Of a stretch of DNA of 60,840 nucleotides, positions 1-60,840 are shown piece by piece. This DNA is from an uncultured Mycoplasmatota bacterium (GTDB taxonomy: Bacteria > Bacillota_I > Bacilli_A > RF39 > UBA660), in NCBI GenBank assembly GCA_948434005.1, contig CAOJEH010000008.1, forward strand, positions 1-60,840, in the 5' to 3' direction. Below the pieces are notes generated by a model. The model saw nothing but the letters and a program-made list of their open reading frames with translations, was not told the origin of the DNA and ran no database searches. A program made the translations under genes and the position numbers. Position 1 is the first letter of the stretch, and each line of letters opens with the position of its first letter.

Positions 1-860
1 CAACAGCATCAGCTGCACCAACAGCATCAGCTGCACCGACAGCATCAGCTGCACCGACAGCATCAGCTGCACCGACAGCATCAGCTGCACCGACAGCATC
101 AGCTGCACCAACAGCAACTCCGACACCTATAGTTACTCCAGAACCTGTTGTAGAATGGGGCGAGTGGCATTATTTAGATAACGAAAACGAAGAGAGAATC
201 TCACTTGATGGTTCAAAAACTGAGACTCGTTCACATAATTCAGGTGAATATGTTAATAAAGATGAAACATGTGAGGAAACTACTTGTACACAATGTAATG
301 AAAAGATAACAAGAGAGCATAGTATTCCTGAGGAACCAACTAGTGTTGAATATAAAAATATAGATGAAACAAATCATAAAGAAATAAAGCACTATCATTG
401 TGATACATGTGATTATGATAAAATAGATGAAGCGGAAAAAGAACATAATAAAACATGTACTGAAGATGAACATTATAATAAAAAATATACATGTTTAGAT
501 GAATGTGGTTATGAAAAGATAGAAAATCATATTTGTAAATATACTGATCATAAAGAAGTTGAGTATATGGTACATGATGATGACGAAAGTATTGAAGTAT
601 CAGTAGATAGTATTTGTAAAATTAGTTACTGGTATTGTAAATGTGGAGATAAGATTGTTGAAAAAACAGAACTTCATGACTGGGATGAATATGGCTATTG
701 TAATAGATGTCCAGCAATAGCAATTGAATTAGTTGAAGCTCCTTATTCAGTAAGAAACCTTCAAAACTCTAATAATTTTGCTAATATGTTAAAAGCTTAC
801 TATGGTACTGCTACAACATCTAAATCAGGAAAAGTAATGACTAAGGCTTTAAAAAGATAG
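1..860 (+). CDS. Secreted or surface protein with TASAAP repeats and Cys-rich repeats (5' end outside window)
   Basis: The frame is open from position 3 to the TAG at 858-860, so this is the C-terminal 285 residues of a longer protein. It begins with six tandem Thr-Ala-Ser-Ala-Ala-Pro units, then a Pro/Thr linker (TATPTPIVTPEP). After that come repeated Cys pairs: CTQC, CDTC, CKCG and CNRC, plus a wider pair in CLDEC, several close to His, as in zinc-ribbon-like repeats of Gram-positive surface proteins. A start at the internal ATG at 567 would cut through the Cys repeats, so I reject it. There is no LPXTG or membrane segment at the C-terminus. It lies 21 bases upstream of a SipW-type peptidase gene and is probably in the same operon. 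An Ala/Pro linker plus metal-binding cysteines suggests an extracellular protein, but the N-terminal signal cannot be seen. The function is unknown. Confidence 0.75.
   Translation, partial: TASAAPTASAAPTASAAPTASAAPTASAAPTASAAPTATPTPIVTPEPVVEWGEWHYLDNENEERISLDGSKTETRSHNSGEYVNKDETCEETTCTQCNEKITREHSIPEEPTSVEYKNIDETNHKEIKHYHCDTCDYDKIDEAEKEHNKTCTEDEHYNKKYTCLDECGYEKIENHICKYTDHKEVEYMVHDDDESIEVSVDSICKISYWYCKCGDKIVEKTELHDWDEYGYCNRCPAIAIELVEAPYSVRNLQNSNNFANMLKAYYGTATTSKSGKVMTKALKR
3..110 (+). repeat. Six tandem 18-bp repeats encoding TASAAP
   Basis: Six in-frame copies of the 18-base unit acagcatcagctgcaccR (R is a or g). Copies differ only at the last base: the first and last end in a, the middle four in g. 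The unit has 10 or 11 G/C of 18, far above the surrounding AT-rich DNA. The array may extend beyond the left edge of the window. Near-identity at the DNA level implies recent expansion or ongoing slippage or recombination. Confidence 0.95.
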
Positions 861-881
861 TTTATAAAAGGGGCTGATAAT

Positions 882-1541
882 GTGAAAAAAAATAAAAAAT
901 GGTATAAGAAATTAAGTAATTTGCTTACTATAATAATTTGTGTATTATTGATACCGATATTAATTATAAATTGTTCAATAATATTTCAAGCAAATACGGA
1001 TAAAGACAAAGTACCAAGTGTATTTGGTTATAAGCCATTTATAGTATTATCAGGATCAATGGAAAACACTATTAAAAAAGGTGACTTGATAATTGTTGAA
1101 GTTGTTAATGCAGATACTTTAACTAAAGACAAGGTAATTGCATTTAGAGATGTTGAAGGTACAGTTACAACTCACCGTATTATAGAAGTTATTGAAGATG
1201 AAACAGGTAAATACTATGTTACAAAAGGTGATAATAATAATTCACAAGATCAGAATTTGGTTGAACCAAAAGATGTAGAAGGAATTTATAAAGGTAGAAT
1301 TCCTGCTGTAGGAAATATTTTAAATGCATTAGCAGAACCTACTACAATAGTTATATTAGTTTTAGGAATTACTATAATGTTTGGTTTAGGCTTTTATGTT
1401 TCAACAAAAAAACAAAGAGATGAAGAACATCAAGAATTCTTGGAATATAAGAAGAGAAAAGAAATGGAAGAAAAAGGCAAAGAACCAACTAAAAAATCTA
1501 CTGCAAAAAGAAGTAGTAAAAAAACTAGTCAAAAAGACTAG
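882..1541 (+). CDS. sipW: SipW-type signal peptidase I (first copy)
   Basis: A 219-residue membrane signal peptidase of the archaeal/ER (SipW) type, which removes signal peptides from TasA/camelysin-like fibre proteins outside the membrane. An N-terminal membrane helix spans about residues 13-33. The nucleophile is Ser59 in SGSME, the conserved His98 lies in TTHR, and Asp117 or Asp123 in the TKGDNNN..D region fits the third catalytic position. A second membrane helix lies near 155-172, followed by a Lys-rich cytoplasmic tail. The family uses Ser-His-Asp, not the Ser-Lys of ordinary bacterial SPase I. The start is GTG at 882, overlapping the TGA of an abortive ATG at 880; AAAAGGGG lies just upstream. 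The gene precedes a TasA-like substrate gene, the usual arrangement. Confidence 0.88.
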   Translation: MKKNKKWYKKLSNLLTIIICVLLIPILIINCSIIFQANTDKDKVPSVFGYKPFIVLSGSMENTIKKGDLIIVEVVNADTLTKDKVIAFRDVEGTVTTHRIIEVIEDETGKYYVTKGDNNNSQDQNLVEPKDVEGIYKGRIPAVGNILNALAEPTTIVILVLGITIMFGLGFYVSTKKQRDEEHQEFLEYKKRKEMEEKGKEPTKKSTAKRSSKKTSQKD

Positions 1542-1582
1542 CGCTGATTTTCTACTAAGAAAATTAACTAATTATGGTGTAT

Positions 1583-1649
1583 CATTCTGTGCGGAATGTT
1601 ACATATAGATTAGGAGATCTTTACTCCTAGCATAATTCATGAATTATGC
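1583..1649 (+). promoter_or_regulatory. Structured leader of the TasA-like gene: three consecutive hairpins
   Basis: The 146 bases between sipW and the tasA-like gene hold three inverted repeats in a row. CATTC/GAATG occupies 1583-1598, TAGGAG/CTCCTA with loop ATCTTTA occupies 1611-1629, and a perfect 20-base palindrome occupies 1630-1649. None is followed by a T-tract, so they do not look like simple terminators. They could be RNA-processing or stabilising stems, or the palindrome could be a protein-binding operator. The strong ribosome binding site AAAGGAGGTG follows at about 1671-1680. Confidence 0.55.
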
Positions 1650-1687
1650 ACGTTATATGAAATTTTTATAAAAGGAGGTGAAAATAA

Positions 1688-2284
1688 ATGAAAAAGGCTA
1701 GAAATATGTTCGTATTAGCATTAGTATTACTTTCAGTAATTAGTATTGGTTCTGTAGCTGGAACTTATGCAAAATATACTAGTACTAAAGAATTATCTGA
1801 TCAAGCTAGAGTAGCAAAATGGATGGATTTTGAAAATAATGATTCATTAACATTAAATTTATTTTCTAAAGAATATGATGGTACTGTAAAGAGTTCAACT
1901 GAAGATAAAGTTATAGCTCCAGGTACTACACAAACTATGAATTTTGCTATTAACATAGCTGAAGCAGATGCTCCAGAAGTTGATTATCAAATAACATTTG
2001 CTAAAGATGATACTAAAACAGCTATTGATGCTGCATTAGTTGATAAGATTAAATTCTCTGCAGATGGAACTACTTGGGGAACTTTAGATGAAGCTATTGC
2101 TAAATTAAATGAAAGTCCTGTTACTCAAAAAGCAGGAGCAGTTGCTTCTTTAACTGCAAGCTTACAATGGAAATGGGATTTCAATGTTGACGATGCTACT
2201 GATGAATCTGATACTACTTTAGGTAAGGCAGGTACTGCTAAAGCTGTAGTAGGTCTTAAAATCACAGCAACTCAAGTTGACTAA
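1688..2284 (+). CDS. tasA: TasA/camelysin-like secreted fibre subunit (first copy)
   Basis: A 198-residue secreted protein. The N-terminus has Lys-Lys-Ala-Arg, a hydrophobic core and a likely cleavage site in GTYAKYTS near residue 26-29, the arrangement typical of SipW substrates. The mature part is acidic and Thr/Ala-rich, and contains a WKWDF motif followed by D..D..LGKAG, which recurs at the end of the large adhesin downstream. TasA-family proteins assemble into extracellular matrix fibres. The gene has the best ribosome binding site in the locus (AAAGGAGGTG), suggesting high translation, and hairpin-rich spacers on both sides. The family is clear. The exact subtype (TasA, CalY or another SipW-cognate protein) is not. 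Confidence 0.8.
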   Translation: MKKARNMFVLALVLLSVISIGSVAGTYAKYTSTKELSDQARVAKWMDFENNDSLTLNLFSKEYDGTVKSSTEDKVIAPGTTQTMNFAINIAEADAPEVDYQITFAKDDTKTAIDAALVDKIKFSADGTTWGTLDEAIAKLNESPVTQKAGAVASLTASLQWKWDFNVDDATDESDTTLGKAGTAKAVVGLKITATQVD

Positions 2285-2295
2285 TAAATATTTAT

Positions 2296-2347
2296 GGAAG
2301 TTATTTAACTTCCAATTAAATCTATGAATCTTCATAGATTTAATTGG
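2296..2347 (+). promoter_or_regulatory. Two adjoining hairpins between tasA-like gene and adhesin gene
   Basis: The first hairpin is GGAAGTTA-TT-TAACTTCC at 2296-2313. The second is a 17-bp perfect inverted repeat with a 2-base centre at 2312-2347. They share the CC at 2312-2313. Neither is followed by a run of T: the next bases are GGGATTGAATG, and the adhesin start lies 32 bases downstream. This looks like a stem that stabilises or processes the tasA message, or a partial attenuator, and not a classical terminator. Confidence 0.6.
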
Positions 2348-2379
2348 GGATTGAATGAAATAAAGAGAGGAGTGACTAT

Positions 2380-4974
2380 ATGAAAAAGCGAGATGAAAGA
2401 CAGGATGATGAAGCAGGAAAAAGAACTTTAAAAATAGTAATTATGATTTTAATAATAATTATTATAATTTTGCTTTTATTAACTAGTTGTTCTTCACTAT
2501 CTTTTGGAAAGATTGGTAATATATTTAATGGATCTTCTAGTTATAAAATTAATAATAATGCTGGAGAAATTACAAAATCCTATAATAAGGAATTAAAATT
2601 TGTAAAGAAAAAAGGAAAAACATTATTAGATGATGTATATAAAATAGAATTTACTACAGATAAAATAAAAACTAAAAAGTTTAAGTGTACTACTAGTGAT
2701 GCTAAAATAGCTACTTGTGTTGTTAAGGGTAATTATGTAAAAGTATATCCTAAGAAAAGTGGTAAAGTAACTATTTCTGTAATAGCTATAGAAAATGGTA
2801 TTAAGTATATAGGAACTCATAAATTAACTATAAAAGCACCTAATAGAAGTATTACTTTAAATAGTAGTAATGGAACTATAAATTTATCTGAAGGTAAAAA
2901 TATAAATGTTTATTATGTTTTGAATAATTTATCTGGTGATATAAATGTGACTTCTAGTAATAGTAAAGTAGCAACAGCAACAGCTGCAAATGGTGTTTTA
3001 ACTATTACAGGTCATCAAAAGGGTAAAGCTACTATAACATTAACTATTAAATATAAGGGTAAGACATATACAGCTAATTATAATGTTAATATTACTTCTA
3101 ATAATAAATCTAGTAGTAATAACAATAAAAATAATAATAATAGCAATAAACCTAATAATAATTCAGGTGGTAATGGCAATTCTGGAGGTAATAATAAACC
3201 AAATAAACCAGATAAGCCTGACAAACCTGATAATCCTGATGATAAAAAGTCAGATGTCAATACTTTAAGTTCATTAAGTATTAAGAATTTTACATTAAGT
3301 CCTAAATTTAAACCATCTACAAATATATATGATGTTACAGTAAAATATGATACAGAAAGTGTTAGTTTATCTACTAGTAAAACTGATAAAAAGTCAACTG
3401 TTAAATATTTAATGGGTAATAAACCTGTAGATATTAATAATATTAAACTAGAACCAGGTGTTAATACTGTAGAAATAGTTGTTACTAGTGAATCTGGAAA
3501 AACAAATATATATAAAGTTAATATTAAAAAACCTATTAGAAAGATAGCTTTAAACAAAGATAAGAATAAAATATATATAGAAGATATTACTACAGATATT
3601 ATATATTCTATATATGATGATGATAAAGTTACTAATGATTTTGATAAAAATGATATATCAGTAAATATGACTAATGATTATAAGGGTCAAGTGAGTATAA
3701 CTGATAATAAGATTTCACTTACTCCTAGTATAGAAGATATTGGTAAAACTTTTGAATTAAATGTTAAGTATCTTGATAAGACTGATAAAATTAATATTAC
3801 AGTTGCTACTAAAAATAGTTATTATGTAAATACGAATACAGATGTTTATAATTTTGTTTATCAGAGTGGTAATAATGATCAAAATATAATTATTAATACT
3901 AATATCTTTAATAAAGATGTATCTTATGAAGATATACCTGGTGGAATAAAATTATATAATAGTAAAGGTTATATTAATATAACATCTTCAGATTTATCTG
4001 TTCTTAAAATAAAATATAATAGTGATGATAATAAAGATGCAACTAATAGTGTTTCTATTATAACTGATATAATTAATAGTGGTACTGCTAATATTAATAT
4101 TAGCGGAGAAGTATATGGTAAGTCATTAACTCCAATTACGGTTAAAGTAAATATAGTTGAAAAATATAGTGTGGTTATAGATGCATTAGATGGATTCTAT
4201 GATTCGTTTACTACTAAACATGAACTATTATTAGAAAGTGGTGCTAAAGTTAACTTGGCTGACTATGTAGCGTATAAAGTAGATAAGTCTGGTAATTGTT
4301 TATACTATGAATTAGAAAGCTATAATACAAAATCTGATGGTACTGGAACTAGATATGAATTAACTGATTCCATTACAGTTACTGAAGATTTAACATTATA
4401 TGCTCAATATAAATCTACTAGTAAAAAAATTGAACTAGAAGAAAATAGTAAATTATATCTTACTGAAGTAGATATCTTCCATAATGAAGAATATTATAAA
4501 AAGTATAATAAAGATAAAATAATATATCCTGGTGCGCATGGTTCGCATACAATGTATATTAAAAATAATACTGATGGTAATATTAAGATTACAAATATGA
4601 ATATTGAAGAAAATACTACATGTATAAATAATTCAGGATGTATAAATATGGGATATATTGTTAAGTATACTAAGTTTAAAGATAATAATTGGAATTATTG
4701 GTATGGTGGTAATAATTCATATAGAATCTTAAATAACGATAGTAATGCAACTAAAGATTATGCAAATGGTAATAATTCCATAACAATGCCAAGTACATCT
4801 AATCCAATTGAATTAGTACCTGGTGAAGAAGTAACAATTGCATTATTATGGAAATGGGAAGAAGTTAATGATAAGTTAGACACTGAAATTGGAAAAATTA
4901 AACAAACTCAAAAATATGAAATTACAGTAAGTCTTGACTATACTAAAACATCACAGAGTTGTTCAACTCCATAA
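2380..4974 (+). CDS. Large multidomain surface adhesin with TasA-like C-terminal domain
   Basis: An 864-residue extracellular protein. Residues 18-34 form a hydrophobic segment ending in LTSC (Cys37), so it is either a lipoprotein or membrane-anchored. It continues with two Ig-like beta domains (about 55-150 and 150-235) and an Asn/Ser/Lys/Pro/Asp-rich flexible linker (about 237-292). A cadherin-like beta-sandwich domain of the PF12733 type (about 293-385, LSSLSIKNFTLSP) follows, then further beta-rich modules. A segment resembling a Listeria-Bacteroides (InlB B-type) repeat lies near 600-680, ending in LTLYAQYKS. The end (about 690-864) contains IYPGAHG and ALLWKWEE..DTEIGK, matching the WKW..D..LGK pattern of the upstream TasA-like protein. 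I infer a fibre-associated adhesin. The gene overlaps the next one by 16 bases. Confidence 0.75.
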   Translation: MKKRDERQDDEAGKRTLKIVIMILIIIIIILLLLTSCSSLSFGKIGNIFNGSSSYKINNNAGEITKSYNKELKFVKKKGKTLLDDVYKIEFTTDKIKTKKFKCTTSDAKIATCVVKGNYVKVYPKKSGKVTISVIAIENGIKYIGTHKLTIKAPNRSITLNSSNGTINLSEGKNINVYYVLNNLSGDINVTSSNSKVATATAANGVLTITGHQKGKATITLTIKYKGKTYTANYNVNITSNNKSSSNNNKNNNNSNKPNNNSGGNGNSGGNNKPNKPDKPDKPDNPDDKKSDVNTLSSLSIKNFTLSPKFKPSTNIYDVTVKYDTESVSLSTSKTDKKSTVKYLMGNKPVDINNIKLEPGVNTVEIVVTSESGKTNIYKVNIKKPIRKIALNKDKNKIYIEDITTDIIYSIYDDDKVTNDFDKNDISVNMTNDYKGQVSITDNKISLTPSIEDIGKTFELNVKYLDKTDKINITVATKNSYYVNTNTDVYNFVYQSGNNDQNIIINTNIFNKDVSYEDIPGGIKLYNSKGYINITSSDLSVLKIKYNSDDNKDATNSVSIITDIINSGTANINISGEVYGKSLTPITVKVNIVEKYSVVIDALDGFYDSFTTKHELLLESGAKVNLADYVAYKVDKSGNCLYYELESYNTKSDGTGTRYELTDSITVTEDLTLYAQYKSTSKKIELEENSKLYLTEVDIFHNEEYYKKYNKDKIIYPGAHGSHTMYIKNNTDGNIKITNMNIEENTTCINNSGCINMGYIVKYTKFKDNNWNYWYGGNNSYRILNNDSNATKDYANGNNSITMPSTSNPIELVPGEEVTIALLWKWEEVNDKLDTEIGKIKQTQKYEITVSLDYTKTSQSCSTP

Positions 4975-5588
4975 AAAAGAAGGAAAGTGGTATTATTAAA
5001 GTTTTTAAAAAGATATGTAAATTTATTATTTGGTTTTTACTTATATTACTATTTATATATAATTTATATACGTTTATATCAATTAATGTATTAAAGAAAG
5101 ATTTAGCTAGTATAAATGGTTATGCTACTTTAGAGGTAGTGAGTGGTTCTATGGAACCTACTATTGATACAGGTGACTTAATAGTAATTAATCAGAAGGA
5201 TAAAAAATATAATAAAAATGATATTATCACTTTTAAAGATGTTAACTCATCTTATGTAACCCATAGGATAATTAAAATAGATGGAAAAAAGATTATAACT
5301 AAGGGTGATAATAATAATTCAAAAGATGAGGGATATATTACTAAGGATAAAATAGTTGGTAAGTATGTATTTAAAATTAATAAGATGGGATTTTTAGTTA
5401 AATCAATTAAAAATCCAGTTACTCTTACAATTATATTTATAATAGGAATTATTATTTGTATCATAATTAGTACTGATAAGGATGGTATTCCTCTAGATAT
5501 AAGTGAAGAGGAAAAAAAATATCTAAAAGCTAAAGAAAAGGCTAAAAAGGTATTGAAAAAGAAAAATAAATCTAAAAAAAGAAAGTAG
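4959..5588 (+). CDS. sipW: SipW-type signal peptidase I (second copy)
   Basis: A 209-residue signal peptidase of the same type as the one at 882-1541. An N-terminal membrane helix spans about 20-42. Ser64 in SGSMEPT is the expected nucleophile, His102 lies in VTHR, and Asp117 and Asp123 lie in TKGDNNNSKD. A second membrane helix lies at about 152-171, and the C-terminus is a Lys-rich tail. The two copies share the core motifs but differ elsewhere, so this is not a recent duplication. It overlaps the adhesin gene end by 16 bases and lies just ahead of a second TasA-like gene, which implies translational coupling and dedicated substrates. Confidence 0.88.
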   Translation: MFNSIKKKESGIIKVFKKICKFIIWFLLILLFIYNLYTFISINVLKKDLASINGYATLEVVSGSMEPTIDTGDLIVINQKDKKYNKNDIITFKDVNSSYVTHRIIKIDGKKIITKGDNNNSKDEGYITKDKIVGKYVFKINKMGFLVKSIKNPVTLTIIFIIGIIICIIISTDKDGIPLDISEEEKKYLKAKEKAKKVLKKKNKSKKRK

Positions 5589-5597
5589 GTTTGTAAA

Positions 5598-6188
5598 GTG
5601 AAGGAGTTATTACATAGCAAAAGTTTTAAGAAAAACTTAAGAAAATGGATATTTATTTATTGTAGTGTAATGTTTGTTCTTACTATTGTAATAACATACT
5701 CACGATACATTTCTTCTAAAGCAATGGTTGATAGAGCACGAGCTGCAAAATTTGATGTTAAAGTAAGTTATGATTCTTGTCCATCAGATATTTCTGGTAA
5801 TGTAACTTGCTTTGATGATAAAATGACTGAAGCAAGGCCTGCAGATAAAGTTAATTTTTATTATACGGTTGATACTAGTGGCTTAGAAGTAGCTACAAAA
5901 CTTGTGACTACAATAAAGATTAATAATAAAAAAACATCTGATGGTAAGCTTTACTTTAGTAATTTTAAGTTGTATAATATAGATGATGGTAAAGAAACAC
6001 CAGTAGATATAACTTCAAGTGAGGATAGTATAAATTCTATAGAAAATATTACTTTAGGTAAAGGAAAGAAAAAACAATATAAATTGGTTATGGACTATGC
6101 TTATCAAGATGTAGGGTATTCAGAACCAATAGTTTTAGAAAATGAAAAATTCATATCTGTTGATTATTCAGCAACTCAAATAGACTAG
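5598..6188 (+). CDS. Second small TasA-like SipW substrate
   Basis: A 196-residue secreted or membrane-anchored protein. Residues 17-35 are hydrophobic and followed by SRYISSKAMVDRARAAKF, which resembles the AKYTSTKELSDQARVAKW stretch of the first TasA-like protein. Both end in similar C-termini (ATQID here, ATQVD there). This copy has two Cys residues (SYDSC and VTCF) absent from the first. GTG at 5598 is the start, with AGGT about 7 bases upstream. It is in an operon with the second peptidase (9-base spacing). Membership in the SipW-cognate group is inferred from the signal and the C-terminus. Confidence 0.65.
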   Translation: MKELLHSKSFKKNLRKWIFIYCSVMFVLTIVITYSRYISSKAMVDRARAAKFDVKVSYDSCPSDISGNVTCFDDKMTEARPADKVNFYYTVDTSGLEVATKLVTTIKINNKKTSDGKLYFSNFKLYNIDDGKETPVDITSSEDSINSIENITLGKGKKKQYKLVMDYAYQDVGYSEPIVLENEKFISVDYSATQID

Positions 6189-6201
6189 GAGGTGATATCT
6201 A

Positions 6202-7743
6202 ATGAAGCTAAGAAAAAGTGTTAAAATATTGTTATATGCTATACTGCTTGTTTTTACTATTATTACATATTCTAATACTACTTCTAATGCTAAATACTGT
6301 AAAAAAGGTACTTTAAGTTATGGTGTTAATTATAAAAAGATGACAGCAGATTTAGGTTCTGTAAAAAGATCTATTCCATCTGAAACATCTGAAAACTTTA
6401 AATACAAATTTAGCTTTGATAGAAGTGGTAATTCAAAAGATGGTGAAAAAGATCAATATGCTTTTGAAATAAGTAATAAAAATTTATCATGTAGTATTAC
6501 ATCAATTTCTGATAATGAGGGTAATATATCTGATAATACTAGCAATATAACATACAATACAGTTGGTACAGAAAAAATAACTGTAGATGTTAGTTGTGAT
6601 GTTCCTAATGATGTAGATGTAGCAGAGTATTTAGACTTTGAGGTAAAAGTCATAGAAAACATATATTATACTGATACTGATAAATTAACTTATAATTATC
6701 TAACAGAATCTTATTCAACTAATGCAGGTGATTATTATGAAAGAACTGCTTCTATAGAAGGAATTGATCCTGATAATGTAAAGATTTATTATATGGATAA
6801 ATCAAAAACTGATAAACTTACTTACTTATTAAAATGGTTACAAACATATTCAGAAAGAGAAGATGTAGAAGTAGGATATAAGGCAACATATAATGGTATT
6901 GAATCTTATATAAATTCATATAACTTAAGTGATGCTAATATCAATGAGAGTATGAATGTAAGTGGTATAAAAGTAGAATCTTTAGATAATAAATATAAGT
7001 TTACAATTACAGATAATTTTGATAATTATGTTTCTACATATGCTAATTCTAATAACTCACCAAAAGAATTTTATTTCTATGAAAAAAATGATTCTAATAA
7101 TAGTTTATTATTCGAATATCTTGAAAAATATTATAAGCCGTTAGTTAGTAGTAGTGAATATAATCAAGTGTTTGATTATATGACTAGTAGTTTAAATGGT
7201 ATTAATATTATTGATTGGGTAACAGCTGGTAACCGTTTAGGTATTACTTATACTGCAAATAAATATATATCAGTTCCAAATAATATATATGAGCTTTTGA
7301 CAACAACATTTAAAGAATTTAGTTTTGATAGTACACCTACTATTAATAGTATTCGTACTAAATTACGTTCAGATAAAACTATTCCTACTAAGATGATTAC
7401 ACAAATAGTTGGAACTTCAACTGCACCTGGTTATATAGTAAATTGTGTAAATGGTACAGATTATGATAACTATTCATATTATATAGTTGGAAGTGTAAAA
7501 GCTTTAGTTCACATTTATTATGATAGTGTTAGTGGTAAACATATAATGGATGTTAATTTTGTTGAACAAGATTCATTTACATTAACTTATGATAGTAATG
7601 TTACTGATATTGATACTCTTATAGAAAATGATATAAATTCTATAAAGCAAAATGTTGGTAGTGGTTATACTGTTAGTCAAAGTGTTATTACAACAAATGG
7701 AGAAGGTAAGAAAGAAATTACCGTAACAGTAACTGCAAATTAA
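6202..7743 (+). CDS. Secreted 513-residue protein of the fibre locus, function unknown
   Basis: The N-terminus (MKLRKSVK, then about 20 hydrophobic residues, then TTSNAKYC) is a signal peptide with the A-K-Y junction also seen in the first TasA-like protein. The mature protein is Ser/Thr/Asn/Tyr-rich, predicted mostly beta, with no membrane segment or sorting motif after the signal. I recognise no domain. It is the last gene of the locus, starts 13 bases after the second TasA-like gene with GGAGGTGAT, and ends at a strong terminator. It may be a matrix or anchor component exported with the fibres; that is inference from position only. Confidence 0.6.
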   Translation: MKLRKSVKILLYAILLVFTIITYSNTTSNAKYCKKGTLSYGVNYKKMTADLGSVKRSIPSETSENFKYKFSFDRSGNSKDGEKDQYAFEISNKNLSCSITSISDNEGNISDNTSNITYNTVGTEKITVDVSCDVPNDVDVAEYLDFEVKVIENIYYTDTDKLTYNYLTESYSTNAGDYYERTASIEGIDPDNVKIYYMDKSKTDKLTYLLKWLQTYSEREDVEVGYKATYNGIESYINSYNLSDANINESMNVSGIKVESLDNKYKFTITDNFDNYVSTYANSNNSPKEFYFYEKNDSNNSLLFEYLEKYYKPLVSSSEYNQVFDYMTSSLNGINIIDWVTAGNRLGITYTANKYISVPNNIYELLTTTFKEFSFDSTPTINSIRTKLRSDKTIPTKMITQIVGTSTAPGYIVNCVNGTDYDNYSYYIVGSVKALVHIYYDSVSGKHIMDVNFVEQDSFTLTYDSNVTDIDTLIENDINSIKQNVGSGYTVSQSVITTNGEGKKEITVTVTAN

Positions 7744-7752
7744 CAGTAATTG

Positions 7753-7781
7753 AAACTAGTTATAAAACTAGTTTTTCTTTT
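7753..7781 (+). terminator. Intrinsic terminator after the fibre locus
   Basis: Stem AAACTAGTT / AACTAGTTT with loop ATAA, followed by TTCTTTT. It closes the surface-fibre operon ahead of the aldolase gene. Confidence 0.85.
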
Positions 7782-7859
7782 GTAAAATTCTGTATATTCT
7801 TCTGAATATTTTATATATATTGCCTAAAATAAGTTATACTATTTATAGAGGTAGATAAT

Positions 7860-8747
7860 ATGAATATAGATAAATTAAATATAGTTAGCAATCGTGATGG
7901 CTTTATAGCGGCACTTGATCAAAGTGGTGGTAGTAGTGGAAAAACATTAAAATTATATGGTATTAGTGAGGATAGTTATACTAATGATATGGAAATGTTT
8001 GATTTAATTCATGATATGAGAACTAGAGTTATTAAGAGTAAGAGTTTTACTTCTGATAATATTCTAGGTGTTATCTTATTCTTAGAAACTATGAATAGAA
8101 AAATAGATAATAAATATACTAGTGATTATTTATGGGATAATAAAAATATAGTGTCTTTTCTTAAAATAGATAAAGGTTTATTAGAAACTTCTAATGGAGT
8201 GCAATTAATGAAAGATATAGATGATTTAGATAGTATTTTAGATAATGCTATAGAAAGAGGAATCTTTGGTACTAAGATGAGATCTGTTATAAAGGAAGCA
8301 AATGAATTAGGTATAAAACAAATTGTAAAACAACAATTTGAGATTGCTAAAATTATATGTTCTAAAGGACTAGTTCCTATAATAGAACCAGAAGTTAGTA
8401 TAGATGCTTCTGATAAGATAGAATGTGAAAAATTATTAAAAAAATATATTGATATAGAATTAGGAAATCTGGATGATGATATGAAAGTAATGTTTAAATT
8501 TACTATTCCTAGTATTGATAATTTTTATAGTTCATATATAAATAATCCTAAAGTAGTTAGGGTAGTTGCTTTATCAGGTGGTTATAATAGGGGTGAAGCT
8601 TGTAAAAAGTTATCTAATAATAATGGTATGGTTGCAAGTTTTTCTAGAGCTTTACTTGAGGGATTAAATGTTAATGATACAGAAGAAGAATTTGATAAAA
8701 AATTATTAGATAGTATTAATGAGATATATTCATCCTCTATAAAATAG
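7860..8747 (+). CDS. fda: Class I fructose-bisphosphate aldolase
   Basis: A 295-residue cytosolic aldolase that cleaves fructose-1,6-bisphosphate into dihydroxyacetone phosphate and glyceraldehyde-3-phosphate. Typical class I features are ALDQSGGSSGKTL near residue 19, the Lys of MFKFTIPS as the expected Schiff-base residue, and VVRVVALSGGYNRGEA followed by SFSRALLEGL near the end. Its length matches the staphylococcal-type enzyme (about 296). The ribosome binding site is GAGGT, and a TATACT -10 box lies at 7835-7840 without a convincing -35. It sits 9 bases before the TtcA-like gene and probably shares its transcript. Confidence 0.93.
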   Translation: MNIDKLNIVSNRDGFIAALDQSGGSSGKTLKLYGISEDSYTNDMEMFDLIHDMRTRVIKSKSFTSDNILGVILFLETMNRKIDNKYTSDYLWDNKNIVSFLKIDKGLLETSNGVQLMKDIDDLDSILDNAIERGIFGTKMRSVIKEANELGIKQIVKQQFEIAKIICSKGLVPIIEPEVSIDASDKIECEKLLKKYIDIELGNLDDDMKVMFKFTIPSIDNFYSSYINNPKVVRVVALSGGYNRGEACKKLSNNNGMVASFSRALLEGLNVNDTEEEFDKKLLDSINEIYSSSIK

Positions 8748-8755
8748 GAGTTTTT

Positions 8756-9577
8756 ATGGAAAAGTATCAAGAAGTAGAACGAAGTATTATAAAAAAATAT
8801 CGAAAAGATATATGGGCAAAGTTTGTTAAAGCTGTTAAAGAATACAAACTAATAAATGAAAATGATAAGATAATGGTTTGTATTAGTGGAGGAAAAGATT
8901 CATTTTTACTTGCTAAATGTATTGAAGAGTTACATAAACATAGTGATGTTAAATTCTCTTTTTGTTGTGTTATGATGGATCCAGGTTATAATAAAAAAAA
9001 TAGAAAGTTAATTGAAGAAAATGCTAAAAAACTAAATATAGATTTAGAAATATTTGAAAGTGATATCTTTGATATAGTTAGTAGTGTTGATAAAAGTCCT
9101 TGTTATTTATGTGCTAGAATGAGAAGAGGTTTTTTATATAGTAGAGCAAAAGAATTAGGGTGTAATAAGATAGCTTTAGGACATCATTTTGATGATGTTA
9201 TAGAAACTACTTTGCTTTCAATGTTTTATGGAGCAGAAGTTAAAACTATGATGCCTAAACTACATAGTGATAACTTTAAAGGCATAGAACTTATTAGACC
9301 AATATACTTAATTAAAGAAAAGGATATAATTTCTTGGAAAAACTATAATAATTTAGAATTTATTAATTGTGCTTGTAAGTTTACTGAAGATATATCTTCT
9401 AATAAGGAAGACAGTAAAAGAGAAGAAGTAAAAGAATTAATAGATAATTTAAGAAAAGTAAATGATAGAGTTGATTATAATATATTTAAGAGTCTTGATA
9501 ATATAAATTTAGATTGTGTATTAGGATATAATAAAAATAGAAAAAGACATTCTTTCTTAGACTATTATGATGAATAA
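8756..9577 (+). CDS. ttcA: TtcA-like tRNA thiolation enzyme (PP-loop ATPase)
   Basis: A 273-residue protein of the TtcA/TilS PP-loop superfamily. The ATP pyrophosphatase loop SGGKDS is at residues 44-49. A CYLC pair (Cys116, Cys119) followed by ARMRRG and a later CACK motif match the cysteines that hold the Fe-S cluster in TtcA. GHHFDDVIET is the conserved block after it. TtcA makes 2-thiocytidine in tRNA using an Fe-S cluster. Firmicutes homologues often have uncertain substrates, so the precise product is inferred. The start is supported by TAGGAG 5-7 bases upstream. Confidence 0.82.
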   Translation: MEKYQEVERSIIKKYRKDIWAKFVKAVKEYKLINENDKIMVCISGGKDSFLLAKCIEELHKHSDVKFSFCCVMMDPGYNKKNRKLIEENAKKLNIDLEIFESDIFDIVSSVDKSPCYLCARMRRGFLYSRAKELGCNKIALGHHFDDVIETTLLSMFYGAEVKTMMPKLHSDNFKGIELIRPIYLIKEKDIISWKNYNNLEFINCACKFTEDISSNKEDSKREEVKELIDNLRKVNDRVDYNIFKSLDNINLDCVLGYNKNRKRHSFLDYYDE

Positions 9578-9621
9578 TTGTGTAAAGATAATTAAAATTA
9601 TAATTAATTAAATCTTAACTA

Positions 9622-9630
9622 TGGTATAAT
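9622..9630 (+). promoter_or_regulatory. Extended -10 promoter
   Basis: TGG-TATAAT lies 24 bases before the AAA+ gene start. No good -35 is visible. Confidence 0.55.
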
Positions 9631-9653
9631 AATCTATAAGGGATAGTGATAAT

Positions 9654-10700
9654 ATGAATAGTAATGAAATACCTGGAATGGGTAGGCTTGATAATAATGA
9701 AGTGACTAGAATTAGTAGAATGAATAATGATATTGGTAATGGTATTAAAGAAATTAATGAAGAATTTAATTTAAAAGAAAAAAGAATAAGTGTACTATCT
9801 AATTATGGGGAAAATTTTAATGATAGAGTATATATTACTAATCCAGCAATTGGTAGAGATGAACAAATTAAAGAAATTATATTAATCTTACTTACACCAG
9901 ATAAATCAGCTGTTTTAACAGGTAAGCCGGGTGTTGGTAAAACTGCTATTGTAGAGGGCCTTGCTTATAGAATTCAAAAGGGTTTAGTTCCAGAAGTATT
10001 AAAATCTTATAATGTTATTAAAGTAAATACATCTGCTTTACTTGGTGTTGATCCTGTAACTGGTGAGGCTAAGGTTAATACTTTAATAGATGAACTTAAA
10101 AATTATAATGATTTAATCTTATTTATTGATGAAATTCATACTTTAATGGGTAGTAAGGGTGAGGCGCTAGATTTTGCTAATATGTTTAAACCCGCACTAG
10201 ATAGAGGTGACATAAAGGTAATTGGTGCTACTACTACAGAAGAATACGAACGATATATTTTAAGAGATAAAGCTTTTGTTAGGCGTTTTCAAAAAGTTAT
10301 TGTAAATGAACCTACTAGAGATGAAAATATAGCAATATTAGTTGGTTCTATTCCAAAAATGGAAAAAAGAACTGGTGTAAAAATGATGTATTCACCATTT
10401 ATTCAACAAAGAATAATGGAGTTTATTACTGATATAACTAGTGAATATAAAAGAATATATGAAATAGGCTCAAGATATCCAGATGTATCACTTACCATTG
10501 TACAGGAATCATTTTCTAATGCATTATTTGATAATAGGAGTGAAGTTAATATTTTAGATTTTAGAAAAGCTATCGAAAGTACAAAAAATGTATATCAGGA
10601 TGTTATAAAAAAGGAACTTCCTCGTTTTGATGAAATGTTTAAAGATGAGATAGAAGAACAAAAACCAAATCAGGCTCCATATGAAAGACTAGATGGATAA
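9654..10700 (+). CDS. Single-domain Clp-type AAA+ ATPase
   Basis: A 348-residue protein that is essentially the first AAA+ module of ClpB/ClpC. Walker A is GKPGVGKT (90-97), Walker B is LILFIDE (154-160), followed by GATTTEEYERY (sensor region) and RDKAFVRRF with the arginine finger. The helical small domain follows. Compared with the roughly 800-residue ClpB/ClpC, there is no Clp-N domain, no middle coiled coil, no second AAA+ domain and no ClpP-binding loop. The frame is intact with its own promoter and ribosome binding site, so it is a standalone protein and not a broken ClpB. The substrate is unknown. The next gene starts on its last base. Confidence 0.8.
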   Translation: MNSNEIPGMGRLDNNEVTRISRMNNDIGNGIKEINEEFNLKEKRISVLSNYGENFNDRVYITNPAIGRDEQIKEIILILLTPDKSAVLTGKPGVGKTAIVEGLAYRIQKGLVPEVLKSYNVIKVNTSALLGVDPVTGEAKVNTLIDELKNYNDLILFIDEIHTLMGSKGEALDFANMFKPALDRGDIKVIGATTTEEYERYILRDKAFVRRFQKVIVNEPTRDENIAILVGSIPKMEKRTGVKMMYSPFIQQRIMEFITDITSEYKRIYEIGSRYPDVSLTIVQESFSNALFDNRSEVNILDFRKAIESTKNVYQDVIKKELPRFDEMFKDEIEEQKPNQAPYERLDG

Positions 10701-11089
10701 TGATTAAAAGAGTTATATTTTATATAAGTATAATATCTTTTATACTTTTACCATTCTTAATATTTGAAATGTTACCATTTATATATGAGGCTAATTGGCA
10801 AGGTATATTATTTTTAATATTTATTATAATTACCTTTATTTGTGAAATAGTTATGTTAATAATCAATAAAAGTATAATTACAAACTCATTATTAAGTAAT
10901 ATTTCTATTGTAGTAGCAACTATATATATAAGTTTTTTATATTATAATATTTATAGTTCAAATGGTACATTATATGGAGTTAGTGTAGATTATTTTAAGA
11001 ATAATTATTTTCTACTATCAATGATATTTATTTTTATAATTTTTGATATGATAATAAATTATATTTATGATAAAAAGGAAATTCTATAA
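10700..11089 (+). CDS. Small polytopic membrane protein, function unknown
   Basis: A 129-residue protein with four predicted membrane helices (about 5-25, 35-54, 62-85 and 101-122) and few charged residues. No family is recognised. Its ATG shares one base with the TAA of the AAA+ gene, so translation is probably coupled and the two products may work together at the membrane. Confidence 0.65.
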   Translation: MIKRVIFYISIISFILLPFLIFEMLPFIYEANWQGILFLIFIIITFICEIVMLIINKSIITNSLLSNISIVVATIYISFLYYNIYSSNGTLYGVSVDYFKNNYFLLSMIFIFIIFDMIINYIYDKKEIL

Positions 11090-11131
11090 TTTTCTTTTTA
11101 GTATATACTTAAGTAGTAGGAGGTAACAATT

Positions 11132-12907
11132 ATGTGTGGAATTGTTGGATATGTAGGAGAAGATAGAGCAAAGGATATTTTGCTTACAGGACTTAAAAAT
11201 TTGGAGTATAGAGGTTACGATTCTTCTGGAATTGCCTTTATGGATAATGATATTAAAATCATTAAGAGTGTTGGAAAAATTAAAAATTTAGAAGATAAAT
11301 TAAATTATGAGAATGTTGATGATTACAAAATTGGTATAGCACATACTAGATGGGCAACTCATGGTGAGGCAAATTTAGTTAATGCTCATCCCCATACAGT
11401 TGGTAGAGTTACATTAGTTCATAATGGTATTATCGAAAATGCTAAAGAATTAAAAGAAGAACTTATTAATGAAGGTATTAATTTTAATAGTGAAACTGAT
11501 ACAGAAGTAATTGCAGCTTTAATTAATAAATATTTAGATAATGATGTTATTAAAACTATTTCTAAGGTAATGGATCTATTAAAAGGTTCATATTCCTTAG
11601 GTATTATTATAGAAGGTGTAAAAGATAAAATTTATATTGCTAAAAAAGATTCACCTTTAGTAGTTGGAATATCAGATAAAGGAAATTTCTTTGCTAGCGA
11701 TATTACTGCAATTAATATGTTTACTAATAAATTTATATTTTTAGATGATAATGATGTAGCAGAAGTTACAAAAGATGATGTTTTATTTTATTCAAATGGT
11801 AAAAAACAAGAAAAATCTGTTAATACTATAAATATAGATGTAAATAGTAAAAGTAAAAATGGTTATCCACATTATATGTTGAAAGAAATTAATGAAGAAC
11901 CAGTAGTTTTAGAAAAAACATTAAAACCATATTTAGAAGATTTTTCATCTATTCCAGATTTAACTGCTTATGGAGAAATTCATATAGTTGCTTGTGGTTC
12001 TGCAATGTATGCAGGTATGATTGGTAAAACTTTATTTGAAGAAAAAGCAAATACACGTGCTATATGTGAAGTAGCTAGTGAATATAGATATAAAAATAAT
12101 ATATATAATAATAAGACTTTAGTAATTTTAATTTCTCAATCTGGAGAGACTGCAGATACAATAGCAGCTTTAAAAAAGGCTAAAGAGTTAGGACAAGATA
12201 CATTAGCTATAGTTAATGTAAAAACATCTACTATTGCAAGAGAGGCAGATAAAGCTGTATTTATTGAAGCAGGGGAGGAGATTGCAGTAGCTACAACTAA
12301 AGCTTATTTGTTACAAGTAGCAGTAATTTCTCTACTTGCATTAAAACTTGCATATTCTAAAAAACTTATTGATAATATTGATACATATTTAGATGAATTT
12401 AAAAAAATACCGAGATTAGTTAAAAACGTAATTGATAGAGAAAACGAATATAAAAATATTTCTAATGAAATATCTAACTCTAATGATGTGTTCTTTATAG
12501 GTAGAAAACTAGATTATGCAATTTGTTTAGAAGGAAGTTTAAAATTAAAAGAAGTTTCATATATTCATAGTGAAGCATATCAAGCTGGCGAATTAAAACA
12601 TGGTACAATTTCTCTTATATCTGATGGTATGCCAGTATTTGGTATTCTTACTGATAAAGAACTTGTGGAAAAATCAATATCAAATATTATAGAAGTAGAA
12701 TCTCGTGGAGCTAAGACAATTATTATTTCGAAAGAATCATTAAAACAAAATAAAGATTTAGAAATATGTGTTCCTGATGTTAGTTCATTTACTATAGGAT
12801 TACTAATTGTTCCAGTACTTCAGTTAATCGCATATTATACTGCTGTAAATAGAGATTGTGATGTAGATAAACCTAAAAATTTAGCAAAATCTGTTACAGT
12901 TGAATAA
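11132..12907 (+). CDS. glmS: Glutamine--fructose-6-phosphate aminotransferase (isomerizing)
   Basis: A 591-residue enzyme that makes glucosamine-6-phosphate from fructose-6-phosphate and glutamine, the entry to amino sugars for peptidoglycan. MCGIVGYVG puts the N-terminal nucleophile at Cys2. The glutaminase domain continues with HTRWATHG and an HNGIIEN motif. Two SIS sugar-isomerase domains follow (CGSAMYAG, SQSGETADT), and the C-terminus PKNLAKSVTVE is the family signature. The length is normal. GGAGG lies just before the ATG. No glmS ribozyme fits in the 42-base upstream gap. Confidence 0.97.
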   Translation: MCGIVGYVGEDRAKDILLTGLKNLEYRGYDSSGIAFMDNDIKIIKSVGKIKNLEDKLNYENVDDYKIGIAHTRWATHGEANLVNAHPHTVGRVTLVHNGIIENAKELKEELINEGINFNSETDTEVIAALINKYLDNDVIKTISKVMDLLKGSYSLGIIIEGVKDKIYIAKKDSPLVVGISDKGNFFASDITAINMFTNKFIFLDDNDVAEVTKDDVLFYSNGKKQEKSVNTINIDVNSKSKNGYPHYMLKEINEEPVVLEKTLKPYLEDFSSIPDLTAYGEIHIVACGSAMYAGMIGKTLFEEKANTRAICEVASEYRYKNNIYNNKTLVILISQSGETADTIAALKKAKELGQDTLAIVNVKTSTIAREADKAVFIEAGEEIAVATTKAYLLQVAVISLLALKLAYSKKLIDNIDTYLDEFKKIPRLVKNVIDRENEYKNISNEISNSNDVFFIGRKLDYAICLEGSLKLKEVSYIHSEAYQAGELKHGTISLISDGMPVFGILTDKELVEKSISNIIEVESRGAKTIIISKESLKQNKDLEICVPDVSSFTIGLLIVPVLQLIAYYTAVNRDCDVDKPKNLAKSVTVE

Positions 12908-12927
12908 TTTTTGTATAAAATAAAAAA

Positions 12928-12955
12928 ATTCTTCCATTATATAAATGGGAGGAAT
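12928..12955 (+). promoter_or_regulatory. Hairpin covering the lipoprotein ribosome binding site
   Basis: ATTCTTCCATT (12928-12938) pairs with AATGGGAGGAAT (12944-12955), 11 pairs with one bulged G and loop ATATA. The whole GGGAGG ribosome binding site of the next gene lies in the right arm. There is no T-tract after it, so it is more likely a translational control element than the glmS terminator. Confidence 0.55.
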
Positions 12956-12958
12956 AAT

Positions 12959-13567
12959 ATGAAAAAGTTAATTGCAATTTGTTTTACTTTACTACTATTA
13001 GTAGTAGGTTGTACTGATACTATTAATACACCAAGCAAAAAGGTAGAAGAGTTTTTAGGTAAATATCAGAAACTAGATGATGATGTTTTAACTCAACTTG
13101 ACGTAGTTATGGATAATGATACCGAAATGAATGATAAGCAGAAAAAAGACTATAGAGCCTTAATGGAAAAACAATATCAAAATCTATCTTATAAGATTAC
13201 AGATGAGAAAATAGATGGTGATACTGCAACTGTTGATGCGGAAATAGAGGTATTTGATTATGCTACTTCAATTAAAAAATCTAAGGAGTATTATGATGGT
13301 CATAGAGACGAATTTAAAAAATCAGATGATAAAAATTCAGATAATGTAGTTGAAGATGCTAAGGATAAAGCTGAAGATGCAAAAGATAAAGTAGAAGACG
13401 CAGTAGAAGATGTTAAAGATTATGTTGAGTATAAATTAAAAGAATTAAAAAATGTTACTGATAAAACTACCTATACTATAACTTTCAATCTTACAAAAGA
13501 AGATGATGAATGGAAATTACAAGATATATCAGATACAGATAGACAAAAATTACATGGACTATACTAA
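12959..13567 (+). CDS. Lipoprotein with heptad-repeat helix
   Basis: I start the gene at the ATG at 12959, 16 codons inside the longest frame, because GGGAGG lies 7 bases upstream and the protein then begins with a standard lipoprotein signal: MKKLIAICF and LVVGC, with Cys18 as the lipidated residue. It has 202 residues. The first half (KVEEFLGKYQKLDDDV..) is a conserved type seen in Bacillota lipoproteins of unknown function. Around residues 125-155 there is a run of near-perfect 7-residue units (VEDAKDK, AEDAKDK, VEDAVED), which would form a long amphipathic helix or coiled coil. The C-terminal TYTITFNLTKEDDEWKL resembles NTF2-like or DUF4878-type folds, but this is a weak impression. Confidence 0.75.
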   Translation: MKKLIAICFTLLLLVVGCTDTINTPSKKVEEFLGKYQKLDDDVLTQLDVVMDNDTEMNDKQKKDYRALMEKQYQNLSYKITDEKIDGDTATVDAEIEVFDYATSIKKSKEYYDGHRDEFKKSDDKNSDNVVEDAKDKAEDAKDKVEDAVEDVKDYVEYKLKELKNVTDKTTYTITFNLTKEDDEWKLQDISDTDRQKLHGLY

Positions 13568-13590
13568 TTTAGTATTAGTCCTTTTTATTT
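13556..13590 (+). terminator. Intrinsic terminator overlapping the lipoprotein stop codon
   Basis: GGACTATACTA pairs with TAGTATTAGTCC with one bulge, followed by TTTTTATTTATTTT. Confidence 0.8.
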
Positions 13591-13635
13591 ATTTTCTTTT
13601 TTGTTTTTATATGATACTATTATCTTGGTGGTTAT

Positions 13636-14259
13636 ATGAAAATAAAAGAACCTATTATTAAAAATGAACTTAATGAATCCGATATAAATAACATAGATAA
13701 TGAAAAACAAGAAGATAAATTATTTAATTCAATAGTTGCTTGTAAAAATATTTCTGATATAGAATTTAATTCATGTAGGTTTAAAAATATAGATTTTTCT
13801 AATATAGAGTTAGAAAATATAGACTTTATAGATTGTATATTTGAATCATGTAATCTATCTAATATGAAGTCTACTTCTAAATTATTTTTAAGAACAAAGT
13901 TTATTGATTGTAAGTTAATTGGAATATTTTTAGATAATGTTAATCTTACAGATGTAGTATTTGATAGATGTAATTTATCATATAGTACTTTTGCTGATAG
14001 TAGAATAAAAAGAGTTTCTTTTACAGAATCTAAGTTAAGTGATACTAGATTATATACACTAAAACATGATAATTTATACTTTGTAGATTCTAATTTAAGT
14101 AATATAGAAATAATTAATACTAAACTAAAAGATATAGATTTATCTACATCTACTATAGAAGGTATTAAGGCATCTACAAATGATATTTCAGGGGTTATTT
14201 TAAATAATTATCAATTATTTGATATAGCTAGATTATTTGATATAATAATTAAGGAATAA
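13636..14259 (+). CDS. Pentapeptide-repeat protein
   Basis: A 207-residue protein with recurrent A(D/N)LXX-type pentapeptides in the I/V/F/L variant found in AT-rich genomes, such as CRFKN-IDFSN-IELEN-IDFID-CIFES-CNLSN near residues 50-80 and again near 105-165. Such repeats fold into a right-handed quadrilateral beta-helix. Some members mimic DNA and protect gyrase, but most have no known role. A promoter-like TGA-TACTAT lies at 13612-13620, with GGTGGTT before the ATG. The YlmH-like gene follows 17 bases later. Confidence 0.82.
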   Translation: MKIKEPIIKNELNESDINNIDNEKQEDKLFNSIVACKNISDIEFNSCRFKNIDFSNIELENIDFIDCIFESCNLSNMKSTSKLFLRTKFIDCKLIGIFLDNVNLTDVVFDRCNLSYSTFADSRIKRVSFTESKLSDTRLYTLKHDNLYFVDSNLSNIEIINTKLKDIDLSTSTIEGIKASTNDISGVILNNYQLFDIARLFDIIIKE

Positions 14260-14276
14260 TAGTTTGTGGTGATACT

Positions 14277-14966
14277 ATGGATAAATTTAGTTTAGATAAT
14301 CAAGTAGAAAGAGTCATAAGAGGAGAAAATACTTATTTTTTAAATCCTATAGAAACTAGTTATGTAATAAATCATATAAAGAAAAGAATATATGATTATC
14401 GTATATTAAAATTATTTGAAGATTCTGAAAAATTAATTATATATAGGGATAGTTTAAATATATCTTTATTTGAAATCAAAACAAATACTAAATTAACACA
14501 TAGAGAAATATTAGGAGCTTTATTCAGTCATAATCTAAGTGATAATTTTTTTGGAGATATTATAATAGATAATGATAGATATTTTATAGCGGTTTTAAAT
14601 ATAATTAAAGATTATATGATTAATAATTTTATAAAGATTGGTAATAAAAAAGTTAAGTTATTAGAGGTTGATTTATATACTGTTAAAGATTATAAACTAA
14701 AGTTTTTAGATATAAATTTAAGTGTATCATCTTTAAGATTAGATAATATTATATCAAAACTTATTCCTACTAGTAGAAGTATTAGTGGTGATTTTATAAA
14801 AGATAAGAAGGTTATAGTAAATTATAATCTATGTACTAATAAAAACTATACTTTAAAAGATGGTGATATATTTTCTATTAGAGGTATAGGTAAATTTAAG
14901 TATATTGGTATAAATTATTTGAAATCAAATGATAAGAAATCTATAATGATTAAAAAATATATATGA
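14277..14966 (+). CDS. ylmH: YlmH-like RNA-binding protein with S4 domain
   Basis: A 229-residue protein matching YlmH in layout: an N-terminal helical part, a central part with HREILGALFSHNLSD..FGDI (the YlmH family's conserved block), and a C-terminal S4 RNA-binding domain from about residue 157 (LRLDNIISKLIPTSRS) to 205 (GDIFSIRGIGKFKY). YlmH proteins bind ribosomal complexes and are linked to ribosome rescue in Bacillus. In Bacillus the gene lies beside the division genes; here it is away from them. GTGGTGATACT gives the ribosome binding site. Confidence 0.85.
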   Translation: MDKFSLDNQVERVIRGENTYFLNPIETSYVINHIKKRIYDYRILKLFEDSEKLIIYRDSLNISLFEIKTNTKLTHREILGALFSHNLSDNFFGDIIIDNDRYFIAVLNIIKDYMINNFIKIGNKKVKLLEVDLYTVKDYKLKFLDINLSVSSLRLDNIISKLIPTSRSISGDFIKDKKVIVNYNLCTNKNYTLKDGDIFSIRGIGKFKYIGINYLKSNDKKSIMIKKYI

Positions 14967-14980
14967 GTAGAGATATTTTA

Positions 14981-14989
14981 TGATATAAT
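14981..14989 (+). promoter_or_regulatory. Extended -10 promoter
   Basis: TGA-TATAAT lies 24 bases before the DUF2142-like gene start. Confidence 0.55.
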
Positions 14990-15012
14990 ATTTTTATAAT
15001 AGGAGAATATTT

Positions 15013-16824
15013 ATGAAGAAAAAAATATTTTTATTTTTAATTATAGCAGTTACTTTATTTTTATATTTTGAAAATAAATTTGATGATAAAGAAGTAGGTT
15101 TATATAGTAAAGATTATACTATTATAAGTAATGAAAATAAAAAGATAAATCTAGGTTCTAATATTAAAAAAATAAAGATTTATTTTAACCAAGATGAAGT
15201 AGAAAAACATAATGGATTTACTTTTGATATATTTGATAATAATAATAAAAATATCCACAAAGAAAAAATAATGGCTAGAGAAGCTAAACGTGAATATTAT
15301 ACAGTTGATTTATCTGAAAATAAGTTTAGCAATCAAGAATATTATATTAGGATAACTGACTCTAAAGAATTGAATAGTCAAAGTTTTAAATGTAGTATAA
15401 AGGTATATTATTCTAATAATAAAAAATTTATATTTTTGTTATTATATTTAATAGTTTCAATTATACTTTTTATAACTTTTTTGTTAAACAAAATAGATTC
15501 TACTAAAATTCATAAATTCTTTTTATATATTGCAATACCTATATTTTTACTATATTTAGTATTTATTCCCTTAACAACATCTCATGATGAATTTTATCAA
15601 TGGATAAGATCATATGAAGTATCAGAAGGTATAATGTTACCTCGAAGGGTATCCAATTCTCAATACTTAGTTTCTATGCTACCTAAAAATATAAACTTTA
15701 ACCTTTCAGTTAATGCTGATTTTAAATATAAAGATTTATTAGAAAAGAAGGATTATAATATAAGAACTAGTGGACAGAAACTTATTTCTTCTGGAAGTAT
15801 GGGAGTATATTCTCCAATCCAATTTTTACCACAAGCATTGGGTATATCTTTTGCTAGAATATTTACTGGTAATGTATTAATCATTGCATATTTCGGAAGA
15901 CTTTTCAATATGATAGTGTGTATAACTTTACTTTACTTGGCTATAAAAATTACTCCTATAGGTAAGAAAATATTTCTTTTACTCTCACTTAATCCTATAT
16001 CAATAGAGTTATTTTCAACTCTATCAAGTGATGGTATAACTATCTCTATAAGTTATTTACTAATTGCATATATTTTAAGTTTACGGGAGAAAAAAGAGAA
16101 TATAAATAAAAAAGAGATAATAATAATATCTATTTTAAGTTGTATTTTAGCTTTATGTAAAATTGTCTATATATTTATTCCGTTTTTATTGCTATTAATT
16201 CCAAAAGAAAAGTTTAAAAATAAATCTAGAAAAAAGGCAATACTATTCTCAATTATTTTACCATTCGGCTTAAATTTACTTTGGTTGTTATTTGCCTCAT
16301 CAGTATCTGATTATTGTGCAGGATATTCTGTTCCAAGTAAGAATTTAAGTGCAATGCTTCATAATCCTTCAAATATGGTTAAATATTTTATCTATTCAAT
16401 AGATGTATATGGATTTGATATATTTTTTAATATATTTAGTAGAAGAATGCTAATGTCTAATGTTATAGAAAATACTACGATTGTACCATTATTACTTCTT
16501 TATACTTTTATTTATATTTTAAAAGATAGTGATGATACTAAATTAAAATTAACTAAAGAAAACAAAATGTTTGTTTTATCATTAATTATAATTGTTATTT
16601 TACTCATATATGTTAGTTTATATATATCTTGGTGTTCTTATAAGGATATAAAAATATATGGTGTACAAGGAAGATATTTTTTACCTATATTACCACTTAT
16701 ATATATTTTAATAAAATCAGTAATAAAGCAAGAAAAAAAGAAATATACCAATCAGTTACTATATTTTACAGTTATTATTGTTAATTATATGGTATTAATG
16801 GAGATAATTGTTAACTTTTTATAA
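15013..16824 (+). CDS. DUF2142-like polytopic membrane protein (putative GT-C glycosyltransferase)
   Basis: A 603-residue protein. One N-terminal helix is followed by an extracytoplasmic beta-type domain (about 25-135), then some ten membrane helices. The motif TSHDEFYQWIRSYEVSEG after the second or third helix resembles the acidic, loop-borne motif of DUF2142 proteins, which look like GT-C enzymes using lipid-linked sugars. The C-terminus YGVQGRYFLPILPLIYIL is also typical (the GRYF.P block). It probably modifies cell-envelope glycans or lipids. It is followed directly by a tyrosine phosphatase gene, a common partner of polysaccharide loci. Confidence 0.75.
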   Translation: MKKKIFLFLIIAVTLFLYFENKFDDKEVGLYSKDYTIISNENKKINLGSNIKKIKIYFNQDEVEKHNGFTFDIFDNNNKNIHKEKIMAREAKREYYTVDLSENKFSNQEYYIRITDSKELNSQSFKCSIKVYYSNNKKFIFLLLYLIVSIILFITFLLNKIDSTKIHKFFLYIAIPIFLLYLVFIPLTTSHDEFYQWIRSYEVSEGIMLPRRVSNSQYLVSMLPKNINFNLSVNADFKYKDLLEKKDYNIRTSGQKLISSGSMGVYSPIQFLPQALGISFARIFTGNVLIIAYFGRLFNMIVCITLLYLAIKITPIGKKIFLLLSLNPISIELFSTLSSDGITISISYLLIAYILSLREKKENINKKEIIIISILSCILALCKIVYIFIPFLLLLIPKEKFKNKSRKKAILFSIILPFGLNLLWLLFASSVSDYCAGYSVPSKNLSAMLHNPSNMVKYFIYSIDVYGFDIFFNIFSRRMLMSNVIENTTIVPLLLLYTFIYILKDSDDTKLKLTKENKMFVLSLIIIVILLIYVSLYISWCSYKDIKIYGVQGRYFLPILPLIYILIKSVIKQEKKKYTNQLLYFTVIIVNYMVLMEIIVNFL

Positions 16825-16842
16825 TAGAAATGTGGTGATTAT

Positions 16843-17259
16843 ATGATAAAAATTTTATTTGTATGTCATGGTAATATATGTAGATCAGTTATGGCTGAAT
16901 TTATTATGAAATCTTTAGATAAAGATGATAAGTTTTATATTGAATCAAAAGCAACTACTACTGAAGAGATTGGTAATGATATATATCCTCCTGTTAAAGA
17001 GGTTTTAAGAAAGCATAATATAGGTTTTAATCCACATAAAGCAAGACAAATAGATAGTAATGATTATTATAACTTTGATTATATATTTTGTATGGATGAG
17101 GAAAACATATATGATTTAGATAGAATTTTACCCAAAAATAATAAAACTTATTTATTAGGGGATAAAGAGATAGAAGACCCTTGGTATACAAGAGATTTTG
17201 ATCAATGTTTTAAAGAAATATATAGTTGCTGCATAAATTTAGTTAATAAAATTAAATAA
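16843..17259 (+). CDS. Low-molecular-weight protein-tyrosine phosphatase
   Basis: A 138-residue cytosolic phosphatase. The P-loop CHGNICRS is at residues 8-15 (nucleophile Cys8, Arg14), and the general acid is Asp112 in IEDPWY. It is slightly shorter than typical members (about 150). The ribosome binding site is GTGGTGAT. Such enzymes often dephosphorylate tyrosine kinases controlling polysaccharide export. No such kinase is in this window, so the target is unknown. Confidence 0.9.
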   Translation: MIKILFVCHGNICRSVMAEFIMKSLDKDDKFYIESKATTTEEIGNDIYPPVKEVLRKHNIGFNPHKARQIDSNDYYNFDYIFCMDEENIYDLDRILPKNNKTYLLGDKEIEDPWYTRDFDQCFKEIYSCCINLVNKIK

Positions 17260-17298
17260 ACTTATAATTATAATCATATACTTTTTTAGGTGATAAAC

Positions 17299-18327
17299 TT
17301 GAAAAGATATATGTTTTTTTTATTAATACTATTTCTAATTCCTACATCTGTAATGGCCAAAATGGATACATCTAAATCTAGTATAGTTATGGATATTGAT
17401 AGTGGTAGAATATTTTACAAAAATAATATAAATGAAAAAAGACTCATTGCATCTACTACTAAGATAATGACATCTGTAGTTGCTTTAGAAAAGGGTAAGT
17501 TAAATGATTTTTATACTGCTAAAGAGGAAATCCTTGAAATGTATGGTACTAGTATATATTTAGAATATAATGAAAAAATGTCTTTGAATGATTTACTATA
17601 TGGATTATTACTTAGAAGTGGTAATGATGCTGCTGTTGTAATTGCTAATAATATAGCTAAAGATGAAACTGCTTTTGTTAAATTAATGAATAAGAAAGCT
17701 AAGCAAATAGGGATGAAGAATACTACTTTTTCTAATAGTCATGGATTAGATGAAAAGACAAAGAATTATTCAACTGCCTATGATATGGCTCTTTTATCCA
17801 AATATGCATATAAGAATTTCTCTGAGTATAGGAAGATAACTAAAACTAAAAAATATGAAGCTCAGACTAAAAATAAGAGTTATTTATGGACAAATAGGAA
17901 TAAACTTTTAAATAGTTATAAATATTGTACTGGAGGTAAAAATGGTTATACTCCTAGTGCTGGAAGGACTCTAGTTACAACAGCAAATAAAGATGGACTA
18001 CGTCTTACAACAGTAACTTTAAATGATTCTAATGAATATGAAACTCATAAAAACTTATATGAATATATTTATAATAAATATAAAAAATATAAAATAATTG
18101 ATAAAAATACATTTAATATAAATAAAGAGTTTTTTAAAGATACTTTGTATTTAAAAAAAGATTTTTCTTATCCACTATCAGATAGTGAATTAGATAAAGT
18201 TAAAACTATAGTTAAAGTTACTAAAACAAAAAATTATAGAAATGGTAGTCAAGTAGGTATTATTGATATATATTTATCTAATAAAAAAATAGGTAGTGTT
18301 AAAATATATGTAAAAAAAAATAGTTGA
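17299..18327 (+). CDS. dacF: D-alanyl-D-alanine carboxypeptidase (DacF/PBP5 type)
   Basis: A 342-residue secreted penicillin-binding protein that trims the terminal D-Ala of peptidoglycan stems. I start at TTG 17299 because AGGTGAT lies 7 bases upstream; the in-frame GTG at 17290 is part of that ribosome binding site. The signal peptide ends in SVMA-KM near residue 20. SXXK is Ser52-Thr-Thr-Lys55, SXN is Ser107-Gly-Asn109, and the third motif is KNG (214-216) where KTG is usual. A C-terminal beta domain follows (from about 260). The terminator overlaps the stop codon. Confidence 0.9.
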   Translation: MKRYMFFLLILFLIPTSVMAKMDTSKSSIVMDIDSGRIFYKNNINEKRLIASTTKIMTSVVALEKGKLNDFYTAKEEILEMYGTSIYLEYNEKMSLNDLLYGLLLRSGNDAAVVIANNIAKDETAFVKLMNKKAKQIGMKNTTFSNSHGLDEKTKNYSTAYDMALLSKYAYKNFSEYRKITKTKKYEAQTKNKSYLWTNRNKLLNSYKYCTGGKNGYTPSAGRTLVTTANKDGLRLTTVTLNDSNEYETHKNLYEYIYNKYKKYKIIDKNTFNINKEFFKDTLYLKKDFSYPLSDSELDKVKTIVKVTKTKNYRNGSQVGIIDIYLSNKKIGSVKIYVKKNS

Positions 18328-18338
18328 TACTATTTTTT
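18315..18338. terminator. Bidirectional terminator between convergent genes
   Basis: AAAAAATAGT-TGAT-ACTATTTTTT is a perfect stem with A-tract on the left and T-tract on the right. It serves the carboxypeptidase gene (+) and the phosphoesterase-like gene (-). Confidence 0.85.
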
Positions 18339-19250
18339 GTTTGTTAATCTGAATAAATTTATGCTAGGTCTATTAAATAGTCTGAATTTAGCTTCAGGGG
18401 AGCCTATACCGTTTGATACATATATTTCACTATCATTTACTTTATAGTATGAATCTTTATATTTTTTAGAACCTTCCTTAGTTATTATACCTCCAACAAA
18501 AGGTAATCTTATTTCTCCATTTAGGGAATTTCCTGCTAGAACTAAATTACTATTATACCTTGAAGTTATATCATCAAGATCATCAGTTTCACTCATAATA
18601 GTAATTGTATATATATTGGAATTATGAGTTTCTTCACTAAAGTATTTATATGCTTTATCGATTTCTCTTTCTTTCTGATTTAGACTAGAAAGACCTACCA
18701 TAAGAATAGGAGTATTATCATTATTATATATTAAATCATAATTATTATTTAATATTATAAAATCACTTTGGTTCATAATAGTATTAAATATATCTTTATC
18801 ATTTTTTCCACTAACCGCATATTTACCCATTGTTGTATTTATTTCTTGTAATTCAGAAATTAATTTTTCTTGTTCTTTTGTTTTAATATTATAATTTTTA
18901 TCTATTAAATTACCTGTAAATACTACAATATCTGGTTTTCTTTCATTTATAATTTTTACTATTTTTTTAACTTCTTTATTAAAAATAGTAGATCCATATT
19001 CTAAATCAGAAAACTGAATAATTTTTATTCCATTCATACTACTAGGTATTTTTTCATTTCTTATTCTTTCTTCTTTAACAATTATATTTTTAGATATATA
19101 ATCTGTATAAGTAGATATAATTAATATAGCAATAAAAGAACATATAAAAATCTTTATAATTATCTTTATAGCTTTAATGCGTTTTTCTCTTTTTAATTCT
19201 TGTTCTAGTTCATCTTGTTTCTTCTTATTCTTTTCTTCACGACTAGACAT
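18330..19250 (-). CDS. Membrane-anchored metallophosphoesterase-like protein lacking metal ligands
   Basis: I start at the ATG at 19250-19248, preceded by GGTGAGG (306 residues). A basic N-terminus is followed by one membrane helix (about 32-50), then a YkuE-type calcineurin-like fold. Every metal-binding motif has changed: the usual D-x-H is DLE (82-84), GD is GN (113-114), GNHD is GKND (148-151), SHxPD is SETDD, and GHTHGGQ is GNSLNGE (about 240-246). Flanking hydrophobic strands and IRLPFVGG are kept. It is therefore probably an inactive relative with a binding or structural role. The frame is intact, so it is not a simple pseudogene. Confidence 0.75.
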   Translation of the reverse strand: MSSREEKNKKKQDELEQELKREKRIKAIKIIIKIFICSFIAILIISTYTDYISKNIIVKEERIRNEKIPSSMNGIKIIQFSDLEYGSTIFNKEVKKIVKIINERKPDIVVFTGNLIDKNYNIKTKEQEKLISELQEINTTMGKYAVSGKNDKDIFNTIMNQSDFIILNNNYDLIYNNDNTPILMVGLSSLNQKEREIDKAYKYFSEETHNSNIYTITIMSETDDLDDITSRYNSNLVLAGNSLNGEIRLPFVGGIITKEGSKKYKDSYYKVNDSEIYVSNGIGSPEAKFRLFNRPSINLFRLTNKK

Positions 19251-19311
19251 ATGCCTCACCAATTATATTGTAACATATATTTTTAAATTTATTTTATTTT
19301 TTTATAAAATA

Positions 19312-19320
19312 TGTTATTAT
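19312..19320 (+). promoter_or_regulatory. Extended -10 promoter
   Basis: TGT-TATTAT lies 30 bases before the transporter gene start. Confidence 0.45.
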
Positions 19321-19349
19321 ATGTATAGTAGAGGTATGGAGGTTATTAT

Positions 19350-19982
19350 ATGGATAAGAAACAAAAATCTAAAGTAGATTCTAAAACAAAGGAAAAGAGA
19401 AAAAGAAAGAAAAAAATTACAAAAAAAGAAGTAGAAAATGAATTTTTAATGTTTGCATTTTTACTTTCTACAATATCAATTTTAGCTACAGCACTTAAGA
19501 GTTATACGTTTCCATTATTAGGTTGTGATATTTCATTTTCAGTTTTTATATTACCTTGTATATTATTTACTAGTAATTATATAACTAAGAAATTTGGTTT
19601 TATTTATAGCCTTAAAGCAATTATTATTGCTACACTTATTATTATTGCATTTATAATACTTATAGAGGATTTAATAGGTAAACAATTAGATTTCATTGAA
19701 ATAGGTTCTCAATCAATAAGTTATTTTGTAAGTATGTTTATTAATTCTGCTATATATTATTATATAATTTCTAATATGGAAATAAAAAGGAATGGTATAC
19801 TTGTTTATTTTTGTTATATATTTTCTATGTTTATAAACCATATGATATATATGTTATTTACAATGAATATGATAGTTACAGATTCATTTTGGCAGGTATA
19901 TTTTACTTCAGTTTTAATAGAAGCAGTTATAGCAATACCTTTAGTAGTATACGATGAAAAAATAAAAAGAGGCATCGAGTAA
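19350..19982 (+). CDS. VUT-family membrane protein (possible queuosine-precursor transporter)
   Basis: A 210-residue protein with a strongly basic cytoplasmic N-terminus (about 1-30) and about six membrane helices. The spacing of helices, with polar NYITKKFGF after helix 2, recalls the YhhQ/VUT family that imports queuosine precursors. The family motifs are weak, so this is a tentative family call. TGGAGGT lies 7 bases before the ATG. No queuosine synthesis genes are nearby. Confidence 0.5.
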   Translation: MDKKQKSKVDSKTKEKRKRKKKITKKEVENEFLMFAFLLSTISILATALKSYTFPLLGCDISFSVFILPCILFTSNYITKKFGFIYSLKAIIIATLIIIAFIILIEDLIGKQLDFIEIGSQSISYFVSMFINSAIYYYIISNMEIKRNGILVYFCYIFSMFINHMIYMLFTMNMIVTDSFWQVYFTSVLIEAVIAIPLVVYDEKIKRGIE

Positions 19983-19997
19983 AATGCTTCTTTTTTT
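19968..19997. terminator. Terminator between convergent genes
   Basis: AGAGGCAT / ATGCTTCT with one G-T pair and loop CGAGTAAA, then seven T. It overlaps the transporter stop codon. Confidence 0.75.
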
Positions 19998-20679
19998 ATG
20001 CTAATATAGATAATAATGTTAGTATAGTATTGTGTAACATATGAACAAATATTGATGAAAATACTGTATCAGTTTTATAATATGCTGTTGCAAAGGCAAT
20101 ACCTAATGATGAGTATGGAATTATAAATAAAAATTGCTCTAAGCTTTTAGCACCAATGACATGTAAATATCCAAATACAATTCCTGATATTATTATAAAT
20201 AGCCATTTGTTATTTATAATGCTTTTAAAAGCTTTCCTAAATAGTAATTCTTCATTAATAGGAGCGATAAGTCCTGCTTCTATTAACATTATATATGGAG
20301 CAGAATCAATCATTTTTTGAACACCTTTTTCATTTGTGGCTTGTCCACCACCTAATACAAAGTTTATTATAATATTTGATACTACCATTACAGCTAATCC
20401 TATTAACCAATATTTTATACTAGTATCTACATTTTCTGACATATTCTTTCTAAATATTTTCCATTCCCTTTTTAAATCGTTTTTATACATTAATACTGTA
20501 ATTATTAAGAATATTATATTGTTTATTAGTGATAAAATCACTTCAGTTGCTGAAGAAATTTTATCAACATTAATATTAGCTATATATATAATAGGAAGTA
20601 TAAATATATTTCTATAAAAGAATAAAGTTATAAGAATAGCTAATTTTATAATATTTTTTAATATATTTTTATTTTTCAT
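19996..20679 (-). CDS. CPBP-family intramembrane metalloprotease
   Basis: A 227-residue integral membrane protein with about six to seven helices. The three CPBP (CAAX-type, Abi) motifs are present: EELLFR (Glu143-Glu144, Arg148), FGYLH (His173) and HMLHN (213-217). These glutamates and histidines form the active site in family members, so it is probably an active protease. Substrates in Bacillota are mostly unknown; some members give bacteriocin immunity. It is monocistronic and faces the transporter gene. Confidence 0.88.
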   Translation of the reverse strand: MKNKNILKNIIKLAILITLFFYRNIFILPIIYIANINVDKISSATEVILSLINNIIFLIITVLMYKNDLKREWKIFRKNMSENVDTSIKYWLIGLAVMVVSNIIINFVLGGGQATNEKGVQKMIDSAPYIMLIEAGLIAPINEELLFRKAFKSIINNKWLFIIISGIVFGYLHVIGAKSLEQFLFIIPYSSLGIAFATAYYKTDTVFSSIFVHMLHNTILTLLSILA

Positions 20680-20770
20680 ATAATCACCAATATTATATTA
20701 TCATAAATATTAATTAAAATCTAATATTGTTTATCTAATTAATCATTATTTTTACTATTTAAATAGAATA

Positions 20771-20779
20771 TGGTATAAT
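20771..20779 (+). promoter_or_regulatory. Extended -10 promoter
   Basis: TGG-TATAAT lies 35 bases before the next gene start. Confidence 0.6.
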
Positions 20780-20813
20780 ATAACCATAATAGTTTATTTA
20801 AGAAGGAGTAGTT

Positions 20814-21125
20814 ATGTCAAAAGTAAGTAAAAATAGTTTATCAAGTAATGAAGGCCATATTACTAAAAAGACACCTACAAAAAGTTTTATTGATAATATT
20901 GATAAAATGAGAAATTCACATATAAGAAACTGCACTGGTTTATATATGGGATATGAATATGAAGATTATTCTAAAAATCAAGAACAGAAAGATTTGGAAT
21001 ATTATAAAAGATTTATTAATAGTTCTGCATATGATGATATTAGAGAAGTTGAAGTTGAAATGGGAAAAACTTTAACTCTTTCAAAATTAGGAAAAATTAG
21101 TAGTATGCGTGATGATTACCATTAG
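20814..21125 (+). CDS. Small hypothetical protein
   Basis: A 103-residue soluble, mostly helical and charged protein. No membrane segment, Cys motif or known domain is seen (one Cys, in RNCTGLYMGYEYEDY). It has a good promoter and the ribosome binding site AGAAGGAG, and stands alone ahead of the nusA cluster. The function is unknown. Confidence 0.6.
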   Translation: MSKVSKNSLSSNEGHITKKTPTKSFIDNIDKMRNSHIRNCTGLYMGYEYEDYSKNQEQKDLEYYKRFINSSAYDDIREVEVEMGKTLTLSKLGKISSMRDDYH

Positions 21126-21180
21126 TTTTACTTATGAAATATAATATTTTTAATAAAACCTTTTAATTTTATAAAAACTG

Positions 21181-21189
21181 TGTTATAAT
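21181..21189 (+). promoter_or_regulatory. Extended -10 promoter of the rimP-like/nusA operon
   Basis: TGT-TATAAT lies 60 bases before the rimP-like start, leaving a leader with a strong hairpin. Confidence 0.6.
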
Positions 21190-21202
21190 CTATAAAGAAA
21201 GG

Positions 21203-21226
21203 AGGAGTGGAGATATATCCACTCCT
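21203..21226 (+). promoter_or_regulatory. Leader hairpin of the nusA operon
   Basis: AGGAGTGGA (21203-21211) pairs perfectly with TCCACTCCT (21218-21226), loop GATATA. It is unusually GC-rich for this DNA and lies between the promoter and the ribosome binding site GGGAGGTG. There is no U-tract of terminator quality. In other bacteria NusA regulates its own operon through leader termination. A similar role here is inference. Confidence 0.55.
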
Positions 21227-21248
21227 TTAAATATGTGGGAGGTGTATT

Positions 21249-21509
21249 ATGAAAGATGTAGTTGCATCTTTAGTTAATTCTAAAATAGAGAGTTTAAATA
21301 TGTATGTTTCGGATGCATTTATTTCTAAGGTAGAAGGTAAAAATGTATTTAATATTGTACTTGATAGTGATACTTTAATTGATTTAAATAGAATAACTGA
21401 TGCATCTAGAATCATAAATGATATTATGGATAATACAAATGAAATAGAGCATAATTATGATGAATTAGATATTTATTCAGAGGAAAAAGGAGAGAGTATT
21501 GATGAATAG
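21249..21509 (+). CDS. Shortened RimP-like protein (N-terminal domain only)
   Basis: An 86-residue protein located where rimP normally precedes nusA. The stretch FNIVLDSDTLIDLNRITDASRIINDIMD resembles the RimP N-terminal pattern (hydrophobic-V-I-D-s-d-x-x-I-dl-d-c..aSr.I...LD). RimP, a 30S maturation factor, usually has about 150 residues with a C-terminal SH3-like domain. Here the frame ends 11 bases inside nusA and the second domain and the LEVSSPG signature are missing. GGGAGGTG gives a good start. It is either a true minimal RimP or a decayed remnant kept for coupling to nusA. Confidence 0.6.
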   Translation: MKDVVASLVNSKIESLNMYVSDAFISKVEGKNVFNIVLDSDTLIDLNRITDASRIINDIMDNTNEIEHNYDELDIYSEEKGESIDE

Positions 21510-22638
21510 TAAAGAATTCTTAAATGCAGTTGATAATATTGTTAAGGAAAAAGGTATTGATAGTGAGGTTGTATTTGAAGCAATGGAACTTGCTTTAACT
21601 TCTGCTTATAAAAAGAATTTTAATTCAAAGACAAATGTTAAAGTATTAATAAATCGTGATACAGGAGATATTAAAGTTTATTCTTATTTAACAGTAGTAG
21701 ATGATGATAAATTAGAAGATTATCCAGATGAAGTGGAAGTAGATGAAGAAGGTAATGAAATTTTACCAGAATTATTTAATCCTGATATTGAAATTAAATT
21801 AAAGGATGCTCGTCGTGAAGATAAATCATTAAATATTGGAGATACCATTGATACAGAAGTTACACCAAAAGATTTTGGACGTGTTGCTGCATCAACTGCA
21901 AAACAAGTTATTGTTCAAAAAATGCGTGAAGCAGAAAGAAATAGTATTATGGATGAATATGGAGATAAACAAGATGAATTACTTGTTGGAACAGTAGCAC
22001 TTGAGGATACAGATAATTATTTTATTGATTTAGGGCGTACTAATGGTATTTTACCTAAAAAGGATATAATACCTGGTGAAAAGATTGAAATGGGTAGTCA
22101 AATAAAAGTATATGTTACTAAAGTTGACAATAATGGTAAAAGTTTACTTATTCTACTTTCAAGAAATCACTATGGCTTTGTAAAACGTCTATTTGAACTT
22201 GAAATTCCTGAATTATCAGATGGTTCTATTTTACTTTATAGTGTAGCAAGAGATGCTGGAAATAGAAGTAAGGTTGCAGTATATTCTGAAAATCCTAATA
22301 TAGATCCAATTGGAGCTTGTATTGGAGAAAAAGGTTCTCGTATTGCTCGTATTATAGAAGAGTTACATGGTGAGAAGATTGATGTTGTTAGATATGATAA
22401 TGATCCAGCTATATTTATAGAAAATGCTTTATCACCTGCAAAGAATTTAAAAGTTGCTATAACTGATCCTAAAAAACAAGAAGCTATGGTTATTGCAGAT
22501 GATGAAAATTTCTCACTTGCAATAGGTAAAAAAGGTCAAAATGCTAGACTTGCAAGTAGATTAACACGTTATCGTATTGATATAAAAAATTATGAGCAAG
22601 CTAGAAGTGAAGGAATTAATTTTAGAGAAGAAGCATAA
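21502..22638 (+). CDS. nusA: Transcription termination/antitermination factor NusA
   Basis: A 378-residue factor that binds RNA polymerase and RNA to control pausing, termination and antitermination. I start at ATG 21502, 9-10 bases after AAAAAGGAGA, not the preceding TTG. Domains are the N-terminal polymerase-binding domain (about 1-130), S1 (about 135-205, VGTVALEDTDNYFIDLG), KH1 (about 230-290, PIGACIGEKGSRI) and KH2 (about 300-365, AIGKKGQNARLASRLT). It lacks the C-terminal acidic repeats of Proteobacteria, as is normal in Bacillota. It overlaps the rimP-like gene by 8 bases. Confidence 0.96.
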   Translation: MNSKEFLNAVDNIVKEKGIDSEVVFEAMELALTSAYKKNFNSKTNVKVLINRDTGDIKVYSYLTVVDDDKLEDYPDEVEVDEEGNEILPELFNPDIEIKLKDARREDKSLNIGDTIDTEVTPKDFGRVAASTAKQVIVQKMREAERNSIMDEYGDKQDELLVGTVALEDTDNYFIDLGRTNGILPKKDIIPGEKIEMGSQIKVYVTKVDNNGKSLLILLSRNHYGFVKRLFELEIPELSDGSILLYSVARDAGNRSKVAVYSENPNIDPIGACIGEKGSRIARIIEELHGEKIDVVRYDNDPAIFIENALSPAKNLKVAITDPKKQEAMVIADDENFSLAIGKKGQNARLASRLTRYRIDIKNYEQARSEGINFREEA

Positions 22639-22652
22639 TAAGGTGATTAATT

Positions 22653-22916
22653 ATGAAAAAAAGAAAAATACCCTTAAGAACTTGTGTAATTACAAAGGAA
22701 GTCTTACCTAAAGGTGAGTTACTTAGAATTGTTAGAACACCAACTGGTGAAGTTGTCGTTGATGAAACAGGAAAAATTAATGGACGAGGAGCATATATTA
22801 AAAAAGACATTACAATTATAGAGAAAGCTCGTAAAAGTAAAATTTTAGATAAAAGATTAGAGTGTAATGTTTCGGATGATTTATATGAAGAGATTAAATT
22901 AGTATGTGAAAAATAA
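22653..22916 (+). CDS. rnpM: RNase P modulator RnpM (YlxR)
   Basis: An 87-residue protein of the YlxR/DUF448 family. It has the characteristic PLRTCVITKEVLPKGELLRIVR and GRGAYI blocks. YlxR was shown in Bacillus to bind RNase P RNA and modulate its activity. It sits between nusA and infB as expected. The L7Ae-like ylxQ gene that usually follows is absent: infB starts 18 bases downstream. Confidence 0.92.
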   Translation: MKKRKIPLRTCVITKEVLPKGELLRIVRTPTGEVVVDETGKINGRGAYIKKDITIIEKARKSKILDKRLECNVSDDLYEEIKLVCEK

Positions 22917-22933
22917 GAAAGAGGTGATTATTT

Positions 22934-25078
22934 ATGATGAGTTTGATTGAATATGCAGGAGATGTTAATAAAAGTGTAGATGAAATAAAAGCACTATGTG
23001 ATAAAATAGGTATAGCTTATGAAAATGAAGACTCAACTTTAACTGAAGATGATATTATTTTGCTTGATAACGAAATACAAGATCAAGAAGATTATATAAG
23101 TGATGATGATTCTTCAAGTTACGTAAGCGAAGATGAGTTAGATGATGAAGAGGTAAGTGAAAAAGCTGAGGCTCTTGCACAAGCAGCTAATATCGATTTA
23201 GATAATCAAGAAAGATTTGAAAAAGTTAAAACTAAGGTAGTAAAAAAAGCAGAAGCTAAAAATAATTTTATTAAAGAAAGAAAGAAAATATATAAACATC
23301 GTGAAAAATTACAAAGTAATGAAGCTAAACAAGATGATAATGTTATTTTATATAAAGATGGCATGACTATTGGTGATATAGCAACTTTATTAGATGTTAG
23401 TGGAGTTGAACTAGTAAAGAAAGTTATTGCTTTAGGTATAATGGCAAACGTAAATCAAAGTATTGATTTTGAAACCGCAGAAGTATTAATTAGTGATTAT
23501 GATAAAGTATTAAAAAGAGAAGAAACTAGTGATATTTCAAATTTTGAAAACTTTGAAATAGAAGATAATGAAGAAGATTTAATATCACGTCCTCCAGTTG
23601 TTACGATAATGGGTCATGTAGATCATGGTAAAACAACATTACTTGATACAATAAGAAAAACAAATGTGGTCAGTGGAGAAGCTGGTGGTATTACTCAAGC
23701 AATAGGTGCTTATTCAGTTTTATGTGAAGGAAGAAAAATAACATTTATTGATACACCAGGACATGAAGCATTTACTGAAATGAGAGCTCGTGGTGCAGGG
23801 GTAACAGATGTTGTTATCATTATAGTTGCTGCTGATGATGGTGTTATGCCTCAAACTAGGGAAGCAATTGATCATGCTAAAGCAGCTAAAGTTCCTATTA
23901 TAGTTGCTATTAATAAAATAGATAAAGAAGATGCTAATCCTGATCGTATAATGACTGAATTAGTAGAAAATGGATTAACTCCTGAAGAATGGGGTGGAGA
24001 TACTGTAGTTTGTAAAATTTCTGCAAAATCTGGTCTAGGTATAGATGAATTATTATCAAATATTTTATTAGTTTCTGATATGCAAGAATTAAAAGCAAAT
24101 CCTAATCGTTATGCTAGTGGAACGGTTATTGAATCTCGTAAAGATAAACAAATTGGTTCAGTTGTATCATTATTAATTCAAAATGGAACTTTAAGATTAG
24201 GTGATCCAATAGTAGTTGGAACATGTTATGGTAAAGTAAGAACTCTTAAAAATGATTTAGGAAAGAACTTAGTAGAAGCACCACCTTCAACTCCAGTAGA
24301 AATAACAGGTATTTCTGATGTGCCTTCAGCAGGAGATAGATTTATGGCTTTTGAAACAGAAAAACAAGCTAAATCAATTGCAGAAGAAAGAGCTATCAGA
24401 GCTAAAGAGGAAGATACTAATAAAAGTGGAATGACACTAGAGGATTTATTTGGACAAATTCAAGAAGGGGTTAAAGAAATAAATGTTATAATTAAAGCAG
24501 ATGTTAATGGTAGTAGTGAAGCTATAAAAGGTTCTTTAGAAAAAATAGATATTGAGGGTGCAAAAATAAATATTGTTAGAAGTAGTGTTGGTGCAATAAC
24601 TGAAAGTGATGTAGTACTTGCATCAGCTTCAAAAGCAATAATTATTGGATTTAATGTTCGTGCAAATGCAAAGACATCTGATATTGCTAAAGAGTATGGC
24701 ATCGAAATTAGAAATTACGATATTATTTATAAAGTAGTAGAAGATATGGAAGCAGCAATGAAGGGAATGTTAGATCCTGAATATGAAGAAAATGTTATAG
24801 GTACTGTAGAAATTAGACAAATATTTAAATTTTCTAAAGTTGGTTTAATTGCAGGTTGTCATGTTCTAACAGGTAATGTAAAAAATAATTCTAATGCTAG
24901 AATAATACGTGATGGTACAGTTATTTATAATGGTAAGGTTAAAACATTACAACGTGAAAAAGATCAAGTTAAAGAAGTTAGCAAAGATATGGATTGTGGT
25001 ATAACCTTAGAAAACTGTCAAGATTATAAAGAAAAAGATATTATTGAAGTTTATGAATTAGTCGAGATAAAGAGATAA
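22934..25078 (+). CDS. infB: Translation initiation factor IF-2
   Basis: A 714-residue GTPase that brings initiator tRNA to the ribosome. An N-terminal IF2_N-type helical domain (about 1-35) and an acidic, Lys-rich linker lead to a second IF2_N domain (about 140-195). The GTPase begins near residue 220: GHVDHGKTT (G1), DTPGHE (G3) and NKID (G4). The C-terminal beta-barrel and fMet-tRNA binding domains complete the protein. Total length is at the short end for Bacillota. The ribosome binding site is GAGGTGATT; two ATG codons are adjacent (22934 and 22937). Confidence 0.97.
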
Positions 25079-25110
25079 AAAAATAGGTACTAGTTTTTAG
25101 TACCTATTTT
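25079..25110. terminator. Bidirectional terminator after infB and the poly-HTH gene
   Basis: AAAAATAGGTACTA pairs with TAGTACCTATTTT, loop GTTTT. The A-tract and T-tract make it work on both strands. The stop codon of the minus-strand gene lies inside it. Confidence 0.85.
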
Positions 25111-28100
25111 CTTTTGTGCGTTTTTGTTAGTAAGTTTATTTCTAGTTGTTCTAAGACATTCCTTTGTTAATTTTGAAACTTCTTCTTGCTCAGTCATAAA
25201 GAAGATTGATATAGATTCTGTTGAAAATTCCATATTATTGAAAAATCCTAGTTTTAGTGCAAGCATTGCTTTTTGCTCTACTGTACAAAGTGAAGCATAA
25301 TCTCCATATACTGATTTTTCTAACTTTGAAATACCTTTTATTAAATTATCTCTACTATTTCTTTTTGTATTTGGTATATCATAGTTTCTAGAATTTCTTC
25401 TTATATTATTAAGTTCTTCTTGTGATATAGAAATACTATTTGTTTTACTGTGATTAGCAGCAATTTCACTTTCTTCTCTGAAATGAGGATAATCATTTTG
25501 AAGATTTGGATTATTACTTATTTTAGTAACTGTATTATTTTTTAATATATTGAAATAGTTGTTTGATATATCTAAATGTCTAGCATAACTAGTTACTTTT
25601 TGAAATACTCTAGTCTCATCTGTTAATAGCATATTGGCTAAATCTTTTTCTTTTTTTGTTAATTCAGTACTTTCACTATTTCTTTCCGTTATATCTTCAT
25701 CTAAAGTAGGATATTTTTCTAATATTTTAGCTTTATATTCTTCATTTTCTAATCTTATTAAGATATTTCTTTTAGTCTGCCATATAGAATTCGTTTTTAT
25801 GTTTAATAGATCAGCAATTTCTTCATTAGAAAGGTAGTTACCATCTGGTTGTTTTTTATACAAATATTCTAATGTTTCAACATCTTTATCTATTCTTTCT
25901 GAAATATTTTTAGGTTTAGGATTATTTCTAGAACTAGGCCTTTTTTTGATATCTTCCTCTAGAGTGGGCCATTTTTTTAATACTTTTTCTTTAAGCTCTT
26001 TATCTTCCAGCTTTTTTAATGTATTGCTTTGTTTAGTATATACGCTATTTTCTTTTATTTCTAGTAATTCGGCTATTTCTGAATATTCATAATATGTATC
26101 ATCTGGTCTTTTTTTGAAGAAAAGCTCTAGGATTTCAATAAAACTAGTAAGTTCATATTCTTCTTTTGCTGCAATATCTTCATCTAGAGTAGGGTATTTT
26201 TCTAATATTTTAGTTTTATATTCTTCATTTTCTAATCTTTTGAAGATATTTTTTCTTGCTTGCCATATAGAAGTTGTCTTTATATCTAGTAATTCAGCAA
26301 TTTTTTCATTAGAAAGATAGTTACCATTAGGTTGTTTTTTATACAAATATTCTAATGTTTCAACATCTTTATCTATTTTCTTAGAAATATCTCTAGGTTT
26401 AGGTTTATTTCTAAAACTAGTTCTTTTTTCAATATCTTCCTCTAGAGTAGGCCATTTTTTTAATACTTTTTCTTTAAGAGCTTTATCTTCCAGCTTTTTT
26501 AATGTATTGCTTTGTTTAGTATATACGCTATTTTCTTTTATTCCTAGCAATTCTGCTATTTCTGAATATTCATAATATGTACCATTTGGCCTTTTTTTAA
26601 AGAAGTATTCTAAAGTTTTTATAAGATTACTTAGTTTTTCTTCTTCTTTAGCTTCTTTTTCCTTCTTTCTCATTTCTTCTTTAGCTTTTTTTTCATTGTC
26701 TTTGTAGGTAAGATACATATTAATATTATATTCTAGTAAAGGGTATTCTTTTATGATTGCATTTTTATATTCAGAATTATTATCTAATTCTTTTAAAATC
26801 CTTTCTTTGTTTCTACCAAAAGTATTTATACTTACTCCTAATTCATTTACAATTTCAGTTCCCAAACGATACTTATTACTACTATTTTTAGTATACATTA
26901 GTCTTAAATATTTAACATCTTTGGCAATAACTTTAGGGCTTACTCCACCATGTTTTTGTTCATCAGGAGCTTTGTTATAGACTTCAATATTTTTATATAA
27001 TTCTGGGTATTGGTTTAATATTTGGGTTCTATATTTTTTGTTTTTATTCATTTGATTAAGGATCTTATCTCTTTTTTTAATAACTTGGTATGTTTTCATT
27101 TCCATAAGTTCTGCAATTATGGCTTCATCATAGTATTTACCATTGTGTAGTTTATAAAAGTATTTTAATAATTCAACATCTTGTTTTATTTTTTTTGATA
27201 GTTCTGGTTCTTTTTTTCTTCTTGCTTGCTTTTTTCCTCTGTTTGAAGTTTGTTTATATTCTTCTTTGTCTTCTAGTAAAGTAGGGTATCTTTCTATAAC
27301 TTTTCTTCTAAAATCTAAATCTTCTTCCAATTGTTTTTCTAACACTTTTTTTCTAGAATAAAGTGTACTTTTTTTATTATATCCCAATTTCATCATAACT
27401 TTTTGTACACTTATATATTTGCCGTCTTTATCTTTTTCATATAATGTTTGGAAAAAATTAGCACATTCATATACAGGATTTCCATTAGTTGTAACTATTA
27501 TAGGAATTTTTGCGCCTATTGATCTTCCTTTGAATTTTAGCATAAGATTAATTTGTGGAAACTTTTCCTTTAATGTTTTATAATTTTCTTCATTTTCAAG
27601 AAGGTCATATAAATCTATTATTCTTTCTTTCATTTTCTCAGTAGTTATGCCTCTTTCGTTAGCAAGATCTTCTATATCTATACATATATCATTTATTTGT
27701 CCTGTGAATTGGCCTAATATTTTTAAATCCTCATCAGTAAGTTTAATATTTTTACCTTGTGTTTTTTTCTTTCGTGTTGGTTTCATTTTCTTGTGTTCTA
27801 TTATGATATGCGTAATATTTCCAAATATTTTTTCAATATCTTTAGGGTGTTCTGAAAATTCTGTTTTTAATTTATATACTGTTGATGATACAGTACTAAT
27901 TTCTGTATTTAAAGCTTTTGCTATCTCTTCAGTTGATCTATACTGTCCTTTTTCATTTTTTTCTAGATATAATTCAAGTATCGCCATTTCGGTGTCATAG
28001 AAGATATCATTCTTAGGGTATTTACTTTCTTGTTTTAAATTACCTTTTATATAATTTATTGCATAGTTAGCAAATAAGTGTGGCATATCATTATATGAAT

Positions 28101-28248
28101 CTATAGATTCTAAAATCATATTTCTAATAATTTCTTCAGGGCAATCTATATTAATCCTTTTTAAATCTCCCTTTAATTTGTTTATAAAAAAATTTAATCT
28201 CCTTTCATTATTTTTTACATTGTCTTTAAATTGCTCTATACTTTCCAT
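25090..28248 (-). CDS. Giant tandem helix-turn-helix protein, sigma-factor-like, undescribed
   Basis: A 1052-residue, Lys/Glu-rich soluble protein. It contains about nine copies of a roughly 65-residue module: D-hydrophobic-x-x-LE-x-x-Y/F-KK...G-x-Y-x-x-x-EIAELL-x-IK-x-x-SV/I...ILK-x-LE....K-hydrophobic-LEKYPTLxEDI. Approximate positions are 84-145, 169-232 (weakest), 260-326, 355-420, 442-510, 541-606, 625-692, 702-767 and 786-853. The EIAxLL-x-I-x-x-x-S-V core is the helix-turn-helix of sigma-70 region 4. Residues 975-1040 (TVEQKAMLALKLG..) look like one more, closer to true region 4. LFANYAINYIKGNLKQ (58-73) recalls region 2 (FSTYAVPMILGE in SigG). ATAAGGAGGG precedes the ATG. DNA binding at tandem sites is inference; no catalytic motif is seen. 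Confidence 0.7.
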   Translation of the reverse strand: MESIEQFKDNVKNNERRLNFFINKLKGDLKRINIDCPEEIIRNMILESIDSYNDMPHLFANYAINYIKGNLKQESKYPKNDIFYDTEMAILELYLEKNEKGQYRSTEEIAKALNTEISTVSSTVYKLKTEFSEHPKDIEKIFGNITHIIIEHKKMKPTRKKKTQGKNIKLTDEDLKILGQFTGQINDICIDIEDLANERGITTEKMKERIIDLYDLLENEENYKTLKEKFPQINLMLKFKGRSIGAKIPIIVTTNGNPVYECANFFQTLYEKDKDGKYISVQKVMMKLGYNKKSTLYSRKKVLEKQLEEDLDFRRKVIERYPTLLEDKEEYKQTSNRGKKQARRKKEPELSKKIKQDVELLKYFYKLHNGKYYDEAIIAELMEMKTYQVIKKRDKILNQMNKNKKYRTQILNQYPELYKNIEVYNKAPDEQKHGGVSPKVIAKDVKYLRLMYTKNSSNKYRLGTEIVNELGVSINTFGRNKERILKELDNNSEYKNAIIKEYPLLEYNINMYLTYKDNEKKAKEEMRKKEKEAKEEEKLSNLIKTLEYFFKKRPNGTYYEYSEIAELLGIKENSVYTKQSNTLKKLEDKALKEKVLKKWPTLEEDIEKRTSFRNKPKPRDISKKIDKDVETLEYLYKKQPNGNYLSNEKIAELLDIKTTSIWQARKNIFKRLENEEYKTKILEKYPTLDEDIAAKEEYELTSFIEILELFFKKRPDDTYYEYSEIAELLEIKENSVYTKQSNTLKKLEDKELKEKVLKKWPTLEEDIKKRPSSRNNPKPKNISERIDKDVETLEYLYKKQPDGNYLSNEEIADLLNIKTNSIWQTKRNILIRLENEEYKAKILEKYPTLDEDITERNSESTELTKKEKDLANMLLTDETRVFQKVTSYARHLDISNNYFNILKNNTVTKISNNPNLQNDYPHFREESEIAANHSKTNSISISQEELNNIRRNSRNYDIPNTKRNSRDNLIKGISKLEKSVYGDYASLCTVEQKAMLALKLGFFNNMEFSTESISIFFMTEQEEVSKLTKECLRTTRNKLTNKNAQKKIGTKN
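25681..26145 (-). repeat. Internal duplication, copy B (two HTH modules)
   Basis: Encodes about residues 702-856 of the giant HTH protein. It is nearly identical in protein and highly similar in DNA to 26167-26628, with a period of 161 codons. This is a recent in-frame duplication of a two-module unit. Confidence 0.85.
26167..26628 (-). repeat. Internal duplication, copy A (two HTH modules)
   Basis: Encodes about residues 541-694 of the giant HTH protein. Blocks such as YEYSEIAELL, ENSVYTKQSNTLKKLEDK and LEKYPTLDEDI recur unchanged in copy B. Confidence 0.85.
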
Positions 28249-28305
28249 AGTAAACCCTCCTTATAATTATTATATATTAATTTTATTTATTTTTAAATCT
28301 TTTTT

Positions 28306-28314
28306 TGGTATACT
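28306..28314 (+). promoter_or_regulatory. Extended -10 promoter of rbfA
   Basis: TGG-TATACT lies 23 bases before the rbfA ATG, giving rbfA its own promoter separate from infB. Confidence 0.55.
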
Positions 28315-28337
28315 TTTATAAAGAAGGGATTGATTAT

Positions 28338-28685
28338 ATGGCAAATATTAAAATAGAAAGATTGAACCATACATTTATGGAAGAAATTAGCAATATATTA
28401 ATGACTGAAATAAAAGATGAAGATATTAAGTTTGTAACTATAACAGGAGTAGATACTACTAGTGATTTAAGTTTTGCTAAAGTATATTTCACAGTTCTTG
28501 ATGAAGATAAAAAATTATCTACTACTGAAGCTTTAAATGGTGCTAGTCACTTTATAAGAGGAAAGTTAAGCGAAAGAGTAGAAATAAGACATACGCCAGA
28601 GTTAAAATTTATATATGATGAATCTATCTCTTATGGTGAACATATAGAGGATATTATAGAAAAAATTAACGAAAAAAAAGACTAA
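28338..28685 (+). CDS. rbfA: 30S ribosome-binding factor RbfA
   Basis: A 115-residue KH-like protein for 16S rRNA 5'-end maturation and cold adaptation. I start at ATG 28338 (MANIKIERLNH) because GAAGGGATTGA lies upstream; the longer frame would run through the promoter. Family blocks include INHTF..EISNILM, VTITGVDTTSDLSFAKVYFT and RHTPELKFIYDES. It is usually directly downstream of infB; here the minus-strand giant HTH gene separates them. Confidence 0.93.
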   Translation: MANIKIERLNHTFMEEISNILMTEIKDEDIKFVTITGVDTTSDLSFAKVYFTVLDEDKKLSTTEALNGASHFIRGKLSERVEIRHTPELKFIYDESISYGEHIEDIIEKINEKKD

Positions 28686-28705
28686 ATGGATTTAATCTTT
28701 TTTTT
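28668..28705 (+). terminator. Intrinsic terminator after rbfA
   Basis: AAAGA-C-TAAA / TTTA-A-TCTTT around loop TGGA, followed by a long T-tract; it overlaps the end of rbfA. Confidence 0.65.
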
Positions 28706-28710
28706 TATTA

Positions 28711-28719
28711 TGATATAAT
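28711..28719 (+). promoter_or_regulatory. Extended -10 promoter
   Basis: TGA-TATAAT lies 23 bases before the next gene start. Confidence 0.55.
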
Positions 28720-28741
28720 TTTTTTAGATAGTGGTGATAAA

Positions 28742-31132
28742 ATGAAGTATTTGTATTTATTTTTACTAATTATTTTCTCTATTTATTATAGTATAGTTAA
28801 ATATCTAGGTGTTTTTCCTATAATATTTTCTAGTATATTAATTACTTTTTTTATTAGCAGTATTCTTTATAAGAATAAATATGTAATTAATAGAAAAAAT
28901 ATAATACTTTCTGTAATTAGTTCAATTATATTACTTAGTTTTGTTGGGCAATTTGTATTTTATAAAAACAATATTAAAACTATTACTATAGAAAATCCTA
29001 ATGATGAACCTATAGTTATAGAATCTATATATAAGGATGAAAGAATAGTTAAAACAAATCATAAATATAATAAAAAATATGATTTAATAAATGATTCTTT
29101 AGAAATAGAATACAAAAAATATAATAAAATAAATTCTTCATATAAACTTACTTTAAGTTCTAATGAGAAATATAAAATAGATATAAATAAAATAAGAAAT
29201 ATAGAGATCAATTTTCAAAAAAAGAAATCTAATTATGATGTATTAATTAACAATAAAAAATTATCTATTGATAGTTATGAATATTCTAAAAATAGAAAAG
29301 CTAATAAAATATATAACTCTTCTTATAAATATAAATTTGATAATGTAGTAACAGATAATAATATAAGTAAAAATATATTATTTAGTATAGTTTTACTATT
29401 TATATTTTTTTATATGTCTTTATATGCTTTAAGTAGTAGAAGTGGGATTATAAAGTTATTATTTATTACTATAATAGAACTAAATTCTATTATAAAATTA
29501 ACTATTTTTACTAAGCTTGTTTTATCTATAATTTTATTATTTTTGTTAAAAAGAGATTTTAAAATTAATAGAGATAATATAAAAAGAAAAAATATATATT
29601 TACTTGGAAGTATATTAATTTGTTTTTCATTTATTGGTAATAGATTAATTAATAGTAAATTAAGCCTTTTATTAATACTTTTGTCGTTAATAATTCTATT
29701 ACTTGTATATTTATTATTTCCTTATTTTATTAATCTTATAGATTCTTTTAAAGTAAGGAAAATTAAACCTATAAAAAATATAAGTAAACATAGATTTATA
29801 GTTTTTATTATAACTTTAGGAATTTGTTTTTTATATCACTATATTTTTAATCCATATATAGTTCAGGCCGATGGATATATGGAGATATATGATATACAAA
29901 ATAATGTATTATCTAATTGGCATCCTTATTTACATAGTTTATTATTAGGAATATTTAAAGATGCATTTGGGAGTATTTCCTTCTTCTTATATTTTAGATT
30001 TATAATATATTGTTTAGTTATTAATTCAATTTTATTCTATTTAAATAAAAATGGATTAAGATTAATTTATGTATATTTAATTGCTATTTTATTTACATTA
30101 TTTCCTATAAATGGAGTTATGATAGTTACTCTTGTTAAAGATATAGATTTTTCTATTGCTTTAGTTGCACTTACTTTTTATACTTACTTATTAGTTGTTG
30201 ATAAAAAATATTTTAATAGTAATAGACTTAATTATATTTATATATTAATAAGCCTAGTTTTAGTAGCGTTATTTAGACATAATGGTATATATATATCTAT
30301 ATGTGTATTATGCTTATTATTTATAATAAGTTATAGAAGAAAGAGCATTGTTATATTTATTATTTCTATAGTATCAGTAATCTCTATATTCATTGTGAAT
30401 AATCCATTATATGATTATTTAGATGTAGAAGCTGCTCCTAAGAATTTTGATATTGCTACTATGTTACACGGTATTAGTTATTTAATTGTAAATGATAAAT
30501 ATATAGATTCTTCTTCATATAAATATATAACTAGCGAGGTTATGCCAAAAGATGATATAGTAACTAGTTATGATAAATATAATATCGATTTATTGCTTCA
30601 TTATAATGATTTTGATATAAGAAATAAGGATATAGATAAGAAGAAGATAATAAATATTTATTTAAAAGAGTTTATTAAATATCCTAAATATTTAATAAAA
30701 GATAGGTTATATGGAACAGATTTGTTATGGAATGTATCTGAAAAAGATAATATTGAAGTATATAAATATAGTATCAAATATGATGAATTTGGTACTGATT
30801 ATGCTAAATTAGTAAAAATAAAACAAAGATTTAGTCCATTACATAAAATAGTAAATAAAATATTATACTTTATTTCTGATAATGAATTATTAAATGCTAT
30901 ATTTTTTAGATTTGGAATATATTTTGATTTGCTTATAGTAATATCAATATATCTTATATTTAATGATAGAAAAAAGTTATGTAGTTTAATTCCAATTATT
31001 GCAAATATTATTACACTTTTTATAGCTATGCATCACCAATCATATAGATATATATGGGTAATACAAATAATAGTTATATTAGAACTACTATTAATAATAC
31101 AGCGCGATAATAAAAATAAATCTTGCTTTTGA
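28742..31132 (+). CDS. DUF6020-like polytopic membrane protein (putative glycosyltransferase)
   Basis: A 796-residue protein. About three helices, then an extracytoplasmic beta-type domain (about 75-205), then some twelve helices, then a soluble C-terminal segment (about 560-690) before the last helices. QADGYMEIYDIQNNVLSNWHPYLHSLLLG and VTLVKDIDFSIAL..RHNG resemble the conserved blocks of DUF6020 GT-C-like proteins, with an acidic residue in the first outer loop and KD and RxNG motifs in the core. It probably transfers sugars from a polyprenyl carrier to envelope polymers or lipids. The substrate is unknown. Confidence 0.68.
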   Translation: MKYLYLFLLIIFSIYYSIVKYLGVFPIIFSSILITFFISSILYKNKYVINRKNIILSVISSIILLSFVGQFVFYKNNIKTITIENPNDEPIVIESIYKDERIVKTNHKYNKKYDLINDSLEIEYKKYNKINSSYKLTLSSNEKYKIDINKIRNIEINFQKKKSNYDVLINNKKLSIDSYEYSKNRKANKIYNSSYKYKFDNVVTDNNISKNILFSIVLLFIFFYMSLYALSSRSGIIKLLFITIIELNSIIKLTIFTKLVLSIILLFLLKRDFKINRDNIKRKNIYLLGSILICFSFIGNRLINSKLSLLLILLSLIILLLVYLLFPYFINLIDSFKVRKIKPIKNISKHRFIVFIITLGICFLYHYIFNPYIVQADGYMEIYDIQNNVLSNWHPYLHSLLLGIFKDAFGSISFFLYFRFIIYCLVINSILFYLNKNGLRLIYVYLIAILFTLFPINGVMIVTLVKDIDFSIALVALTFYTYLLVVDKKYFNSNRLNYIYILISLVLVALFRHNGIYISICVLCLLFIISYRRKSIVIFIISIVSVISIFIVNNPLYDYLDVEAAPKNFDIATMLHGISYLIVNDKYIDSSSYKYITSEVMPKDDIVTSYDKYNIDLLLHYNDFDIRNKDIDKKKIINIYLKEFIKYPKYLIKDRLYGTDLLWNVSEKDNIEVYKYSIKYDEFGTDYAKLVKIKQRFSPLHKIVNKILYFISDNELLNAIFFRFGIYFDLLIVISIYLIFNDRKKLCSLIPIIANIITLFIAMHHQSYRYIWVIQIIVILELLLIIQRDNKNKSCF

Positions 31133-31150
31133 AATGAACTTTGATATAAT
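31123..31150 (+). promoter_or_regulatory. Promoter upstream of the second membrane glycosyltransferase-like gene
   Basis: TTGCTT - 16 bases - TATAAT (31145-31150), with TGA before the -10. Confidence 0.55.
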
Positions 31151-31171
31151 TAACTTTAGGAGAGTAGTATT

Positions 31172-32818
31172 ATGAAGCATTTTAAGAATAATAGAAATAT
31201 GATTTTATTTGCCATATTAACTATGGGTATTTCATTAACATTAATATATATTTTTTATACATCGACTGCTTTTTTACATTCTGATTCAGTTATTACAGAT
31301 TGTATAGCGCATCAACAAAGAATTCATAACCAGTTTATATTATCTAATTGGTATTATGGAAATGAGTTTTGGTTATTTTCATTATCTATACCAACTTATT
31401 TATTATCGTATATAATAAAGGATAATTTGTTATTAAGACAGGTTTCAGTTTTAATAACAGCAATAGTATTTTTTGTAATATTATATAAATATGCTAAGAA
31501 ATTTTTGCCTAAAGAAGAAAAGCTTTTCTTACTGGCTATTTTTGCTACAGGTATTTCATATAGTGTTTTAGATTATTTTTATAACTTTAATGCATATTTG
31601 ACTGTAGTTATAAATTCTATGTTGCTTTTATATACATACTTTAAAGCATTTGAAGAGAAAAATAGTAAGAAGGTATATTATATTTTTGCACTTATATTAA
31701 CATTTATATTTAATGTTGGTAGTCTAAGATATTTGCCATCTGTTACTGCGCCATTTATAGCTACGGAGATTATATTAGCTATTATAGATAATTATAAAAA
31801 AGATATACTTAAAATTTCTATAAATAAGAGAATTGTAAAAATGTTAGTTATTGTTTTAGTTTCTTTTGTGGCACTTGGTATTTATTTTATTTTAATTAAT
31901 AAGTATCATTTTGTTACACGTGCTGCGGAAGGGGAATATATACAATTAACTACAGATGAAATAATTAAGAATATTGGTTCTTTCTTTGAATGTATTTATA
32001 ATTTTTTCGGTTATGATAATAAACCTCATAATTATACCTTTATGGTACATGAGGGTTACTTTCTTAACTGGAGTAAAAATTATTCTGTCTATTCTTTATG
32101 GGGAATTTTTAATCTTATAAAAATATTAGCATCTATTTTATTTATGGTAGTAGCACCTATAGTATTATTTAAAAATTATAAAAAGAATAGTAGAAATATT
32201 AATTTCTTATTAGTTTTTAATACAATTTCATGGGCTATTATGCTTTATTTATATTTATTTTCAGATAGTTTCTTTCATAACTATTCTGAATGTAAGTATT
32301 TCTTATTTAATATAGTTATAAATATTATTTTGGCTCTTAACTGCTGCTATAAGTATCTTTCTGTTAATAAAAATAGTAAATTATTGCTTGATGCATTTTT
32401 AGTTATTTATTTGATTTCTAATTTATATCAAACTGCTACAGTTATAATTGAACATAATAAATCTGCAATAGATAATAGATACGAGCTTACTAGAACTTTA
32501 GAGGAAAATGATTTGACTTTTGGATATGGTGATTTTTGGGCTGGTCTTATGACGGATTTCTTATCTGATTATAAGATTGAAGTAGTTCCTTTGAATTTAA
32601 CAAGTAATATGGAACTTGATAAATGGTATGTAGATGAAAAAATATTGGAAAGGAATTATCATACTGGAAAAACTTTCCTTGTGCTTAATAGTTTTGAATA
32701 CTCAGAATATAGTGATATTTATATAGACGAGTGTGGTGAACCAGATAAAGTTTTAACAGCAGGATCGTACTATATATATGTTTATAATAAAAATCCCTTT
32801 AGGGAAATACTGTATTAG
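31172..32818 (+). CDS. Polytopic membrane protein of GT-C type
   Basis: A 548-residue protein with about 11 membrane helices. The first outer loop has LHSDSVITDCIAHQQRI, the acidic pair position typical of GT-C glycosyltransferases, and a second loop carries NVGSLRYLP. The soluble C-terminal end (about 430-548) is small. It lies in an operon with a GT2 glycosyltransferase of the polyprenyl-phosphate type (13-base spacing), so the two may make and use a lipid-linked sugar. No precise family is recognised. Confidence 0.62.
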   Translation: MKHFKNNRNMILFAILTMGISLTLIYIFYTSTAFLHSDSVITDCIAHQQRIHNQFILSNWYYGNEFWLFSLSIPTYLLSYIIKDNLLLRQVSVLITAIVFFVILYKYAKKFLPKEEKLFLLAIFATGISYSVLDYFYNFNAYLTVVINSMLLLYTYFKAFEEKNSKKVYYIFALILTFIFNVGSLRYLPSVTAPFIATEIILAIIDNYKKDILKISINKRIVKMLVIVLVSFVALGIYFILINKYHFVTRAAEGEYIQLTTDEIIKNIGSFFECIYNFFGYDNKPHNYTFMVHEGYFLNWSKNYSVYSLWGIFNLIKILASILFMVVAPIVLFKNYKKNSRNINFLLVFNTISWAIMLYLYLFSDSFFHNYSECKYFLFNIVINIILALNCCYKYLSVNKNSKLLLDAFLVIYLISNLYQTATVIIEHNKSAIDNRYELTRTLEENDLTFGYGDFWAGLMTDFLSDYKIEVVPLNLTSNMELDKWYVDEKILERNYHTGKTFLVLNSFEYSEYSDIYIDECGEPDKVLTAGSYYIYVYNKNPFREILY

Positions 32819-32831
32819 GGAGTGAGATAAT

Positions 32832-33515
32832 ATGAAAGATAAAGTCTTATCAGTCATAATACCATGTTACAACGAAAAAGATACTATAGAACAAATAGTA
32901 GAAAAAGTAAGAAAAGTTAAAATAAAAAAGGAAATTATCATCATTGATGGTGATTCAACAGATGGAACAATAGAAATCTTAAAAGAGAAATTATCAAAAA
33001 AAGTAGATAAAATTATTTATAAGCATACAGTAGGAAAAGGTGAAAAATTGGCTATTGGAGTTAAGGAAGCAACTGGTGATATTATTATTTTTCAAGATGC
33101 AGATTTAGAATATGACCCAAAAGATTATGAAAAAGTAATCGCACCAATTTTATCTGGAGAAGTAGATGTTTGTTATGGATCAAGATTTAAAAAAAGTAAG
33201 AATGATAAGGGATATTCCCAAAACTATATTGCAAATAGATTTTTAACTTTTTTATCAAATAGATTTAATCATTTAAAACTTACAGATATGGAAACTTGTT
33301 ATAAAGCTTTTGATAGAAAAGTATTTGATAAGATAAAAATAGAGGAAAAGCGTTTTGGAATAGAACCAGAAATTACTGCTAAAGTAGCTAAAAATGGTTT
33401 TAGAATTAAAGAAGTATCTATTTCTTATTATCCTAGAACTATTGCGGAGGGAAAGAAAATAAACTTTAAAGATGGCTTTGAAGCTATTAAATGTATTATA
33501 AAATATAATAAATGA
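32832..33515 (+). CDS. GT2 family glycosyltransferase (dolichyl/undecaprenyl-phosphate sugar synthase type)
   Basis: A 227-residue cytosolic GT-A enzyme. SVIIPCYNEKDTIEQIV begins the fold, IIIDGDSTDGT is the nucleotide-binding block, QDADLEYDP holds the DxD metal site, and YGSRF and ETCYKAF match DPM1-like synthases. No C-terminal membrane helices are present, as in DPM1-type enzymes. It likely charges a polyprenyl phosphate with glucose or another hexose for the adjacent GT-C protein. GalU downstream may supply UDP-glucose. Confidence 0.88.
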   Translation: MKDKVLSVIIPCYNEKDTIEQIVEKVRKVKIKKEIIIIDGDSTDGTIEILKEKLSKKVDKIIYKHTVGKGEKLAIGVKEATGDIIIFQDADLEYDPKDYEKVIAPILSGEVDVCYGSRFKKSKNDKGYSQNYIANRFLTFLSNRFNHLKLTDMETCYKAFDRKVFDKIKIEEKRFGIEPEITAKVAKNGFRIKEVSISYYPRTIAEGKKINFKDGFEAIKCIIKYNK

Positions 33516-33530
33516 CAGGGGCTGATATAA

Positions 33531-34409
33531 ATGAAAATAACAAAAGCAGTTATTCCAGTAGCAGGTTATGGTACTAGAATGTTTCCTATGACTAAAGCAT
33601 TCTCTAAAGAATTCTTACCGGTAAGAAATAGTAAAGGCGAGTGTAAACCAGCCATTATGTATTTATTAGAGGAGTTAGATTCTAGTGGTATAGAAGAAAT
33701 ATATATAATTGTTTCGAAAACATATCAGAAAAGTCTTTATGAACACTTTTTTTATGAAGACGTTGATACTATCTGTTTAGATAGTTTTTCTAAGAATCAA
33801 ATTGATTATTTAAAGACAATTAAAAAAATTGGTAAAAAAATTAAAGTATTACAAAGAGATATGCCTGATTTAGGTTATGTATTATATCATTGTAATGATA
33901 TTGTTAGTGCTAATGAGTCCTTTTTATTACTTTTAGGTGATCAGATATATAAATCTTATGGGAATGACTCTTGTATTAAACAAATAATGAATAATTATGA
34001 AGGAGATTTGATGCTTACTGCAAGTAAAACTCCTTTAGAAGATGTTTCTAAATATGGGATAATGTATGGAGACTATATATCTGATAATAAATTCATAATA
34101 TCTAGTATGAAAGAAAAACCAACTAAACTTTATGCTAAAAAGCATTTGAAAATGTCATATCAAAATAATGATACTTATTTTTGTGTTTTTGGCACATATG
34201 TACTTAATCATAATATAGTACAAGAAGCAATAGAGTTTTTTAATAATAAAAAAAATGATAATAAATATGAGTTGACTTCATTTTTAGATTACTATAAAGG
34301 GAAAAAATATGCTTTTATTCCTAATGGAAAATATTTTGATATAGGTAATCTAGAAAGTTATAATAATACATATATTAATTTTAGTAGTGATGAAAAAATA
34401 AATGTTTAG
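33531..34409 (+). CDS. galU: UTP--glucose-1-phosphate uridylyltransferase
   Basis: A 292-residue nucleotidyltransferase that makes UDP-glucose. The signature AVIPVAGYGTRMFPMTKAFSKEFLPV covers residues 6-31; GalU usually has GLGTRFLPATKAxPKEMLP. The metal-binding block is LLLLGDQIY, and KPAIMYLLEEL and EKPTKLYAKK are present. Methionine and phenylalanine replacements in the signature make a related sugar-nucleotide specificity possible. It lies 15 bases after the GT2 gene. Confidence 0.83.
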   Translation: MKITKAVIPVAGYGTRMFPMTKAFSKEFLPVRNSKGECKPAIMYLLEELDSSGIEEIYIIVSKTYQKSLYEHFFYEDVDTICLDSFSKNQIDYLKTIKKIGKKIKVLQRDMPDLGYVLYHCNDIVSANESFLLLLGDQIYKSYGNDSCIKQIMNNYEGDLMLTASKTPLEDVSKYGIMYGDYISDNKFIISSMKEKPTKLYAKKHLKMSYQNNDTYFCVFGTYVLNHNIVQEAIEFFNNKKNDNKYELTSFLDYYKGKKYAFIPNGKYFDIGNLESYNNTYINFSSDEKINV

Positions 34410-34442
34410 TATTATTTTTTTCTACTTAATATAACTTATATA

Positions 34443-34451
34443 TGGTATAAT
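34443..34451 (+). promoter_or_regulatory. Extended -10 promoter
   Basis: TGG-TATAAT lies 16 bases before the hydrolase ATG, so the leader is very short, just containing GGTGAT. Confidence 0.6.
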
Positions 34452-34466
34452 GGTTTTGGTGATATA

Positions 34467-35198
34467 ATGAAAATAAAAGTTAAAGATATTCAAATAAACT
34501 ACATACAATATGGTAAAGGTAAAGATATTTTATTACTTCATGGTTGGGGTCAAAATATAGAAATGATGAAACCAATAGGTGATAATTTAAGTGATAAATA
34601 TAGAATAACTATTATCGATTTCCCTGGATTTGGAAAAAGTGATGAACCTAAGAATGCATGGATGATAGATGATTATAAAGAAATGTTAGAAGAGATAGTT
34701 AAGGAGTTAAAGATAAAAAAGCCTATATTAATGGGTCACTCATTTGGTGGAAGAGTTGCGATAAGATATAGCGCTCTTAATGATATAGATAAATTAGTTT
34801 TATTTGGAAGCCCATGTATTAGAAAACAAAAAAGTATGTCATTAAAAACTAGAGTTTTAAAAAAAATGAAAACTCTACCCGGAATGAATGGTATTGGGGA
34901 AAAAATGAAGAAGTATATAGGGTCTAGAGACTATAAGGCTGCTAGTCCAATAATGAGACAAATTTTAGTTAATACTGTTAATGAAGATTTATCAATGTAT
35001 GCTAAAAAGATAAAAGTACCAACACTACTTATCTGGGGGGATAATGATACAGAAGCTCCACTGGAAGAGGCACAAGAATTAGAAAAACTTATGATTGATG
35101 CAGGATTAGTAGTTTTACCTGGAAGTCATTATGCTTATTTAGAAAATTTACATCAAGTTATAAATATAGTAAATACATTTTTAGAAGGAGGTAATTAA
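34467..35198 (+). CDS. Alpha/beta hydrolase beside murF
   Basis: A 243-residue serine hydrolase. The oxyanion region is LLLHGWGQN, the nucleophile Ser lies in GHSFGG, the acid is the Asp of WGDNDTEAP and the base is the His of PGSHYAYLE. The fold is complete and the enzyme should be active. Its substrate is unknown. The murF ribosome binding site (GAAGGAGGTAAT) is inside the end of this gene, so the two are co-translated. Hydrolases of this kind are often found next to murF and ddl in Bacillota, without a known role. Confidence 0.85.
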   Translation: MKIKVKDIQINYIQYGKGKDILLLHGWGQNIEMMKPIGDNLSDKYRITIIDFPGFGKSDEPKNAWMIDDYKEMLEEIVKELKIKKPILMGHSFGGRVAIRYSALNDIDKLVLFGSPCIRKQKSMSLKTRVLKKMKTLPGMNGIGEKMKKYIGSRDYKAASPIMRQILVNTVNEDLSMYAKKIKVPTLLIWGDNDTEAPLEEAQELEKLMIDAGLVVLPGSHYAYLENLHQVINIVNTFLEGGN

Positions 35199-35199
35199 T

Positions 35200-36810
35200 A
35201 TGATTATGTATTTAATTTTACTATTAATGATACTTGTTACATTGATAATAAAATCAAAAAAATCACTTCATATGTTGCAACAAAATTTATATAATGAAAA
35301 TAATAGATATTTAAAATGGGTATTTAAAAATAGTAAAGACTTTATTAATATAGATATTCTAGCTATATGTCTTTCTGCAATTTGTTTATTTATTTTTTAT
35401 AAATCTGAAGGTAGTATAATAGGTATTTTAATTGCCTTAGTTGCATGTTTTGGATATGAAAGTTATAGACTATCTATTAAATCTAAAAATGAGCAAACTA
35501 AAAAACCACTTGTAGTAACAAAGAGAGTAAGAAGACTTATAATTACTACAACTATATTATATTTAATACCTGTTGTAGTTGGAGTTTTCTATTATAATGA
35601 TATTCAAGTAATATGGCTATTAGTTCTTATTTTAACATGTATGGTATATTTAAATTATTTTATAGTATTTCTTGCTAATATAATTAATTTTCCATATGAA
35701 AGAGGAGTATATCACTATTATAAACATAAAGCTCAATCTACATTAAAAAGTATGCCTAATTTAAAGATAATAGGTATTACAGGTAGTTATGGTAAAACTA
35801 GTAGTAAAAATATTTTAGCTGATATTTTAAATATTAAATATAATGCATTACCAACTCCTAGAAATTTAAATACATATAATGGTCTTATTATGACAGTTAA
35901 TAATCATATGGATAAATTCACAGATATATTTATTGCAGAAATGGGAGCATATGTAAAAGGTGAAATAAAAGGACTTTGTAATTTAGTTCATCCTAAATAT
36001 GGTATATTAACAACTATTGGTACAGCTCATTTAGAATCATTTGGTAGTGAAGAAAATATTCAAAAGGGTAAGTTTGAACTTATAGAATCTCTTCCTGCGG
36101 ATGGTATAGGTGTACTTAATGGTGATGACCCTAAACAAGTCAGTTATAATTTAAAGAATAATGTAAAAACTATTTGGATAGGTATAAATAATAAAGATGT
36201 AGATTGTCGTGCTACTGATATAAAATGTGATAATAAAGGAACTACATTTAAAGTTAAATTTAAAAATGAATCTAAGGCTTATGAATTTCAGACTAAGTTA
36301 TTAGGTAATCATAATGTTTATAATATTTTAGCAGCTTTAGCATTAGGTTATGAATTTGGTATACCTATTAAGGATTTACAACAAGCTGTTAAGTCTGTAA
36401 AAGCTGTTGAACATAGACTTGAACTTAAAAAACTTGGTAATTTTTATATGATAGATGATGCTTATAACTCTAATCCAGTAGGGGCAGAAAATGCAACTAT
36501 TGTACTTGGAATGATGCCGGGTACTAAAGTTGTTGTAACACCTGGTATGATTGAACTTGCAGATAAAGAAGATGAGTATAATAAAGAATTTGGTCGACAA
36601 ATTGCTAAGGTTGCAGATTATGCCGTATTAATTGGTGAAAAACATACTAAACCAATTTATGATGGTTTAATAGAAAAAGGTTTTGATAAAGAGCATATAA
36701 TAGTATATAATGATGTAAGAGATGCTTACACATTTATAAATACATTAACAGGTAAGAAAGATGTATATGCATTATTTGAAAATGATTTACCTGATACATA
36801 TAATGAATAG
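35200..36810 (+). CDS. murF: MurF-like Mur ligase with membrane-spanning N-terminus
   Basis: A 536-residue Mur ligase, predicted to add D-Ala-D-Ala to the UDP-MurNAc-tripeptide. Residues 1-165 contain about five membrane helices (2-17, 50-66, 69-85, 111-130 and 135-160) in place of the usual soluble UDP-binding domain. The ATPase core begins at about 188: P-loop GSYGKTS (195-201), NTYNGL, AEMGAYVKGEI, GILTTIGTAHLESFGS and GNHNVYNILAALA. The C-terminal ligase domain follows (EHRLELK..DDAYNSNP). Placement before ddl supports MurF. Membrane anchoring suggests work at a membrane-bound assembly. Confidence 0.85.
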   Translation: MIMYLILLLMILVTLIIKSKKSLHMLQQNLYNENNRYLKWVFKNSKDFINIDILAICLSAICLFIFYKSEGSIIGILIALVACFGYESYRLSIKSKNEQTKKPLVVTKRVRRLIITTTILYLIPVVVGVFYYNDIQVIWLLVLILTCMVYLNYFIVFLANIINFPYERGVYHYYKHKAQSTLKSMPNLKIIGITGSYGKTSSKNILADILNIKYNALPTPRNLNTYNGLIMTVNNHMDKFTDIFIAEMGAYVKGEIKGLCNLVHPKYGILTTIGTAHLESFGSEENIQKGKFELIESLPADGIGVLNGDDPKQVSYNLKNNVKTIWIGINNKDVDCRATDIKCDNKGTTFKVKFKNESKAYEFQTKLLGNHNVYNILAALALGYEFGIPIKDLQQAVKSVKAVEHRLELKKLGNFYMIDDAYNSNPVGAENATIVLGMMPGTKVVVTPGMIELADKEDEYNKEFGRQIAKVADYAVLIGEKHTKPIYDGLIEKGFDKEHIIVYNDVRDAYTFINTLTGKKDVYALFENDLPDTYNE

Positions 36811-36821
36811 GAGATGTTTAG

Positions 36822-38045
36822 ATGAAGATAAAGGTAGGAGTCATTTATGGTGGAGAAACTGTAGAGCATGAGGTTAGTATTATTTCTGCTATACAGGCTA
36901 TAAATAAATTAGACCAAGAAAAATATGAAATTATACCAATATATATTACAAAGGATAGACAATGGTATACTGGAGATATGTTAAAAGATATAGAAATTTA
37001 TTCTGATTTTAACTTAATTAAAAAATATGGAAAAAATGTTGTTTTATATGAGAAAGATGGTTCTTTTGTATTACAAAATAAAAAATTCCCAAAGAGTATT
37101 GTAACTGATATTGATATAGTATTCCCAATTATGCATGGTACTAATGGGGAAGACGGTGTAATTCAAGGATATTTACAATCAATTGGAATTCCTTTTGTTG
37201 GAGGAGACATATATGCATCAGTTGTTGGTCAAGATAAGGCATTTATGAAGGCTATTTTTGAAAAAGAGAATCTACCAATGACTAAGTATGTGTGGTTCTA
37301 TGATTATGAATATAAAAATGATAGTGAAGAAGTACTTAAAAATGTTAAGAAGTTAAAATATCCAGTTATTATTAAACCTGCAACTACAGGTAGTAGTGTA
37401 GGAATTAAAGTAGCTGAGAATGATAAAGAATTAGTAGAAGCAATAGATAATGCTATTAGTTATGATAATAAGATATTAGTAGAAGAAGTTGTTGCTAATT
37501 TAAAAGAAGTTAATATAAGTGTCTTAGGAAATTACGAACATCAAAGATTAAGTGTTATAGAAGAGGTAATGTCTAAAAATAAATTTCTAACATATGATGA
37601 TAAATATATTGGTGGAGGTAAAGGTAAGTTAAAAGGCGGAATGAAAGTTCCAATGAAAGGTGCCTCTAAGGGTATGGCTTCTGCTGATCGTAAGATACCT
37701 GCTGATATTTTAGATAAACAAAAAAAGGAAATAGAAGATATTGCTATTAGGGCATTTAAAGCTTTAGGTTCAGCTGGTGTATGTAGAATAGATTTCTTAA
37801 TTGATGAAAAAGCTAAAAAAGTTTATATAAATGAAATTAATTCTATTCCTGGTAGTTTAGCTTTCTATTTATGGGAACCAATTGGTGTTCATTATAGTGA
37901 CCTATTAGATGATATGATAAATATTGGAATAAAAGATTATAAAAGAAAACAAAATAAAACTCATACTTTTGAAACTAACATTTTAAAAGGGTTTACTAAT
38001 GGAGGATTAAAAGGTATGAAAGGGGCTAAGGGAAAATTAGGATAG
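36822..38045 (+). CDS. ddl: D-alanine--D-alanine ligase with Gly/Lys-rich insert and tail
   Basis: A 407-residue ATP-grasp ligase that makes D-Ala-D-Ala for MurF. Family motifs are IYGGETVEHEVS, HGTNGEDGVIQG, KPATTGSSVGIKV, CRIDFLID and NEINSIPGS. It is longer than usual (about 350-370). An insert at about 263-288 (IGGGKGKLKGG.. to SKGMAS) lies in the loop over the active site, and a C-terminal extension (about 374-407) ends in a similar Gly-Lys-Met repeat (GGLKGMKGAKGKLG). The core is intact, so activity is expected. It starts 11 bases after murF. Confidence 0.93.
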   Translation: MKIKVGVIYGGETVEHEVSIISAIQAINKLDQEKYEIIPIYITKDRQWYTGDMLKDIEIYSDFNLIKKYGKNVVLYEKDGSFVLQNKKFPKSIVTDIDIVFPIMHGTNGEDGVIQGYLQSIGIPFVGGDIYASVVGQDKAFMKAIFEKENLPMTKYVWFYDYEYKNDSEEVLKNVKKLKYPVIIKPATTGSSVGIKVAENDKELVEAIDNAISYDNKILVEEVVANLKEVNISVLGNYEHQRLSVIEEVMSKNKFLTYDDKYIGGGKGKLKGGMKVPMKGASKGMASADRKIPADILDKQKKEIEDIAIRAFKALGSAGVCRIDFLIDEKAKKVYINEINSIPGSLAFYLWEPIGVHYSDLLDDMINIGIKDYKRKQNKTHTFETNILKGFTNGGLKGMKGAKGKLG

Positions 38046-38063
38046 AGTAATCTATTCTTTTTT
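38039..38063 (+). terminator. Terminator after ddl, abutting the next start codon
   Basis: AGGATAG pairs with CTATTCT around AGTAAT, followed by six T; the next gene's ATG begins at 38067, only a few bases after the T-tract. Confidence 0.7.
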
Positions 38064-38066
38064 ATT

Positions 38067-38645
38067 ATGAAGAATGTTTGTGTATTAAAAAGAAAAGAAA
38101 ATACAAAAGAAGAGAACTCTTTGTATATGGATGCTATTAGAAAATATGGTGGCAATCCCATATTAATAGATGAAGATAATCTTAATTTATTAAATAAATG
38201 TAGTGGAATTTTAATAACAGGTGGTTATACTAAAGGAAAGTTAGATGACTATTTGATAGAATATGCCCTAGAAAAAAATATACCATTACTTGGTATATGT
38301 CAGGGTATGCAATCTATGGCAATGTATGGGACTATTTATAAGCTAGATAAAGTAATAAATCATCATAGTAATGATAACTATGTACATGAAGTTAATATAG
38401 ATGAATCTAATTTTAAAAATATAGTAGGTCAAAATATAATAGAAGTAAATAGTTATCATTATGAAACACCTAGAAGTTCTAATCTTTTTAGAATAGTAGG
38501 TAGAAGCGCTGATGGACTAATTGAAGTTATAGAAAATTATAATCATCCATTTCAAATAGGTTTACAGTGGCATCCTGAGAGAATGATAGATTATGATATT
38601 GTTAGTAATAAAATTTTTGAATGTTTTATTAAAAGTCTTTTATAA
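38067..38645 (+). CDS. Class I glutamine amidotransferase, peptidase C26 type
   Basis: A 192-residue hydrolase of the gamma-glutamyl-GABA hydrolase group. The nucleophile Cys lies in GICQGMQ; the catalytic His and Glu lie in QWHPER, with NSYHYETP as the substrate-side motif. It is shorter than PuuD (about 250). Possible roles are hydrolysis of gamma-glutamyl amides or wall-linked peptides. The ATG at 38067 is needed for the N-terminal strand, yet no ribosome binding site is visible: the terminator T-tract occupies that position. Confidence 0.8.
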   Translation: MKNVCVLKRKENTKEENSLYMDAIRKYGGNPILIDEDNLNLLNKCSGILITGGYTKGKLDDYLIEYALEKNIPLLGICQGMQSMAMYGTIYKLDKVINHHSNDNYVHEVNIDESNFKNIVGQNIIEVNSYHYETPRSSNLFRIVGRSADGLIEVIENYNHPFQIGLQWHPERMIDYDIVSNKIFECFIKSLL

Positions 38646-38652
38646 ACAATAT

Positions 38653-38681
38653 TTGTATTTGTTATATATTTATGGTATTAT
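38653..38681 (+). promoter_or_regulatory. Promoter of the 275-residue hypothetical gene
   Basis: TTGTAT - 17 bases - TATTAT, with TGG just before the -10. Confidence 0.6.
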
Positions 38682-38712
38682 AGTTTGTAATTAATGTTAA
38701 GGAGAGAAAATA

Positions 38713-39540
38713 ATGGATATAACAAAAGATAAAAATAATACTAGCGAGGTTACATTACATGATATTAAATCCGGGTATAAAAATGAACTTTCGAAACAAG
38801 ATTTTATATCTACTCAATTGATTTTATTAAAAATGCAACGAGATTTAGTGTCTATTTCTAGTACAATAGTAGCTGATAAAAATTTAGAAAAAGATCAAAA
38901 CTATATGATTATAAAAGAACAAATTAAAACTCTTTCAGAACATATGAATAAAGAGATAGAATATATTAAATTAGCATGTCAATATGAAGATACACCTGAA
39001 GCACAGAAAGTAAGAGAAAAGTTATTAGCTTGTGAGTATTCTGAAACTAAATATAATCAGACATTAGATTATGAATTTTGGGAAGATAGAGAAATATATA
39101 TGAGAGAAGGTTCGGTAGCGCAAATAAAGAAACTAAGTGAAATACATAATTCTGATTTATCAGTAAAAACAGCGGTATTATTTGTTTCTTCTTTAGATTA
39201 TAAAATAATTAGAGATAATAATTGGGGTAGAGGTTATCTATATAGACGTTATGAAAGACTTACAAAACTATATTCTAATCAAGCTTTAGGATTTGCTAGA
39301 GAACAATTTAGAAAATCTAGAAATGATTCTATAAGCAAGCTATTTAGTATATTTGATTTTACAACTGATCTTCATAGTATATTAGCTTCAGGCTATTATC
39401 CTAAAACTTACGATATATTAACTAAAAATTCATATATGTATGAGTGGAGTGATCAAAGATTTATTAATAGAAAAGCAAAAGAGTTTCATAAAAGTTTAAA
39501 AACTGGTCCTAATGCTAGCTGTTGGAATAAAGCAAAATAA
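38713..39540 (+). CDS. Hypothetical 275-residue soluble protein
   Basis: A mostly helical, charged protein without membrane segments. Residues 20-95 suggest a helical bundle, followed by a second half rich in Tyr, Arg and Trp (WGRGYLYRRYERL, KTGPNASCWNKAK). No domain is recognised. It has its own promoter, AAGGAGAG ribosome binding site and terminator, so it is an independent transcription unit. Confidence 0.6.
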   Translation: MDITKDKNNTSEVTLHDIKSGYKNELSKQDFISTQLILLKMQRDLVSISSTIVADKNLEKDQNYMIIKEQIKTLSEHMNKEIEYIKLACQYEDTPEAQKVREKLLACEYSETKYNQTLDYEFWEDREIYMREGSVAQIKKLSEIHNSDLSVKTAVLFVSSLDYKIIRDNNWGRGYLYRRYERLTKLYSNQALGFAREQFRKSRNDSISKLFSIFDFTTDLHSILASGYYPKTYDILTKNSYMYEWSDQRFINRKAKEFHKSLKTGPNASCWNKAK

Positions 39541-39575
39541 AACTACTTTCAATTTAATTTTGAGAGTAGTTTTTC
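39538..39575 (+). terminator. Intrinsic terminator
   Basis: AAAACTACT-TTCAA / TTGAG-AGTAGTTTT, followed by T residues. It follows the hypothetical gene and may also stop the minus-strand tRNA-Lys transcript. Confidence 0.75.
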
Positions 39576-39608
39576 TATTACTCGAAAAGTTCGAGTTCTT
39601 TATAAATT

Positions 39609-39684
39609 TGGTGGACTGTTAGGGATTCGAACCCTAGACCCACTGATTAAGAGTCAGTTGCTCTACCAACTGAGCTAACAGTCC
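39609..39684 (-). tRNA. tRNA-Lys (CTT)
   Basis: A 76-base cloverleaf on the minus strand. The acceptor is GGACTGT/ACAGTCC, the anticodon loop is CTCTTAA (anticodon CTT), the T-loop is TTCGAAT and the CCA is encoded. Confidence 0.95.
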
Positions 39685-39701
39685 ATCTAAGACCTGATAA
39701 A

Positions 39702-39730
39702 ATTATACCTCAAAGTTTAAAATAATACAA
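39702..39730 (-). promoter_or_regulatory. Promoter of tRNA-Lys
   Basis: On the minus strand, TTGTAT - 17 bases - TATAAT, 18 bases before the tRNA 5' end. Confidence 0.7.
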
Positions 39731-39907
39731 CAATTTTATGAATATTTTATGAATTTTGTTTATAATATAATACTGTATATTTACATATTATAATAAAAAG
39801 GACATTATATTAGTGTAAAAATGATTATAATTATAAAAAATACTTGATTTATTAAACAATTTATAGTAATCTATATTTGCAACTTTTTAAAAATGTTTAA
39901 ATTTTAC

Positions 39908-39936
39908 TTGCAAAAATATTAATAATAATGTAGAAT
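39908..39936 (+). promoter_or_regulatory. Promoter of the tRNA-Ile-Asn-Glu operon
   Basis: TTGCAA - 17 bases - TAGAAT, 22 bases before the first tRNA. Confidence 0.65.
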
Positions 39937-39957
39937 TAAGAAGTAATGATTATTATT

Positions 39958-40034
<77 letters not shown>

Positions 40035-40042
40035 TTAGTAAT

Positions 40043-40119
40043 GCCTCAATAGCTCAGTTGGTTAGAGCACTTGACTGTTAATCAAGGGGTCCTAGGTTCA
40101 AGTCCTAGTTGAGGCGCCA
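40043..40119 (+). tRNA. tRNA-Asn (GTT)
   Basis: 77 bases. Acceptor GCCTCAA/TTGAGGC, anticodon loop CTGTTAA with anticodon GTT, encoded CCA. Confidence 0.96.
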
Positions 40120-40122
40120 TAT

Positions 40123-40199
40123 GGCGAGTTGGTGAAGTGGCTTAACACACTGCCCTTTCACGGCAGCATTCACGGATTCGAATTCCGTACTCGTCACCA
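40123..40199 (+). tRNA. tRNA-Glu (TTC)
   Basis: 77 bases. Acceptor GGCGAGT/ACTCGTC (one G-T pair), anticodon loop CTTTCAC with anticodon TTC, encoded CCA. Only 3 bases separate it from tRNA-Asn. Confidence 0.95.
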
Positions 40200-40208
40200 A
40201 TTAGAAGT

Positions 40209-40236
40209 AAAAACTCAAGTGTTGAGTTTTTTTCTT
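40209..40236 (+). terminator. Terminator of the tRNA-Ile-Asn-Glu operon
   Basis: AAAACTCAA-GTG-TTGAGTTTT followed by further T. Confidence 0.85.
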
Positions 40237-40243
40237 TAATATA

Positions 40244-40272
40244 TTGACACAAAACTTATAATAATGTAATAT
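40244..40272 (+). promoter_or_regulatory. Promoter of tRNA-Ser
   Basis: Perfect -35 TTGACA, 17-base spacer, -10 TAATAT. Confidence 0.8.
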
Positions 40273-40285
40273 TATAAGTGCAGCT

Positions 40286-40376
40286 GGAGCAGTACTCAAG
40301 AGGCTGAAGAGGCGCCCCTGCTAAGGGTGTAGGTCGGGCAACCGGCGCGAGAGTTCAAATCTCTCCTGCTCCGCCA
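40286..40376 (+). tRNA. tRNA-Ser (GCT)
   Basis: 91 bases with a long variable arm. Acceptor GGAGCAG/CTGCTCC, anticodon loop CTGCTAA with anticodon GCT, encoded CCA. Confidence 0.95.
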
Positions 40377-40385
40377 TTGTAAATT

Positions 40386-40410
40386 AAATCGCTTTATAGC
40401 GGTTTTTTTA
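40386..40410 (+). terminator. Terminator of tRNA-Ser
   Basis: AATCGCT-TTAT-AGCGGTT (one G-T pair) followed by T residues. Confidence 0.8.
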
Positions 40411-40463
40411 TTTAAAATAAAAGGCTTTTTTTGTGTTTTAAACTTTTAATACACTAGGTTTCG

Positions 40464-40472
40464 TGATATACT
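40464..40472 (+). promoter_or_regulatory. Extended -10 promoter of the glucan synthase-pgi operon
   Basis: TGA-TATACT lies 25 bases before the ATG; AGGAGAGATAAG provides the ribosome binding site. Confidence 0.6.
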
Positions 40473-40497
40473 AATTATTAGATAGGAGAGATAAGAT

Positions 40498-43400
40498 ATG
40501 CATAAATATGTAAAAAAGTTTTTACTAAATTGTTCCTATATTAATGACTATTATAATCATTTAGTTGATAAAACAAAAAAACTACAATATGTAGGTATAA
40601 CTAATGAATGGATAATAGATAATTATTACTTAATTGTAGAGTATAAAAAAAATGTATATGAAAATAAAAAAGGAATTAGTAAAAAACTATCTAAATGTGA
40701 TGATATTTATGCAGTAATTAAAGATATAGTAGAAAGTAATGAATATAATCTTAATTATAAATTATTAATAAAAGATATAAATATATATCAAAAAAAAGAA
40801 AATACATATTTTTCTTATAAAGAAATTTCTTCGATTTCAGAAATACTATTATTTATATATATATCCAAACTATATGAAATATGTAAGGAATCACATAAAG
40901 AATTAATTGCTAAAGAAGAAATAGAAAATATACTAAGTAATATATCTGATAATACAAATATTGATGTTTTTACTAATAATAAAATAGATATCGTAAATGA
41001 TAGTAACTATATTTTTGAAATTAATAATCAATTGAAAAAAATAGGTGTTAAAACTAATATATTATTTAAAGAATATAATTTATTATTAGAAAAAAATAAT
41101 ATTAGTTTAAGAGATATTTTAAGTGATGAATATCAAAAAAGAGCAGATTCTAATTTATTAATTGCTAATATATTTAATAATATTAAAGAGATTGTTGAAT
41201 ATGATTTGGAAGATTTATTTAAATCTATTAGTAAATGTGAAAAATATTTAATAGAAGATAAAGTATATTATAATATGACTCCTGAAACGAAGTTTTTGTA
41301 TAGAGAAAGAGTAGTTAAACTTGCTCGTAAAAATAAAACGAATGAAATAGATTATATAGAAAATCTATTGAAATCTTTTGATATTTCAGAAGAACATATA
41401 GGATATAAATTATTTAATGATAAACTATATAACAATAGAGTTGTTATATATATAGTATCTATTTTGATATTAAGTTTTATAGTTACTTGGTTTTTATCTA
41501 AATATTTTATTGAATCTAGCATACTTGGTTTTTTAATACTAATTATTCCAATAAGCCAATTAATTATTCAAATTGTTAATCAAATAGCTAGTTATTTTGT
41601 AAAGATTAAACCTTTACCAAAAATGGATTATTCGAAAAAGATACCAGAAGAGTCTACATCTATGATAGTCATACCTACAATAATTAGTGATACTCTAAAA
41701 GTAGAGAAAATGTTTGAAAGATTAGAAACATTTTATATTATAAATAAAAGTGAAAATTTATATTTTACTTTACTTGGTGATATAAAAGCTAGTGATAAAA
41801 AGTTTTTGCCTATAGATAATGAAATTATGAAATATGGTGTTTCGTGTGCAGAAAAACTTAATAAAAAGTATAAAAAGGATATATTTCATTTTGTATATAG
41901 AAAAAGAGTTTGGAATGAATGTGAAAATACATATTTAGGATATGAGAGAAAAAGAGGAGCTTTGCTTCAATTTAATAGATTACTTTTAGGGAAACTTACA
42001 AAAAAAGAGGAAGATAAATACTTTAATGTCCATACATTTAAAAACTTTGATAAGAAAATTAAGTATGTTATACCAGTAGATACTGATACTGAATTAGTTT
42101 TAAATTCCTTACTTAATTTAATAGGTTGTATGGCACATCCTTTAAATAAACCTGTTTTAAATAAAGAAAAAACTAAAGTTATTAGTGGTTATGGGATAAT
42201 GCAACCAAGAATGAATATAGATATAGAGTCTACTAATACATCTTTATATTCTCAGGTTTTTGCAGGTATTGGTGGCTTTGACACATATAGTGTTTTAGTT
42301 CCTAATATTTATTCCGATTTATTTCATGAAGGAAGTTTTGCTGGAAAAGGTATCTATGATCTAGAAGTTTTTGATGAAGTTTTATATAATAGATTTCCTG
42401 ATAACTTGATTTTATCTCATGACTTATTAGAAGGAAATTATTTAAGATGTGGTTATGTATCAGATGTAGAATTTATTGAAGACTTTCCATCAAAATTTTT
42501 AGTTGATACTTCTAGACAACATAGATGGGCTAGAGGTGATACTCAAATAATAGGTTATTTATTAAAATATGTAAAGAATAAAAATGAGAATAAAGAATTA
42601 AATCAAGTAAATATACTAGGAAAATGGAAAATATTTGATAATATAGCTAGATTATTCTTATATCCATCATTGCTTTTATTAGTTATATGTACATTATTTT
42701 TTACTCAATATAAAATTTGGTATTTAGTCCTTTTATATTTAGTTATATCATTTCCAATAATATCTTTTTTAAAAAATAAATTCTATGTAAAAAATGATGA
42801 TAGAACTACGATATATTATTCAAATTTAACTTTTGGTGGGAAATCACTTTTAATAAGAAGTCTTATCGTATTTTCTACTATACCATATTATTCATATCTA
42901 TATATGGATGCCTTTTTTAAATCTATTTATAGGATGTTTGTCTCTCATAAAAACTTATTAAATTGGATAACTGCTGAAGAGATGGAAAAAAAATCTGTAT
43001 TTAGTTTATTTAAATATATTTCTAATTTTAAGTTTAATATATTTATAGGATTATGTCTTTTAACACTTGGTATTATTTATAATAATTATTACGCTATTAC
43101 AGTAGGAGTTATCTTTTTATTAGCGCCTTTATATATTTACTATGTTAGTATGGATCTAAATTATACTCCTAGTAGACTAGATAGTATAAAACATAAAAAT
43201 ATAATTGATATTGCTAGAAGAACTTGGATTTATTTTAAGGATAATTTAACAGAAGAAAATAATTATTTAGTATCAGATAATTATCAAGAAAATAGAGATA
43301 TAAAGATGGATTATAGAACATCTTCAACAGATATTAGTTATTCATTAACTAGTGTTATATGTGCTTATGAATTAAAGTTTATTGATATAGATGAGGCAGT

Positions 43401-46400
43401 ATTTTATTTAGATAAGATAATTAATACAATAGATTCTTTAGAAAAATGGAATGGACATTTATATAATTGGTATGATATAAAAACTAAAGCTGTACTTAAT
43501 CCAAAGTTTGTATCAACAATTGATTCAGGTAATTTAATCGCATCTTTAATAGTCGTTAGAGAATTTTTAATGAAATATGAACAAGAGAAGTTAGTAAAAC
43601 TATGTGATAAATTAATTAAAGAGACTAATTTTAAAAAATTATATACTAAAAAAGATGTGTTTAGTATTGGGTATTCAGAAGAAGATCATGCTTTATCTAT
43701 ATATAACTATAATAAATTTGCTAGTGAATCTAGACTTACTAGTTTTGTTGCTATATGTAAAGGAGATGTCTCAAGTAAACATTGGTTTTGCCTTGACAAG
43801 TCATTAACTACATATAAAAAACGTAAAGGTTTAATTTCTTGGAGTGGGACTGCTTTTGAATACTTTATGCCATTTTTATATATGAAAAATTATAAAAATA
43901 CTTTACTTGATGAATCTTATAATTTTGCTTATTTCTGTCAAAAAAATTATATTGAATCAGTTAGTAAAAGACTTCCATGGGGTATAAGTGAATCTGCCTA
44001 TAATGAACTTGATGATTCTCAAAATTATAAATATAGTAGTTTTTCTGTACCAATACTTAAAGCAAAAGAGGATAAGAATAATAGAATAGTTATCTCTCCA
44101 TATTCATCATTAATGGTAATGTCACTATATCCAGAAGATGTATATGAAAATATTTTAAAATTTAGGCAATTAAATATGCTTTCTAAATATGGATTTTATG
44201 AGTCTTATGATTATGATACAAGAAATGTAGTAAGATCATGTTTTGCTCATCATCAAGGTATGAGTTTGATAGGACTTACTAATTATTTAAAGAATGATGT
44301 GATAAAAGAATACTTTCATTCTAATGTTAAAGTAAGAACATTTGATATTTTATTAAAAGAGAAAGTACAGGTAAAAGCAGATATAGATATGAAGATTGCT
44401 AAATATAAAAAGTATAATTATAAAAAAGAAGTTATACATAATGATATCAGAGCTTATAGTTATATATCAGATATGCCTGAAGTTAGTGCTTTATCTAATA
44501 AAAAATATACTTTACTTATGAATGATAGAGGTAATAGTTTTTCTAGATATAGGACATTGCAACTTAATAGATATCGTAAAATAACAGAGCAAGATTATGG
44601 TATGTTTTTATATATTAAAGATATTGCTACTAATAAGGTTTGGTCTAATACTTATGCTCCAATTAATCAAAAACCTGATAAATACGAAGTTGTTTTTGCA
44701 TCAGATAAAATTAAGTATTTAAGAACTGATGGATATATAACTACTAAAACTGAAGTTATTGTAACAAGAGATTATCATGCTGAAATTAGAAAGTATACTT
44801 TTACTAATGATAGTGATGATTTTAAAGTATTAGAACTAACTACTTATACAGAACCAATACTTTGTGATAATACTGCAGATGTTGCTCATAAAGTATTTAA
44901 CAATATGTTTTTAGAAAGTACTTATGATGATAAAACAAACTCACTTATAATGATGAGAAAAAATAGAGAAATAGGTACTAAAACGTATATGGTAAATAGA
45001 TTATTAATAGAAAATCCAGTAGATAAATATACTTATGAGACTGATAGATTTAATTTTATTGGTAGAGGTCATACTGCAACTAATCCAATTGCTATAGACT
45101 CATATCTTTCTAATACTATAGGTACTTCTCTAGAACCTGTTATGAGTATTAGAAATAAAATAGAAATTGCACCTAATAGTTCAAAGACAGTATACTTCAT
45201 TTGTGGTTTTGGAAGAAGTATGGAACAAATAAAAGATATTGTAAATACATATGATAACGCATTATCTATAAAAAAGGCTTTTCAAATATCTAATACTATG
45301 AATATTGTTCAAACTAAGAATATGAATTTAACTGGTGAAGAGATGCGTATTTTTAATATCATGCTTAATTATTTATATCAAACTACAAAAATAGCAGTTA
45401 ATAATGAACGTAGAGAATATTTAAGATGCAATGCCCTAGCGCAAAATGGTCTATGGAGATTTGGTATTAGTGGTGATAGACCAATTATTCTAGTAAATAT
45501 AGGAGATGTTTTAGATTTATCTTTTGCATATGAGATATTAAAAGCATTTGAATATTTTAAAAATAAATCAATCTTTGTAGATATTATTATTGTTAATAGT
45601 GAACAAGGTGAAGCTAAGGAAATTGTTAAAAGAGAAATTAATAATGAGTTATACCGAATATATAGTATTAATAGTTTTAGAAATACACCAGGTGTTGTTA
45701 CTATAGTAGATAATTCAAAAATAAATGAAAAGGAAAAGTCCCTTTTAAGAATAGTTCCCAGATTAATGTTTAATGTAGTAGATCATCACTCTTTAAAAGA
45801 TGAAATAGAATTATTACAAAAAAATAATAAAGTAAATGATTATAAATTGTTAGAAATAGAAGAAAATATTACTAAAAAATATACTAATAGATTAAAGTTT
45901 AATAATGACTTTGGAGGTTTTAGCTCTAACGGTCATGAATACATTATTACTAATATGAATACACCTACACCGTGGAGTAATGTTATTTCTAATGGTAACT
46001 TTGGAACAATTATAACTAATAATGGTTGTGGTTATACATATGCTTATAACAGTTTAGAATATAAAATAACATCGTGGACTAATGAAATGATTATAAATGA
46101 TAAATCTGAAGGTATTAAAGTTGATGGTAAATTATTTGAACCTACAAAATGTACTCATGGATTTGGTTATTCTATTTTAGAAAGTGAAACTAAAACTTTG
46201 AAGCATTCTTTAACTGAGTTTATTGCTAAAGATGATAATGTAAAAATTTATATATTAAAATTAACTAATAAAGAAAAAGAAAAAAAGAATCTAAATATTT
46301 CATTTTTTATAAATCCAACTTTTGGTAATTATGAAGAAAAAACATCTAGACATATTTTAACTGAATTTATGGGTGATGATAATTATTTAAAATTAAGAAA

Positions 46401-48162
46401 TGTTTACAGTATTGATTATAGTGATGTAAATGTATTTATGTCATCATCAGAAAAAATAGATACTGCAACAATAGATAGAATATTAGTTAAAGATATTAAT
46501 ATAAATATTTCACTAGATTCTAAAGAAGACAAAGAAATTGTATTTACTTTAGGATGCAGTAAGAGTGAAGATAAAAATCTATTATTAATTAATAAATATA
46601 ATAATTTAGATACTGCAAAAAAAGAATTAAAACTAGTTAAGGATTCTTGGACTGACAAATTATCAACTATTCAGGTAAATACGCCAGATGACTCTTTTAA
46701 CTATATGATAAATGGTTGGTATCTATATCAAACTATTTCATCAAGAATGGATGCTAAAGCGGGATTTTATCAAGTTAGTGGAGCGTTTGGATATCGTGAC
46801 CAGTTACAAGATGCTATGAATATATGTATGGTTAATCCTTTATATACAAGAAATCAAATTTTAACAAATGCAAAACATCAATTTATAGAGGGAGATGTAC
46901 TACATTGGTGGCATGAAAAAAATAGATTTGGACTTCGTAGTAGATATAAAGATGATTATTTGTGGTTAGTTTATGCAACTATTTATTATTTAGAGATAAC
47001 GGGTGATAGTTCTATTTTAGAAGAAGAGGTAGAATTTGTAGTTGCTGATGTTTTAGCAGATCATGAAAATGAAAGAGGAGTTATCTTTACATACAGTTCT
47101 TATAAAAAGACTTTATTTGAACATTTACTTTTATCTTTAAAATTATCAATGTCATCACTTGGTTCACATGGTCTACCACTAATGGGTGGAGGAGACTGGA
47201 ATGATGGTATGAATAAAGTTGGTATTAAAGGTAAAGGAGAAAGTGTATGGTTAGGATTCTTCTTATATGATATTATAACTAACTTTATAAAGATTTTAGA
47301 TAAGTATTATCCTGATATTAAAAAAGATTCATATGAAAAGTTTAATAAAAAGTTAAAAGATAATTTAAATAAAAATGCTTGGGATAAAGACTATTATTTA
47401 AGAGCTTTCTTTGATAATGGTGATAAGCTAGGTAGTAGTGAAAATGATGAATGTAAGATAGATTTAATTTCACAAAGTTTTTCTATACTTAGTGATGTTA
47501 TTGAAAAGAGTAGGATATCTAGTGTAATTAATTCTGTTGAAGAAAGATTAGTTAATAAAGAAAGTAAAATTATAAAACTTCTTGATCCTCCATTTGAAAA
47601 ATCTTTAAATAATCCAGGCTATATTATGAGTTATCCAAAAGGTATTCGTGAAAATGGTGGACAATATACTCATGCAACAGCTTGGTATATAATGGCACTA
47701 ATAAAATGTGGCTATGTTGATAGAGCTTATAAATATTATCAAATGATAAATCCAATTAATCGAAGTTTAGATAAAGAAAGTGTTAATAAATATAAAGTTG
47801 AACCTTATGTAATTGCTGCTGATATATATTCAAAACAAGGATATGAAGGAAGAGGTGGTTGGACTTGGTATACTGGTTCTGCTGGATGGTTTTATAGGGT
47901 AGGTATAGAACAAATTATTGGTTTAAAAAGAAGAGGGGATAGATTATATATAGAACCTAATGTTCCTAAAGAGTGGAAAAAGTATGAAATAGTATATAAG
48001 TATCAAGATACTATTTATAATATAAAAGTTATTTTTGGTGATCAAAATAAAATCATTATAGATGGAAAACAAAATAGAAGTCCGAATATAATTAAATTAG
48101 ATAATAAAAAATCATCATATACTATAGAAGTATATAGAAAAAGAGGTAAGGTAAATGATTAA
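40498..48162 (+). CDS. Giant cyclic beta-1,2-glucan synthase-like enzyme (GT84 plus GH94)
   Basis: A 2554-residue membrane enzyme. Order of parts: N-terminal helical region (1-310); membrane helices near 315-365; GT84 glycosyltransferase (about 385-720) with DTDTE near 527 and a QxxRW motif (RQHRW) near 672; more helices (about 730-885); a glycoamylase-like domain with LPWGISESAYNE near 1160; then two glycosyltransferase-36-type sugar-binding and helical-barrel sections. The catalytic GGGDWNDGMN of GH94 phosphorylases is near 2227-2236. This is the architecture of NdvB/Cgs, which polymerises UDP-glucose into cyclic beta-1,2-glucan and trims chain length by phosphorolysis. Product linkage here is inferred. 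The pgi start overlaps its end by 8 bases. Confidence 0.85.
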   Translation: MHKYVKKFLLNCSYINDYYNHLVDKTKKLQYVGITNEWIIDNYYLIVEYKKNVYENKKGISKKLSKCDDIYAVIKDIVESNEYNLNYKLLIKDINIYQKKENTYFSYKEISSISEILLFIYISKLYEICKESHKELIAKEEIENILSNISDNTNIDVFTNNKIDIVNDSNYIFEINNQLKKIGVKTNILFKEYNLLLEKNNISLRDILSDEYQKRADSNLLIANIFNNIKEIVEYDLEDLFKSISKCEKYLIEDKVYYNMTPETKFLYRERVVKLARKNKTNEIDYIENLLKSFDISEEHIGYKLFNDKLYNNRVVIYIVSILILSFIVTWFLSKYFIESSILGFLILIIPISQLIIQIVNQIASYFVKIKPLPKMDYSKKIPEESTSMIVIPTIISDTLKVEKMFERLETFYIINKSENLYFTLLGDIKASDKKFLPIDNEIMKYGVSCAEKLNKKYKKDIFHFVYRKRVWNECENTYLGYERKRGALLQFNRLLLGKLTKKEEDKYFNVHTFKNFDKKIKYVIPVDTDTELVLNSLLNLIGCMAHPLNKPVLNKEKTKVISGYGIMQPRMNIDIESTNTSLYSQVFAGIGGFDTYSVLVPNIYSDLFHEGSFAGKGIYDLEVFDEVLYNRFPDNLILSHDLLEGNYLRCGYVSDVEFIEDFPSKFLVDTSRQHRWARGDTQIIGYLLKYVKNKNENKELNQVNILGKWKIFDNIARLFLYPSLLLLVICTLFFTQYKIWYLVLLYLVISFPIISFLKNKFYVKNDDRTTIYYSNLTFGGKSLLIRSLIVFSTIPYYSYLYMDAFFKSIYRMFVSHKNLLNWITAEEMEKKSVFSLFKYISNFKFNIFIGLCLLTLGIIYNNYYAITVGVIFLLAPLYIYYVSMDLNYTPSRLDSIKHKNIIDIARRTWIYFKDNLTEENNYLVSDNYQENRDIKMDYRTSSTDISYSLTSVICAYELKFIDIDEAVFYLDKIINTIDSLEKWNGHLYNWYDIKTKAVLNPKFVSTIDSGNLIASLIVVREFLMKYEQEKLVKLCDKLIKETNFKKLYTKKDVFSIGYSEEDHALSIYNYNKFASESRLTSFVAICKGDVSSKHWFCLDKSLTTYKKRKGLISWSGTAFEYFMPFLYMKNYKNTLLDESYNFAYFCQKNYIESVSKRLPWGISESAYNELDDSQNYKYSSFSVPILKAKEDKNNRIVISPYSSLMVMSLYPEDVYENILKFRQLNMLSKYGFYESYDYDTRNVVRSCFAHHQGMSLIGLTNYLKNDVIKEYFHSNVKVRTFDILLKEKVQVKADIDMKIAKYKKYNYKKEVIHNDIRAYSYISDMPEVSALSNKKYTLLMNDRGNSFSRYRTLQLNRYRKITEQDYGMFLYIKDIATNKVWSNTYAPINQKPDKYEVVFASDKIKYLRTDGYITTKTEVIVTRDYHAEIRKYTFTNDSDDFKVLELTTYTEPILCDNTADVAHKVFNNMFLESTYDDKTNSLIMMRKNREIGTKTYMVNRLLIENPVDKYTYETDRFNFIGRGHTATNPIAIDSYLSNTIGTSLEPVMSIRNKIEIAPNSSKTVYFICGFGRSMEQIKDIVNTYDNALSIKKAFQISNTMNIVQTKNMNLTGEEMRIFNIMLNYLYQTTKIAVNNERREYLRCNALAQNGLWRFGISGDRPIILVNIGDVLDLSFAYEILKAFEYFKNKSIFVDIIIVNSEQGEAKEIVKREINNELYRIYSINSFRNTPGVVTIVDNSKINEKEKSLLRIVPRLMFNVVDHHSLKDEIELLQKNNKVNDYKLLEIEENITKKYTNRLKFNNDFGGFSSNGHEYIITNMNTPTPWSNVISNGNFGTIITNNGCGYTYAYNSLEYKITSWTNEMIINDKSEGIKVDGKLFEPTKCTHGFGYSILESETKTLKHSLTEFIAKDDNVKIYILKLTNKEKEKKNLNISFFINPTFGNYEEKTSRHILTEFMGDDNYLKLRNVYSIDYSDVNVFMSSSEKIDTATIDRILVKDININISLDSKEDKEIVFTLGCSKSEDKNLLLINKYNNLDTAKKELKLVKDSWTDKLSTIQVNTPDDSFNYMINGWYLYQTISSRMDAKAGFYQVSGAFGYRDQLQDAMNICMVNPLYTRNQILTNAKHQFIEGDVLHWWHEKNRFGLRSRYKDDYLWLVYATIYYLEITGDSSILEEEVEFVVADVLADHENERGVIFTYSSYKKTLFEHLLLSLKLSMSSLGSHGLPLMGGGDWNDGMNKVGIKGKGESVWLGFFLYDIITNFIKILDKYYPDIKKDSYEKFNKKLKDNLNKNAWDKDYYLRAFFDNGDKLGSSENDECKIDLISQSFSILSDVIEKSRISSVINSVEERLVNKESKIIKLLDPPFEKSLNNPGYIMSYPKGIRENGGQYTHATAWYIMALIKCGYVDRAYKYYQMINPINRSLDKESVNKYKVEPYVIAADIYSKQGYEGRGGWTWYTGSAGWFYRVGIEQIIGLKRRGDRLYIEPNVPKEWKKYEIVYKYQDTIYNIKVIFGDQNKIIIDGKQNRSPNIIKLDNKKSSYTIEVYRKRGKVND

Positions 48163-49345
48163 TTTTGATTTTAAAACTTATAATGATACAGAAGTTATAA
48201 TTGATAATGATAAGAAAAAAGAAATTATTAGTAAATTATATAGTGATAAAATGTCTGGTTTTATTAATAATATAATAGATGATACTGAAATTAGGCAAAT
48301 ATTATCTGTTTCTAATGAAATAAAGAAGAATAGTGATGTTTTATTAGTAATTGGTATTGGTGGTTCTTTTATGGGAAGCTTTGCTATAAAGGAAATGTTT
48401 AAATCTTATTTTAAGATACCCGATACAGAAGTAATATATTTGGGTACTAATTTATCAACTAATTATTTAGAAGAGGTAGTCGAATATATAAAAGATAAAG
48501 AAGTTTCTGTTAATGTTATTAGTAAATCAGGCACTACATTAGAAATAAGTTTAATATATAAACTGATTAAGGAAGAATTAAAAAAGAAATATTCTAATGA
48601 GGAGTTAAGAAAAAGAATTATTATAACTACTGATAAAGAAAAAGGAAAGTTAAGAGAAGAAGTTAATAATGAAGGGTATACCTCATTTGAAATACCTTCT
48701 GATATTGGAGGAAGATATAGTCTAATGACAGCTGCTCATCTTCTTCCCTTAGCAGTTTTAAATATTGATATAGTTAGTCTACTTAATGGTTATAAAAAAG
48801 GATTAGAATTAATAGATGATGCCTATTTTTATGCTAGTAATAGAGTAGCATTATTTAATAGCGGTAAGTATATTGAAAATTTTAGTGTTTATGAAGATAA
48901 TCTATACTATTATACAGAATGGATTAAACAATTATTTGGAGAAAGTGAAGGTAAAAATAATCTTGGAATTTTTCCGATATCAACAGTTAATACAAGAGAC
49001 TTACATTCCTTAGGACAATTTATTCAAGAAGGACATAATATAATATTTGAAACAGTAATTAAAATAGAGAATAGTAAAGATATAAAAATAGGAGATATTT
49101 CATTAAATAGTGCAAATAGTGCTGTGATTGATTCAGTTTGTACTGCTCATAAATACGGAAATACAGAAAGTAATATTATAACTTTATCTTCATTATCAAT
49201 AGAAAATGTGGGTATTTTGAGCTCCTTCTTTATGTTAACTACTGTTTTTAGTTCTTATTTATTCGGAGTAGATCCATTTAATCAACCTGGTGTTGAGAAA
49301 TATAAAAGTGAAGTAGCCAAAAGAATAAATATAAGTAAAATATAA
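48155..49345 (+). CDS. pgi: Glucose-6-phosphate isomerase
   Basis: A 396-residue cytosolic enzyme interconverting glucose-6-phosphate and fructose-6-phosphate. Family blocks are VIGIGGSFMGSFA, VISKSGTTLE, FGESEGKNNLGIFP and RDLHSLGQFIQEG, with FGVDPFNQPGVEKYK at the end. It is somewhat shorter than the Bacillus enzyme (about 450). Coupling to the glucan synthase gene suggests the two are expressed together, possibly balancing glycolysis against glucan synthesis. GGTAAGG lies within the preceding gene as ribosome binding site. Confidence 0.95.
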   Translation: MINFDFKTYNDTEVIIDNDKKKEIISKLYSDKMSGFINNIIDDTEIRQILSVSNEIKKNSDVLLVIGIGGSFMGSFAIKEMFKSYFKIPDTEVIYLGTNLSTNYLEEVVEYIKDKEVSVNVISKSGTTLEISLIYKLIKEELKKKYSNEELRKRIIITTDKEKGKLREEVNNEGYTSFEIPSDIGGRYSLMTAAHLLPLAVLNIDIVSLLNGYKKGLELIDDAYFYASNRVALFNSGKYIENFSVYEDNLYYYTEWIKQLFGESEGKNNLGIFPISTVNTRDLHSLGQFIQEGHNIIFETVIKIENSKDIKIGDISLNSANSAVIDSVCTAHKYGNTESNIITLSSLSIENVGILSSFFMLTTVFSSYLFGVDPFNQPGVEKYKSEVAKRINISKI

Positions 49346-49349
49346 AGAT

Positions 49350-49381
49350 AAAAGAAAATTGGAAATATTTTCTTTTTTTAT
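49350..49381 (+). terminator. Intrinsic terminator after pgi
   Basis: AAAGAAAAT / ATTTTCTTT with loop TGGAAAT-type bases, followed by a T-tract. Confidence 0.7.
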
Positions 49382-49389
49382 GTTATAAT
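49381..49389 (+). promoter_or_regulatory. Extended -10 promoter
   Basis: TGT-TATAAT lies 18 bases before the next ATG, directly after the pgi terminator. Confidence 0.6.
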
Positions 49390-49407
49390 ATGCAGTAGGT
49401 GATTACT

Positions 49408-50202
49408 ATGTGTTCATTAAAAGAACAGTTGAGAAGTACCTATTTAGAAAATGAAGTAGTATTAGAAAATGATATAGATTTAGTAATAGATTCTATTTAT
49501 GAGTATGTTGTAGGACTATCTAAATATACTCATATTGATATCAATTACTTTATAAATATTTTAAAACATACAGATTTTATTAGATTTTCAATTGATAAGG
49601 ATATTAAAAAATTAGATGTTTTAGATGATTTTTGTAGATCAATTAATTTTAATTCAGATGGATTATATGGGATTATTGCAGAAGGAAAAGATGATAGTCA
49701 TAAAATATATAATTTAACTAATGAATTAAATCACTTTTTTATTAAAAATTATTTAGATAATGGTAATTTAGAAACGCGAGATTTACATATTAATGAAAAT
49801 ACAAGTAGACTATATGAAGGAATATGTGAATATATAACTCAAGGTGTTTGGAAAATTACTCATCCTGATATTGACTCTATTGGTGTTAAAAATGATAGGT
49901 ACTATATAGAAGTATTTATTAGCGGTGATATTATAGATGCTATAGGAAAAGATTCATTTTTAAGAACTATATTTATAGATCCTAATTCAATATTTGATAT
50001 GATGAAAAGTATTAAATATAAGGGTGATAATTTATTAGAATATATTGATAAAGGAATGAAACCTTTAGTAAAATATAGAGGTAATTATGATAAATCTGAT
50101 GTAGATTGTATTGATATTGTTGATAGTTTTGAGGCTTTGTCAGATTGTCATAAAATTTTAAGAATTAAAGGTGAAAATATTTATGGAAATAAAAGTAGTT
50201 AG
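49408..50202 (+). CDS. Hypothetical protein resembling an inactivated zincin
   Basis: 264 residues. I start at ATG 49408, because AGGTGATT lies 7 bases upstream and the earlier GTG at 49399 is part of it. The middle has NELNHFF (105-111) and, about 27 residues later, YEGICEY (136-142). Their spacing and context recall HExxH...(N)EG(l/i)xEY of gluzincin metalloproteases, with the first His replaced by Asn105, while Glu106, His109 and Glu137 remain. There is no signal peptide. This similarity is my own pattern reading; without the first His, zinc binding would be impaired. It overlaps the RluA-like gene. Confidence 0.55.
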   Translation: MCSLKEQLRSTYLENEVVLENDIDLVIDSIYEYVVGLSKYTHIDINYFINILKHTDFIRFSIDKDIKKLDVLDDFCRSINFNSDGLYGIIAEGKDDSHKIYNLTNELNHFFIKNYLDNGNLETRDLHINENTSRLYEGICEYITQGVWKITHPDIDSIGVKNDRYYIEVFISGDIIDAIGKDSFLRTIFIDPNSIFDMMKSIKYKGDNLLEYIDKGMKPLVKYRGNYDKSDVDCIDIVDSFEALSDCHKILRIKGENIYGNKSS

Positions 50203-51025
50203 CGATGATACTCTATTAAACTATTTATATAATAATTTAGATATGCCAAAGAAAAAAATTAAGTCATATTTAACACATGGCTCTATTATTGTAAATAATG
50301 TAAGAACAACAAAGTATGATTATAAACTTCATAAAGGAATGACTATTTTAATAGATACTAAAGGTAATAGCTCTAAACTATTATTTGATATAATATATGA
50401 AGATGATTATATAATTGTAGTTAATAAACCAAGTGGTCTATTAACTATTGCAACCAAAAAAGAGAAAGAAAAAACTTTATATCATTATGTAAGTGAATAT
50501 TTAAAAAGTAAGAATAAACATAATAAAGTTTTTATAGTACATAGACTTGATAAAGATACTAGTGGAATAATATTATTTGCAAAAGATGAAAAAACTAAAG
50601 ATAGATTGCAAAAAGACTGGAATACTTTAGTAAAGTTAAGAGAATATACGGCAGTAGTCTCTGGTAAATTAAAAGAAAAAAAAGGAAGTCTTGTTAATAG
50701 ATTATTGGAAACTAAAACAAATTTAGTTTATATAACAAATAAGAAAGAGGGAAAGGAAGCTATAACTAATTATGAAGTTATAAGAAGTAATTTGTTATTT
50801 AGTCTTTTAAAAATTAATATAGAAACAGGGAGAAAAAATCAAATAAGGGTACAACTTGCTAATATAAATAACCCTATAATTGGTGATAAAAAGTATGGAG
50901 ATGATTCTAAAAAATATAATAGACTGTATCTTCATGCTAATAAATTAATAATTTTTTATCCAATGTTAAAAAAAGAGATGACATTTAAAACTGAAATACC
51001 AAAGGAGTTTACTAAATTGGTATGA
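50183..51025 (+). CDS. RluA-family pseudouridine synthase
   Basis: 280 residues. I start at ATG 50183, with AAAGGTGA 8 bases upstream. An S4-like N-terminal domain (about 1-60: KKKIKSYLTHGSIIVNNV) precedes the catalytic domain with HRLDKDTSG (catalytic Asp123), then GRKNQIRVQLA and GDKKYG. The family converts uridine to pseudouridine in 23S rRNA or tRNA. RluD, RluC and others cannot be told apart here. It overlaps the previous gene by 20 bases and the next by 4 (ATGA). Confidence 0.9.
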   Translation: MEIKVVSDDTLLNYLYNNLDMPKKKIKSYLTHGSIIVNNVRTTKYDYKLHKGMTILIDTKGNSSKLLFDIIYEDDYIIVVNKPSGLLTIATKKEKEKTLYHYVSEYLKSKNKHNKVFIVHRLDKDTSGIILFAKDEKTKDRLQKDWNTLVKLREYTAVVSGKLKEKKGSLVNRLLETKTNLVYITNKKEGKEAITNYEVIRSNLLFSLLKINIETGRKNQIRVQLANINNPIIGDKKYGDDSKKYNRLYLHANKLIIFYPMLKKEMTFKTEIPKEFTKLV

Positions 51026-51471
51026 GAGTTTTAATTGATGGAGATGCTTTTCCGAATATAGATGATATAATTAATATTTGTAAAAAGTATAATAAAAAGG
51101 TTATAATTTATATAGATACTGCTCATATTATAGAGAGTGATTATGCTAAGGTCATTACAACATCTATTGGTAATAATGCAGTTGATTTAGTTTTAGAAAA
51201 TGATATTGTAAAAAATGATTTAGTTTTAACTCAAGACTATGGTGTTGCTGTTATTGCGTTATCAAAAGGTGCTTATGCTATGAATCAGTATGGAGTTTTT
51301 TATAGTGATAATAATATTGACTATTTAATGGAAATTAAGAATATGAATATAAAAAATAGGAAGTATTTAAAAGTTAAGGGTCCTAAAAAAAGAACCATAA
51401 AGGATAAAGAAAGATTGCTTAATAATATTATAAATTTGATTGGAAGTGAAACTAGTGAAAAAGAAAAGTAA
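51022..51471 (+). CDS. yqxD: DUF188 (YaiI/YqxD) family protein
   Basis: A 149-residue protein of the UPF0178 family, a PIN-like fold. Conserved blocks are LIDGDAFPNIDDII, TSIGNNAVDLVLENDI, LVLTQDYGVAVIALSKGAYAMNQYG and KGPKKRT. The biochemical function is unknown; acidic residues suggest a nuclease-like site. It is translationally coupled to the RluA-like gene by ATGA. Confidence 0.88.
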   Translation: MRVLIDGDAFPNIDDIINICKKYNKKVIIYIDTAHIIESDYAKVITTSIGNNAVDLVLENDIVKNDLVLTQDYGVAVIALSKGAYAMNQYGVFYSDNNIDYLMEIKNMNIKNRKYLKVKGPKKRTIKDKERLLNNIINLIGSETSEKEK

Positions 51472-52147
51472 GCGTAAAACAAAAAATAATAATAAAAAGA
51501 TATTAGTTGTTATAATTATATCTTTAATTATTACAGTAATTTTATCTTTTATAACTGTATCTGAAAATAAACTTACTAGAGATGAAAGATACTTTAAGAT
51601 TGAATATGAAAAATATAATGGAAAAAAATCATCATCTGGTGAAGAGTATATATCAGTTAGTATAAAAGATGATAATAATATAGAATATTTAACTGGAAAA
51701 GAAACAGTTGATTTTATGAAGAAAAAGACAGGTATAATATATTTCGGATTTCCACAATGCTCTTGGTGTAGGAGTGCTATAGAGGTCTTAATTGATGCTT
51801 CAATAGATTTGGGTATAGATAAAATATATTATTACAATGGTTATGGTGACCGTGATGAGAAGTATATTGGTACAGATGGAGAAATTATAACAGCTCATAA
51901 AGGTAGTAATGAATATTATCAAATATTAGAACTACTTGATGGTAAGGCACAAGTCTATGAAGGACTTAATGATGAAAATTTAAAAAGATTATATTTTCCT
52001 ACAGTATTATTTATTAAGAATGGTAAAATTGTTGATATGCATGTATCCACTGTAGATTCAAATAAAGATGAAAACAAAAAACTATCTAGTAAAGAGTATA
52101 AAAAATTAAAGAAAATTTATATTAATGGAATAAAGAAAATTAAATAA
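51455..52147 (+). CDS. Membrane-anchored thioredoxin-like protein
   Basis: 230 residues from GTG 51455, preceded by GGAAG at 8-base spacing inside the DUF188 gene. A basic N-terminus (1-15) and one membrane helix (16-34) place the rest outside the cell. IIYFGFPQCSWCRSAIEVL carries a CSWC redox pair (Cys102, Cys105), and LYFPTVLFIKNGK has the cis-proline segment of thioredoxin folds. It probably handles disulfides or bacillithiol-type redox at the cell surface, where the Cys-rich protein at 1-860 would be a possible client (speculation). Confidence 0.8.
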   Translation: MKKKSKRKTKNNNKKILVVIIISLIITVILSFITVSENKLTRDERYFKIEYEKYNGKKSSSGEEYISVSIKDDNNIEYLTGKETVDFMKKKTGIIYFGFPQCSWCRSAIEVLIDASIDLGIDKIYYYNGYGDRDEKYIGTDGEIITAHKGSNEYYQILELLDGKAQVYEGLNDENLKRLYFPTVLFIKNGKIVDMHVSTVDSNKDENKKLSSKEYKKLKKIYINGIKKIK

Positions 52148-52152
52148 TGAAT

Positions 52153-52199
52153 AAAAAATCTCGTTTTATATCATAACAAGTATGAAAGGAGATTTTTTT
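52153..52199 (+). terminator. Long-loop terminator-like hairpin covering the sigG ribosome binding site
   Basis: AAAAAATCTC (52153-52162) pairs with GAGATTTTTT (52189-52198) around a 26-base loop that itself contains TCATA/TATGA. The T-tract ends one base before the sigG ATG, and the right arm includes part of AAAGGAG. It could end the upstream transcript and limit sigG translation. Confidence 0.55.
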
Positions 52200-52976
52200 A
52201 TGGCACGCCACAAAGTTGAAATAAGTGGTGTGAATACAGCAAATATTAAAGTACTTAGTAGTAAAGAAATGGTTGAATTATTTAAAAGAATGGAAGAAGG
52301 TGATCCATTTGCTAGAGATGATTTAGTAGAAGGAAATTTAAAGTTGGTTTTATCTATTTTAAAGAGATTTAATAATAAGTGTGATAATATGGATGATTTA
52401 TTTCAAGTTGGATGTGTAGGTCTTTTAAAAGCAATAGATAATTTTGATTTATCACACGGAGTTAGATTTTCTACTTATGCAGTACCTATGATATTAGGAG
52501 AGGTTAGAAGATATTTACGTGATAATAATAGTATCAGAGTTAGCAGGTCTTTAAAAGATATTGCATATAAGACACTTAAATATAAAGAAGAATATATATC
52601 GTTGCATGGAGTTGAGCCACAAATAGAAGATATTGCTAAGGAACTGGGTGTTACTACATTTGATATAGTTAATTCTCTAGATTCTTTGAAAGAACCAATA
52701 AGTATGTTTGAAGCTATATATAATGATGGTGGAGATACGATTTACTTATGTGATCAAATAGAAGATAAAAAAAGTAGTAGTGAAGATATGCAAATAAAAC
52801 TAGCACTAACTGAAGCTATAGATAATTTAAGTGATAGGGAACAACATATCCTAGATCAAAGATTTGTTATTGGAAAGACACAAATGGAGATTGCAGATGA
52901 ACTTTCTATAAGTCAAGCTCAAGTATCTAGAATAGAAAAATCAGCAATAAGTTCTTTGAAGAAAGTGTTAAAATAA
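52200..52976 (+). CDS. sigG: Forespore sigma factor SigG
   Basis: 258 residues from ATG 52200 (MARHKVEISGVNT, the SigG N-terminus), preceded by AAAGGAG; an ATG six codons earlier lies within the ribosome binding site and is rejected. Region 2 includes DDLFQVGCVGLLKAIDNFD and FSTYAVPMILGEVRRYLRD; region 3 follows, and region 4 ends with QMEIADELSISQAQVSRIE. SigG drives late forespore gene expression in spore formers. The length matches Bacillus SigG (260). Neighbouring ylmC/ymxH is as in other spore formers, but spoIIGA-sigE is not upstream. Confidence 0.92.
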   Translation: MARHKVEISGVNTANIKVLSSKEMVELFKRMEEGDPFARDDLVEGNLKLVLSILKRFNNKCDNMDDLFQVGCVGLLKAIDNFDLSHGVRFSTYAVPMILGEVRRYLRDNNSIRVSRSLKDIAYKTLKYKEEYISLHGVEPQIEDIAKELGVTTFDIVNSLDSLKEPISMFEAIYNDGGDTIYLCDQIEDKKSSSEDMQIKLALTEAIDNLSDREQHILDQRFVIGKTQMEIADELSISQAQVSRIEKSAISSLKKVLK

Positions 52977-53003
52977 ATTGCATATACTTAACTAGGTGAT
53001 GTT

Positions 53004-53249
53004 ATGAAACTTTCTGATTTACAAAGTAAAAATATAGTTAATGTCTTAGATGGAAGAAATATAGGAAATATTATAGATGTAAATATAGGTTATGATGGTA
53101 ATATTGAGTCACTTGTTATAGAAGCTAGTAGGAAATTTATGTCATTTAATAGGGAAGAAGATAAGGTAGTTTTATGGAAAGACATAACAAAAATTGGGGA
53201 AGATGTAATTTTAGTAAAAAAAAGTGACAATACTAAGCAAAATTTTTAA
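53004..53249 (+). CDS. ylmC: YlmC/YmxH family PRC-barrel sporulation protein
   Basis: An 81-residue PRC-barrel protein: KLSDLQSKNIVNVLDGRNIGNIIDVNI is the barrel signature, ending in WKDITKIGEDVILV. YlmC/YmxH proteins are often encoded next to sigG in spore formers; their biochemical role is unknown. It starts 27 bases after sigG with AGGTGAT and shares its transcript; a terminator follows. Confidence 0.88.
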   Translation: MKLSDLQSKNIVNVLDGRNIGNIIDVNIGYDGNIESLVIEASRKFMSFNREEDKVVLWKDITKIGEDVILVKKSDNTKQNF

Positions 53250-53252
53250 AAG

Positions 53253-53278
53253 AATGGTTTTCATAAACTATTTTTTTT
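53253..53278 (+). terminator. Terminator after sigG-ylmC
   Basis: AATGGTTT-TCAT-AAACTATT (one G-T pair), then TTTTTT. Confidence 0.75.
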
Positions 53279-53286
53279 GTTATAAT
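53278..53286 (+). promoter_or_regulatory. Extended -10 promoter of pflB-pflA
   Basis: TGT-TATAAT begins in the T-tract of the preceding terminator, 35 bases before the pflB ATG. Confidence 0.6.
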
Positions 53287-53321
53287 AACTATTGGGAAAA
53301 TTGTAAGAAGGAAGGTATTTT

Positions 53322-55550
53322 ATGGATTGTTATAGAAATTTTAAAGGGGAAAATTGGAAAAATAGTATTAATGTTTCTGATTTTATTATAAATAATTATA
53401 CTTTGTATGAAGGTGATGATGAATTTTTAGTTGGGCCAACTGATAAAACAAAAAAGGTTTGGTCTAAATGTGAAAAATTACTTGAAGAAGAGTTAAAAAA
53501 AGGTATTTTAGATGTAGATACAAAAAATATTAGTGGAATTAACTCTTTTGCACCAGGATATATTGATAAAGAAAATGAGGTTATATTTGGACTTCAAACA
53601 GATGCACCACTTAAAAGAATGATTAATCCTTTTGGTGGAGTAAGAATGGTTAGAGATTCTTTAGCTGCATATGGATATACTTGGGATAAGGAAGTAGAAG
53701 AAAAATTCACTTCATATAGAAAGACTCATAATGATGGTGTTTTTGATGCCTATACTAGTGATGTTAGAAAAGCAAGACATGTTGGACTACTTACAGGTCT
53801 TCCAGATGCTTATGGCCGTGGTAGAATAATTGGTGATTATAGAAGAATTGCTTTATATGGAATTGACCGTCTTGTAGAGGAAAAGAAAAAAGATTTAATT
53901 AAACTTGAAGAGGGAGAAATTACAGAAGATAAAATTAGATTAAGAGAAGAAGTTAGTATGCAAATAAAGGCATTAGGAGAAATTAAAGCTATGGCAAGTT
54001 CTTATGGTGTAGATATTTCACTTCCTGCTAATAATGCCAAAGAAGCAACTCAATGGTTATATTTCGGATATTTAGCTGCCATTAAAGAAAACAATGGAGC
54101 AGCGATGAGTTTAGGAAGAACTTCTACATTCTTAGACATTTATTTTGAAAGAGATTTAGCAGAGGGAACACTTGATGAGGCCGGTGCCCAAGAAATTATT
54201 GATCAGTTTATTATAAAACTAAGATTAGCTAGACATTTACGTACACCAGAGTACAATGACTTATTTGCAGGTGATCCTACATGGGTTACTGAATCAATTG
54301 GTGGAACAACTACAGATGGTGTGCCATTAGTTACTAAAAACTCATTTAGATATTTACATACTTTAATTAATCTAACTTCATCTCCAGAACCTAATTTAAC
54401 AGTTTTATGGTCTGAAAAGTTACCAATGAATTTTAAAAAGTATTGTGCTAAGATATCAATTCTAACAGATTCAATTCAATATGAAAATGATGATGTAATG
54501 AGGCCACTTTATGGAGATGATTATGCAATTGCTTGTTGCGTATCTGCAATGAGAGTTGGTCGTGATATGCAATTTTTCGGAGCTAGATGTAATTTAGCTA
54601 AATCATTATTATATTCAATCAATGGCGGTGTTGATGAAATGAAAGGTGGCTTAATTGTAGAAGGTATCGATAAAATGGATGATGAGGTTCTTGATTACGA
54701 TAAAGTTATAAAAAGCTATGATAAAGTTTTAGATAAAGTAGCTAAGACTTATGTTGATGCAATGAATATAATTCATTATATGCATGATAAGTATGCATAT
54801 GAAGCCGGACAAATGGCATTACATGACACTGATGTTAATCGTCTTATGGCCTTTGGTGTTGCAGGATTTTCAGTTGCAGTAGATTCATTATCTGCAATTA
54901 AATATGCTAAGGTTATGCCAATTAGAAATGAAGAAGGAATAACAGTAGATTTTAAAATTGAAGGAGAATTTCCAAAATATGGAAATGATGATGATAGAGT
55001 AGATTCTATAGGGGTAGAACTTGTTAAAAACTTTATTTCAAAATTAAGAAAGCATACATTATATAAGAAGGCAAAGCATACATTATCTATACTTACTATT
55101 ACATCAAATGTAGTTTATGGAAAGAAAACTGGAGCTACTCCTGATGGAAGAGCTGCAGGTGTTGCTTTTGCACCAGGTGCCAACCCAATGCATGGAAGAG
55201 ATGAAAGCGGTGCACTAGCGTCTTTAAACTCTGTTGCAAAAATACCTTATGCAGATGTTTGTGAAGATGGAATTTCTAATACATTTTCTATTACACCAGA
55301 TGCACTAGGACATAATGAAGATGAAAGAATTACAAATTTAGTTTCCCTAATGGAAGGTTACTTTAAACAAATGCCTCAACATTTAAATGTAAATGTATTA
55401 AATAGAGAAACTTTAATTGATGCTATGGATCATCCAGAAAAATATCCAACACTTACAATTAGAATTAGTGGTTATGCAGTTAGATTTAATCGTTTAAGTC
55501 GTGAAAAACAGTTAGAGGTAATTAATAGGACTTTCCATGAAAAAATCTAA
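53322..55550 (+). CDS. pflB: Formate C-acetyltransferase (pyruvate formate-lyase)
   Basis: A 742-residue glycyl-radical enzyme converting pyruvate and CoA to acetyl-CoA and formate. The catalytic pair is Cys405-Cys406 in AIACCVSAM, and the glycyl radical residue is Gly717 in [11 protein letters not shown] near the C-terminus. Other blocks: [42 protein letters not shown]. Full-length. It signals anaerobic mixed-acid fermentation. GAAGGAAGG lies before the ATG; pflA overlaps its last 14 bases. Confidence 0.98.
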
Positions 55551-56256
55551 AATATTAGGTGATATTTCTTCTATTGAAACAATGGGTCTTGTAGACGGAC
55601 CAGGTATTAGATTCGTTGTCTTTTTACAAGGTTGTCCTTTAAGGTGTAAGTATTGTCATAATCCAGAAACATGGGCAAAAACGAATGGTAATGTGAAAAT
55701 GACTCCAGAAGAGCTTATCGAAAAAGTACTCCGTTATAAAAATTATTATGGTGATGATGGCGGGGTGACTTTCTCTGGAGGAGAACCTATGGTTCAAAAA
55801 GACTTTTTAATAGAGTGTCTTAAATTATGTAAAAAATATAAAATTAATTCTGCTATAGATACGGCAGGTTCTACAGCAGATTACAGTGAAATTTTGGATT
55901 TGGTGGATTTAGTTATTTTTGATATTAAATCCTATAAGAATGAGGATTATAAAAAAATAACTGGAAGAAGTATTGATAATTCATTAAAGTTTTTATATGA
56001 TTGCCAGAAAAAAAATAAAAAAATGTGGATTAGATCAGTAATTACACCTGGTATAAATGATACAGAGGAATATGTATTAGGCTTAAAAAACTTTATTAAG
56101 GATTTAAAAAATATACAAAAAGTTGAATTATTACCATATCATACTATAGGAGTTCATAAATATAAGGAATTAGGTCTTAAATATGAACTTGATGGCGTAG
56201 ATGATATGGATAATGATAGATGTGTCGAATTACAGAAACTTTTGAACAATAGATAA
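55537..56256 (+). CDS. pflA: Pyruvate formate-lyase activating enzyme
   Basis: A 239-residue radical SAM enzyme that installs the glycyl radical on PflB. The cluster motif is CPLRCKYC (Cys33, Cys37, Cys40), with [14 protein letters not shown] before it and VTFSGGEPM after it. Length is normal. It is translationally coupled to pflB; the terminator overlaps its stop codon. Confidence 0.97.
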
Positions 56257-56276
56257 TATTCTATTGTTTTTTTTTT
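56245..56276 (+). terminator. Terminator of pflB-pflA
   Basis: AACAATAGA-TAATAT-TCTATTGTT followed by a long T-tract; the pflA stop lies in the loop. Confidence 0.9.
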
Positions 56277-56291
56277 ATCATAATATTTAAT

Positions 56292-57008
56292 ATGAAAAAG
56301 TTAAAGTTTATGATGGCTATAGTTCTAATAGCTTTTTTAACAGCAATGTTTCTTGTAATCTATATAGGAAAAAAATTAAATAATTCTATTAGAAGTTATT
56401 CAGAAGTAGAAGCTAAGAGATTTGGTACATACGTCATCAATTATTCTTTGAATAAAGAATTTATTAAAGAACTTGATAATAATATTTTTGAAATTACAAA
56501 TAATGAAAAAGGAGAAATCCAAATGGTTGATTTTAAGACTAAAGAAGTAAATAAAATATTAGAAAAAGCAACAGAAAGACTACAAAAACAATTAATAGAT
56601 TTAGAAAATGGTAAAGCAGATAACATGGATATTGCTGATACTTTTAGAGGATTGCGGTATAAAAAAATAAAAAAAGGTATTGTTTGTGAGCTACCTATCG
56701 GAGCAGCTCTTTCAAATACGCTTTTTTCAAATAATGGACCAGTAATACCGATAAAGTTTAATTTTATAGGAAGTGTTTTAACAAATCTTAATACTAAAAT
56801 TGCAACATATGGTATTAATAGTGTTTATATGGAAGTTAATTTGCATATTGAGATAACTGAACTAATATCTATGCCTCTTAGAACTGATGAAGTTAAAATA
56901 GAAACTGATGTACCACTAACTATTAAAGTCTTGCAAGGAACTATCCCAAATTATTATCAACAACAACTTCAAAAAGACTCATCTATTTTTACACTTCCTA
57001 TTAATTAG
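56292..57008 (+). CDS. yunB: Sporulation protein YunB
   Basis: A 238-residue protein with an N-terminal membrane helix (about 7-27) and an outer domain. The C-terminal half carries VNLHIEITELISMPLRTDEVKIETDVPLTIKVLQGTIPNYY, the YunB family end; in Bacillus the gene belongs to the mother-cell SigE regulon and is needed for normal spores. No ribosome binding site is visible: the pfl terminator T-tract ends about 15 bases before the ATG. A CATAATAT sequence at 56279-56286 could be a -10 element, in which case the message would be nearly leaderless (weak inference). Confidence 0.88.
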   Translation: MKKLKFMMAIVLIAFLTAMFLVIYIGKKLNNSIRSYSEVEAKRFGTYVINYSLNKEFIKELDNNIFEITNNEKGEIQMVDFKTKEVNKILEKATERLQKQLIDLENGKADNMDIADTFRGLRYKKIKKGIVCELPIGAALSNTLFSNNGPVIPIKFNFIGSVLTNLNTKIATYGINSVYMEVNLHIEITELISMPLRTDEVKIETDVPLTIKVLQGTIPNYYQQQLQKDSSIFTLPIN

Positions 57009-57014
57009 GCATTG

Positions 57015-57023
57015 TGCTATAAT
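57015..57023 (+). promoter_or_regulatory. Extended -10 promoter of yutD
   Basis: TGC-TATAAT lies 18 bases before the yutD ATG. Confidence 0.55.
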
Positions 57024-57040
57024 TAATTTGAGGTAGAAAT

Positions 57041-57319
57041 ATGAAGAAAATTGTGATAAATAAAACTAATTATGAATTAGTAAAAGATAATGATAGTGTA
57101 TTTGATAAGGATGTATTTTTAGAGAAAGTAACTGATTATTTTGAACCATATGATTATATTTTTGGTGATTATGCTTATGATAAACTAAGATTAAAAGGAT
57201 TTTATGATAGTACTAATAAAAATGTTAAGAAGATAAATAACATAAAAAATTTGGATGATTATATAGAAAACTATTGCGCTTATGGTGCTAGGTGGTTTTT
57301 GTTGAAAAAAGTAAAATAG
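57041..57319 (+). CDS. yutD: YutD-family protein (DUF1027)
   Basis: A 92-residue soluble protein. The blocks FEPYDYIFGDYAYDKLRLKGFYD and YIENYCAYGARWFLLKK match the YutD family (DYIVGDWGYGQLRLKGF.. and YCNFGC.YF.LKK in Bacillus). The function is unknown. In Bacillus, yutD lies near yunB as it does here. Confidence 0.85.
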   Translation: MKKIVINKTNYELVKDNDSVFDKDVFLEKVTDYFEPYDYIFGDYAYDKLRLKGFYDSTNKNVKKINNIKNLDDYIENYCAYGARWFLLKKVK

Positions 57320-57322
57320 CTA

Positions 57323-57350
57323 TTGTAAAATTTTTGAAATATGGTAAAAT
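57323..57350 (+). promoter_or_regulatory. Promoter of the DUF1292 gene
   Basis: TTGTAA - 16 bases - TAAAAT, with TGG before the -10. Confidence 0.6.
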
Positions 57351-57383
57351 GTATTTATATGAATAGAAAAGGGAGGAACATTT

Positions 57384-57668
57384 ATGGAAATGGAAAATCA
57401 AGTAGAAAAAAGAATGATGTCTATAGTATCAGATGATGGAACAACAGAAGAAGTAGAAGTTATATTGGCATTTGAATTTAAAGATAACAAAAAGGAATAT
57501 GTTATATATACAAAAAATGAGAAAGATGAGAATGGTAATGTAACTGTTTATGTTTCAAATGTAGATCGTGAATCTGGTGAGCCTAGACTTATGGGTGTTG
57601 AAGATGAGGCTGAATGGGCTAGGATAAAAGATGTTTTACGTGAACTTTCAAAAGATGATTATCAATAG
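57384..57668 (+). CDS. DUF1292 (YrzB-like) protein
   Basis: A 94-residue acidic soluble protein. VSDDGTTEEVEVILAFEF..KKEYVIYTKNE and the C-terminal AEWARIKDVL match DUF1292, a small Bacillota family often near ruvX/mltG genes, with unknown function. Here it instead precedes a coiled-coil gene by 14 bases. The ribosome binding site is AGGGAGGA. Confidence 0.85.
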   Translation: MEMENQVEKRMMSIVSDDGTTEEVEVILAFEFKDNKKEYVIYTKNEKDENGNVTVYVSNVDRESGEPRLMGVEDEAEWARIKDVLRELSKDDYQ

Positions 57669-57682
57669 AAGGAGGTAAGTTT

Positions 57683-59026
57683 ATGAGCATTGTAAGTAAT
57701 ATAACTTATTTATTTCGTAGTTATAATAGTATATTAGGGTATATGAATGCTAAAGAAAAATATGAGAAAAAGGTAAAATTAACAAATAAATCATATACTA
57801 AATTAAGCGAGCGTGTACATGATAGTTTTGCGACTTTGCATGCAGAAAAAAGAGCGTATAGAGAAGAAGTTTCCAACATAGAAGAAGAATTGGCGACTAT
57901 TAAAAATGAAATATTAAATTCTGACGATAAATTAGAACGAGCAAAACTAAAGATGGAATATAATAAAAAGAAAATAGAACATGAAGTAAAACTTAATTTA
58001 TTGCCAAGAAAAATGAAAAAAGTGAAGAAGAAAATGGAAAAATTCATTAAGAAATCTAGAAGACCTATTATGATTTCTGAAGATTTACAAGATAAGATTA
58101 GTAATATCTCTAATATGTTGGCTCCAATTTTAGGTGAAGAAGTACCTGTTAAAGGAGCTGCTGTTGCTAGCCTTAATACTGAAAATCCAATTGATATTTC
58201 TGGAATTCAAACTGAATTTGATCAGGCTATGGAAAGTAAGAAAGAACAATCTGCTACAGGAGAGAATATGGATAGTTTTATATCAGAAATGGTAGATCAA
58301 CAAATGAGTTCAGATGAAACAGCAGTAACTGAAGAAGCTACTGATACTGAATCAATAGGTCAAAATGGCTTAGATTTAATGCCTGAATTATCCGATGAAA
58401 ATCAAGAAAAACAGGATAGTTTAGATTCAATGTTTGGTATAGATCAAGAAAATAAAGCTAGAGAAACTGTAGAAATACCTCAATCAAGAGTTGTCGAAAC
58501 ACCAGAAATAGAGTTATCAGAAGAACATAGTGGTAAAGATGAAGAAATAGAAAATGAAGAATGTTTTGATAAGTGGAATAGATTGCAAATTGAATTTAAA
58601 GAAGCTGCAGCTAAAAATGACGTTACAGAGTTGATAAGAATTAAAGAAGAGATAGTTAAAACAGCTAAGGAGATAAGTAAAATAGAGACAGAAAAAGGCA
58701 AAGAATTGGAAAAAGCTCAGCAGGAAAATTCTGATGCTAAAAAGGAAAAAGAAGAATCCATTAATGCAGTTGCACAAGCTTTTGCCAAAGATATTACATC
58801 TGTTATAAATAATGGTAATAGTTCTATAGGTAGAATAGATTCATTTGAAGAAGAAACAGCAGCTACTATGGTTAGTACTCAAGAAATTAAAAGTTCAACT
58901 AAAGCAATCAAATCCATATTATCTGAAGATGGAAGTATTAAAAGTAATGTTGGAGATTTGAATGCTATGTTGTCAGGTGATGATTCTAATACTAAAGTAA
59001 ACGCCTCAACCGATAGAAAAAGATAG
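57683..59026 (+). CDS. Coiled-coil protein, function unknown
   Basis: A 447-residue soluble, highly charged protein. Residues 20-125 form a long predicted coiled coil (YEKKVKLTNKSYTKL.. to MKKVKKKMEKFIKKSR). Residues 150-280 are acidic and disordered, rich in Glu, Ser and Asp. A second coil covers about 290-365. The N-terminus (NITYLFRSYNSILGYMNAKEKY) lacks a signal. No family is recognised. It follows the DUF1292 gene with GAAGGAGGTAAG and ends at a terminator, so the two form an operon. A cytoskeletal or scaffold role is only a guess. Confidence 0.65.
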   Translation: MSIVSNITYLFRSYNSILGYMNAKEKYEKKVKLTNKSYTKLSERVHDSFATLHAEKRAYREEVSNIEEELATIKNEILNSDDKLERAKLKMEYNKKKIEHEVKLNLLPRKMKKVKKKMEKFIKKSRRPIMISEDLQDKISNISNMLAPILGEEVPVKGAAVASLNTENPIDISGIQTEFDQAMESKKEQSATGENMDSFISEMVDQQMSSDETAVTEEATDTESIGQNGLDLMPELSDENQEKQDSLDSMFGIDQENKARETVEIPQSRVVETPEIELSEEHSGKDEEIENEECFDKWNRLQIEFKEAAAKNDVTELIRIKEEIVKTAKEISKIETEKGKELEKAQQENSDAKKEKEESINAVAQAFAKDITSVINNGNSSIGRIDSFEEETAATMVSTQEIKSSTKAIKSILSEDGSIKSNVGDLNAMLSGDDSNTKVNASTDRKR

Positions 59027-59055
59027 AAAACACATTAGTGTTTTTCTTTTTTTTG
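59026..59055 (+). terminator. Intrinsic terminator
   Basis: GAAAACAC-ATTA-GTGTTTTTC followed by a T-tract, overlapping the coiled-coil gene stop. Confidence 0.85.
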
Positions 59056-59102
59056 TTTTAATTGTTTTACTATCACATATTATTAAATAAGAGGTGATCT
59101 AA

Positions 59103-59984
59103 ATAAAACAGTATATAGAGTATTATTATAATATAGATGATATTAATGTCTTGAAAAGTAACGAATCATATAAGTTTAGTTATAAAAATAAAGAATACAT
59201 ATTTATGATATTAAAGAGGCCACCTGTTGAAATATTACAAATAAATAGAGTTATTAATCATAATAATAATTACGGAGCTATAATTTCTAATATTAAAAAT
59301 GAACTTATTACAAATGTTAATGGAAAAAATTATATACTAATAAGAATAGATTCAGATGATAAAGATTTATATACAAAAATAGAAAAAGCTAATGTAGTAT
59401 ATTTACCCCATAATATGATAGTCAATATTATTAAATCAAATTGGAGTGAATTATGGTCAAAAAAGATTGACTATATAGAATATCAATTAAATAGTATTGA
59501 TGTTAATCCTTTGATATTGAATAGTATTTGGTATTACATTGGAATGGCAGAAAATGCAATTACATATATAAATGATACTATGACAGCTGGTAGTAATCAT
59601 AATCTATACATATCTCATAAAAGAATTAAACCTTATAATTTTAATAATCCCCAAAACTTAATTGTTGATTATAGATCTAGGGACATTTCAGAATATTTAA
59701 AATATTTATTTGTTGAAAATAAGTATGATTATGTTGATATTAAAGATAAACTAAATAGACTTAACCTTGATGAATTTTTATGTCGACTAATATATGGGAG
59801 AATGTTTTTTGTAACATTTTATTTTGATTTATTTGATACCATAACTAATAATATTGATAATAAGGAATCATTAACAAAATTAAAAAACATTATAAGTAGA
59901 TCTGATGAATATGAAGATTATATTAATAGTATATATAATATCTTATATCAAATAAAAAAAATACCTAAAGTTGATTGGGTATAA
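59103..59984 (+). CDS. yutH: YutH/CotS-like spore coat kinase-fold protein, probable AUA start
   Basis: 293 residues if it begins at the ATA at 59103. GAGGTG lies exactly six bases before it, an in-frame stop (TAA) immediately precedes it, and no ATG, GTG or TTG lies in-frame until TTG 59151, which has no ribosome binding site. The extra residues (KQYIEYYYNIDDINVLKS) align with the usual N-terminal strand of YutH-like proteins. MAENAITYINDTM in the middle and a C-terminal RMFFVTFYFDLFD..KIPKVDWV resemble YutH. The family has a choline-kinase-like fold and associates with the spore coat. YutH identity is moderate and the start codon assignment is inference. Confidence 0.68.
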   Translation: MKQYIEYYYNIDDINVLKSNESYKFSYKNKEYIFMILKRPPVEILQINRVINHNNNYGAIISNIKNELITNVNGKNYILIRIDSDDKDLYTKIEKANVVYLPHNMIVNIIKSNWSELWSKKIDYIEYQLNSIDVNPLILNSIWYYIGMAENAITYINDTMTAGSNHNLYISHKRIKPYNFNNPQNLIVDYRSRDISEYLKYLFVENKYDYVDIKDKLNRLNLDEFLCRLIYGRMFFVTFYFDLFDTITNNIDNKESLTKLKNIISRSDEYEDYINSIYNILYQIKKIPKVDWV

Positions 59985-59999
59985 TTATTATTACTATAT

Positions 60000-60236
60000 T
60001 TAATTGACATTTCTGACTTCTTTTACTTCAGGTATTTCATTTATTATTATTTGTTCAATTCCATCCTTTAATGTTATATCTAACATAGTACATTCTGCAC
60101 ATGCTCCTAAAAGCTTTACATATACAATGTTATCTTCGTATTTTATAAATTCTAAATTACCGCCATCACTTATTAAAAATGGTCTGATTTTATTAATAAG
60201 ATTTATAATTCTTTTTTCTATATTTGTTTCTCCCAT
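60000..60236 (-). CDS. yutI: NifU-like C-terminal domain Fe-S scaffold protein
   Basis: 78 residues from the ATG at 60236-60234, preceded by AAGGTGAT. The single NifU domain has LISDGGNLEFI and GACAECTM with the CxxC pair (about Cys55 and Cys58 of this start). Such proteins carry or transfer Fe-S clusters. In Bacillus, yutI neighbours yutH, as here; this pair is convergent. Pfl-activase and TtcA in this window are plausible Fe-S clients. Confidence 0.9.
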   Translation of the reverse strand: MGETNIEKRIINLINKIRPFLISDGGNLEFIKYEDNIVYVKLLGACAECTMLDITLKDGIEQIIINEIPEVKEVRNVN

Positions 60237-60285
60237 AAATATCACCTTATTAATTATACATTTAAAAAGCTGATAAGTAAAGGAC

Positions 60286-60314
60286 TTGATATATTGATTG
60301 TTATTTGTTACAAT
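60286..60314 (+). promoter_or_regulatory. Promoter of the S1-domain gene
   Basis: TTGATA - 17 bases - TACAAT, with TGT before the -10. Confidence 0.7.
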
Positions 60315-60336
60315 TGTTTAGGAAGGTGCATTATTT

Positions 60337-60705
60337 ATGTCAAAGGAAAAGTATGAAATAGGAGATATTGTTACAGGATGTGTTACGGGAATAGAGAAAT
60401 ATGGAATTTTTGTTAGTTTAGATAATTATTATAGTGGATTAATACATATTTCAGAAATTTCAGAGTCATTTGTTAGAAATATTAATGATTATGTTAATAT
60501 TGGTGAAACTATTAATGTGAAAATATTAGATGTTAATGATAATGATTTTCATTTGAAACTGAGTATAAAGAATATTGATTACAGAATCAATAAAAAAAAG
60601 AGAACGAATATAGTAGAAGTTGGAAGTGGTTTTGGAATACTTAAGGACAAGTTAGAAGAGTGGATAGGTGTAAAAGAAAAAGAAATATTGAGTAAAAAAA
60701 TTTAA
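60337..60705 (+). CDS. yugI: S1 RNA-binding domain protein (YugI/GSP13 type)
   Basis: A 122-residue protein with one S1 domain (about 6-76): GDIVTGCVTGIEKYGIFVSL and GLIHISEIS. A short C-terminal tail (85-122) is charged. In Bacillus, YugI (general stress protein 13) binds ribosomes or RNA. The family is clear, the orthology less so. The ribosome binding site is GGAAGGTG. Confidence 0.85.
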   Translation: MSKEKYEIGDIVTGCVTGIEKYGIFVSLDNYYSGLIHISEISESFVRNINDYVNIGETINVKILDVNDNDFHLKLSIKNIDYRINKKKRTNIVEVGSGFGILKDKLEEWIGVKEKEILSKKI

Positions 60706-60725
60706 ATGGTCTAAAAATTTAAATT
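60699..60725 (+). repeat. AT-only inverted repeat after the S1-domain gene
   Basis: AATTTAAAT / ATTTAAATT with a 9-base centre, spanning the end of the gene. There is no T-tract, so terminator function is doubtful. Confidence 0.4.
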
Positions 60726-60730
60726 GTGTA

Positions 60731-60759
60731 TTGACAAAATAGCGATAAACTGGTATATT
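60731..60759 (+). promoter_or_regulatory. Promoter of tRNA-Val
   Basis: TTGACA - 17 bases - TATATT, with TGG before the -10; 23 bases before the tRNA. Confidence 0.8.
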
Positions 60760-60782
60760 TGATGTTGTCAACTGATTATTTT

Positions 60783-60840
60783 GGACGATTAGCTCAGTTG
60801 GTTAGAGCACCTGCCTTACAAGCAGGGGGTCATAGGTTCG
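60783..60840 (+). tRNA. tRNA-Val (TAC), truncated by window end
   Basis: The first 58 bases of a tRNA. Acceptor 5' strand GGACGAT, anticodon loop CTTACAA with anticodon TAC; the sequence ends in the T-loop (GGTTCG). Confidence 0.93.

Follow-up and report, generated by a model that had tools for sequence, protein, structure and literature searches.

TALE-like repeats are about 33–35 residues long. A published TALE-inspired screen was limited to repeats of 30–43 residues and so could not have found the protein described here (PMC5472282). PRDM9 and KRAB zinc-finger arrays undergo concerted evolution, vary in module number, and show an excess of change at DNA-contacting residues (PMC6116924), while in sigma-70 factors the residues that read the -35 element (R584, E585 and Q589 of sigma70) are conserved across bacteria (PMC8407463). 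Here we describe a protein that belongs to the sigma-70 superfamily by descent, and whose tandem modules are sigma4-type helix-turn-helix (HTH) domains. It is encoded in a 60,840-nucleotide stretch of DNA (hereafter the window) with a GC content of ~25% from an uncultured rabbit-gut bacterium.

Genome location of the array gene

The array gene (25090–28248, minus strand, ATG at 28248) encodes 1052 residues and is present as a single copy in the 1.45 Mb genome bin. It is situated between infB (22934–25078, plus strand), with which it is convergent, and rbfA (28338–28685, plus strand), from which it is divergent. A promoter-like site, TTTAAA-17-TATAAT (28269–28297, minus strand), and a ribosome-binding site read from the sequence, AAGGAGGG (28255–28262, minus strand), are both kept in four species, with conservation of the -10 in all four, and they overlap the divergent rbfA promoter region. 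A near-perfect, bidirectional terminator-like palindrome (25077–25113) is common to infB and the array gene. No conserved RNA element was found at the locus, the only matches being to tRNAs located elsewhere.

The infB–rbfA slot, otherwise a tight operon junction, is a site of gene turnover, and other species have different small genes there or none. Unrelated genes occupy it in six other genomes (G002, G003, G007, G010, G023 and G029), including ~105-residue open reading frames, peptidase-like and Hsp20-like open reading frames, a NUDIX-like open reading frame, and two small open reading frames. Elsewhere in the window, a gene at 40498–48162 codes for a 2554-residue protein that, from a reading of its sequence, resembles a cyclic-glucan synthase/glycoside phosphorylase-type enzyme, and the contig end (3–116) contains 6.3 copies of an 18-bp tandem repeat with 97% matches.

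Organization of the modules

In the protein an N-terminal body is followed by seven modules, one degenerate module, and a C-terminus resembling sigma4, all encoded on the minus strand. A module HMM built from the window protein and its relatives identifies the seven canonical modules with i-E values from 5e-14 to 2e-29: module 1 (residues 266–338; 27235–27453; i-E 2.7e-14), module 2 (residues 361–431; 26956–27168; 2.1e-23), module 3 (residues 448–519; 26692–26907; 5.4e-14), module 4 (residues 546–616; 26401–26613; 8e-28), module 5 (residues 632–702; 26143–26355; 5.1e-27), module 6 (residues 707–777; 25918–26130; 2.8e-26), and module 7 (residues 793–863; 25660–25872; 1.6e-29). Modules 6 and 7 are recent duplicates of modules 4 and 5 respectively, as reflected in a 483-bp DNA repeat at 25691–26604 (1.9 copies, 89%; Tandem Repeats Finder), which corresponds to a duplicated two-module block. 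The same HMM gives weak matches to degenerate copies at about residues 92 and 881, the latter being a module (residues 881–937; 25438–25608; i-E 0.013) that is conserved in congeners, and a match near residue 185 that is clear in the relatives only. The window protein as a whole has seven clear modules, with a pitch of 75–98 residues, and about three degenerate ones, compatible with the count of about nine in an initial annotation of this DNA, which had also listed the 1052-residue protein at 25090–28248.

That annotation described the modules as resembling sigma region 4, and matches to Pfam Sigma70_r4_2 (E 5e-14 over four stretches, 52.1 bits against a gathering cut-off of 25.7) and Sigma70_r4 (E 7e-8, 32.3 bits against 24.1) agree with this. 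Each module is predicted by AF2 to contain a helix, an HTH and two more helices, forming a five-helix HTH module. Comparison of the module HTHs with the sigma4 fold gives middling Z scores of at most 5.8 (VIA-align), which serve as supporting evidence alongside the other matches. The AF2 models were built on 4–9 sequences, and their inter-module geometry is unreliable (pTM 0.34–0.38). The C-terminal block (residues 960–1040; 25129–25371), in which a closer likeness to sigma region 4 had been noticed initially, does resemble it by sequence comparison; this is the sole support for the assignment, since the C-terminal ~120 residues of the model have a pLDDT below 50.

The N-terminal sigma-like body

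In the AF2 model (mean pLDDT 79), residues 1–250 form four helices and then two HTH regions. Profile and fold comparisons identify degenerate sigma2-like helices at residues 4–75 (28024–28239, minus strand), with LFANYAINYIKGNLKQ at the region 2.3/2.4 position. The first HTH (residues 85–154; 27787–27996, minus strand) is in the sigma3 position by HMM, profile, model, and fold, and the second (residues 168–245; 27514–27747, minus strand) is in the sigma4 position by profile and fold, aligning with sigma4 with a Z score of 7.1 and an rmsd of 1.8 over 53 residues (VIA-align). All of the top 50 PDB matches to residues 1–250 found by Foldseek are sigma factors, with a modest best E of 0.009, and the alignment with whole sigma factors is co-linear (VIA-align Z 6–7) with a large rmsd, as expected given that the domains are flexible. 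A ten-member family profile aligns with SigA residues 164–354 (hhalign E 1.7e-4), and a four-member profile matches SigA-size open reading frames in other genomes (E 0.003–0.008), the one examined being SigA itself. By profile and fold the N-terminal 250 residues are thus co-linear with sigma regions 2-3-4, with support that is moderate, not overwhelming. The suggestions in the initial annotation that the protein is sigma-derived, and that its N-terminal stretch recalls region 2, are both borne out by these profile, HMM and fold comparisons.

The motifs by which sigma2 acts are nonetheless missing. In none of the 14 members does the aligned position carry the region 2.2 core-binding motif (DxxQE type); the single regular-expression match, in G181, was rejected, as its DTYQE sits in the adjacent A[IV]DxY segment rather than at the 2.2 position. 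The -10-reading helix of region 2.3/2.4, FSTYATWWIRQAI, is preserved in none of the 14, and the -10 melting residues YATWWIRQAIT are replaced by NYAINYIKGNL in the window protein and are variable in its relatives. Pfam Sigma70_r2 does not match the window protein.

Among other sigma-related genes of the same genome, one codes for a 264-residue sigma factor within the window (52182–52976) with a strong Sigma70_r2 match, and another (L176, positions 103–1944 of contig G000:C15) codes for a 613-residue protein that has long non-sigma flanks and matches Sigma70_r2 divergently (E 3.8e-8).

Relatives, distribution, and extended sigma factors

Counting modules across homologues, as the initial annotation proposed, gives from 2 to 17 modules in orthologues of 673–1915 residues, distributed among five genera, all within a single uncultured family of Bacilli. 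Four of the nine genomes of the window's genus have the gene (673, 1052, 1804 and 1915 residues), always antisense between infB and rbfA. No copy was detected in the other five congeners, nor in many genera, and the gene is thus dispensable. The remaining orthologues are in four genera, represented by G098, by G203, by G084, G216 and G376, and by G012, G181, G282 and G355 (with the G098 and G282 genes split across contig ends). Nearly all are antisense beside rbfA and/or infB; the G203 orthologue follows immediately downstream of rbfA, and in G355 there are two copies, one adjoining rbfA and the other on a contig that carries infB.

Membership of this infB/rbfA family was restricted to strong matches. 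A profile of the C-terminal block matches 148 of 386 genomes, a number that does not reflect family size because SigA region 4 and the extended sigma factors (see below) cross-match. A class-level search with the N-terminal profile yields no strong match outside the bacterial family and one weak match, in G421, with a broken frame; a match in G018 (E 5e-4) was rejected as a short, unrelated-looking open reading frame of 107 residues. Searches of phages and plasmids by tblastn gave no match, nor did viral contigs with the window protein as query, and a phage or plasmid origin was rejected, as was identity with a defence system, there being no PADLOC profile match. PHROGs returns generic HTH-level matches only, other profile searches give weak generic HTH matches (MarR, BirA) plus sigma4, and no relative of the window protein was found by sequence among solved structures.

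N-domain distances follow those of RbfA (Mantel r 0.66, a value reached in none of 5000 permutations) and both group the genera in the same way, suggesting that descent is mainly vertical with many losses. The array gene evolves much faster than its neighbour, with dN/dS of about 0.4–0.9 against 0.12–0.24 for RbfA; for the N- and C-domains the ratio is about 0.8 in most comparisons and 0.42 in one. Values of about 0.8 are compatible with either conflict (an arms race) or relaxed constraint, although the open reading frames, the invariant module core, and the kept signals argue against simple decay. Between the congeners G001 and G006 (loci L059 and L061, from the same rabbit sample) dS is 0.20–0.22 for the array gene but 0.78 for RbfA, and because the former is so much lower the gene has probably been exchanged recently between them.

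In several genera of this bacterial family there are, in addition, extended sigma factors, in which intact sigma domains are followed by two additional conserved HTH-like blocks (L179 in G119, L177 in G008, L178 in G003, L183 in G120, L184 in G086, and L186 in G412, the last divided between two reading frames or two genes). The Pfam sigma 1.2, 2, 3, and 4 domains are intact in the 716-residue G119 protein (Sigma70_r2 E 1.8e-22), as are sigma2 and sigma4 in the 459-residue G008 protein (Sigma70_r2 E 1.8e-8), and in these two, which were scanned, no Pfam family spans the extension in full. The last HTH-like block matches the C-terminus of the array protein (E ~1e-10 with the C-terminal-block profile). 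The overall tally of extended sigma factors is mixed with SigA cross-matches, and we found no description of such proteins in the literature. They are probably the source lineage of the array protein, and are plausible candidates for intermediates.

Variation among modules within arrays

Modules within the long arrays are homogenised, with most of their differences in the turn and the recognition helix, and in the G001 and G006 arrays columns 35–46 are more variable than any other segment of the same length. Positions equivalent to sigma70 584, 585, 586, 588, and 589 were taken as contact positions, and their mean entropy exceeds that of random columns in G203 (P 4e-5), G098 (P 8e-5), and G001 (P 0.003), and marginally in G006 (P 0.06). 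The same order is seen when only polar columns are used for comparison (P 0.0002, 0.0005, 0.008, and 0.1 respectively). Homogenised modules with an excess of base-contact variation are therefore clear in three of the four arrays and marginal in the fourth, which is the reverse of the behavior of a sigma factor, in which R584, E585, and Q589 are fixed.

Pooled pN/pS ratios, which combine module pairs that are not independent and do not amount to formal tests of selection, are 1.30 in the recognition segment against 0.34 for the rest in G098, and 1.06 against 0.69 in G203. In G001 the recognition segment has a ratio of 1.65, with 0.4–1.2 in the others except for one beta/loop segment at 1.59. 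The modules of the window array are few in number, and between the recent duplicates among them the recognition helix is conserved (pN/pS 0.30, with values of about 0.3 across most segments); as these have not diversified, the diversification signal comes from the relatives. The recognition helix has a net charge of +3.5 to +4.5 in all four congeners and the module tails are acidic, with a protein pI of 8.7–9.6 in most members (7.5 in G216) compared to 5.0 for SigA.

Discussion

On balance we think it moderately probable that an ex-sigma factor has become a modular, sequence-specific DNA-binding protein, evolving in the manner of PRDM9, the KRAB zinc fingers, or TALEs. According to this model a sigma-70-type factor would have lost its promoter-melting and core-binding functions while its -35-reading domain, sigma4, multiplied into a tandem HTH array, giving a product with a degenerate sigma body (residues 1–250), the sigma4-type modules, and the conserved sigma4-like C-terminal block. 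Each module would insert its own recognition helix into a major groove, such that the array could read one long composite sequence or several sites together. Duplication and conversion would homogenise most long arrays as their recognition helices diversify. The most likely role of the protein would be to repress or silence changing targets in a sequence-specific manner, among them rival promoters, phage DNA, or mobile DNA, and it would also repress its own promoter, with which the promoter of rbfA overlaps. We advance more tentatively, as a possibility that we would not yet bet on, a Red-Queen version in which each module reads a different short word, is rapidly shuffled and re-specified through duplication and through selection on the residues in contact with bases, and is directed at changing DNA such as that of mobile elements or phage promoters.

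A different reading of the sigma ancestry is that the protein remains a functional alternative sigma factor, or a co-sigma bound to RNAP, in which the additional sigma4 modules broaden or multiply -35 recognition. The co-linear sigma2-3-4 body fits this, as do the intact extended sigma factors found in this bacterial family, with their two extra HTH blocks and a C-terminal block in common with the array protein. We nonetheless consider it unlikely, since the region 2.2 motif and the -10-reading residues of region 2.3/2.4 are missing in every member, Sigma70_r2 fails to match the window protein, and the -35-reading positions are variable where a sigma factor would have them fixed. The initial annotation had favored an architectural DNA-binding protein; the sigma-derived part of that proposal stands, but a purely architectural role is disfavored by the base-contact variation in the relatives. 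A general architectural or nucleoid protein that bridges or coats DNA with little sequence preference would account for a basic, dispensable protein with many HTHs in which module number varies so widely, but the concentration of variation on predicted base-contact residues in three arrays is not expected if bases go unread, and we regard this explanation too as improbable; diversified sequence-specific reading explains that concentration better.

It is also conceivable, although we give it little credence, that the modules no longer bind DNA, their HTHs having been turned to protein or RNA under relaxed constraint while replication slippage enlarges the array. A dN/dS of about 0.8 in the conserved domains, the patchy distribution, and the absence of a conserved partner protein besides the locus are all in keeping with such a change. 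It accords poorly with the long intact frames and the invariant module core, with a recognition helix that remains basic, with low pN/pS outside the recognition segment of G098 and in most segments of the window duplicates, and with conservation of the promoter and ribosome-binding site.

If, as in the sequence-specific model, the modules read DNA independently, they would join zinc fingers and TALEs as a natural solution to modular DNA recognition, and a recognition code could then be worked out directly, since the sigma4 HTH is among the best understood DNA-reading folds. Such an array would be the first known to us that is built from sigma4 HTHs. Were the Red-Queen version true, these proteins would constitute modular DNA-binding arrays of a new natural class, with no relation to TALEs or zinc fingers. 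Evolution that is both accelerated and focused on the contact residues is suggestive of a genetic conflict in gut bacteria, of a kind that we do not know to have been described, and the model also implies that sigma factors can turn into non-sigma regulators by domain multiplication.

Comparison with known systems

Searches on tandem or additional sigma4 domains and tandem HTH domains, in a literature collection that covers subscription papers in part, yielded nothing relevant, and a mention of 'two sigma4 domains' for TcdR was rejected as a precedent, since the sigma4 domains compared there belong to two proteins and no duplication is involved. Together with the profile searches, this agrees with the initial annotation, which knew of no described family with this layout.

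The closest proteins are the extended sigma factors, which have a C-terminal sigma4-like block and extra HTH blocks as in the array protein, but differ in having an intact sigma2, only two extra blocks, and locations other than infB/rbfA in the loci read. Sigma-70 factors in general (SigA; Pfam Sigma70_r2/r3/r4) are co-linear with the N-terminal 250 residues and provide the type for the modules and C-terminus; the array protein departs from them in lacking the sigma2 core-binding and -10 motifs, in its 2–17 additional modules, and in its variable recognition helices. TALE, RipTAL, BAT/BurrH, and MOrTL proteins (PMC4066763, PMC5472282) are likewise tandem repeats of bacterial origin that differ at specificity positions, but theirs are two-helix repeats of unrelated fold with specificity residues 12/13, whereas the array protein has five-helix HTH modules with a 75–98 residue pitch. 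PRDM9 and KRAB zinc-finger arrays (PMC6116924) resemble it in their tandem modules, homogenisation, copy-number variation, and contact-focused change; they are eukaryotic C2H2 proteins of unrelated fold whose function is demonstrated, whereas that of the array protein is predicted from its sequence.
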